Positions 1-32,563 of a DNA stretch of 32,563 nucleotides are shown here, piece after piece. Position 1 is the first letter of the stretch, and every line of letters begins with the position of its first letter. The DNA is from a virus. The translations under genes and the position numbers were made by a program. The stretch spans positions 1-32,563 of the IMG/VR virus record IMGVR_UViG_3300024255_000092. One strand, given 5' to 3'. Under the pieces are notes generated by a model. The model was not told the DNA's origin. It worked only from the letters and a program-made list of their open reading frames with translations, and searched no databases.

Positions 1-3000
1 AACAATTGCTCGCCAATATCAAAGTTTACCGAGTTCTTAATCTTTATGTATACATCACTACCAATGACACGAAGAACTTCTGATTGTGCTCCTGATGTTA
101 CACCAGTAACATTTTGATTGATAACAACAGGAACTTCAGTTCCATTGTCCTCATTGCCACTAACAGTAAATTTATAGACAGGGAAGAGTTGAATCTGTTG
201 ATATCTCTTGCCATATCTGTCTTCACTACCAACTGCATTTTCAATTCTGTTAGTAATTGTTTTGACAGAAGCCGATCTCAAGTCAATGACAGGTGATAGA
301 TAAGACTGCTCTGAAGACAACTTAAGTTTGTATGCGAGAGAAGTGTCTAGATTATTCAAGCTTTCATTGATGGTAGAGGCAACAACCTTTTGATTCAAGA
401 AATACTGCTCTTCGTTCAGGAAGGTAGTTTCAAAATCAGAGATAGAATAAGAAGTAAAATTAGTAGTATTACTATCAACAGGGACAATATTAGTAGTTCT
501 TACCATGCTATCAATCTTTGTACCAGAAACTTGTAGGTATGGAATCTGTGCGTAGAGTTTCTCGTACTTTCTATTGTACGATGCTAGTACAGTTGAACCA
601 CCAAAGAATCCAGTGTCTGATGCTCTAGTAGGACCATAGATGTTATAAGAATCAATACCAACATTATATACCTGGAACAAAGATGATTCTACCGTGTTGG
701 AATCATATCCAGCAAAATCTTCTAGACCTCTGAAGAATACTTTGGAGTCTCCACCAGTTTCAAACCCATGATCTCTATGGTATACCTTAATAACAGAACT
801 GTTGTTTTTAAAGAGACTAGATGTTGCTGTGCTATTTGCAAGCGCATATGTCTCCATTGGATTGTTTTCTAGCTTTGTGTATCCAGGATCTTCGTTTTTA
901 ATTAGAATTTCTCCAGATCTGGAGTTATCAAATTCTGCTCTGTAAAGAGTAAACTTAATATCCTCAAATAGATCTTCAGTCCAGTTATCTACGTTTTGTG
1001 ATTTGAATACAGAACCAAGTAACGGTTGTGCGTTAACAACGATACCAGAAGAGATATCAGTATCACCTAGTCTAGATGCCCATAGTTCGTATTCAATACT
1101 GTCACACTCAATGTTGAGTGCATATTCAGAATTGTTTTGTAGATATACTGGATACTCGAAGTTGAATCTAGTGGGAGTTGTAGATTGAATTGATCCTGCT
1201 TCATCAATGGCAATACCCATTCTGACTGCTGGTTCATCAATTTCAATTTCTGATTCAATTACAGCACCGTTGTTTCCAGCACCAGTTCCTCTAATAACAA
1301 TAGATGGTGCTTCAGTATATCCTCTACCTGCTAGCGCAACTTCGCTAAAGAAGATTTGACCGCCAGAGACTTTAACAGATCCAGTAGCATTACTACCACC
1401 AGGTAGTTGAGGACTCTCTATAGTAATAGTTGCATTCTCATAACCAGATCCAAGATTGGTAATATTGAGTTTAGATACACGACCAGAGTCTTTTGCGATC
1501 TTTAACCCAATAGTAGCATTGTTTGCATTGTTGTATGTGGTTACAGAATTTAAGGTCAGATCTTCATTAGCAATAAAAGAACTACCATTATGGTTACTCA
1601 ATATAAATGTATATACTTGCTCATTAGTGAGGAAGATATCGCCATTAGAAGAAGGAACAACTTCAAAGTTATTTCTATCCAAAATTTTAGCAATAGGACC
1701 AGATGCAAGGCTCTGTCTACCAGTTATTGACTCGTCCTTTTTAATAGTGATGTTTCCAGAAGAATATACCTTGATAAAAGTATCAGGATATAGAGTGGTT
1801 TGAGTTCCAGGTAAAATATACTTGCCAGGCTTGCCACTCTCTACATTAGTGACGTAGATTCTCAAAGGAATAGATGAACTCTTCTTATTGAAGAATAGAT
1901 CAACACCAGTTGTAAACATACCACCTTCAAAGTTTTCCACAGAGAAAGTTTGTGCCATTGGATTTGGTCTTGCACTATTTTCTGTATTGCTATCAATAGT
2001 TTGAACGCCCTCATTTGCTTTGAAAATAGCAGGTGCTGTAGAGATAATGGATGCAGGTGCTTCTGGTAGAAGACCTGTAGCATAGAACTTAACTTCTGCG
2101 AAAGAATCTACAGTAGTGATATCAGAGTCACTAGAACTAGAAGTAAATCTAATTGTTTTTGCACCTGTAGAGAAATACAATTCTTCTGAAGTATCATCCA
2201 TAATCACTGTATTGATATCACCTGTCCAAGAAGTATTTTCCTTTGGAGCATATCCTGATGGGACTAGAATAATTCCACTAGCATTACCATACTCGTCGGT
2301 AGTAATATTGCTACTGAATACCGTTGGAGAGTTTCCTGCAATACCTGTAAATCTAGAGTCTGGATTAACCCACCGACCAATGTTTCTCTTCTCCATAAAG
2401 ACACTCAACTGTGTCTTTGGCTTCATTCTTCTAATGATAAATTTGATTGGAATAGATCTAGCAAAGAACTTAAGAGCATTTGCTACATTAGTACCATTAA
2501 TAGTTTTGTATCCTACACCCTTTGCAATCTCATTATTTTGCGGACTGATATTAGAAGAAGTTGATGTAGTCGCACTCTGTACAGTTGCCTCTGCAGTTCT
2601 AGTATTATTTTCAGCAAAACTCTTCAGGTTGTAGAATGACTTATCTACACCAACCCAGTTAATAATAAACGAGTTATAGATACTGGAGAATGCAACACGA
2701 ACATCTTGCTTACCAAGGAATACGGAGAACAAATTGGTATTGTTATCTGTAACTAAAGGTGCCACAGTGTCATTGTACCACTGATCAACATTAGGATGAA
2801 CTGCAGCATCACCAACATATTGTAGGACAACAAATGGGTTTGGATTTAAAGTTTTTGTAGCAAAATCATTATTCGCATAAGAAACATTAGAGAATGGTAG
2901 TGTTATAACACCATTAGAATTAGTATACCCAGCAATTCTTCTTTGATCTGCTCTTGTATTAACTTCCTTTAGTGTAAAATTATCCTCTTTGGACTGTGGT

Positions 3001-6000
3001 CTCAATACAGATTGTTGTGCATCGATAGAACACAGATAATCAATAGATTTAACATTACCTACAGTATGAGTCTCGTAGTTATCAACTAGGAATCCACTCT
3101 TGGTCTTATCAATACCTAGAGTATCTTTAACTTGCATGTTAAGTGCTTGCTGTTCAAGAATACTCAACGTGGTGTAATATTCAAGACGCTCAATACGCTT
3201 CTCTAGTTTACCGATGTCACGCATCGTGAAACGACGGTTGTCAACAGGAGTGATTCTTACATCTTTACTTGACTTGGTGAAAGCAGGAATGAAGATGTAA
3301 TAGAGAGGAATGCCATCCTCAATGATTTCTGGCTTGCTTGGGTTGAGTGATGAATTACCTTGCTTGATAATAAACTCACCCTTCTTATTCAAGAAAACAC
3401 CATCAATTCTATCCAGATACTGTGATTCAGTAAAGGAAATAGTATATGGTAGAGATCTAGCAGAAGATGGTGTACTGGATACAGAACCACCTGCACCAAT
3501 AAAGTTGATGTATTCTGCTTGTGAGAGTAGTGAAGTATCTTGGAATCCAGTAATAATAGCAGTAGAGTCTACCTTCGGTCTGAAGTCAATGACGTTCTTC
3601 AAACTCAAGTTGCCATGTACAACAGAGTTGAAATCGGGGATCTCATCTGCTACAACACCTGCCTCATGAATATATGAGTCAACTGTATAGAAGTCACCTT
3701 GAGAATGCTCGAAGTAATCAAATGCTACAACTACTTGTCCTGCAGGTGGAGTAAAACCAGGCTTTAGTACGATTCTAGATACATCATAGAATGTATCTCT
3801 TTGTCCATCATCAAAAGTAAATCTATCAGTTAGATCAGTACCAACAACCAGGTTACCATTAACGTCAACTGTTGGAGGAGCAGATGTGGACCCTTCGTAA
3901 ATGTATCTTACTTTAAATGCATCCGAGTAAGATAGAACTTCACTGCTGTCACTATCGTAATCAAGACCACGTAGAGGCAATACCTGATCGCCAGCAGAGG
4001 TGATGACAATTCTCTTGTTTTTAATTGCTGTCTTGAGCTTGGGTCTACCTTTAGAAACTTCAATGGTAGCAGTCAACTTCAATTTGGGGAAGTTAGTTAC
4101 ATTATTACCAAAATAGTTACCAGGGAAGGTAAGTGTGATACTACCAGAAGATAGACCAGATGTAGCGTCAGTAGTATTAAGGATGCTGACAAAATCTGGA
4201 GACACATAAACAACATCACCAGTTTCAACTAGATCAGAACCACCCTTGTCTAGAACAGTGATTAGGAAATCTTTTTCTGTGAAAGGAACAAATCTCTGTG
4301 TACCAAAATCTAATTGAGCAGCAAATGTAATGTTGCCACCATTGTCACTACCAGTAGTTACAAAATCTCTTCTGATGTAATAACTAATCTTGGTGTCTTC
4401 TGTGGACTTGACCAGACTACCAACTTCTTTACTACCAGTTGGGAACAGAAGTGTAGATGTGGTTCCATTTGTAATAATAGGACGCAATCTAACAACAGCT
4501 ACTGATGTTACTGCATCAGGCAGGGCACTATTGAAATAAATTCTGGACTTATCAGTTCCTTTTGGAATAGTTACTAGATCTACAACAAATTTGTTTAGTC
4601 TACCAGTATCATCATTAAATTGAATAACGTCACCTTGGACGAGCATGAGTGATGCATCTGCACCAAATCCATTACACTCAACATATTTGTAACCTTTAGT
4701 TCCACTAAATGTGTATTGGGTTACAGCTTTTGTTTCGGAGAATTCTGTATCTTGAGTTTCAATATCAGCAGAGAACTTACTGGAAGATCCAAACTCTGAA
4801 TATAGAGACTTAACATTCTGTGCTGTATAAGTCAGAACAGTGTTCTTGAATAGAACAGGAATAACATTAGCAAAAATCGTACTAGTTCCTTCAATGTCAA
4901 TAGTTGGAGGTGCAGAATATTCTGTCTGCAGAACATCTCTATTTAAAATTTCGATCTTGTAAAGTGTTCCTCCATTGATGCCTACATTGACATCTTTAAG
5001 CTCAAAGCGAGTGCCATTAACAGAAACTCTAGAACCAGTAGTATATCCAGTTCCTTGTCTAGAAACAACGAAGTGAGAAATAGTATTTTCTCCTGCAATA
5101 CGTAGGAGATCTCCTTCTTCGCTTGTAATTGTCTCACCAGGCAAGAAGGTCCCGTAGAGAGTCTTAACGTAAAGACTCTTACCAAGAGACAAGAATCCAT
5201 TTGTATTGCCTTCTACAACCCCATAGGCACCACTGGTGGAACCTGTGATGTATTTACCAGGTGCAAATCCGTTACTAATAGTAGAATCTACAAGCAAACG
5301 AGTGAAGAATACTGGATTGAAATAGGATAGATTAAATTTACCATTGTAAATTGCTGTTCCATCAGCAAGTTTACCGCGAGAAATAACAATATCGGTGTCT
5401 GCATTAAATCCATCAGGTCTGCCAACTAGGCTGACATCTTTTGGTTTTGCTATACCAACCAAAGGTACAATAGTATTGCTATAGTCAACGATGTAACCTA
5501 CATCATTGATCTCTTGCTGAACTTCTGCTAAAGACTTATAAAGGAATCTTCTTTTTGTAGATACATTATCATCATACTCAAGGAAGAGATTATCTAGAAA
5601 ATCTTTTCTACCAAGAACAGTTAATTGTAAATACTGTGCGTTGACATCTCCAACTTCTGGTCTGGTTATTTTTGCGAAAGAAAGAACTTTTACTGTTTCA
5701 GTAGACGCTACGCCATTAGTAGAAGTTCTGGAAGAAACAAAATGGAGAGTTTTGATATCTGCCTTATCGGAAGGAGTATTTGGTTCAATACTTGACTCAT
5801 TGATGAGACCTAGATCAATTGCTGCTTGTAAGTAGATAGTCTTGATAGCATCATCTTTTCCATATCCAAGACCTCTTCTTTGGATAGTTTGGATGTAGTT
5901 AGTAGAAGACTCTAGATCATTACTACCATTGACTCCATCATTATATGTGGAGTTTAGGAAGATAGTTGGATATGCAGTTAGATCAGCACCTTCGGCATTA

Positions 6001-7295
6001 AGAGGAAGAGTGTTGAATACATTGGTAATAGTAAACGATGAGAGACCGTTCGACTTGATTGTTACATTGTCTCTAGAAAGCGTATCCCTCGCTTTATCAA
6101 TGTCAATATACTTTGTTTCTTTGTTGACAATTTCAAAACCACGGACATATGCTTTACCAGGTCCGATGGTGGCAACCATCGTATCCGCTGCTTCAGAAGC
6201 ACTCAATCCATTAGGACCAATAAGTCCATTGACACCTGGTGCATATACACCGCGATTACCTGGTCTTTGATAAAACTCTCTGATATCAAAGTCAAACGAA
6301 TCTACAACATAGTCACCAGACTCGTCATAAGTTCTTCTAGCAAGAGTATTCTCAAGCGTATTATATGCAGCTTGTCTTACCTGCTTTTGGATAACTCCAT
6401 TCTTAATAGAAAGAAGTTGAATAAAATTCTTGTCTGTAGTTTCTTCAAAAGAATATCGTACTAGACCTAAACTAATTTTTAGACGATGTGCTCCAGGAGC
6501 AGCATAGTTGGAAGATCCAAATGCATTATCATATAGTGTGGGATCTTCTTCTGGAGTTACTAGAGTTTCTGTAACCTTAAAACCAACTTTTACAGAAGGA
6601 TTGTCACTATAACCATCAACAACAATTAAATCGGCAGAATTTCTTACAAAATATCCATTAACAAAATATACGCCTTCTTCTACTTGCACAGCAGAAGCAA
6701 ATCCCATGGCACCACTTTCTACAAATGTAGTAACTTGTGTGTCTGGGTCAGTTACTGCAACACTAGTAGGTAGAACAGACCCGTCAGTACCAACAACAAG
6801 AAGAGGGCTGTTAATGCCATCGACAACTTCGAGTGTTTCTCCTTGACGGAACCTTTCTTCATTTCCTCCATCACCAGCATTTAAATATTTTACGTAAAGA
6901 GTATCGGCACTATTATCGGTTGCACTTACAATAGATTGTACAAGAGCAACAACACCAGAAGATAATCCATTGATCTTTTGACCAATTAGATTATTGATAT
7001 CATATTTTTGGTAAATGATTTCGTCATCTACACTTACAGCAACTTCAGAAACAGACGATAGTTTTACAAAGTCAAGTTTTTTATTCAGACCAACTTCACC
7101 AGGGACAACTAAATCGCCCTGTTTAAAAGAATATTTACCATAACTTTCAATCTGATTCTGTAGGATCGACTGGGTAGTATTCAGCTCCCTCCCTTGAACA
7201 GGATAGGAAGGTCTGAATAATACCTTATAGAAGTCGTTCCCAGAATCGTAGTCGTCAAAATATGGTGCGGCTTTAAGATTAGTCTTCTGTGGCAT
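1..7295 (-). CDS. DUF4815-type virion structural protein, 3' end cut off by the window
   Basis: Open frame of 2,431 complete codons from ATG at 7295 to the left edge without a stop, so the C-terminus is missing. The N-terminus (MPQKTNLKAAPYFDDYD, then FYKVLFRPSYPVQGREL) matches the start of DUF4815 proteins of marine T4-like phages. A basic coiled-coil-like stretch, RRFTMRDIGKLEKRIERLEYY, lies near residue 1355. The family's late block (PMAQTFSVENFEGGMFTTGVDLFF) is near residues 1778-1803. GSGY/GTGY repeats occur near residues 745 and 1947-2000. It follows gp8, in the place where T4 has gp9/gp10, so a peripheral baseplate or fibre-attachment role is inferred. No clear ribosome site is visible; a weak TATAAACG element precedes the ATG by about 25 bases. 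Family assignment is firm, exact virion location is not. Confidence 0.85.
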   Translation of the reverse strand, partial: MPQKTNLKAAPYFDDYDSGNDFYKVLFRPSYPVQGRELNTTQSILQNQIESYGKYSFKQGDLVVPGEVGLNKKLDFVKLSSVSEVAVSVDDEIIYQKYDINNLIGQKINGLSSGVVALVQSIVSATDNSADTLYVKYLNAGDGGNEERFRQGETLEVVDGINSPLLVVGTDGSVLPTSVAVTDPDTQVTTFVESGAMGFASAVQVEEGVYFVNGYFVRNSADLIVVDGYSDNPSVKVGFKVTETLVTPEEDPTLYDNAFGSSNYAAPGAHRLKISLGLVRYSFEETTDKNFIQLLSIKNGVIQKQVRQAAYNTLENTLARRTYDESGDYVVDSFDFDIREFYQRPGNRGVYAPGVNGLIGPNGLSASEAADTMVATIGPGKAYVRGFEIVNKETKYIDIDKARDTLSRDNVTIKSNGLSSFTITNVFNTLPLNAEGADLTAYPTIFLNSTYNDGVNGSNDLESSTNYIQTIQRRGLGYGKDDAIKTIYLQAAIDLGLINESSIEPNTPSDKADIKTLHFVSSRTSTNGVASTETVKVLSFAKITRPEVGDVNAQYLQLTVLGRKDFLDNLFLEYDDNVSTKRRFLYKSLAEVQQEINDVGYIVDYSNTIVPLVGIAKPKDVSLVGRPDGFNADTDIVISRGKLADGTAIYNGKFNLSYFNPVFFTRLLVDSTISNGFAPGKYITGSTSGAYGVVEGNTNGFLSLGKSLYVKTLYGTFLPGETITSEEGDLLRIAGENTISHFVVSRQGTGYTTGSRVSVNGTRFELKDVNVGINGGTLYKIEILNRDVLQTEYSAPPTIDIEGTSTIFANVIPVLFKNTVLTYTAQNVKSLYSEFGSSSKFSADIETQDTEFSETKAVTQYTFSGTKGYKYVECNGFGADASLMLVQGDVIQFNDDTGRLNKFVVDLVTIPKGTDKSRIYFNSALPDAVTSVAVVRLRPIITNGTTSTLLFPTGSKEVGSLVKSTEDTKISYYIRRDFVTTGSDNGGNITFAAQLDFGTQRFVPFTEKDFLITVLDKGGSDLVETGDVVYVSPDFVSILNTTDATSGLSSGSITLTFPGNYFGNNVTNFPKLKLTATIEVSKGRPKLKTAIKNKRIVITSAGDQVLPLRGLDYDSDSSEVLSYSDAFKVRYIYEGSTSAPPTVDVNGNLVVGTDLTDRFTFDDGQRDTFYDVSRIVLKPGFTPPAGQVVVAFDYFEHSQGDFYTVDSYIHEAGVVADEIPDFNSVVHGNLSLKNVIDFRPKVDSTAIITGFQDTSLLSQAEYINFIGAGGSVSSTPSSARSLPYTISFTESQYLDRIDGVFLNKKGEFIIKQGNSSLNPSKPEIIEDGIPLYYIFIPAFTKSSKDVRITPVDNRRFTMRDIGKLEKRIERLEYYTTLSILEQQALNMQVKDTLGIDKTKSGFLVDNYETHTVGNVKSIDYLCSIDAQQSVLRPQSKEDNFTLKEVNTRADQRRIAGYTNSNGVITLPFSNVSYANNDFATKTLNPNPFVVLQYVGDAAVHPNVDQWYNDTVAPLVTDNNTNLFSVFLGKQDVRVAFSSIYNSFIINWVGVDKSFYNLKSFAENNTRTAEATVQSATTSTSSNISPQNNEIAKGVGYKTINGTNVANALKFFARSIPIKFIIRRMKPKTQLSVFMEKRNIGRWVNPDSRFTGIAGNSPTVFSSNITTDEYGNASGIILVPSGYAPKENTSWTGDINTVIMDDTSEELYFSTGAKTIRFTSSSSDSDITTVDSFAEVKFYATGLLPEAPASIISTAPAIFKANEGVQTIDSNTENSARPNPMAQTFSVENFEGGMFTTGVDLFFNKKSSSIPLRIYVTNVESGKPGKYILPGTQTTLYPDTFIKVYSSGNITIKKDESITGRQSLASGPIAKILDRNNFEVVPSSNGDIFLTNEQVYTFILSNHNGSSFIANEDLTLNSVTTYNNANNATIGLKIAKDSGRVSKLNITNLGSGYENATITIESPQLPGGSNATGSVKVSGGQIFFSEVALAGRGYTEAPSIVIRGTGAGNNGAVIESEIEIDEPAVRMGIAIDEAGSIQSTTPTRFNFEYPVYLQNNSEYALNIECDSIEYELWASRLGDTDISSGIVVNAQPLLGSVFKSQNVDNWTEDLFEDIKFTLYRAEFDNSRSGEILIKNEDPGYTKLENNPMETYALANSTATSSLFKNNSSVIKVYHRDHGFETGGDSKVFFRGLEDFAGYDSNTVESSLFQVYNVGIDSYNIYGPTRASDTGFFGGSTVLASYNRKYEKLYAQIPYLQVSGTKIDSMVRTTNIVPVDSNTTNFTSYSISDFETTFLNEEQYFLNQKVVASTINESLNNLDTSLAYKLKLSSEQSYLSPVIDLRSASVKTITNRIENAVGSEDRYGKRYQQIQLFPVYKFTVSGNEDNGTEVPVVINQNVTGVTSGAQSEVLRVIGSDVYIKIKNSVNFDIGEQL

Positions 7296-7328
7296 TGTAT
7301 TAAACTACCGTCTTGTTTTCGTTTATAA

Positions 7329-9194
7329 TCAGAATTCGATGACTAACTTGATATCCTCAATTTGGTCAGCTGCTCTGGTGATTAGTCTTCTGTTCTCTAT
7401 GTATATGAGGTCTCCCGAGTTGTTTTCAATCTCTGGAGATGCAAGACCATCAGTAAAGATAGCACCCACCAATTGAGTTCCATCTGCCAAGGCAACTTCA
7501 ACTGTTCCTTGTGAAGCAGAAGCAGCACCAGTGATTGCATTGGCAGCATCAGATGCGAAGTCTCTTACGATTCCATTGCCATCTTGATGGTACTCTGGAC
7601 TCTGGATGTACTTCAGAACACCGCTACCAGGTGTTCCAGGCGTGGGAGTAGGAGAACCAGCATCTAGGGTCCAAGAGACTACAGTGCCCTTTGCAGTGCC
7701 TCCAGTAACGGTCTGTGAGATCATCTCGTCAGGAGTGAAGTTTCCAGTTGCTCCAGTCAATTTAACTGACTTTAGACCAGAAAGAGTATCTGCTGTAGCG
7801 AAGGTAGTTGTACCGTACTCAAGAGGGTCCTTGATAATACCGATACGACGGAAGTCGTTATCTACAGGGAAGTCACCAGCGTTCTCAACAAAGGTGAGAC
7901 GAATGTTCGTCATAACACGCTTTGTGTTAAGTTCAGTTTCAAAGTCAGATCCGTGACCACCTTGAGGAGGAAGAATAACTTCTAGTGCTGCAGCCGAAGT
8001 TGCTGCTACTGCTTGTGACACAGTAAGTGCTGTATCCGTAAACAAACCAATTGCTTCCGTGCTACCAGAAACTCCAGAAGGAACACCAGTTACAACTGGA
8101 ACAGATGCATAAGTGTAACCAGAACCTGCTACTTCGAGTTCTGCAGCGGAAATAGCACCACCAGCAACTGTTAGTTTGACAACACCACCAGTACCGTCTC
8201 CCATGATAGGAGCATAGAAAGTGCCGTTGGTAAGACCTGTGCCAGCATCTTTGATAAGAGCGACATTAATAGAACCAGCAACAGCGGCTGTTTCAGTTGC
8301 AACTCTGGTTGCTTCTCCTGCTGCCGAAATAGGCATGAAGTCAGAAGAAAGGAATGCTAGTACATCATCGGTAGGCATGGTATACATGTACTTCCAGATG
8401 TAAGAAGCATCAGGAGCAGTAAAGATTCCAGCAGCATATGTACCTAGACCTGCTGAAGGATTGGTCTTGGGTTCATGAACTACGTTAACACCAGATGGGT
8501 TAGCGATGCTTTCACCATTATAAAGGCACTTGAATACTTCATAGTTCTGGTTCATTACATAGAACTTTGAAGAACCAATGCCAGTTGCACCCGTAGCAGT
8601 AGAAACACCAATCTGTCCACCACCAGCTGGGGTAGCGGAATAATTTGGTTTCCACATGTCAAACTTGGGATTGTTTGCTGTATCCCAGTTGTATCTTCTT
8701 ACAACAGATCTTGCATAAGAAGAAGTAATTCTTTTTGCAGCAATAATGTCGTCGTAAACGCTAAATTTCTCGGTTTGGTTGTCAAGAGGTACAGGAGGAA
8801 CATTCTCTGTAGAATATCTGTAGACACCTGACGTTGCGGTAACACCCGTATCTGCCGAACCATCAGACTCTTTTAGTGCTGATCCCAAAGCAGGAGCAGC
8901 AGTTGGAAGAGGACCAACCGATTGAATGAGAAGACTATTAGGACAAACCTTTGCGATAGTGCCCTTGAATGTAGCACTGCCTAAAGCAGCACCAACATAT
9001 ACTTGATTACCAGCGGTAAAAGTCCCGCCATCTGTAGCATAAACTTCTAAATACGAATCCCATGCTTGGGGTCGGCCAACAAAGAAGTACATGCGACTTC
9101 TGTCAGCACCAGTATCACTAGCGCCTTCTGTTAAAGACTCTAGGAACTGCTTTGCATTAAAAATTCTGAACTTTTCCGAGATAATAGCAGCCAT
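7329..9194 (-). CDS. 8: Baseplate wedge subunit gp8
   Basis: A 621-residue protein beginning MAAIISEKFRIFNAKQF, with MYFFVGRPQAW at residues 35-45, a YDDIIAAKRI segment, FYVMNQNYEVFKCL near residues 210-225 and YIWKYMYTMPTDDVLAFL near 263-280. These blocks are those of cyanophage gp8 proteins. In T4, gp8 (334 residues) joins gp10 and gp7 in the baseplate wedge. The extra length here comes partly from an insertion around residues 310-390 that carries a GSGYTYASVPVV repeat also seen in both neighbours. The start is the ATG at 9194, downstream of a tandem late promoter; no strong ribosome site is visible. The gene lies between the giant gp7-position protein and the DUF4815 protein, as expected for wedge gene order. 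Confidence 0.88.
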   Translation of the reverse strand: MAAIISEKFRIFNAKQFLESLTEGASDTGADRSRMYFFVGRPQAWDSYLEVYATDGGTFTAGNQVYVGAALGSATFKGTIAKVCPNSLLIQSVGPLPTAAPALGSALKESDGSADTGVTATSGVYRYSTENVPPVPLDNQTEKFSVYDDIIAAKRITSSYARSVVRRYNWDTANNPKFDMWKPNYSATPAGGGQIGVSTATGATGIGSSKFYVMNQNYEVFKCLYNGESIANPSGVNVVHEPKTNPSAGLGTYAAGIFTAPDASYIWKYMYTMPTDDVLAFLSSDFMPISAAGEATRVATETAAVAGSINVALIKDAGTGLTNGTFYAPIMGDGTGGVVKLTVAGGAISAAELEVAGSGYTYASVPVVTGVPSGVSGSTEAIGLFTDTALTVSQAVAATSAAALEVILPPQGGHGSDFETELNTKRVMTNIRLTFVENAGDFPVDNDFRRIGIIKDPLEYGTTTFATADTLSGLKSVKLTGATGNFTPDEMISQTVTGGTAKGTVVSWTLDAGSPTPTPGTPGSGVLKYIQSPEYHQDGNGIVRDFASDAANAITGAASASQGTVEVALADGTQLVGAIFTDGLASPEIENNSGDLIYIENRRLITRAADQIEDIKLVIEF

Positions 9195-9227
9195 TGAAAA
9201 TAAGAGATACGGGTTGGATTTCTGTGT

Positions 9228-9241
9228 TATTTATATTTATA
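9228..9241 (-). promoter_or_regulatory. Tandem T4-type late promoter upstream of gp8
   Basis: On the minus strand the 14 bases read TATAAATATAAATA, which holds two overlapping exact copies of the T4 late promoter element TATAAATA (9234-9241 and 9228-9235). It lies in the only sizeable gap of the wedge operon, 34 bases before the gp8 start, so it would give gp8 and the DUF4815 protein their own late transcript. In T4-like phages such elements are read by host RNA polymerase carrying gp55 and gp33. Confidence 0.8.
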
Positions 9242-9249
9242 CGGTGTTT

Positions 9250-12200
9250 CTAGAGAGTTGTCTCTAGACCGATAGTCCTAATATATGTACCAGCAATATG
9301 TGTTTCTGCTGTTGTGTTGTTAACACCTCTTGTAACGCCAATCAAACGATCAGATAATTTAGATGTATAAGTTACAAGTTCTTTACCGACAAGTAATCTA
9401 CCACTATCAGGGAAATTAGTGGTATCTGGAATATAGATGACAACAGAAGATGCAGTCAACGGCGCATCTAGATAAGACATCAACTCTTGGATAGATGGAA
9501 TTCCAGGATTAAATAGAGTTCCATTAGTTGTTAATGATGTATCATTCAATGCCATATTATCCATCCAAGTATCAACACCTTCGCTGATACCATTGAATTG
9601 TGTATATGTCAATTCAAGTTGCTCAAGAGTAATACCCGATACATTTGCATAACCAACATCTAGGTACAAGTAATCAATAAAGGAAGCTACAGTGCCTCCC
9701 AATTTACCTTGTGAGTAGAATTGTGGATAAGTAACTGGATTTTCATCCAAGGCAATAACACCAGAATTAAAATATCTGGTCTTATCTGCTCGGAATGATG
9801 CAAATCCAATATCCTCTGCTTCAAGGAACACTCTAACGAAAGTTGGTTGCTCAATAGCAGCAGGTGATTGTGTTGCTACAACATATTGAATACGTGTAAT
9901 GATATCCTGCTCGAATGGGAATCCCATTCCAATTTCAGGAGTAACTAAATCCATTCTCCTACCAATCAATCTCGAAGTTCCGAGAGGATTAGGAGATTGT
10001 ATAATAGCAACATGCTCAATCAAGTTACGTTGATATAGATCAATAACAGAGGATGTAGTTTGAATAGTTGCATTCAACCCTTCACCTTGACCTCCAAAAA
10101 TAGTTCTAACTAAAGAAAACTCTGGATGGTTATTTTCACGAAGAATATCATATCCTCTAGAAATAACAACTCTTGGAGGAGCAGTATATCCAGAACCACC
10201 ATCTACTAAAATGATGTCAATAATTTGACCACCATATACCAAAACTTGTGCTTTAGCACCGCCACCCTCACCATTCGTAGGAATGAAGTTTAATACTGGT
10301 GGGCTATTATAGTTATAGGCAGTAGGATTGATAAGAATACTATTTTGGAAGAAATATGTTAGTTCCCTCCTATTCCAATTCAAAGAGGTTACCTTACCAA
10401 TATCAATGGTTGTTGTAACTGACAGACCTTCACCAAGAACATCTCCGTTATAATCAGAAGCAGCAACTTTAGCAAAGAAGTTAGAAGAAGCATTACCACC
10501 TGCACGATAATCAGTTGTTTTAGCAAAAAGTGGAGAACTAATAATATTACGATATTCACTTTCGCCATCAATCATGATCTTATCTCCTCTACGGAGAGTT
10601 GGATGCTCTTTTAAAATCTCACCGCGATAGTCGTAACTATCAAAAGAATCGTTAGTAGGCAAGAAAGGAATATAGTTTGCTTCTTCACGATTAAGAATAC
10701 GTTCTCCAGCAACATTTGTTGTATATGCAATTGAGAAGTCTGTAAAACTGATTGTCAAAGGATTTCCATCAAATCTATCGAAAGTGACATCAGACCCAGC
10801 AACAAAATCAATATTTTGTGATTTTAATACCGCAATCCATTGATCTCCAGTGCCCTTTTGAATACTGATAAGTTCACCCCAAACTCTATCTCCTTGAACA
10901 ACACTAGTTTTATCACTAGTGTTTATAACATACCAAGAAGACATGGTATCGTATGTACCTGCACCATCAAAAGTTACAGTTGCTCTGTTATAGAAAACAT
11001 CTTGTTCATAATTAAAGATATTAAGAGTAGATTGATAGTTCTTACCATACAAACGAATAATATCTACTCTTGCACAAGTATAAGATCCATCTGCCTGTTC
11101 TGAATACTCCAATGGTTCCATGAAAGTAATTGAAGCTCCATTGATCTTGTATGACAGATTTTGCTTTTGGAGAACGCCATCTACGTAAACATATGCATAT
11201 AATGTACTATCAATAGTTCTTACATTATTATTTGAGTCATAGATTAGATATTGATTGTTTTGAGTATAAGGAACTATTCTCTTGTCGATACCAAGTCTTT
11301 CGTATAGACCTACACCAAATCCGTAAAAATATGCTTCGTTCTGCAGTTCTTGTGGAAAAGCATCTGCATCATAGAGATCTTTGTAGTTTTTGGGTGCTTT
11401 GACAAAAGCGATACGATCTGTTTTGTTTGCACTAGAAAATCTTCTGATCTCATAAGAACCTTGCTGCAATACTCCATCGAGATATACAAACAAGTCTTCA
11501 TTGACCTGTGTTTTTACAACACTACCATCTTCCCAGTTCAAATCAAAGATTCTAGTTCTGCCATCAAAAGAATCTGCAATATTTTTTAAACGCTTTAGAT
11601 AACGTGCATTATCTGTATCTTCTCTGAACTTAAATGCTCTAATATATGCATTCTGTGGGGGAACAAGCTGATCTTCAGTAACTCTTGGACCAAGTGGTGG
11701 TTCAAAGAAAGAAAGTTGGTTACCTACAACTTTAAAAGAATATCCTGGTCTTTGTGCAATACCATCAATGGTCATTAAAATTTCTTGCTCATTATATGGT
11801 GTGTATGCAGTACCAGTTGCAGCATCGGTAATAGTAAACTGTTTGTTGCCGATTTTCAGACCAGTCTGTGAGTCATATCTACCGTCAAAAGCAGGAGACA
11901 ACTTAAGTTCTCTTACTCTGGTAAGAGTTTCGTCAAAATCAGATATAGAAACTGATCCTTCACCTCTAACAACTCTAGAGTCTTTTACTTTGATTATCTG
12001 TTGCTGGATAGTTCTCTTTGTAGACAAAGAAGACACTGCAAGAGGAGGACCACACAAATACATGGTGGACTTAAATGTTTTTTGATCAGAAGGCATATTA
12101 GATACACCTTCAGATTCCAAGTAGACTTCACCAAACATCTTAAATCCAGCTGGATGTGTGGTATCTTTAATTACATCACGCCACTGGTTAATTGGTGTCC

Positions 12201-15200
12201 TAGATCTAACAACATAAGAATAATCTTGATAGAAATTAGAATCATGAATTCTTTGATTGCTAGAACTTACCTTTCCTCTGTCGGAAGTAAATCTACCAAT
12301 TGTTTTTTCTCTAGTAACAATGTTAGGAGTAAACGAAGATCTACTGATTGTTTTAATACGAGCAGTTTTCTTTTTACTCTTTCCAATTATAGTCTGTCCT
12401 TCTTTGAAAACACCGACAATATCTTCCAAACGTAGAATATTAGATCCTACTCTCCATCCATTTTGAGAAACTATGCCTTGAGCAACAATAACACCATTTA
12501 CTTTCTGTTCAACAGTTTCGCCAGGTCTAAATGCGTCTAAATCAAAGGTATCAAGAATAAAAACATTAGGTGAATAGTAATCTGATCTAATCGTACTATC
12601 ACTATGGAATCCAGATCCATTTGTTACAAAATTAACATTTTGTGGAAGACCAATATTATCAGACACAAAGAATATCTTATTGTCTGTTTCAATAATTTCT
12701 AGTTTTGGTGTGGTGGTATAATTACCAGGATCGGTAATTCTGACTTGAGTGATGATACCATCCTTTACATCAGCAATTGCTTTAAGACCACTTCCTAGAC
12801 CAGAAGAAACAACGACTTCTGGTTTGGAATATTCTTGACCTGGAGTAACAATATCAATTGAAACAATTTTATTAGTAGATATATCCCTAATAGCAGTAAC
12901 AACTGCTTTGTATCCATCTGCAGGGACTACACCTTTAATAATTGGCAACTTATCATATTCAGATCCAAGATTGTCTAGCTTGATAGAATGAATCTTACCA
13001 ACTGACTTGCCTGTATATCTAATATCTCCAGTTCCATCGTATTGGGGAATATCGGAAAGTTTGTAGACAACTTTTTTGTCTGTGGTATACGCAACTTCTT
13101 TTCTACCTGACAGAGGATCATCAACAATACGAAGATAAGATCCTTCAGTATCAGTTGTAGAAGAAGTCAAGAAATAGTAGTAACTTGTGAAGTTGACATC
13201 TTTTCTTGTTTGTTCTCCAATGTTTGCACCATATCCAAGTCTAATTCTCACAAATGCACCAGCATTACCAGGTTCATTCAAACCAACTTCTTTTTCTTCA
13301 GTAAAGACATTAAAGTTTGGACTAGTTGAGATATCAAGGTAAGAGTTCAACATCGAAGGATGACTTACATCAAACTTGTAGAAATAATACTTCTGAATAT
13401 CTACAATAGGATTAGTGAGGAAATTTGTATTATCTGTAGAGAATAGTAGTTTATCACGAATATCATTTACAGAACCGACAGTAACAATTTTTTGTGGATT
13501 ACTGGTATCAACAATTGAAGATACTGTAGTCAAAGCAACAGGACTAGTTGCATTATAATCCCAATTGACAATTAGTTTTTTAGTTCCCTCATTATAAGAA
13601 ACAACTACTGGTGCATTGACACCAGTTCCAATTCTCGTACCAGTTGCGAATCTGTAATTCGGCAAATAAGATACTAAATCTTTATTATTAGAATGATTAA
13701 CTTTGGTAGTTCCTTCTTGAGCTCTTGCTACCGAAATATTTTTATTATCGGTATCTACAGCAGTAATTTTAACAATCTCGTTACCAATAGATACAAGATC
13801 ATCAACTGATGCTGCAAAAGTATTAGTAACGTTTACATCTGTTCTATCAACACCAAAACCAACAAAATCAACGTTAATTAGTGGACCAGCAGCACTTGGT
13901 GCAGGATACACTGTGATAGTTCCACGAGCTTCTGGATGAGTTACACAGACATATTGATATACACCAGGAACTGTAGGTACAAAGACAATAGGATCTGTAA
14001 CAGACCCACTGTTAGTAACACCACCAGCAACTGAATAATCGATAGTAAATTGAGCACGACCATCATCTTTGAGTCCCAGCTCTATGTCAGATACAACATG
14101 CACTGCATGACCAGGCATTGGTTGTAAAGTAAGAGTAGATCCTACTCGTATTTCATAATTTGGGTTTCGCTCTCCTTGATCATCTTCAAATCTGAATTGA
14201 GGTTTGAGACTACCTGGAGGGCTGTATACATCAACACTGGTAATTGCAACACCACTGATAGTATCATCAGTAGTTAAGTCTTCACCTTCAGTATCAGCAA
14301 CAAAGTAAGTGAAAGCAAAATTGTCATCATCTTTAGAAATATAGATGAGATTAGTACCACCAGCATCATTTTGGAAGAATCCTCCGACACTACCCAGTGC
14401 TGTTACTACAGTTGGATAATCTGCTTCAGCAACGAAGAATCTTTTTTGTGCATAAGACTCAACTTCTGTTTGATTCAAATACACCATCGATAGAATCGGG
14501 GAGATGTCTGAATCAGCTGCATCTACTTTAGCAATAGCAGATGGATCAATTGTTAGGATATCGTCTGCTTTATAATTTGCACCAGCACTAGTAATAGTAA
14601 TATTACCAATATTACCACTGTTATCAAAATTAGCAGTGTCTACACTTACAGATGCCTTTGCTGCTACTACATCAGATCTCGACAAAGCAGAATTAGCAAA
14701 TACAAGAGGGACATCAGTATACTCCCCAGAAATGTAATCTTTACCTAAACCAAGTACAGTAGACTCACCAACACCAGTATCATCAACCTTTGCACGATAT
14801 TCATTTGGAAGTAAAGTAATCTCTTGAAACTTTTTCTTCGTTACATAATAAGTTGTTTCTGTAGTAGTAGGATCTGGATCTACTGTGATATTAATAATAT
14901 CTCCAGTACCAAAATCATGATTTTCAGTTGTTTCTAGAATAGCAATAGACTCATCAACGTCAGTAATATTAATATTTCTACTTAATTGATTAATAATTAC
15001 AATCTCTGTTCCTGCAGTATTACCTAGGTCAGAACTTTTAAGAATTACTTCACCTTCATTATAATTGAGGTAATCAGAAAAATCACCACTCGTAACCTTT
15101 AGACGAACTGAATTTTGCTCAACTGTTTGACTTAAGATTTCTCCAGTAGCAATTTCTGTTGTTGGATCCTCAAATAGAACTAAAGCAAGAGTTGCTCCTA

Positions 15201-18200
15201 GTGTATAAGAACTATTTTGAGATACTAGTAAATTGATTACTTGAGTAGAAGAATTGATTTCATATCCAGACTCAAAAGATCCCGTGATATTTCTAACACC
15301 AATTTCATTCTCGTCCGAAATGTCTCTAATAATTTCACCAGTTGCACCTGTAGTCTCTTGAGTGATAATATCACCCTCAAATGCAAAGAAACTAGAAAGA
15401 GATGTCAATAAAGCTGCTTTGGTCTCTTTAGACTCAATACTGGAGACAGTCTTACCAAATGTAGATGCAACAATACCAGCAGCACCAGATCCACCAGTGC
15501 CACTGTCATCTACGTATATTCTTGATCCAATTTGGAATGTAGGTTGAGAATCTTCAATGCTTGCGATATTAACAAATCCTTTACTTACAGAATCAATATA
15601 CGCAACTTCTCCAGAACCATTCTTTAACGTTCCTGGAATGAATAAACGTTCGGATGTAGCAGGAATAGATCTTTGAGTTACTTTACTTTCGTAGTTAGAC
15701 TTAACTGGTAGAGAATAGAAGTTCTCTCCAAGGATATAAGGATATACAGGAGTATTAGTAGCATCAATAGTTACAAAGTATGCATATGTACCTTGTGGAT
15801 ATTCTGGTGTGACGCAGAATCTACCATTGTTGACATCAAGACGAGTCTTACCTGTATCAACAGTAGCAATCCATTCATAGTCGTCTACAAACGTTCCCAT
15901 GTCATATGGAGCGTCTACTGGACCATCAGTTCGACTGGATTTAAGCTGATACCCACTATTCATCCTCGCAATAGAGGACTGATCAGATAGTGGATTACTA
16001 AAACCGTAAGGACCATAGATAGGATTGCCATCATAAGCATATCCTAGGATGGGTGAGTGTGTTAAAGTGGCGGTCTCTTGGAATTGAGTTGGTGTTAAAT
16101 TGTCCCCTAGTCTAAAACGAAGACGTTTGGGGTTTGCAACCACTCCGTAGTAAAATTCATTTTCTATGAGGTCTTTTATTGCAAGACCACCATTATCATC
16201 AATGAAATTAGAATTATTAAAAAATCGGTCTTTTACCCAACGGTAAATTGTGGCAGTTGCAGTGGCAGGATTATTTCTTGCCTCTTCTACAATTTGTACT
16301 CGTACATTCTCTTGAGTATAGAATTTACCGCCATCAACTTTTTCAAATCCAGTAATCTTACCTTTGGTATCAACAGTCGCTCTAAATTCTCCAAATCTAC
16401 CTTTTCCTGCTAAATCGGTAATAAGAACAACTGGAGGCGCTGAATAATATTCTCCAGCATTGATCAAACGAATACTAGTAATTTCACCAGAAGTTACAAT
16501 AGCTTCTGCTACACCATTTCGCCCACTAACAATTTCTACTAGAGGGTCTGCTGTGTAATTCTTATCGAGACGAGTAAATACAGAGTTTACAGTATCACCG
16601 ACTAAAGTTGACAAAGCTAGTTGCTCTTCACCATTAATAAGGACAAAAGGAGGTTTTGTGTATCCAGAACCTCTGGAGGTCAATGTGTAAGATTGGATGT
16701 TGCCATATGCAATCTGATCCTCGCTTTTATATCCAAAAGCAATACTACCGTCTACAAATACACCAATGTCTCTAAATGGTGTTTTGTAGACTTCAGTGGT
16801 CGTACTAGTAGTTTTGGGAACAAGCTTGAGTTGATTAGCATCAACTAGGTTGGGTTGATCCTGACCAGTAAGAATAGGTGTTGATGGGTATGAAGATGTT
16901 GCAATGTAGTAATACTGACCGTCTTGATAGACAGCACTGACATCAGCCAAATATTTTTGAAGTGGGAGACCTACACCAGGATTAAGAGGAACTGAAGCAT
17001 AAGCACCTGTGGTATTTACTTTCCACCTTACAGATCTAGATGATTCGTCATAAATGATGGTATTTCTAGTTTCAAATCCAGGTTTAGAAATCTGAATCTT
17101 ATCTCCTGTTTGAGAGTAAGGATATACTACATCTGGAGAAAGTTTTGTTAAAATGCCATATAGAAGCAAACTAACATCATCACTTCTTACATTAGAGTAA
17201 CTAGTTACAATGTCACCGACATTGTGAATTCTCGTGACAGTTCCACGTTCTTTAATAACAAACTGTCTAGCAGTCTTTCCTTCGTACTCAATGATCTCGC
17301 CATTGATCTGTACAAACCCTTCTTGGGAGCTCCAACCTAAAGTAGAGTCTACAGTGATTGTATCGTTAGTTGTAAGAGAGGTCCCCAAAACCCTGTCCAG
17401 CACTGTCTTTTGGGGGATGTTAAAATTGCCATTTACAGAAACAGGGTCGATAATTAAATTATAAAGACCATAGTCTCCTACTTTACCAATTTGGATTATA
17501 TTCTCTACATTAGCAGATGCATATGAAGATCCAATAGAATTCTTATCCTCTTGCTGGATAATAGTCTTACCAATCAATTTAGTGGCATCACCACTCAAAA
17601 CAATTGCTTGTACTGCAAATACAGCAGACCAATCAGATTCTGATACCTTTACGGTGCTATCTTTTGGAAAGTATGTAGTTGGAATATCATCAGATCTCTT
17701 TGATACAATAGTATTGAAGATGAATCTGATAGATTTGTTGCCACCTTTAGTTTTGTAGAAGTCTCCAATGTTCTTGATTAGGAGTCTCTTGTCTACATCA
17801 TCCTTCAAGTATGCTTCTGGGAAGTTAACTAGGTACTCACGCTCAAATGCCCTTACAAAGGCATACAAGAACAGATGGCTTAAGTTATGTACATCTTCAC
17901 CAACATAGTGGTCTACTGCTGATGTAGACACAAATGTGGACTCATTGTGTAGGTCTCCGAGAATGGTTGTACCACTCACTCCTCTAGAGACATCTAAAAA
18001 TTCTGTATCTGTTCTCTCTTTATAGAAACAGATTTCTGTTCCAACTCTAATATATCCGTTCTTCTCTGGAAATGAACTAGCATCAGCGACTACCAAAGTC
18101 GTGGAGGATGCATTTACAGTTAAAGCAACTGTAGTAGATTCTTTCAGTAAATTCTTCTCATAAAAATCAACATCACGATATGTCGTAATGTTGCTGATGA

Positions 18201-18330
18201 TATCAAGAGGTTGACCGACCGATTCCTGTTGTCGATAGTATGCTTCTAAAATACTCGAAAAGTTTTCGTATTCAGAAACAATAAACCCAGGAAGTTGGTC
18301 TTCAATTAGAGCCGAAATCTGTGTACTCAT
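9250..18330 (-). CDS. Giant baseplate/virion protein in the gp7 position, with YHYH and cupredoxin-like domains
   Basis: A 3,026-residue protein, about three times T4 gp7 (about 1,030 residues), located between gp6 and gp8 exactly where T4 has gp7. The N-terminus (MSTQISALIEDQLPGFI, EAYYRQQE, then FYKTKGGNKSIRFIF near 190-205) is typical of the large structural proteins found here in marine T4-like phages. A YHYH-type domain lies at about residues 740-880 (GYAYDGNPIYGPYG, later NGRFCVTPEYPQGTYAYFVT). A cupredoxin-like domain lies at about 1388-1472 (GHAVHVVSD, then VYQYVCVTHPEARGTITV). Short beta modules of the form IGxEIIxY...RG...H..G recur near 66-140, 310-377, 1500-1553 and 2960-3020. GSGY/GxxY repeats are near 553, 620, 665, 1785, 1828, 1863 and 2708. 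Start is ATG at 18330, three bases after the gp6 stop. Wedge initiator is inferred from synteny; the added domains suggest an adhesion or surface role. Confidence 0.8.
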   Translation of the reverse strand: MSTQISALIEDQLPGFIVSEYENFSSILEAYYRQQESVGQPLDIISNITTYRDVDFYEKNLLKESTTVALTVNASSTTLVVADASSFPEKNGYIRVGTEICFYKERTDTEFLDVSRGVSGTTILGDLHNESTFVSTSAVDHYVGEDVHNLSHLFLYAFVRAFEREYLVNFPEAYLKDDVDKRLLIKNIGDFYKTKGGNKSIRFIFNTIVSKRSDDIPTTYFPKDSTVKVSESDWSAVFAVQAIVLSGDATKLIGKTIIQQEDKNSIGSSYASANVENIIQIGKVGDYGLYNLIIDPVSVNGNFNIPQKTVLDRVLGTSLTTNDTITVDSTLGWSSQEGFVQINGEIIEYEGKTARQFVIKERGTVTRIHNVGDIVTSYSNVRSDDVSLLLYGILTKLSPDVVYPYSQTGDKIQISKPGFETRNTIIYDESSRSVRWKVNTTGAYASVPLNPGVGLPLQKYLADVSAVYQDGQYYYIATSSYPSTPILTGQDQPNLVDANQLKLVPKTTSTTTEVYKTPFRDIGVFVDGSIAFGYKSEDQIAYGNIQSYTLTSRGSGYTKPPFVLINGEEQLALSTLVGDTVNSVFTRLDKNYTADPLVEIVSGRNGVAEAIVTSGEITSIRLINAGEYYSAPPVVLITDLAGKGRFGEFRATVDTKGKITGFEKVDGGKFYTQENVRVQIVEEARNNPATATATIYRWVKDRFFNNSNFIDDNGGLAIKDLIENEFYYGVVANPKRLRFRLGDNLTPTQFQETATLTHSPILGYAYDGNPIYGPYGFSNPLSDQSSIARMNSGYQLKSSRTDGPVDAPYDMGTFVDDYEWIATVDTGKTRLDVNNGRFCVTPEYPQGTYAYFVTIDATNTPVYPYILGENFYSLPVKSNYESKVTQRSIPATSERLFIPGTLKNGSGEVAYIDSVSKGFVNIASIEDSQPTFQIGSRIYVDDSGTGGSGAAGIVASTFGKTVSSIESKETKAALLTSLSSFFAFEGDIITQETTGATGEIIRDISDENEIGVRNITGSFESGYEINSSTQVINLLVSQNSSYTLGATLALVLFEDPTTEIATGEILSQTVEQNSVRLKVTSGDFSDYLNYNEGEVILKSSDLGNTAGTEIVIINQLSRNINITDVDESIAILETTENHDFGTGDIINITVDPDPTTTETTYYVTKKKFQEITLLPNEYRAKVDDTGVGESTVLGLGKDYISGEYTDVPLVFANSALSRSDVVAAKASVSVDTANFDNSGNIGNITITSAGANYKADDILTIDPSAIAKVDAADSDISPILSMVYLNQTEVESYAQKRFFVAEADYPTVVTALGSVGGFFQNDAGGTNLIYISKDDDNFAFTYFVADTEGEDLTTDDTISGVAITSVDVYSPPGSLKPQFRFEDDQGERNPNYEIRVGSTLTLQPMPGHAVHVVSDIELGLKDDGRAQFTIDYSVAGGVTNSGSVTDPIVFVPTVPGVYQYVCVTHPEARGTITVYPAPSAAGPLINVDFVGFGVDRTDVNVTNTFAASVDDLVSIGNEIVKITAVDTDNKNISVARAQEGTTKVNHSNNKDLVSYLPNYRFATGTRIGTGVNAPVVVSYNEGTKKLIVNWDYNATSPVALTTVSSIVDTSNPQKIVTVGSVNDIRDKLLFSTDNTNFLTNPIVDIQKYYFYKFDVSHPSMLNSYLDISTSPNFNVFTEEKEVGLNEPGNAGAFVRIRLGYGANIGEQTRKDVNFTSYYYFLTSSTTDTEGSYLRIVDDPLSGRKEVAYTTDKKVVYKLSDIPQYDGTGDIRYTGKSVGKIHSIKLDNLGSEYDKLPIIKGVVPADGYKAVVTAIRDISTNKIVSIDIVTPGQEYSKPEVVVSSGLGSGLKAIADVKDGIITQVRITDPGNYTTTPKLEIIETDNKIFFVSDNIGLPQNVNFVTNGSGFHSDSTIRSDYYSPNVFILDTFDLDAFRPGETVEQKVNGVIVAQGIVSQNGWRVGSNILRLEDIVGVFKEGQTIIGKSKKKTARIKTISRSSFTPNIVTREKTIGRFTSDRGKVSSSNQRIHDSNFYQDYSYVVRSRTPINQWRDVIKDTTHPAGFKMFGEVYLESEGVSNMPSDQKTFKSTMYLCGPPLAVSSLSTKRTIQQQIIKVKDSRVVRGEGSVSISDFDETLTRVRELKLSPAFDGRYDSQTGLKIGNKQFTITDAATGTAYTPYNEQEILMTIDGIAQRPGYSFKVVGNQLSFFEPPLGPRVTEDQLVPPQNAYIRAFKFREDTDNARYLKRLKNIADSFDGRTRIFDLNWEDGSVVKTQVNEDLFVYLDGVLQQGSYEIRRFSSANKTDRIAFVKAPKNYKDLYDADAFPQELQNEAYFYGFGVGLYERLGIDKRIVPYTQNNQYLIYDSNNNVRTIDSTLYAYVYVDGVLQKQNLSYKINGASITFMEPLEYSEQADGSYTCARVDIIRLYGKNYQSTLNIFNYEQDVFYNRATVTFDGAGTYDTMSSWYVINTSDKTSVVQGDRVWGELISIQKGTGDQWIAVLKSQNIDFVAGSDVTFDRFDGNPLTISFTDFSIAYTTNVAGERILNREEANYIPFLPTNDSFDSYDYRGEILKEHPTLRRGDKIMIDGESEYRNIISSPLFAKTTDYRAGGNASSNFFAKVAASDYNGDVLGEGLSVTTTIDIGKVTSLNWNRRELTYFFQNSILINPTAYNYNSPPVLNFIPTNGEGGGAKAQVLVYGGQIIDIILVDGGSGYTAPPRVVISRGYDILRENNHPEFSLVRTIFGGQGEGLNATIQTTSSVIDLYQRNLIEHVAIIQSPNPLGTSRLIGRRMDLVTPEIGMGFPFEQDIITRIQYVVATQSPAAIEQPTFVRVFLEAEDIGFASFRADKTRYFNSGVIALDENPVTYPQFYSQGKLGGTVASFIDYLYLDVGYANVSGITLEQLELTYTQFNGISEGVDTWMDNMALNDTSLTTNGTLFNPGIPSIQELMSYLDAPLTASSVVIYIPDTTNFPDSGRLLVGKELVTYTSKLSDRLIGVTRGVNNTTAETHIAGTYIRTIGLETTL

Positions 18331-18333
18331 CTA

Positions 18334-20136
18334 TTACTCTGGATATACCGCGAACTTGCTGTTTGCAACATCTAGATCTAGATACATGTGTCTAGATGCA
18401 TTAATGTCGTTGTTACGTGGGATCACTCGAACCGAGATTCTGTTGTCAAAGAAGGTTCCCTGTAAGATGGTTACATCATATAATTTGATTTCGCCTTCCT
18501 CATAATCAACATCGCCAATATTGTCGTTCAGGACAATCTTTTCACCTGTACCAGGATCCAATCTATATAGGACGATTTTACCATCCCTGTCTTCAAAATA
18601 AACGACAACATTGGGATAAGCAGTGACCTTGAATCCTGTTGACATAACAACAGGTCCATCTTCAGGACATGACAGCTTGAATGAGTTCTGGAAACAAAGT
18701 TCGTAATAAGTAGTAGTATTGATTTGTGGATAGAAATCCTTCCTCATCATTACTGTTGTAGTATTGGAAGTAACAGAACGATCAGCGTTGTCAATCACAC
18801 CAACATACTTACTATATCTAAACTTACCGTTAAACTTCTCGGTGTCAGACAGTTTAGTATATTCTTCTACAGAATTTGTGACTTTAGACTTAATATCTGT
18901 AGGGAATTGATTTGTGATACGAGTATTGAAGCTGACTCTACTGTCTAACTCCAAATACAAAATTGATGGATCCTTAATCTCTGGAGTGACTGATGCCACA
19001 GCATAGTCTTTCAATCTAGCAATAATTTGCTTTTTAGTTACACTAGAGAGTGTAGCGCCACTATCAGGTTTGATAACAATCTTAACTTTACCAAATTCAG
19101 GGTATCTCTCCTCTTCACCACCATATGTAATAATGTCAGATACTGCAGGATAAATCTGCCTTACGATAGCACCATAGTCCATTGCAGTAACTGCTCTGTT
19201 CTGTGTGGCATATAGTTTAGGGGCATTGAATTTAATCTTATCAATACTCTCAATACCTGCACCACCATCAGCTGCAGAAACTGTCGTGATGTTAGTTACG
19301 GTAAGTGGGTATGCAACACCGTTATTATCCTGTAGCACACCACTAAATGTAAATACACTAGCGCCATTTGCAGCTGCACCACCAGAAATTAAGTATGATA
19401 TCTCAACGTAGTTATTGTTCTCTAGCGCAGATCCAACTACACCATCACCAAAAAATAGTTGATATTGCTCATCAGCGTTTTCATCTACGTAATAGATCTT
19501 GTCAGATGCTCCAATATCAATAATATTGTTAATCTGGTTGTAGTATGCAAACTGTGATGAGTTCTCGATGGGGAATACTTTGACACGAAGTGTGCTAGTG
19601 TCCGCACCGCTGTTCTTTAGAAGGAACTTTTGATTTTTTAGTACCGTAGACTTGGTGTAAGTCTCTTCAATCAAAGTTCCTTCTTGGAGTACAACGTTCT
19701 CAAAAATTGCTTGACCGTTGATAACTCCCGCTTTATAATCATCAATTACGACAAAACGATATAACTGATCATCAAATGTAGTAACAAATCCCGTGCCCTT
19801 CTTCAAGGTAATGACACTTGGGTATGTTCCTGTAAAATTTACTTGAAAATTAACTGTTGCTTGCGGAGAAACAATAGACTTTGGTTTATATCCTAATTGT
19901 TTCGCAAGAGATACAACGTTATCACGGAGTGTTGCTGACTCCAAAAACAATTCATTAGCCACCATGTTCGTGTTGAACGCAGTGTAATACGTATTATATG
20001 CTAGTACATCTAGCAAATTACTCCAAGCAGACCCTTCAAAATCAAAATCTACAAAATCAGTCTGCGCTCTTAAGTAATCTTTGAGCGCAGTCTTGATGTC
20101 AGCAAAATCTAAATTATTGACTTGAATATACTTCAT
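18334..20136 (-). CDS. 6: Baseplate wedge subunit gp6
   Basis: A 600-residue protein, close to the 660 of T4 gp6. The N-terminal third has the family signature: GSAWSNLLDVLAYNTYYTAFNTNMVANELFLESA at residues 35-68, followed by LRDNVVSLAKQLGYKPKS at 70-87. The middle (residues about 265-350) has a PKLYATQNRAVTAMDYGAIV segment resembling the Baseplate_J-like core. In T4, gp6 forms the continuous ring of the inner baseplate and its rearrangement accompanies sheath contraction. The ATG at 20136 overlaps the gp25 stop by four bases (ATGA), which implies coupled translation, and the next gene begins three bases after its stop. Confidence 0.93.
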   Translation of the reverse strand: MKYIQVNNLDFADIKTALKDYLRAQTDFVDFDFEGSAWSNLLDVLAYNTYYTAFNTNMVANELFLESATLRDNVVSLAKQLGYKPKSIVSPQATVNFQVNFTGTYPSVITLKKGTGFVTTFDDQLYRFVVIDDYKAGVINGQAIFENVVLQEGTLIEETYTKSTVLKNQKFLLKNSGADTSTLRVKVFPIENSSQFAYYNQINNIIDIGASDKIYYVDENADEQYQLFFGDGVVGSALENNNYVEISYLISGGAAANGASVFTFSGVLQDNNGVAYPLTVTNITTVSAADGGAGIESIDKIKFNAPKLYATQNRAVTAMDYGAIVRQIYPAVSDIITYGGEEERYPEFGKVKIVIKPDSGATLSSVTKKQIIARLKDYAVASVTPEIKDPSILYLELDSRVSFNTRITNQFPTDIKSKVTNSVEEYTKLSDTEKFNGKFRYSKYVGVIDNADRSVTSNTTTVMMRKDFYPQINTTTYYELCFQNSFKLSCPEDGPVVMSTGFKVTAYPNVVVYFEDRDGKIVLYRLDPGTGEKIVLNDNIGDVDYEEGEIKLYDVTILQGTFFDNRISVRVIPRNNDINASRHMYLDLDVANSKFAVYPE

Positions 20137-20528
20137 CGGGTTCTCTGTAAGAGGAAGTTGACGTTTTGAGGTGGTTCATCTTGGCGACCACGGATAGTGA
20201 ACTCTATCTCAACATCAAAAGCATTATCATCAAAGTTTGGGTCAACTGACAATTCGGTCACCTCAACCCTAGACTCGTATTTCCTCAAAGTGGTTCTGAT
20301 TTGGTCTTCGATCAAACCCGCTGTACCAAAATCAAGTGGTTCAAATAATAATTCAGAAATACCACAACCCAACTCATCATCGAAGAATCTTTCTCCAGGA
20401 TTAGTCAATATAAGATTAACAACTGACTGCTTAACAGATGCATCGTCTTTAGTTACTAGTAAGTCACCCGTAATTGGATGAGGCTTCATAGTAACCTTTA
20501 AATCTTTAAAAGACTGTTGATTGGGCAC
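20133..20528 (-). CDS. 25: Baseplate wedge subunit gp25
   Basis: A 131-residue protein of the gp25 family (T4 gp25 is 132 residues). The core motif LILTNPGERFFDDELGCGISELLFEPLD is at residues 39-66, followed by the usual C-terminal strand segment EIEFTIRGR. Gp25 anchors the first sheath ring to the inner baseplate; the lysozyme activity once suggested for T4 gp25 is not expected. The start is GTG at 20528: the frame upstream is closed by a TAA seven codons earlier, and the next ATG, at residue 14, would remove the conserved DLKxTMKPHP region. No ribosome site is visible before the GTG. A late promoter element lies 20 bases upstream. The gene overlaps gp6 by four bases. Confidence 0.93.
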   Translation of the reverse strand: MPNQQSFKDLKVTMKPHPITGDLLVTKDDASVKQSVVNLILTNPGERFFDDELGCGISELLFEPLDFGTAGLIEDQIRTTLRKYESRVEVTELSVDPNFDDNAFDVEIEFTIRGRQDEPPQNVNFLLQRTR

Positions 20529-20546
20529 AATAACACGATTTATTGT

Positions 20547-20675
20547 TTATTTATGGTCCTTTTTCTTATCTTCTGTCTTGCTCTTTTTTAAGAGCTTGTC
20601 AGACTCTATTTGAGTGATAAGAGTCATTCCTGATTTGATAAAATCTTTGCTCTTATCAGTTGGTGAATTACCCAT
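20547..20675 (-). CDS. Small charged protein, 42 residues
   Basis: Begins MGNSPTDKSKDFIKSGM and ends with a lysine-rich tail (KKSKTEDKKKDHK). The start is well supported by an AAAGGAG ribosome site about nine bases upstream, the clearest in this operon. The start overlaps the last eight bases of the 217-residue gene. Its TAA stop is in the same frame as gp25, seven codons before the gp25 GTG. No family recognised. Small lysine-rich ORFs next to gp25 are plausible accessory or assembly proteins, but this is not shown. Confidence 0.6.
   Translation of the reverse strand: MGNSPTDKSKDFIKSGMTLITQIESDKLLKKSKTEDKKKDHK
20548..20555 (-). promoter_or_regulatory. Probable late promoter element before gp25
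   Basis: Minus-strand CATAAATA, a one-base variant of the T4 late element TATAAATA. It overlaps the stop codon of the 42-residue ORF and would start a transcript only about a dozen bases before the gp25 GTG. Spacing to the start is short, so confidence is moderate. Confidence 0.5.
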
Positions 20676-21321
20676 TTTCTTTCTCCTTTAGTGTTTGCCA
20701 AAAATAATCATCGGTGTCTCCTAGGCGTCCCCAGTCGATTCCTGCCTCTACTTGGTATTCTATGGTAGATACTTTAAAGTCAGGGAACTTGGGTTCCTGT
20801 GGGGTGATAGAGAGGTCATACAGACGCATCCTGTTATTAGGATACAATGCATACTGACCATTCTCTAATGCAATGCAATTATGTGATTTGTGCTCTTGAG
20901 GCACTTCACTCACATTATTATCTATCACATCTGGATTTGCATGGTAGTTATCTAATGTAAACAAGTATTGACCTTTCATCAAACCATGGTCTCTTGTAAA
21001 GACTTCACAGTCCATTGATGATACAAATCCTTTGTTCATACATGCAACACCATAATCCATACAATTCCAAAATTGTAGGTTTTCCAGACTCATATCAACA
21101 TCTGGTGTTTTAGGTGATCTTACAAATGCACTGATAGGGAGCTTATCATACATTGCTCCATATGTAGGCAAGTATGTCTCAAAGTAAAAAGCACGCCCAG
21201 GTATGCTTTTAGCACATACCCAGACGCCCTCTACAAACTCCCCATGCCCGTCTTGATGATCTCGTAAGTATTCCTTACGAACCCACACCTTCTTTGCAGG
21301 AAGATTGCAAATCAGATTCAT
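20668..21321 (-). CDS. Conserved phage protein of unknown function, 217 residues
   Basis: Begins MNLICNLPAKKVWVRKEYL and contains a compact N-terminal part rich in aromatic residues (GRAFYFETYLPTYGAMYDKLPISAFV at about 42-67) and a cysteine-bearing middle (WNCMDYGVACMNKGF). No signal peptide or membrane segment is visible. It overlaps the preceding basic-protein gene by four bases (ATGA) and the following small ORF by eight, so it belongs to the same operon as the PAAR protein and gp25. That context suggests a role tied to virion production, but no homologous function is recognised and an enzymatic or regulatory role remains possible. Confidence 0.8.
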   Translation of the reverse strand: MNLICNLPAKKVWVRKEYLRDHQDGHGEFVEGVWVCAKSIPGRAFYFETYLPTYGAMYDKLPISAFVRSPKTPDVDMSLENLQFWNCMDYGVACMNKGFVSSMDCEVFTRDHGLMKGQYLFTLDNYHANPDVIDNNVSEVPQEHKSHNCIALENGQYALYPNNRMRLYDLSITPQEPKFPDFKVSTIEYQVEAGIDWGRLGDTDDYFWQTLKEKENG

Positions 21322-21467
21322 CCTTTACCTTGACCACGATAACGCTTCTTTGCACTGTTCCGACTCGATGCTGCATACTTGGTGTTCTTACCGTTGCCTT
21401 GACGACTCTTCTTCGGAATCGGTTCAATGAACGAATTACCAGATAGAGATCGATTAACCCTTGCCAT
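21318..21467 (-). CDS. Small basic protein, 49 residues
   Basis: MARVNRSLSGNSFIEPIPKK followed by a lysine/arginine-rich C-terminus (KKRYRGQGKG). Roughly a third of residues are K or R, so nucleic-acid binding or association with capsid or ribosome is possible but unproven. The stop overlaps the next start (ATGA). The start at 21467 lies about 24 bases downstream of a strong sigma-70-like promoter, so this would be the first gene of that transcript. No clear ribosome site. Similar small basic ORFs recur in marine T4-like phages, as far as I recall. Confidence 0.65.
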   Translation of the reverse strand: MARVNRSLSGNSFIEPIPKKSRQGNGKNTKYAASSRNSAKKRYRGQGKG

Positions 21468-21490
21468 TATTCTAATGATGAACTTCTATT

Positions 21491-21519
21491 ATTATACCAC
21501 AGATCTACATTCCTGCCAA
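21491..21519 (-). promoter_or_regulatory. Sigma-70-like promoter inside the 3' end of the PAAR gene
   Basis: Minus strand TTGGCA (21514-21519), a 17-bp spacer, then TATAAT (21491-21496) preceded by TGG, which makes an extended -10. Five of six -35 and six of six -10 positions match the bacterial consensus. It would drive the basic protein, the 217-residue protein and the genes downstream toward gp25. Confidence 0.7.
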
Positions 21520-21804
21520 TACCGTATGTGACCCTTCTGTCATCACTGCACCAAAGGATAACATATCACCTATACGGATTGTATCTAACATGTTAATTCG
21601 GACTCTTGTAGACCCCTTCACACATGTATCGATATGTGGCGGCTTATCACCACACACATGAACTGCAGTTACATCACCAACACGTACTGCCGCGAGTTTA
21701 TTCACAAAGACATTTAATGATCCTGTAATTACAGGTACAGGTGGCCAACACTGATGACCACTCTCTAGATCTTTTAATCGACTGATTCCACTTCCTGCTG
21801 GCAT
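21505..21804 (-). CDS. PAAR-domain spike-tip protein (T4 gp5.4-like)
   Basis: A 99-residue protein, the usual size for a stand-alone PAAR protein. It has the repeated signature of the fold: GSLNVFVNKLAAVRVGD (28-44), GSTRVRINMLDTIRIGD (64-80) and a C-terminal GSHTVLAG (91-98). Metal-ligand candidates are H17 (SGH), H49, H57 and C61; PAAR tips bind zinc through three histidines and a cysteine. The protein caps the central spike of contractile machines and sharpens it for membrane penetration; in T4 this is gp5.4 on gp5. The start overlaps the 277-residue gene by one base (TAATG), so the two are likely translated together. The 3' end holds a host-type promoter. Confidence 0.92.
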   Translation of the reverse strand: MPAGSGISRLKDLESGHQCWPPVPVITGSLNVFVNKLAAVRVGDVTAVHVCGDKPPHIDTCVKGSTRVRINMLDTIRIGDMLSFGAVMTEGSHTVLAGM

Positions 21805-22637
21805 TAACCTTCTCTCGCTTCTGCTTGCTTACTTAAACGATATTTAGTACGCTTCGTGTGATTTTGCCAGTTATTATCTACATCGATAAATGCTGGGAAC
21901 TTCCAGATATATGGTGGACATGTACTTGTGACTGTAATCTCATAATGAAAACGCAGAGTTTTGATCAGAGACGGCTTATAAGCATGTACATAATTACTAC
22001 CCCTCTGTGCTATATCATGTACTGCAGGTCCAACAAGCTCTCTACCTTCAGGTGTTGTCTGAAACGCAGAGAGCCTTCCCGATCCACCGATTCTCTTTAA
22101 CTTCTCATCACGCTTAAAGGTTTTCTGCACTCCAAGTCCTCCCTGAAATGTGACACCCCTCATATTGTCCCTGGTACGTGGTACTGTGCTACCTTTGTAA
22201 CTTTCTCCAAAACCTGCCTGCATATCATACATATACTTCTCCGTGTAATTACCAATGAGAGGGATTGGCAATACTAATGTGGTGACTCCAGGTGCTACAC
22301 GGATACTCCCAAGACTCACAGCATCAGTGCCAGGTAACATTTCTGCTATCGTTGGTACACCTCCCGCTAATACAATACAACCAGGTGGCATGATACCAAT
22401 ACTGATACCTGTGATTAACTCGGGAGATGGCTGGGAAGGAGAAAATGATGTGCCTCCAGGACATATCAAGTTCGCTTGAGCAGTGACATTCACTATCCCC
22501 ACGGTCTCGTAGATATTCAAGTTCACCCCATCCCGAAACATTCCAGGTATCACAAATGGTCCTGGGGGCGGCAGCATCTTCCACCCAGGTCCAGCACCTA
22601 AAGTAAACGTTGCTCCGTCAGGTATGAGAATTGCCAT
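21804..22637 (-). CDS. Unrecognised protein upstream of the PAAR gene, 277 residues
   Basis: Begins MAILIPDGATFTLGAGPGWKMLPPPGPFVIPGMF. The first half is rich in G, P, I and V with no charged helix, suggesting a beta-rich fold. The second half (from about residue 135) is more polar and ends in a basic tail (KRTKYRLSKQAEAREG). It sits between a coiled-coil ORF and the PAAR tip protein, with TAATG overlaps at both ends, so it is probably produced with the tip. A hub, spike or spike-adaptor role is an inference from position only. Two cysteine-proline pairs (ICPG, TCPP) are present. No known family is recognised. Confidence 0.75.
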   Translation of the reverse strand: MAILIPDGATFTLGAGPGWKMLPPPGPFVIPGMFRDGVNLNIYETVGIVNVTAQANLICPGGTSFSPSQPSPELITGISIGIMPPGCIVLAGGVPTIAEMLPGTDAVSLGSIRVAPGVTTLVLPIPLIGNYTEKYMYDMQAGFGESYKGSTVPRTRDNMRGVTFQGGLGVQKTFKRDEKLKRIGGSGRLSAFQTTPEGRELVGPAVHDIAQRGSNYVHAYKPSLIKTLRFHYEITVTSTCPPYIWKFPAFIDVDNNWQNHTKRTKYRLSKQAEAREG

Positions 22638-22840
22638 TATTCTAATTTCTTTAGTCTTTTATCTACATCATCCAAGTAATCTGTTATCTTCTCATGTGCG
22701 TCAGCACCAGGGCGTCTATACATGAGACTTGGAGATTTTAGACGCTCGACTTCATCTTTCAGTTCCCGTATCTCCTTGAATGCTATCGATAGCACCTCTT
22801 CCAGGTTCGGAGATTTCTTTGAGGAGTTCAAATCGTTCAT
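22637..22840 (-). CDS. Small coiled-coil protein, about 67 residues, start uncertain
   Basis: The supported part reads LEEVLSIAFKEIRELKDEVERLKSPSLMYRRPG and ends in KITDYLDDVDKRLKKLE, two short heptad-like helices flanking a YRRPG turn. The ATG at 22840 is chosen because it shortens the overlap with the upstream ORF to 89 bases. An ATG at 22912 would give 91 residues with a low-complexity N-terminus, and an internal GTG would give fewer. None has a clear ribosome site. The stop overlaps the 277-residue gene (TAATG). The function is not recognised; the context suggests a hub-assembly or tail-associated protein. Confidence 0.6.
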   Translation of the reverse strand: MNDLNSSKKSPNLEEVLSIAFKEIRELKDEVERLKSPSLMYRRPGADAHEKITDYLDDVDKRLKKLE

Positions 22841-22958
22841 CTTGTTTGTTTGGGTTCTTAAAGTTTTCGGACGCTCGTTTCTCGAATTGTTCGCAGAAAT
22901 CATCGAACTCATTCAATACTTCTGCTTGCTTATTAATGAAGCTATCGTAGTCTTTCAT
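22752..22958 (-). CDS. Small acidic protein, 68 residues
   Basis: MKDYDSFINKQAEVLNEFDDFCEQFEKRASENF, a charged helical protein with net negative charge. It is the first ORF after the late promoter element at 23,014, starting about 55 bases downstream. It overlaps the next coiled-coil ORF by about 90 bases in another frame, an unusually long overlap for this phage, so one of the two starts may be wrong. No ribosome site is evident immediately before the ATG. No family recognised. Confidence 0.6.
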   Translation of the reverse strand: MKDYDSFINKQAEVLNEFDDFCEQFEKRASENFKNPNKQDERFELLKEISEPGRGAIDSIQGDTGTER

Positions 22959-23013
22959 GATTCAACTATTTTGGGCATTTTTTTGGCGGGAAATTTTTTT
23001 GATTTCCTTGTAA

Positions 23014-23021
23014 TATTTATC
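23014..23021 (-). promoter_or_regulatory. Late promoter element at the head of the structural operon
   Basis: Minus-strand GATAAATA, seven of eight matches to the T4 late element. It lies 56 bases before the first structural ORF and downstream of a terminator hairpin, so it marks the switch from the small-gene region to the late region. The 184 bases between 22,959 and 23,142 hold this element, the terminator and no gene. Confidence 0.6.
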
Positions 23022-23093
23022 TCGTTTGGGTAACACTTTGTAGGTTAGAGTAGTGGTAGGAGTCCCGCTCGGCGTTCGGGGGTATACAATAAA

Positions 23094-23113
23094 GGGGGCA
23101 TTTTACTGCCCCC
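23094..23113 (-). terminator. Rho-independent-type terminator after the nuclease cassette
   Basis: A perfect 7-bp stem (GGGGGCA with TGCCCCC) and a six-base loop, followed on the minus strand by TTTATTG. The U-run is short. It lies 30 bases after the stop of the ORF ending at 23,143 and insulates that gene from the late operon. Confidence 0.65.
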
Positions 23114-23142
23114 TGGTGTTACATAGTGTTGTCTAGTTAGTG

Positions 23143-23391
23143 TTAGTTAAGAGCGTAACGATTGCACCACTCACCGAATCCAATTCGTTGATCTAATAGT
23201 AATAACATGTCACGCAAGCGAGCACGGTGCAGCGAGTAGTGACCCGATGACCAATGGATAAACACCAGGCGAGACAGTGGGTAGAGTTGGATCTTGTCGG
23301 TGGCGCTGCTGTGGTCTCTGGTGTCTAGTGAAATCATCATGCTGTGGGTTGTGTTCTTTGGATAGTCTACCAGATCAGATGCAGGAGTCAA
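23143..23391 (-). CDS. Small protein overlapping the 3' end of the nuclease gene
   Basis: The C-terminal 45 residues (LSRLVFIHWSSGHYSLHRARLRDMLLLLDQRIGFGEWCNRYALN) look like genuine protein: a short hydrophobic strand followed by an amphipathic helix. Two starts are possible: TTG at 23391 (82 residues, overlapping the nuclease gene by 17 bases) or ATG at 23340 (65 residues). Neither has a good ribosome site. The overlap and shared high GC content suggest co-expression with the nuclease, perhaps as a partner or modulator, but there is no direct evidence. A terminator follows closely. Confidence 0.5.
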   Translation of the reverse strand: MTPASDLVDYPKNTTHSMMISLDTRDHSSATDKIQLYPLSRLVFIHWSSGHYSLHRARLRDMLLLLDQRIGFGEWCNRYALN

Positions 23392-23944
23392 CCCATCGGG
23401 CGAATGCCTGCAGTGCCATCATGTCGAGCGGGTCTGCTGTCTCAAAGATCGGGGCTGTGCTCCTGCGTTGCTTGGTGCTGTTCACAACGAAGACCTGATG
23501 CTCTGTCTCATCAGCGAACCATGCTGCAGAGTCGGGATCTGTGGCGTCCTGTCCTGTGAACACCGCTGCAGGTATGCCAGGGTAGACACGGCGGATCTTG
23601 TCAAACTCACTACAGGCACGGTCCAGCATGGATGAATCAAGATAGGTCTTGCCCTCCACAATGAATGCCAACTCTCCATCCTTATAGGCATGGATGTCCA
23701 CCTGTGTTTTCTTGTATGACTTGCCGCCCTTGCTCTCAATCATGATATAATCGTTGTGCTTGCACACGATGGAGGGATCGACTGCATAAATCACTGCCTG
23801 TGCCACGTCCTCATAGAGGTCGCCCATCGATGCCCTCATCTTGCCGCCTGCGTTGTCTTCTGCCAGGTAGCGAGCATGTAGAGGGGCGATCGTCTCATCA
23901 TAGATCCGAACGGCGTTGTCGAGATTAAAAGCGGTGGCGTTCAT
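23375..23944 (-). CDS. Probable PD-(D/E)XK superfamily nuclease
   Basis: A 189-residue protein with the pattern of a small PD-(D/E)XK nuclease: a helical glutamate (GDLYEDVAQAV, E45), a beta strand with aspartate (TQVDIHAYKDG, D83), then FIVEGKTY with E97 and K99, followed by a helix (MLDRACSEFDKIRRVYP) and a strand (AAVFTG). Spacing from D83 to the ExK motif (E97-G-K99) is 14 residues, normal for the fold. The length and layout resemble type II restriction-like enzymes, but no methyltransferase is in this window. It lies in a GC-rich segment with its own TACAAT -10 element upstream and a terminator downstream. Substrate is unknown: host DNA degradation, exclusion of rival phages or recombination are all possible. 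The fold call rests on motif reading only. Confidence 0.6.
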   Translation of the reverse strand: MNATAFNLDNAVRIYDETIAPLHARYLAEDNAGGKMRASMGDLYEDVAQAVIYAVDPSIVCKHNDYIMIESKGGKSYKKTQVDIHAYKDGELAFIVEGKTYLDSSMLDRACSEFDKIRRVYPGIPAAVFTGQDATDPDSAAWFADETEHQVFVVNSTKQRRSTAPIFETADPLDMMALQAFARWVDSCI

Positions 23945-23964
23945 GGTGTCGTGTCGTTGGTGTT

Positions 23965-23992
23965 ATTGTAGCATGGAAGGGGGCGACCCCTT
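23965..23992 (-). promoter_or_regulatory. Hairpin plus -10 element before the nuclease gene
   Basis: A perfect 6-bp hairpin (AAGGGG, loop GCGA, CCCCTT; 23977-23992) overlaps the stop of the upstream gene. Six bases further along the minus strand comes TACAAT (23965-23970), a good -10 box about 20 bases from the nuclease ATG. No convincing -35 is seen. The hairpin lacks a U-run, so it may be an operator or a weak attenuator. Confidence 0.45.
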
Positions 23993-24212
23993 ACAGTTCT
24001 GCGAGCATCGCATCCATCTCGTCTGTGTCTACGTCATCGGACAACCAGGAGATGCCATCGCCTGTGATGTACTCGCCAAACTCATCGATGTAACGCTTCG
24101 CCCATTTTCTGTACCCGAGATTCTGGTTTTCTTTGGCGTGGCGGTAGATCATCTCATCGTTGCCGATCCAGAGGGCGACGTTCCATGTTGCGTGATTTGC
24201 CCATCCGTTCAT
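23991..24212 (-). CDS. DUF7249-like small phage protein
   Basis: A 73-residue protein starting MNGWANHATWNVALWIGNDEMIY. The WANxxTWNVALWIxND block is characteristic of a small protein family widespread in marine phages that I recall as DUF7249; the name should be confirmed. The rest is acidic and ends DTDEMDAMLAEL. A ribosome site AAAGGA lies about six bases before the ATG. It is separated from the nuclease gene by a hairpin and promoter. No biochemical role is known to me. Confidence 0.7.
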   Translation of the reverse strand: MNGWANHATWNVALWIGNDEMIYRHAKENQNLGYRKWAKRYIDEFGEYITGDGISWLSDDVDTDEMDAMLAEL

Positions 24213-24267
24213 GCTGTGTCCTTTGTTTGTTTGCTTGTGTGTATCCTAGTCGATGTGGTGGCGTTGC

Positions 24268-24513
24268 CTATGCCAGCAGTGCCAGTGCATCGGTTGTCAC
24301 ACTCTCGATTGATTCGTCAGCGTAGACTCTCACCCATCGGATGGGGTTGCCACCTGGCAGGATACGCCAGATCATCATGTCACCAGACTCGCCCATCTCA
24401 CGCCAGATCTTGCATGCTTTGTATGCTGCATCGATCGTGGGGCTATAGTCGCAACCCCATCCATCGAAGTTGCCCCATGCTGCAGGTTGGACGGCGTAGG
24501 TTGGTTGATCCAT
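24268..24513 (-). CDS. Small tryptophan-rich protein, 81 residues
   Basis: MDQPTYAVQPAAWGNFDGWGCDYSPTIDAAYKACKIWREMGESGDMMIWRIL: five tryptophans in 81 residues, with a helix and a strand-like MMIWRILPGGNPIRWVRVYA segment. The ATG at 24513 is preferred; a TTG at 24558 that overlaps the upstream stop would add 15 residues of poor composition. GC-rich like its neighbours. No family recognised. Confidence 0.6.
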   Translation of the reverse strand: MDQPTYAVQPAAWGNFDGWGCDYSPTIDAAYKACKIWREMGESGDMMIWRILPGGNPIRWVRVYADESIESVTTDALALLA

Positions 24514-24554
24514 TGTTTGTTTTGTTTCTTGAGTAAAGTCTACAGGGTCAGCGA

Positions 24555-24728
24555 TCAATGTCTGTCGCTAATGTTCCAGTTGCTGGACTGGTTGGGTTCG
24601 ATGCGACCTGCTCGCACTGCCATGCGATACTCATGTTCTGCCTGCTGTTGGCGTTGGATTTTCTCCATCACCTTCAGCATCAGTGGCGAGGGGTTCTCGC
24701 TATGCATAAAGAATCCAGTGCGTTCCAT
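24555..24728 (-). CDS. Small helical protein, 57 residues
   Basis: MERTGFFMHSENPSPLMLKV followed by MEKIQRQQQAEHEYRMAVRAGRIEP, a strongly helical charged segment, ending WNISDRH. Start ATG at 24728 shares its A with the TGA stop of the upstream gene, a typical coupled arrangement. It ends shortly before the tryptophan-rich gene. No known function. Confidence 0.6.
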   Translation of the reverse strand: MERTGFFMHSENPSPLMLKVMEKIQRQQQAEHEYRMAVRAGRIEPNQSSNWNISDRH

Positions 24729-24925
24729 CAAACTAACCCCAGTGCAACTGCTTCCATTACGTCGCCATACTCACCGACGATATCACCGAATGAATCTCGG
24801 ATGTATGCATAGGAGTTGGACTCGTCGTGCATGCTGTAGCAAATGTCCATCGCACGATCCAGATCGGTCGTGGTCTCTGACTCACCCAAGGTGGGGCAAG
24901 CGATTTCGTAAGTCGTTTCGTTCAT
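24728..24925 (-). CDS. Small acidic protein, 65 residues
   Basis: MNETTYEIACPTLGESETTTDLDRAMDICYSMHDESNSYAYIRDSFGDIVGEYGD. The DLDRAMDICYSMHDESNSYAYIRD layout (helix, then strand) resembles small phage proteins that display short two-layer folds, but no family is recognised. An AAGGAC ribosome site lies just before the ATG at 24925, and a TCGGCA/17/TATAAT promoter ends seven bases above the start codon. It is the first gene of a short GC-rich operon (24925 to 24268). Confidence 0.65.
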   Translation of the reverse strand: MNETTYEIACPTLGESETTTDLDRAMDICYSMHDESNSYAYIRDSFGDIVGEYGDVMEAVALGLV

Positions 24926-24931
24926 GTCCTT

Positions 24932-24960
24932 ATTATAGGGGCTGTGAGAGGCAGTGCCGA
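24932..24960 (-). promoter_or_regulatory. Sigma-70-like promoter for the GC-rich small-gene operon
   Basis: Minus strand TCGGCA (24955-24960), 17 bases, then a perfect TATAAT (24932-24937). The start codon follows so closely that the transcript would have almost no leader, so the AAGGAC ribosome site would fall at the predicted transcript start. Confidence 0.5.
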
Positions 24961-25010
24961 AACCTTGTGCCACTAGGTCGATCGTCCACGGGCGGCTGAA
25001 TCGGTTAGTG

Positions 25011-25181
25011 TTAGTTAGTGGGGAAGTTCTTACAGACAGCATCACATAAGATACGGGTTAAATCTTCTTGAGTTTCAGGATACTTTCCCTCCCACATTTC
25101 CCAACAAAATGTTTCAATAATAGCGTTGATGTCTTCCATCAACTGTTCTCTACTCATTAACATATCAAGTTGATTGTTCAT
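25011..25181 (-). CDS. Small helical protein, 56 residues
   Basis: MNNQLDMLMSREQLMEDINA then IIETFCWEMWEGKYPETQED, ending DAVCKNFPTN. Predominantly helical and acidic. The ATG at 25181 overlaps the TAA of the upstream gene by one base (TAATG), which supports both the start and coupled translation. Function unknown. Confidence 0.65.
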   Translation of the reverse strand: MNNQLDMLMSREQLMEDINAIIETFCWEMWEGKYPETQEDLTRILCDAVCKNFPTN

Positions 25182-25435
25182 TATACACACTCACCGAGTT
25201 CTGCATCAATAGCATCAACAATCGTCGTGTGAATGTTATCGTAGTCTTGCAGGTTGATTAACACGTCCTCACAAACTTCTTTTGATTGTTGTACCTCATC
25301 ACCATTATCATCGTACTTCACAACATCTTCGCTAGTGTAAATCCACCCTGCTGCTGGTGCATCTTCGCCCTGTTGTTCAATAAGATTTTCAACCCTTGCT
25401 TTGAGTGCTTTGAGTGAATAGAACTGTGATGCCAT
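25181..25435 (-). CDS. Small acidic protein, 84 residues
   Basis: MASQFYSLKALKARVENLIEQQGEDAPAAGWIYTSEDVV, then a DDNGDEVQQSKEVCEDVLINLQDYDNI acidic stretch. The ATG at 25435 is chosen over an upstream in-frame start at 25489 because that one lies inside the preceding terminator. The layout (N-terminal helix, W-I-Y strand, acidic loop, helix) looks like a small globular domain. Followed directly by the 56-residue gene. No family recognised. Confidence 0.65.
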   Translation of the reverse strand: MASQFYSLKALKARVENLIEQQGEDAPAAGWIYTSEDVVKYDDNGDEVQQSKEVCEDVLINLQDYDNIHTTIVDAIDAELGECV

Positions 25436-25463
25436 TGTTGTTAGATAGTAGGGACAATAAAAA

Positions 25464-25482
25464 AGAGGGGCATAACCCCTCT
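25464..25482 (-). terminator. Rho-independent terminator
   Basis: Minus strand AGAGGGG, loop TTATG, CCCCTCT, then TTTTTATTG. A 7-bp GC-rich stem and a clean U-run make this the best terminator in the window. It lies four bases after the stop of the 108-residue gene. Confidence 0.85.
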
Positions 25483-25485
25483 CAC

Positions 25486-25812
25486 TCATGCAAACTCTGC
25501 AAAGGTGTAACCATTGACGAAATCACTCACGACTTTGTTGTCACGAACGTACCATGCAAAATCTTTCTGAAAGATGCCATCGGTGAATGCACAACAGAAT
25601 TCGTTGATGATAGCGTTCAATCTAGATTTGGTGGTGGTAGACTGCCAACCTCCATCAAATACAGTGACGAAATCATCACCAACCTTTGCAATCAAGTTAC
25701 CATGCAGACGCACTTCAGACACGCCATCGGTCGTGGTAACAGTTGTGTTTGCTTTAGACCAGTTGGCGTTGCCGTGGATGGCAGCGTTCATTTGAGTTTC
25801 GATCTTACGCAT
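25486..25812 (-). CDS. Conserved small phage protein, 108 residues
   Basis: MRKIETQMNAAIHGNANWSKANTTV, then EVRLHGNLIAKVGDDFVTVFDGGWQSTTTKSRLNAIINEF. The block combining a short strand LHGNxIAKV, an aspartate-glycine-glycine-tryptophan turn (DGGWQS) and TTKSRLNAIIN recurs in small proteins of many T4-like and other phages, as far as I recall; no function is established. Expressed alone: a possible promoter (TTGATT, 16 bases, TATTGT) lies before it and a strong terminator follows. Confidence 0.7.
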   Translation of the reverse strand: MRKIETQMNAAIHGNANWSKANTTVTTTDGVSEVRLHGNLIAKVGDDFVTVFDGGWQSTTTKSRLNAIINEFCCAFTDGIFQKDFAWYVRDNKVVSDFVNGYTFAEFA

Positions 25813-25872
25813 GATTGGGGTCGGTTGTTTGACTTGTTAATACAATACAGGAACGAGAGGAGAAATCAACCC

Positions 25873-26046
25873 CTACCGTGCCACCTTGTCAACCGTCACA
25901 CGGCAACCCTCGATTTCACTTATGTTATGGGCAACAATCATTGCTGCTCCATAGTTATCCACTAGTGTACGTTGATCAACATCCTGTGTGCGATGTTTGG
26001 TCACTATGTAACCCCTACGTGTTGATGGGGTAGTGATGACTCTCAT
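25873..26046 (-). CDS. Small protein, 57 residues
   Basis: MRVITTPSTRRGYIVTKHRT then VDNYGAAMIVAHNISEIEGCRVTVDKVAR. The ATG at 26046 is preferred over an earlier one at 26097, which would place the N-terminus in the promoter-like region. Basic N-terminal half, and a beta-hairpin-like C-terminus. No ribosome site and no family recognised. Confidence 0.5.
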   Translation of the reverse strand: MRVITTPSTRRGYIVTKHRTQDVDQRTLVDNYGAAMIVAHNISEIEGCRVTVDKVAR

Positions 26047-26101
26047 CTGAAAATGTTTCAACTGTGTATACACTACATGATCCACATCAAAATGCAAGTG
26101 A

Positions 26102-26129
26102 TAGTGGACAGTTCAACTTGTGTCCACTA
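26102..26129. repeat. 9-bp inverted repeat between two small genes
   Basis: TAGTGGACA and TGTCCACTA separated by ten bases, placed 12 bases after the stop of the 52-residue gene. No U-run follows on the minus strand, so it is a weak terminator at best. It could be an RNA-processing site or operator. The same nine bases, TAGTGGACA, recur at 30764-30772 just after another gene. Confidence 0.5.
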
Positions 26130-26141
26130 CCTATTGACAAT

Positions 26142-26300
26142 TCAGTCAAATTCATCGTAGTTTCTGAACTTGGCAGATCGTTTTGCTCTGCTCTTGAATC
26201 TCTTGGCATTCTTAACATCATATCCAAAGTGTTCATAATCATCTTCAATCTGAAGTTCTTTATGATTACTATCTGGATTGTACTTACGATTGTTTTTCAT
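26142..26300 (-). CDS. Small basic protein, 52 residues
   Basis: MKNNRKYNPDSNHKELQIED, DYEHFGYDVK, then a basic run NAKRFKSRAKRSAKFRNYDE. The strongly basic C-terminal third suggests RNA or DNA binding, but no known motif is present. A TATAAT -10 element (26322-26327) lies 22 bases before the ATG; its -35 is poor. Followed by the inverted repeat at 26,102. Confidence 0.6.
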   Translation of the reverse strand: MKNNRKYNPDSNHKELQIEDDYEHFGYDVKNAKRFKSRAKRSAKFRNYDEFD

Positions 26301-26333
26301 TGTTATTAGTCAGTAATAGCAATTATAGAGTAA

Positions 26334-26564
26334 TTATTTAGAATTATCCTTGTTTTCAACTATATTTTTGTGTTTTAGACTAGTTGATACAAATTTACCA
26401 ATACTTTCTTTGTTATTGATAGTATTTGTAAGGTTTTCTACCCATTTTGTATCATTTATAGTGTAACTATACTCTTTATCAGATGATTTGAACACAATAG
26501 TAAGACTATCTTCATTAGTTGTTAAACTAAAGATAGCAGAAGATTCAAAATCCTTAAATTCCAT
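26334..26564 (-). CDS. KTSC-like small protein, 76 residues
   Basis: MEFKDFESSAIFSLTTNEDSLTIVFKSSDKEYSYTINDTKWVENLTNTINNKESIGKFVS. The order 'ESS.I..L......L.I.F.S...Y.Y', then a helix and 'SIGKF', follows the KTSC fold of small single-domain proteins. KTSC modules are found alone or fused to nucleic-acid enzymes in phages and bacteria; a nucleic-acid role is proposed, not proven. The last 15 residues are lysine/asparagine-rich. It is the first substantial gene after the strong promoter at 26,630. Confidence 0.5.
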   Translation of the reverse strand: MEFKDFESSAIFSLTTNEDSLTIVFKSSDKEYSYTINDTKWVENLTNTINNKESIGKFVSTSLKHKNIVENKDNSK

Positions 26565-26589
26565 TTTTTTAATTAATTGAGTTTTCTGA

Positions 26590-26611
26590 AAAAGTCAAAA
26601 AACTGACTTTT
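26590..26611 (-). promoter_or_regulatory. Leader hairpin with a possible 16-residue leader ORF
   Basis: An 8-bp inverted repeat, AAAAGTCA and TGACTTTT, with a six-base loop, followed on the minus strand by TTCAG. It lies between the promoter and the KTSC-like gene. A 16-codon ORF (26573-26623, MKKAKSQFFDFFRKLN) runs through it and starts at about the predicted transcript start. This could be an attenuator-like leader or chance. Confidence 0.35.
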
Positions 26612-26629
26612 CGCCTTTTTCATGTTTCT

Positions 26630-26658
26630 ATAATAACCCAGAAACGCCAATTTGTCAA
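26630..26658 (-). promoter_or_regulatory. Near-consensus sigma-70 promoter
   Basis: Minus strand TTGACA (26653-26658), 17 bases, TATTAT (26630-26635). This is the closest match to the bacterial consensus in the window, and it reads toward the KTSC-like and following small genes. Confidence 0.8.
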
Positions 26659-26768
26659 GGGTCTCGGGGTCACTTCGCAGGCTGTCACATAGCTCGTTGA
26701 CTTTCGAGTGCTGGGGTGCTAAGCCAACTACAACCCCGCACATTACCTATGTTTTTTAATACATTTAG

Positions 26769-26789
26769 TTTTCCACAGGTTTTTCCACA
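26769..26789 (+). repeat. Two direct TTTTCCACA repeats (DnaA-box-like)
   Basis: TTTTCCACA occurs at 26769-26777 and 26781-26789, each followed by GG and spaced 12 bases start to start. This is the nine-base DnaA-box sequence described for cyanobacterial origins. They sit in the 273-bp gene-free stretch 26565-26837, which also holds GGGGT...ACCCC and CTCG...CGAG stem-loops. No gene is visible there beyond the 16-codon leader. Confidence 0.5.
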
Positions 26790-26837
26790 GGTTGTTAAGA
26801 AACTATCAAATTGTGTTGTTGATAACCCTGATGGCTA

Positions 26838-27068
26838 CTATGGAGTGCCTTCGCGGCGTATCTCCAGTATTTCAGGCTTATTTAACAACTTCTCTTCATG
26901 CACTGAATGTATGTGTTGTCCTCTCTTCATCATCTTAAGTGATGCTTCTTGTGCTGATTGGAGAGTAAAATAGACTGCCTTTGTCCTTGTACTATGTGTA
27001 TGGTTATAGTATGTGTGATCATACTCAACAACATAGTATTTGGTTGGTGCTTTATGTCTATAGTTCAA
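26838..27068 (-). CDS. Small protein with TTG start, 76 residues
   Basis: NYRHKAPTKYYVVEYDHTYYNHTHSTRTKAVYFTLQSAQEASLKMMKRGQHIHSVHEE: a YYVVEYD strand, a histidine/tyrosine-rich loop, then a helix. A TAA four codons upstream in the same frame limits the start, and TTG at 27068 overlaps the upstream TGA as TTGA. No in-frame ATG occurs before the middle of the protein. Function unknown. The DnaA-box-like intergenic stretch follows its stop. Confidence 0.65.
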   Translation of the reverse strand: MNYRHKAPTKYYVVEYDHTYYNHTHSTRTKAVYFTLQSAQEASLKMMKRGQHIHSVHEEKLLNKPEILEIRREGTP

Positions 27069-27250
27069 GAGGAGAGTTTATGTATTTTGTTTCTTACCTT
27101 CTGTAAGATAACCATTGATTGTTTATCAGGTAAGGTCTTGATTAATATCTGTTCAAGATATTGTAATTCTTTTAGGTCAAGTGTCATGAGAGATGAATTA
27201 CCTTGTAATACTTTGTGCCATGGTGCATACAGTGGTCCATCATAGTTCAT
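27065..27250 (-). CDS. Small protein, 61 residues
   Basis: MNYDGPLYAPWHKVLQGNSS, then a leucine-rich helix (LMTLDLKELQYLEQILIKTL) and a second basic helix ending KIHKLSS. ATG overlaps the preceding stop (ATGA), and its own TGA overlaps the TTG of the next gene. A helical hairpin is likely. No family recognised. Confidence 0.65.
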   Translation of the reverse strand: MNYDGPLYAPWHKVLQGNSSLMTLDLKELQYLEQILIKTLPDKQSMVILQKVRNKIHKLSS

Positions 27251-27381
27251 TTACCAACACCATAATCAGGTGCATGTTGTTCGAGTTGTTGAATTGCCTT
27301 ACGTGTCTCTTCATTCTCTTCCCACACCCACTTGTCACCTTTACTATTAGTAAATTGTTTTGTTGTCTTCTTAAGTTTCAT
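27247..27381 (-). CDS. Small charged protein, 44 residues
   Basis: MKLKKTTKQFTNSKGDKWVW, then an acidic helix EENEETRKAIQQLEQHAPDY. Both ends overlap neighbours by ATGA, which is the main support for such a short gene. Basic N-terminus and acidic C-terminal half. Function unknown. Confidence 0.6.
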   Translation of the reverse strand: MKLKKTTKQFTNSKGDKWVWEENEETRKAIQQLEQHAPDYGVGK

Positions 27382-27707
27382 TGGAAGAAGTCCTCTAGGG
27401 TGGAGAATAGTTGACGTTTAGGTTTCTTGTAGTTAGACTTGAATTTGTGAGTATGATCAGGGAAGATGTCAATACGAGAGTTCTTCTTGTTGAGTTTGTA
27501 TCTAATGAGGTGTTTGTTTAGATGATGTTCACACTCAAACATAGCAATGACCTTATCATTATGATAGATCCATTCAAGTCTGTAGGGGAAGTGTTTGGCA
27601 TGTGTGGGCCAATCAGTAATGTTCTTCCGCCGATCCGTAATCTTCAAGATCTTCGGAGAGGCTTTGGATTTTCTTTTTGTAGTAGAGGGCTTCGAGTTCT
27701 TCTTCAT
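27378..27707 (-). CDS. Basic protein, 109 residues, start uncertain
   Basis: The body from about residue 25 (KITDRRKNITDWPTHAKHFP then YRLEWIYHNDKVIAMFECEHHLNKHLIRY) looks like a small globular domain with a histidine-rich EHHLNKH. The C-terminus is very basic (KFKSNYKKPKRQ) and ends LFSTLEDFFQ. ATG at 27707 gives an overlap of 95 bases with the upstream gene; a TTG at 27719 is also possible. The N-terminal 25 residues (lysine/serine/threonine-rich) may therefore be non-coding. The stop overlaps the 44-residue gene. Confidence 0.55.
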   Translation of the reverse strand: MKKNSKPSTTKRKSKASPKILKITDRRKNITDWPTHAKHFPYRLEWIYHNDKVIAMFECEHHLNKHLIRYKLNKKNSRIDIFPDHTHKFKSNYKKPKRQLFSTLEDFFQ

Positions 27708-27909
27708 TGTAGTAGACAATCAGGTCATCATCATCTTGGTGATCAGGATGCATCCACTCATAGAATTCATCAGCAATTGCGAAAGCATCTTCCATACGAT
27801 CTTTACGTATGAGAAACTTGAATCGTCGTAGTCTATTCTCCATGATGGCATCCATCTGTCTGGAGAGTTGTTCAGCGGTTGCTTTGTTCATGAGTGGTGA
27901 GAAGTTCAT
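27613..27909 (-). CDS. Acidic helical protein, about 98 residues
   Basis: NKATAEQLSRQMDAIMENRLRRFKFLIRKDRMEDAFAIADEFYEWMHPDHQDDDDLIVYYNEEELEAL: a long helix with the run RLRRFKFLIRK, a helical repeat-like ADEFYEWMHP, then an acidic C-terminus. ATG at 27909 is listed; ATG at 27891 would give 92 residues. Both overlap the upstream gene (38 or 20 bases). A tail of about 100 bases overlaps the next gene in another frame. No family recognised. Confidence 0.55.
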   Translation of the reverse strand: MNFSPLMNKATAEQLSRQMDAIMENRLRRFKFLIRKDRMEDAFAIADEFYEWMHPDHQDDDDLIVYYNEEELEALYYKKKIQSLSEDLEDYGSAEEHY

Positions 27910-28111
27910 TCTTGAGGTGATCATACTGTACAAAAGTATGATTGGGTGGCAGTGCTTTCATCAAAGCAGCAGCAAACTCTGCAGGATAATGACCATGATA
28001 ACGCCAGAACAGTTGATACTCTCGATCAGAGATATCAAGACGTGGTTTGACCTTCAGTTCTTCGGTGATGGGTTCTAGTAGTTCTAGAACATGTTCAGTG
28101 ACGAGATTCAT
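27872..28111 (-). CDS. Small protein, 79 residues
   Basis: MNLVTEHVLELLEPITEELKVKPRLDISDREYQLFWRYHGHYPAEFAAALMKALPPN. Helix, a DxSDREYQLFWRYHG core and a second helix suggest a compact domain. ATG overlaps the preceding gene's stop (ATGA). Function not recognised. Confidence 0.65.
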   Translation of the reverse strand: MNLVTEHVLELLEPITEELKVKPRLDISDREYQLFWRYHGHYPAEFAAALMKALPPNHTFVQYDHLKNELLTTHEQSNR

Positions 28112-28344
28112 TTAACAAATACCTTGTTGTCTTTGGTGTGTTCTTCAGTGAGTTTCACGATTTGTTGCATGTGATAAGCAAGATGTGCCAGATACTCCTG
28201 TTCATCTTCATCAACCTCATCGTATGCAATATCGTATGCATCATCGATATCAACCGTGTTATCATCATAACAGGTCATACCATACATTGTATCAGTAGAA
28301 GAATCCATCGCGTAAGCATTACCAGCAGCAACGAGGTAGAACAT
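28108..28344 (-). CDS. Small acidic protein, 78 residues, first gene of an operon
   Basis: MFYLVAAGNAYAMDSSTDTMYGMTCYDDNTVDIDDAYDIAYDEVDEDEQEYLAHLAYHMQQIVKL. A short hydrophobic N-terminus, a strongly acidic middle (about a quarter D/E) and a helix at the end. It begins 25 bases after a TTGACA/17/TAAATT promoter with a palindrome in its spacer, and heads the overlapping series running down to 26,838. Such acidic small proteins are often DNA mimics or inhibitors in phages, but nothing specific supports that here. Confidence 0.65.
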   Translation of the reverse strand: MFYLVAAGNAYAMDSSTDTMYGMTCYDDNTVDIDDAYDIAYDEVDEDEQEYLAHLAYHMQQIVKLTEEHTKDNKVFVK

Positions 28345-28368
28345 GATTGATGATGAAAGAACTATAGT

Positions 28369-28397
28369 AATTTAGCACAGTTGTGCTGTGGTGTCAA
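28369..28397 (-). promoter_or_regulatory. Sigma-70-like promoter with palindromic spacer
   Basis: Minus strand TTGACA (28392-28397), 17 bases, TAAATT (28369-28374). The spacer contains the inverted repeat AGCACA-GT-TGTGCT (28374-28387), touching the -10, which looks like an operator. The -35 overlaps the stop codon of the 152-residue gene. Confidence 0.7.
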
Positions 28398-28852
28398 CCT
28401 CTACGGTAAAGATAACCACCAGCCCAATCAGCATGCTCAAACATCCAATTGCGTTGTGAAAGAATGAGCATGTTGAATCGTACTCCCTTTGCAGGTGACT
28501 TGAATGATGCTGGCTTATATACTTCACCAGTCTTACGATCAACAAATGCATGTACTGATCTAGTACCACCAGTCGTCATAATGATCTTGTGATACTTACG
28601 ACCACTATCAACAGTAAACTCATAACCACAATTACCATCTTGTAAATCTGCAATGCATGCAGCATGATACTCTGGACGATCAGATGATGGCATCAAGAAC
28701 TCTTGACGACGTATTGCCTCACTAATATAATTAGATAGCAATGCATCACATAACTCAAAGCAATACTTGGTGATATTGAGTTGAATTGTGTTCTGTGCAT
28801 CACGTTGAGCACAATAGTCTGAAAACTCTTTGTTCAATGGTGTCGTGGTCAT
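28394..28852 (-). CDS. Conserved phage protein with GRKYHKI / SPAKGVRFN motifs, 152 residues
   Basis: The C-terminal 80 residues (FTVDSGRKYHKIIMTTGGTRSVHAFVDRKTGEVYKPASFKSPAKGVRFNML) form a block common in many unrelated phages: strand GRKYxKI, a beta-hairpin with RSVHxFVDxKTGxVYK, then S-P-A-K-G-V-R-(F/Y)-N. The family is of unknown function, and I am not certain of its DUF number. The N-terminal half is helical with three cysteines. An AAGGAA ribosome site precedes the ATG, and a TATACT -10 element lies at 28876-28881. Confidence 0.75.
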   Translation of the reverse strand: MTTTPLNKEFSDYCAQRDAQNTIQLNITKYCFELCDALLSNYISEAIRRQEFLMPSSDRPEYHAACIADLQDGNCGYEFTVDSGRKYHKIIMTTGGTRSVHAFVDRKTGEVYKPASFKSPAKGVRFNMLILSQRNWMFEHADWAGGYLYRRG

Positions 28853-28895
28853 GAGGGTTCCTTGCTGTTGTGTTTAGTATAATGGATGGAGAGCG

Positions 28896-29060
28896 TCAGA
28901 CCATACGTACTGTGACACTATGAGTACCGTCCTTGTTCAGTTGACGGCATAGCAATTCAGAATGTATGCTACGTGCCAACTGCTGATCAAGCGTCTCATA
29001 ACATACCTTACCCTCTTCAGGAGTGATAGCAGTGACCTTGTAGTATTCAGAGCAGAGCAT
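28896..29060 (-). CDS. Small protein, 54 residues
   Basis: MLCSEYYKVTAITPEEGKVC then YETLDQQLARSIHSELLCRQ, ending HSVTVRMV: strand, helix, strand. The ATG at 29060 is set by an AAGGGA ribosome site and by the promoter just upstream; a frame extension to 29111 would start inside the -35. No family recognised. Confidence 0.65.
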   Translation of the reverse strand: MLCSEYYKVTAITPEEGKVCYETLDQQLARSIHSELLCRQLNKDGTHSVTVRMV

Positions 29061-29082
29061 GGTGTGTTCCCTTGACTCTCTT

Positions 29083-29111
29083 AATATACAGCTGTATGGG
29101 GTCACTGTCAA
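29083..29111 (-). promoter_or_regulatory. Consensus-like promoter with a perfect palindrome at the -10
   Basis: Minus strand TTGACA (29106-29111), 17 bases, TATATT (29083-29088). The perfect 12-bp palindrome ATACAGCTGTAT (29086-29097) overlaps the -10. Most of this promoter is repeated at 30,720-30,750. Confidence 0.75.
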
Positions 29112-29135
29112 GCGTTCTCACCAGTTCTTGAACTG

Positions 29136-29342
29136 TCACCCATGATTGTCCATAAACTCATCTAGTGTGTAACCTTCACCAGTTGATGTCTCCTCTACCA
29201 ATTCTTCAATGGTAAGTAACTCTAACTTGAGACGATACTCCTCTGGTGTGTCATCATCAGGATCATAATCATCATGACAAAGATAGTCCCACTCATGTAC
29301 GAGTGCATCAATCAGTTGTTCCTTGCTGTACGTTAGTGTCAT
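29136..29342 (-). CDS. Conserved small acidic phage protein, 68 residues
   Basis: MTLTYSKEQLIDALVHEWDYLCHDDYDPDDD, then TPEEYRLKLELLTIEELVEET and YTLDEFM. The KEQLIDALxxEWDYLCHDD start, TPEEYRxxLExLTIEELVEE middle and YTLDEF end recur in many phage genomes, as far as I recall, with no assigned function. Very acidic and helical. The start overlaps the upstream gene by 35 bases. Last gene of the operon that begins at 30,422. Confidence 0.7.
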   Translation of the reverse strand: MTLTYSKEQLIDALVHEWDYLCHDDYDPDDDTPEEYRLKLELLTIEELVEETSTGEGYTLDEFMDNHG

Positions 29343-29670
29343 CGGTTTCAGTTGGTTGTGGTGCTACTGATGGTACGAATGGATCACGATCACGATTCCG
29401 AATCACAATGAATGCATCATGATTATACTTTACCTCACCAAGTTGTGATGACCACTTCTTATTATATCCTTCAGGTTGTTCAATACCTGATGTCTGACTA
29501 CCTGAAATTGTAATCTCAATGTCATCATCAAGTTCCCAATTCAACTTCTCAAACAATGATAGGATTAACCTCTCTAATGGTGATTGCTTATGTACTGTAG
29601 GATCATCATAGAGTCCAGGACTACGATAAGTATTTGGATCGTCCTCCGTATTCATTTGTTCGATGTTCAT
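29308..29670 (-). CDS. Unknown protein, 120 residues
   Basis: MNIEQMNTEDDPNTYRSPGL, a central helix plus strand (SPLERLILSLFEKLNWELDDDIEITISG), and a polar, proline/threonine-rich C-terminal tail likely to be disordered. ATG overlaps the preceding stop (ATGA); a second ATG five codons in is possible. The C-terminal 11 codons overlap the next gene. No family recognised. Confidence 0.65.
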   Translation of the reverse strand: MNIEQMNTEDDPNTYRSPGLYDDPTVHKQSPLERLILSLFEKLNWELDDDIEITISGSQTSGIEQPEGYNKKWSSQLGEVKYNHDAFIVIRNRDRDPFVPSVAPQPTETDDTNVQQGTTD

Positions 29671-29942
29671 GGGTTTACATACGATTTGAGTAATGGCATT
29701 GCACTGAATGCTGTGGTGCTGTTAACGTCAACAGTTTTACCTGGGCGTTTGTGATTGACTGGTGCAACATAGCACCGCTTCTTTGTGTTGTAGAACCCCC
29801 AGATTGAGACGATAGGCTCATTAGTGTAACTATACCTAGCGTGATTCCTAATCCAAATGCCAATGATATTTGGTTTAAACTCTTTCGTTTCATAACTAAA
29901 ACCCTCTGGTGGTTGATGTGGGAAATCAGTTGGTAATGTCAT
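29667..29942 (-). CDS. Conserved cyanophage-type small protein, 91 residues
   Basis: MTLPTDFPHQPPEGFSYETKEFKPNIIGIWIRNHARYSY, then PIVSIWGFYNTKKRCYVAPVN. This N-terminus, with the PPEGFSYE segment and the IWGFYNTKKxxYxAPVN block, is one I recall from small proteins of marine cyanophages. A beta-rich single domain is likely. Both ends overlap neighbours by ATGA. No function known. Confidence 0.7.
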   Translation of the reverse strand: MTLPTDFPHQPPEGFSYETKEFKPNIIGIWIRNHARYSYTNEPIVSIWGFYNTKKRCYVAPVNHKRPGKTVDVNSTTAFSAMPLLKSYVNP

Positions 29943-30034
29943 ACAGCATCTAACACTAACAACAACTCATAGCCTGACTCACAGTCATTTAACCAGTGAA
30001 GATATGCTGCCCACTGTTGTACGTTCACTGTCAT
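29939..30034 (-). CDS. Very small protein, 31 residues
   Basis: MTVNVQQWAAYLHWLNDCES then GYELLLVLDAV, a single amphipathic helix with two tryptophans. Its start and stop both overlap the flanking genes by ATGA, an exact fit that supports translation despite the length. Function unknown. Confidence 0.55.
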   Translation of the reverse strand: MTVNVQQWAAYLHWLNDCESGYELLLVLDAV

Positions 30035-30171
30035 TGTTGTTTCTGAATGGTTGAGTTGTAGTAGTTCATCATCTTACTATCACGATGTGCAAGGAACATC
30101 AAATAAGATGACATTGCAAAGATCGTGACAACAAATGCGAGTGAGTATTGAATGAGGTTTAACTTACTCAT
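30031..30171 (-). CDS. Small single-pass membrane protein, 46 residues
   Basis: MSKLNLIQYSLAFVVTIFAM then SSYLMFLAHRDSKMMNYYNS. Residues about 4-27 form one hydrophobic helix, with a short polar C-terminal tail, so an inner-membrane peptide is likely. The ATG overlaps the preceding stop (ATGA) and its TGA overlaps the next ATG. It might act on the host envelope, but no family is recognised. Confidence 0.65.
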   Translation of the reverse strand: MSKLNLIQYSLAFVVTIFAMSSYLMFLAHRDSKMMNYYNSTIQKQQ

Positions 30172-30422
30172 CCTACTGCCATTGGACGATACTCTGAACG
30201 AGGCATTTGTGACATGTTGTATCCATTAACTGTAGCACCGTTAGCAATACGTGTCTCCCACTCGTTACGTGCTGTGAGAGCAGTGACAGTGCTGTAAGAC
30301 TTGAGACCATTAGCATTCCAGGTGACACGTTTCTGGAAACGCTTAACGATCACACCATCCTCTTCAGCGATGAATGCTTCGGGAAAGAAGTCAACTGTGC
30401 AGACGTTGTTTGTGAGTTGCAT
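30168..30422 (-). CDS. Small protein, 84 residues, first gene of a six-gene operon
   Basis: MQLTNNVCTVDFFPEAFIAEEDGVIVKRFQKRVTWNANGLKSYSTVTALTARNEWETRI. Alternating strand pattern (CTVDFFP, VIVKRFQKRVTW, YSTVTALTARNEWE) suggests a small beta-rich domain. A TATACT -10 element with an adjacent hairpin lies upstream; no ribosome site is clear. It starts a chain of six genes linked by overlaps that ends at 29,136. Confidence 0.65.
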   Translation of the reverse strand: MQLTNNVCTVDFFPEAFIAEEDGVIVKRFQKRVTWNANGLKSYSTVTALTARNEWETRIANGATVNGYNMSQMPRSEYRPMAVG

Positions 30423-30448
30423 GGTGTGGGTTGGTTGCTGATGAATTA

Positions 30449-30470
30449 AGTATAGGGCATCTGGTGCCCT
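30449..30470 (-). promoter_or_regulatory. -10 element with adjacent hairpin
   Basis: Minus strand hairpin AGGGCA-CCAGA-TGCCCT (30454-30470), whose last base is shared with TATACT (30449-30454). The -35 is weak. The hairpin comes six bases after the upstream stop, so it may end that transcript or act as an operator for the next. Confidence 0.45.
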
Positions 30471-30475
30471 GTGGG

Positions 30476-30706
30476 TCAGTTGGTGGGCACTTCGTCCGCT
30501 GGCACACGGGAGACAGTGAAACTCTTGATCTCATAGGCTCTCCATGCATCACATGCCTCTTGCACCATACGCTCGAACTGCCTCTCCATGCCACTGTGAG
30601 TCGTACACTTGCCACACTTGCGGAAATAGGTGATAGGGTGCTGTGGTGACGCGAGAGGCTTGACGACGATCTTGTAGTGAGAGTGCTTGACTGCTGTGAC
30701 TGTCAT
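30476..30706 (-). CDS. Small protein with a CxxC motif, 76 residues
   Basis: MTVTAVKHSHYKIVVKPLAS then YFRKCGKCTTHSGMERQFER. The CGKCTTH segment has the look of a metal-binding knuckle, but no second pair of cysteines follows, so any zinc site would be partial. The rest is a helix (MVQEACDAWRAYEI) and a strand. The ATG at 30706 is supported by an AAGG ribosome site and the promoter upstream. No family recognised. Confidence 0.65.
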   Translation of the reverse strand: MTVTAVKHSHYKIVVKPLASPQHPITYFRKCGKCTTHSGMERQFERMVQEACDAWRAYEIKSFTVSRVPADEVPTN

Positions 30707-30730
30707 GGGGTGCCTTGCTTTGACTCTCTT

Positions 30731-30759
30731 AATATACACGGTTATGGGGTGCTGTGCCA
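30731..30759 (-). promoter_or_regulatory. Sigma-70-like promoter, repeat of the one at 29,083
   Basis: Minus strand TGGCAC (30754-30759), 17 bases, TATATT (30731-30736). The -35 is weaker than at 29,106, but the -10 and the flanking bases match that promoter closely at the same spacing. Confidence 0.6.
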
Positions 30760-30773
30760 CAATAGTGGACACT

Positions 30774-30989
30774 TCAAGAGGTGGTCAGCTTGGACATGCT
30801 GATCATGAGCAAGAACACTACCATGATCACCACGTCCCATGATTTTGTCCTGATGAAGTATGGAATGCTGATCACATCAGCAACACAATTTAACACCACA
30901 CCAGTGATTACATTCACATGCAAGATAATAAAATAGGCAGTGATGACTCCAACACTGCCTACAACTCTCGCTTTACTATCGAGTTTCAT
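30774..30989 (-). CDS. Small integral membrane protein, 71 residues
   Basis: MKLDSKARVVGSVGVITAYFIILHVNVITGVVLNCVADVISIPYFIRTKSWDVVIMVVFLLMISMSKLTTS. Two or three hydrophobic segments (about 9-24, 26-46 and 50-66) separated by IRTKSWD, with a charged N-terminus. I recall similar short membrane proteins in cyanophages, without a known role. ATG shares a base with the preceding TAA (TAATG), indicating coupling with the 80-residue gene. An imperfect GTGCCAC/GTGGACAC hairpin follows the stop. Confidence 0.7.
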   Translation of the reverse strand: MKLDSKARVVGSVGVITAYFIILHVNVITGVVLNCVADVISIPYFIRTKSWDVVIMVVFLLMISMSKLTTS

Positions 30990-31231
30990 TAGAAATCATT
31001 GTTGCTCTTCAAACTATCAGAAATTGCCCATAGTGCGTCGGCGGTACAGGTTGTGTTGAAATCTTCAGCACAATTTGTAACAAGTGATGCAACAAGATCA
31101 GGGTTTTTCTTGGCATATCCTTCACCAAAACGTGTTTCAATCAAGTCAATTACTTCGTTAAGGTATACTTCTACCGTCGAACCTGCTTGGCGCATGGCGT
31201 TGGTAGCATCGATTTGTGGTCGTGTTGTCAT
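30989..31231 (-). CDS. Small helical protein, 80 residues
   Basis: MTTRPQIDATNAMRQAGSTVEVYLNEVIDLIETRFGEGYAKKNPDLVASLVTNCAEDFNTTCTADALWAISDSLKS. Two or three amphipathic helices separated by a GEGYAKKNP turn, mildly acidic. It is followed directly by a membrane-protein gene (TAATG overlap), so the two may act together at the membrane. A TAAATT element about 20 bases upstream is a weak promoter candidate. No family recognised. Confidence 0.7.
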   Translation of the reverse strand: MTTRPQIDATNAMRQAGSTVEVYLNEVIDLIETRFGEGYAKKNPDLVASLVTNCAEDFNTTCTADALWAISDSLKSNNDF

Positions 31232-31285
31232 GTGTGTGTGTTGTGACGTTTACAATTTAGGACTTACACAATATGATGCCTAGTT

Positions 31286-31540
31286 TCATACTAATTGCTT
31301 ACGAATATTCTTCAGATCAAATAGAGCAATATCTATCTGTGCTGCGAGTATACCTACAGCATATGCATATGAAGGGGCAGGACAGTCGTCTATGGGGTCC
31401 ACGAAGGGCGTTCCATCCACGTCAACGGGGCAATCCATCCTAGTCGCTGCGTTGGCACGTTCTAGCGCCTCCTGGAGGGACTTGATTGTACGCTCTAGGT
31501 TCTGATCAATGAACATTAGTTCCCAGGTGGATGGTGACAT
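31286..31540 (-). CDS. Small helical protein, 84 residues, start uncertain
   Basis: The core is LERTIKSLQEALERANAATR, a charged helix, then a DCPVDVDGTPFVDPIDDCPAPS acidic loop with two cysteines and a second helix (YAVGILAAQIDIALFDLKNIRKQLV). ATG at 31540 gives 84 residues; ATG at 31516, preceded by GGGAA, gives 76 and is equally credible. A helical hairpin bridged by an acidic cysteine loop is the likely shape. No function recognised. Confidence 0.65.
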   Translation of the reverse strand: MSPSTWELMFIDQNLERTIKSLQEALERANAATRMDCPVDVDGTPFVDPIDDCPAPSYAYAVGILAAQIDIALFDLKNIRKQLV

Positions 31541-31555
31541 GCCCTATGATACAGC

Positions 31556-31717
31556 CTAGTAGTCTGCTAGCAGGTCTTCGGGTACAGTTTCAACACTGTC
31601 CCACAGCACCTGCTCGGCTGCTTCACGTAAGATAGACTCGCGAATCGCTGGATCATCAGTCCAGTCACCTTCATAGTTGTACTGTTCCATGTTGTCAAGA
31701 ATCACGTCGGTTTCCAT
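31556..31717 (-). CDS. Small acidic protein, 53 residues
   Basis: METDVILDNMEQYNYEGDWT, then a helix DDPAIRESILREAAEQVLWD and an acidic tail ending ADY. The start overlaps the upstream gene by 23 bases. Common phage-type small acidic helical protein; no family recognised. Confidence 0.6.
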   Translation of the reverse strand: METDVILDNMEQYNYEGDWTDDPAIRESILREAAEQVLWDSVETVPEDLLADY

Positions 31718-31886
31718 TGATAAGGTGAATTTTGTGAAAGTTTTGTTTGTATACTACGAGACAAACTGATCTAGGAATGTTATCGGGTACGACTTTGATG
31801 CATATGGTGCATTGTTGATCTTCATAGTTGAAAGTCACAACACCATAGTATCCGTCATACTCTACTTCTGTTCCTATTGGATACAT
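31695..31886 (-). CDS. Small beta-rich phage protein, 63 residues
   Basis: MYPIGTEVEYDGYYGVVTFN, then YEDQQCTICIKVVPDNIPRSVCLVVYKQNFHKI. The order GTxVxYDGYxGxVxF, a strand with TICI and then RSVCLVVY fits a small beta barrel that I recall in several cyanophage genomes. The ATG at 31886 is preferred over 31955, whose extra residues lack structure. It overlaps the upstream gene by 32 bases. Confidence 0.65.
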   Translation of the reverse strand: MYPIGTEVEYDGYYGVVTFNYEDQQCTICIKVVPDNIPRSVCLVVYKQNFHKIHLINGNRRDS

Positions 31887-32133
31887 AGTTGTCTCTCGTA
31901 CATGGTTGATCTTGGATCGTGAGGAAGTCTGTATCAGGATAGAGTGTGTGAGCAATATACATTGCTAACTCTCTATTTGGTGCAATGAGATGAGTTTCAA
32001 CAGTATATACACCATTGGGTGGTTCTGCTTGATCATCTTGCCACTCTTGTTCGAGTTCAAGTCTCCACACATGACCACTGTCTAGATGCGAATCAAAGTC
32101 ATGAATAACATCAGCAGTCATAGAATCTATCAT
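31855..32133 (-). CDS. Small protein, 92 residues
   Basis: The central part (GVYTVETHLIAPNRELAMYIAHTLYPDTDFLTIQDQPCTRDNY) follows a pattern I recall from cyanophage small proteins: a YTVxxxLIAP strand, a helix ELAMxIAHxLYPD and a final strand. The N-terminus is acidic. ATG at 32133 or ATG at 32121 (88 residues) could be used; both overlap the upstream stop. The last 14 residues are basic and overlap the next gene. Confidence 0.65.
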   Translation of the reverse strand: MIDSMTADVIHDFDSHLDSGHVWRLELEQEWQDDQAEPPNGVYTVETHLIAPNRELAMYIAHTLYPDTDFLTIQDQPCTRDNYVSNRNRSRV

Positions 32134-32254
32134 GCATGTCGGACATTTGTTGTTTGAGTTGTTCGATGTAAGCAGCTTGATCGTTGATCGTGTCTGCGTG
32201 ATCTTTGATGAGTGATTTCATCTCATCTACCATGGATTGTTCGATATCAGTCAT
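32111..32254 (-). CDS. Small coiled-coil protein, 47 residues
   Basis: MTDIEQSMVDEMKSLIKDHA then DTINDQAAYIEQLKQQMSDM, with hydrophobic residues at heptad spacing, so a dimeric coiled coil is likely. Ends HDRFYDC. The final 23 bases overlap the next gene. Function unknown. Confidence 0.65.
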   Translation of the reverse strand: MTDIEQSMVDEMKSLIKDHADTINDQAAYIEQLKQQMSDMHDRFYDC

Positions 32255-32290
32255 GGATGAATACTTGTGAATTATTCAATGATATGTATA

Positions 32291-32416
32291 CTACAGAAGA
32301 AACTCTTCAATGTAATAATCCACTGTCACTTCATAATATGCTGCACGAGATTCTAATGCCATGGCAAATACATCAGGTTCATCAATAGCAGCATTCTGCG
32401 ACGATGAGTTTAACAT
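32291..32416 (-). CDS. Small protein, 41 residues, start uncertain
   Basis: The convincing part is the C-terminus VFAMALESRAAYYEVTVDYYIEEFLL, with a helix followed by TVDYYIEEF, a pattern seen in small phage proteins. ATG at 32416 is chosen; it overlaps the upstream gene by 35 bases. A GTG at 32509 would give 72 residues but needs a 128-base overlap with that gene and a low-complexity serine/threonine stretch. Confidence 0.5.
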   Translation of the reverse strand: MLNSSSQNAAIDEPDVFAMALESRAAYYEVTVDYYIEEFLL

Positions 32417-32543
32417 CGGCGTAGTTGTTGTATCCGTTGTATTTGACGAAATCGCAGACAGTTTGTGCAGTTTGTCGAGAAACGATGTGTCGTTGAAGAA
32501 ATTTTCCACTGTTAGATTGAATGGTGAGTTCGTACTTTTGCAT
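32382..32543 (-). CDS. Small protein, 53 residues
   Basis: MQKYELTIQSNSGKFLQRHI, then VSRQTAQTVCDFVKYNGYNN and a strand ADVKLIVAECC: strand, helix, strand. ATG at 32543, two bases after a TGA (32546-32548) that may end a further gene mostly outside the window. No family recognised. Confidence 0.6.
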   Translation of the reverse strand: MQKYELTIQSNSGKFLQRHIVSRQTAQTVCDFVKYNGYNNYADVKLIVAECCY

Positions 32544-32563
32544 GATCAGTTGTTGTCGTCAGT

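Follow-up and report, generated by a model that had tools for sequence, protein, structure and literature searches.

A predicted solitary CTNAG restriction endonuclease in an exchange slot of T4-like cyanophages, with self-immunity probably conferred by loss of its sites

The DNA analysed here is a marine virus record of 32.6 kb from IMG/VR, taken as a whole and referred to throughout as the window; its closest named relatives are S-CAM1 and S-CAM3, T4-like cyanomyoviruses of the Kyanoviridae. On its minus strand, an island of small genes is followed by gp25 and then gp6, and a slot (23094-23992) bounded by two hairpins and carrying the gene of a predicted nuclease lies just upstream of these late baseplate genes (Table 1). 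No Rfam RNA and no tRNA were found in the window.

Table 1. The nuclease slot and its surroundings (positions in the window)
Feature	Position	Strand	Basis or remark
gp6	18334..20136	-	
gp25	20133..20528	-	
Conserved noncoding right flank: terminator and late-promoter-like motif GATAAATA (23021-23014)	23014..23132	-	91% identical in S-RIM44 and Syn1
Terminator hairpin AGGGGGCAGTAAAATGCCCCCT, then TTATTGTATA	23093..23114	-	MFE z -3.0; conserved in Vellamovirus
Small ORF, 65 aa from ATG 23340; phrog_7365 (weak)	23143..23340	-	Accessory slot gene
Predicted PD-(D/E)XK nuclease, 189 aa; PHROG_10849 (function unannotated)	23375..23944	-	ORF, profile, model, motif scan
Extended -10 promoter-like element TGCTACAAT, ~21 nt before nuclease ATG	23965..23973	-	Consensus match only
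Hairpin AAGGGGTCGCCCCCTT at DUF7249 gene stop; left slot border	~23974..23992	-	Kept in nuclease-free phages; z only -1.3
DUF7249 gene (PF23907), conserved left-flank neighbour	23991..24212	-	Profile and comparison
Sole CTNAG site of the window, context GCTAAGC	26719..26723	.	77 expected

The flanks of the slot share 82-91% DNA identity with those of phages that lack the nuclease, in which other genes fill the slot. Both flanks are kept in the Vellamovirus phages S-RIM44 and Syn1 (the DUF7249 gene with its hairpin on one side, a noncoding stretch of ~120 bp on the other), and an unrelated gene of 66 amino acids sits between them; S-RIM32, S-H9-2 and Sf-CH11 have this gene together with another small ORF, and Sf-FP1 has it alone. 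Since the flanks are conserved and the contents differ in phages without the nuclease, this is a real exchange slot and the nuclease is exchangeable cargo between hairpins, which bears out the inserted cargo unit proposed in an earlier note on this DNA. The 66-amino-acid gene (MNIRKYRKAVDAIM...) is conserved in nuclease-free phages, has no Pfam match and resembles HicA by eye only. The noncoding right flank, for its part, is more highly conserved between genera than the neighbouring genes.

Other features ascribed to the cassette fared less well. The hairpins described as framing it are present, one of them a terminator, but the TACAAT placed beside the hairpin at 23.1 kb is complementary to the tail of the terminator; the nuclease promoter, judging from its match to the consensus, is likely to be the extended -10 element on the opposite side, which is kept upstream of the nuclease in loci L002, L008 and L012 and in S-CAM1 and S-CAM3. 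A GC-rich composition unlike the flanks turned out to be a one-sided contrast and not specific to the cassette, which has 52.3% GC against 43.7% downstream and 49.5% in the upstream flank (23993-25250, with up to 54% in 500-bp windows), while the nuclease genes of S-CAM1 and S-CAM3 (46% and 44%) are lower in GC than their own upstream flank (54%). Foreign GC was therefore rejected as evidence of insertion, the upstream DNA being equally rich to ~25.2 kb. The small ORF, said to overlap the nuclease, probably starts at ATG 23340 and so comes after it. Of 24 nuclease loci, 9 have a homologue of this ORF (47-98%) and 15 have none; in the latter, wherever a hairpin motif was found, the terminator lies 17-29 nt past the nuclease stop. 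A partner or inhibitor of the nuclease, or the other half of a toxin-antitoxin pair, would be constantly linked to it; the small ORF is instead an accessory gene of the slot and no obligate partner.

The reading of the cargo gene as a probable PD-(D/E)XK nuclease has, by contrast, been strengthened. Residues E45, D83, E97 and K99 do not vary among the 18-19 close relatives, nor when homologues at 26-36% identity are included, and an AF2 model from 18 sequences (pLDDT 90.6, pTM 0.88) contains the strand-strand-helix arrangement of the PD-(D/E)XK core. Foldseek matches to this model are restriction enzymes, the seven top PDB matches all being chains of BbvCI (E 4e-6 to 1e-4) with TM-scores of only ~0.5. 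A separate AF2 model of a distant homologue of the restriction-modification (R-M) type (pLDDT 94.1) again placed BbvCI first, more weakly, and the nuclease matched PADLOC REase_II with E 1.9e-5. Matches by sequence only were insignificant for BbvCI in the PDB (E = 1) and reached 0.2 for Pfam Bpu10I, and a profile from a broader alignment gave none; Pfam and NCBIfam yielded no match above cut-off, and no homologue was confirmed in the cellular genomes searched. With a dN/dS of ~0.1, the gene is under purifying selection.

BbvCI recognises CCTCAGC, and its kin Bpu10I, Bsu36I and BlpI likewise have sites with a CTNAG core. Residues 183-186 (ERNM) of BbvCI subunit R2 and 173-176 of R1 have been proposed to read the inner CTCAG, and Met186 is common to Bpu10I (CCTNAGC), Bsu36I (CCTNAGG) and BlpI (GCTNAGC) and is tied to the unspecified central base (PMC6326814). 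In an HMM alignment whose match has E = 1, the segment ExK-TYLDSSMLD of the nuclease falls on IECKRYLERNMLD of R2, which puts M106 on Met186, and EGKTYLDSSMLD is set against ECKRYLERNMLD of R2.

Depletion was scanned across 4- and 6-bp palindromes and interrupted palindromes against a maximal-order Markov expectation. CTNAG was by far the most depleted, with 12 occurrences where 1478 were expected in nuclease-carrying phages, versus 1311 for 1280 in two nuclease-free phages. Observed and expected counts were 3/448 in S-CAM1, 3/461 in S-CAM3, 4/450 in G002, 5/208 in G005, 0/146 in G003, 0/138 in G004, 1/133 in AG-345-P14 and 1/77 in the window (P 2e-32 for the last), so that the ratio spans 0.000-0.024 in these eight carriers, as against 0.92-1.08 in 11 cyanophages in whose records a profile search found no nuclease. 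When 2304 motifs were compared (every 5-mer, plus palindromes containing degenerate positions), carriers and non-carriers were told apart by CTNAG and its sub-motifs and by no others; forms with central A/T and C/G are purged equally. GATC, GANTC and CCWGG were rejected as the nuclease site, having no specific depletion in the scan. The structural match to BbvCI preceded the motif scan, and these two lines of evidence are thus independent. Near-total loss of CTNAG in the carriers, which the earlier note had missed, also explains how a restriction-type nuclease can occur with no methyltransferase in view: as the earlier note had remarked, the window holds no cognate methyltransferase (PF01555, PF02086 and PF00145 are all absent), and S-CAM1 has only a Dam-like enzyme, with none of the N4/N6 or C5 type.

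Loss of the word co-segregates with the gene. Among 80 gp6 loci, every nuclease-carrying contig has 0-2 CTNAG and every nuclease-free contig that covers the site has a normal count, and the carriers fall into two separate groups of the gp6 tree (16 and 3 rows). Locus L201, from a contig with no CTNAG, has a nuclease 94% identical to that of the window but a gp6 with no more than 59% identity. The corresponding values for S-CAM1 are 59% for the nuclease and 76% for gp6; this discordance means that the gene has moved between lineages, both of which are purged. The carriers are related, and independent origins are accordingly few (two gp6 branches); a single origin could, strictly, still be accommodated by gp6 alone. 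L214, the gp6 sister of the second group, has 0 CTNAG where 17 are expected; its slot lies off the contig, and a nuclease is predicted there. Within the main gp6 clade, L181-L183 have intermediate counts (44 for ~65 expected) and their nuclease site is off the contigs; these are possible cases of gene loss with sites returning.

The sites have been lost at the level of DNA, by synonymous codon choice, and not at the level of protein. Leu-Ser and Leu-Arg pairs are equally common in the carriers, where their coding as CTN-AGN was observed 0 times against 125, 116, 38 and 53 expected, compared with 120/127 and 111/126 in controls. S-CAM1, S-CAM3 and G005 retain 11 sites between them, four of which are in genes for tRNA-Thr or tRNA-Ala. 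The context GCTNAGC accounts for 13 of 17 survivors in nuclease-carrying records but for only 85 of 3483 sites in nuclease-free ones, an enrichment suggestive of poor cleavage in this context. One GCTNAGC survivor stands at matching spots in the window (26719) and, as GGCTTAGC, in G005 (84355) and S-CAM3 (61369), ~2.8 kb upstream of the nuclease amid similar, noncoding surroundings, and could belong to an RNA or regulatory element under constraint.

Our interpretation is that the nuclease is a solitary, Type II-like CTNAG restriction endonuclease, to which the phage would be immune through the purging of its own sites, and we set the probability of this at roughly 0.8. An enzyme of the BbvCI/Bpu10I/Bsu36I/BlpI fold group would cleave 5'-CTNAG-3', the specificity of DdeI, and GCTNAGC poorly; its expression would probably be early, driven by its own extended -10 promoter, and its active form probably a homodimer. 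Its targets would be unmodified host DNA, with ~3 CTNAG per kb, and the DNA of co-infecting phages that retain the word. The phage would itself be protected without a methyltransferase, some 450 sites per 200-kb genome having been lost by synonymous change, with those left lying mainly in tRNA D-arms and in GCTNAGC.

Host-genome degradation and the exclusion of competing phages, the roles suggested in the earlier note, are still the two best candidates, and both may hold. We consider breakdown of host DNA slightly more likely than not: denA, ndd and denB are missing from cyanomyoviruses, with no described substitute, so that this role is vacant, and breakdown of host DNA in some undescribed way has been suggested for them (PMC2984593). 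The same review notes no sign of modified nucleotides in these phages. That the enzyme is chiefly directed at the DNA of co-infecting rivals, rather than that of the host, has a substantial though smaller chance of being right. Nuclease-free kyanoviruses of overlapping range keep ~3 CTNAG per kb and would be cut, the nuclease gene is patchily distributed and has passed between lineages, and the R-M system of marseillevirus is thought to exclude rivals while host DNA is not degraded (PMC7253447). Against exclusion as the main role, host DNA is equally rich in sites and has no known protection, besides the vacancy just described.

A different account of the missing word, that restriction by a DdeI-like enzyme of the host purged CTNAG and that the nuclease is incidental or unrelated to it, strikes us as improbable. 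Phages do often avoid the restriction sites of their hosts, and the carriers are also without other palindromes (CCGG, GTGCAC, GTCGAC). However, these zero-count palindromes are missing from nuclease-free phages too, while CTNAG is not, and its purging tracks the presence of the nuclease across two gp6 lineages. S-CAM1 shares its host, WH7803, with the nuclease-free phages S-PM2 and ACG-2014h, in which CTNAG is undepleted, as it is in DNA of the host itself (69 for 76 expected in 20.9 kb). The purged word is, moreover, the core of the sites of the nearest structural relatives, which had been identified before the scan.

Slightly less probable again is that the gene encodes a free-standing homing endonuclease, spread through cleavage of the empty slot in relatives that lack it. 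Such nucleases are known in cyanophages, as in the case of F-CphI (PMC6083498), the flanks of the slot are conserved between carriers and non-carriers, and the phylogeny of the nuclease disagrees with that of gp6; but an enzyme that cuts rarely would exert no selection for genome-wide removal of a 5-bp word, and the nearest fold is that of a Type II restriction enzyme, with homologues paired with methyltransferases. An enzyme of the F-CphI type was rejected both on this genome-wide loss and on its motif, which is that of Endo VII and unlike that of the nuclease. Exchange of the cassette could nonetheless be helped by cutting, which is compatible with the loss of sites. Least likely of all is a conventional nuclease whose genome is protected by an unlinked phage methyltransferase, for although an N4/N6 methyltransferase is present in S-CAM3 and a Dam-like one in most kyanoviruses, 0-5 CTNAG sites per record leave almost nothing to protect, S-CAM1 has neither an N4/N6 nor a C5 enzyme, the Dam-like gene is found in nuclease-carrying and nuclease-free phages alike, and the S-CAM3 enzyme, with a match of 62 amino acids, is no orthologue of the R-M-linked methylase.

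Distant marine T4-like phages point to where a solitary CTNAG enzyme might have come from. In loci L063, L083-L088 and L316-L333, the nuclease is followed by an N4/N6 DNA methyltransferase that overlaps its stop, usually by 3-16 nt; these are textbook R-M operons, and there too CTNAG heads the depleted motifs, though its loss is partial (159 for 455 expected). The likely history is that the gene began as half of such an operon, that sites were lost while the methylase shielded the genome, and that the methylase then became dispensable and was lost. This sequence of events would solve the problem of how the enzyme was tolerated at the outset by a genome with hundreds of sites. The main evidence against a simple purging rule for the whole family comes from outer copies without a methylase, four of which have CTNAG (L313 17/26, L314 16/19, L334 15/21, L311 7/12), while in two it is low (L312 0/11, L315 3/26). 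Outer homologues carry Tyr at the position of M106 in the cyanophage branch; in this group the specificity may differ, or the methylase may lie off the short contigs. In L313 and L315 the nuclease is also near DUF7249 and gp25-gp6. That the cyanophage lineage swapped methylation for genome-wide purging, and so holds a weapon that supplies host-DNA degradation, kills rivals with CTNAG and can pass only among purged phages, is an extension of our reading to which we give close to an even chance.

Other words are missing from these genomes. GTAC is wholly absent from S-RIM44 (KX349294) and Syn1 (GU071105), with 0 for 1184 expected in the whole genomes, and mildly low in other kyanoviruses; this loss may be due to restriction by the host or to a further solitary enzyme, and hints that other cyanophages do likewise with other enzymes. 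CCGG occurs 0-1 times per genome in S-CAM1, S-CAM3, G003, G004 and the window, and 49 times for 82 expected in G005. GGTACC, GTGCAC and GTCGAC have zero counts in all carriers scanned, which fits host restriction.

These results name a gene, a candidate cut site and a mechanism of self-protection, all of which can be tested in the isolates S-CAM1 and S-CAM3. Self-immunity would here be written into the genome itself, in hundreds of sites gone synonymously, and the passage from R-M operon to solitary enzyme would be traceable. It would follow which phages are safe to receive the gene and which rivals are open to destruction, and genome sequence by itself may offer a general route to solitary restriction enzymes and the sites they cut.

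Already known are restriction enzymes with this fold, R-M systems encoded by viruses, and PacI, a solitary enzyme whose host is free of its sites (PMC3488263 for the last). In the literature searched, coverage of which was partial, no phage is described that has a restriction enzyme with a short site, no methylase and genome-wide purging. With its conserved borders and alternative contents, the slot may be comparable to the PeSL cassettes (Arbiol 2010 and Comeau 2014, as cited in PMC4503421), in which genes of T4-like phages are exchanged between conserved promoter-hairpin units. With BbvCI, Bpu10I, Bsu36I and BlpI the nuclease shares, by prediction, the fold, the PD-(D/E)XK core, the ExK-x-YL-x(3)-M-LD segment and sites with a CTNAG core (PMC6326814). 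It differs from that group in its size (189 amino acids, as opposed to ~280), in having one gene where BbvCI and Bpu10I have two, and in being borne by a phage, without a linked methyltransferase and with an inferred site that is the bare 5-bp core. The distant R-M operons have a homologous nuclease (26-47% identity) with the same catalytic residues, and are set apart by their overlapping methyltransferase, the partial depletion of CTNAG and the Tyr residue. PacI, a solitary bacterial enzyme, is likewise without a cognate methyltransferase, and its host genome reportedly lacks its sites (PMC3488263); it is, however, an HNH enzyme with an AT-only site of 8 bp, of which few are expected, whereas for the 5-bp site here hundreds are expected. 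The enzymes of chloroviruses and marseilleviruses are also Type II-like and encoded by the virus, and degradation of host chromatin has been ascribed to those of chloroviruses (PMC7019647), but there the virus genome is guarded by paired methyltransferases, where in the cyanophages the absence of sites would itself be the protection.
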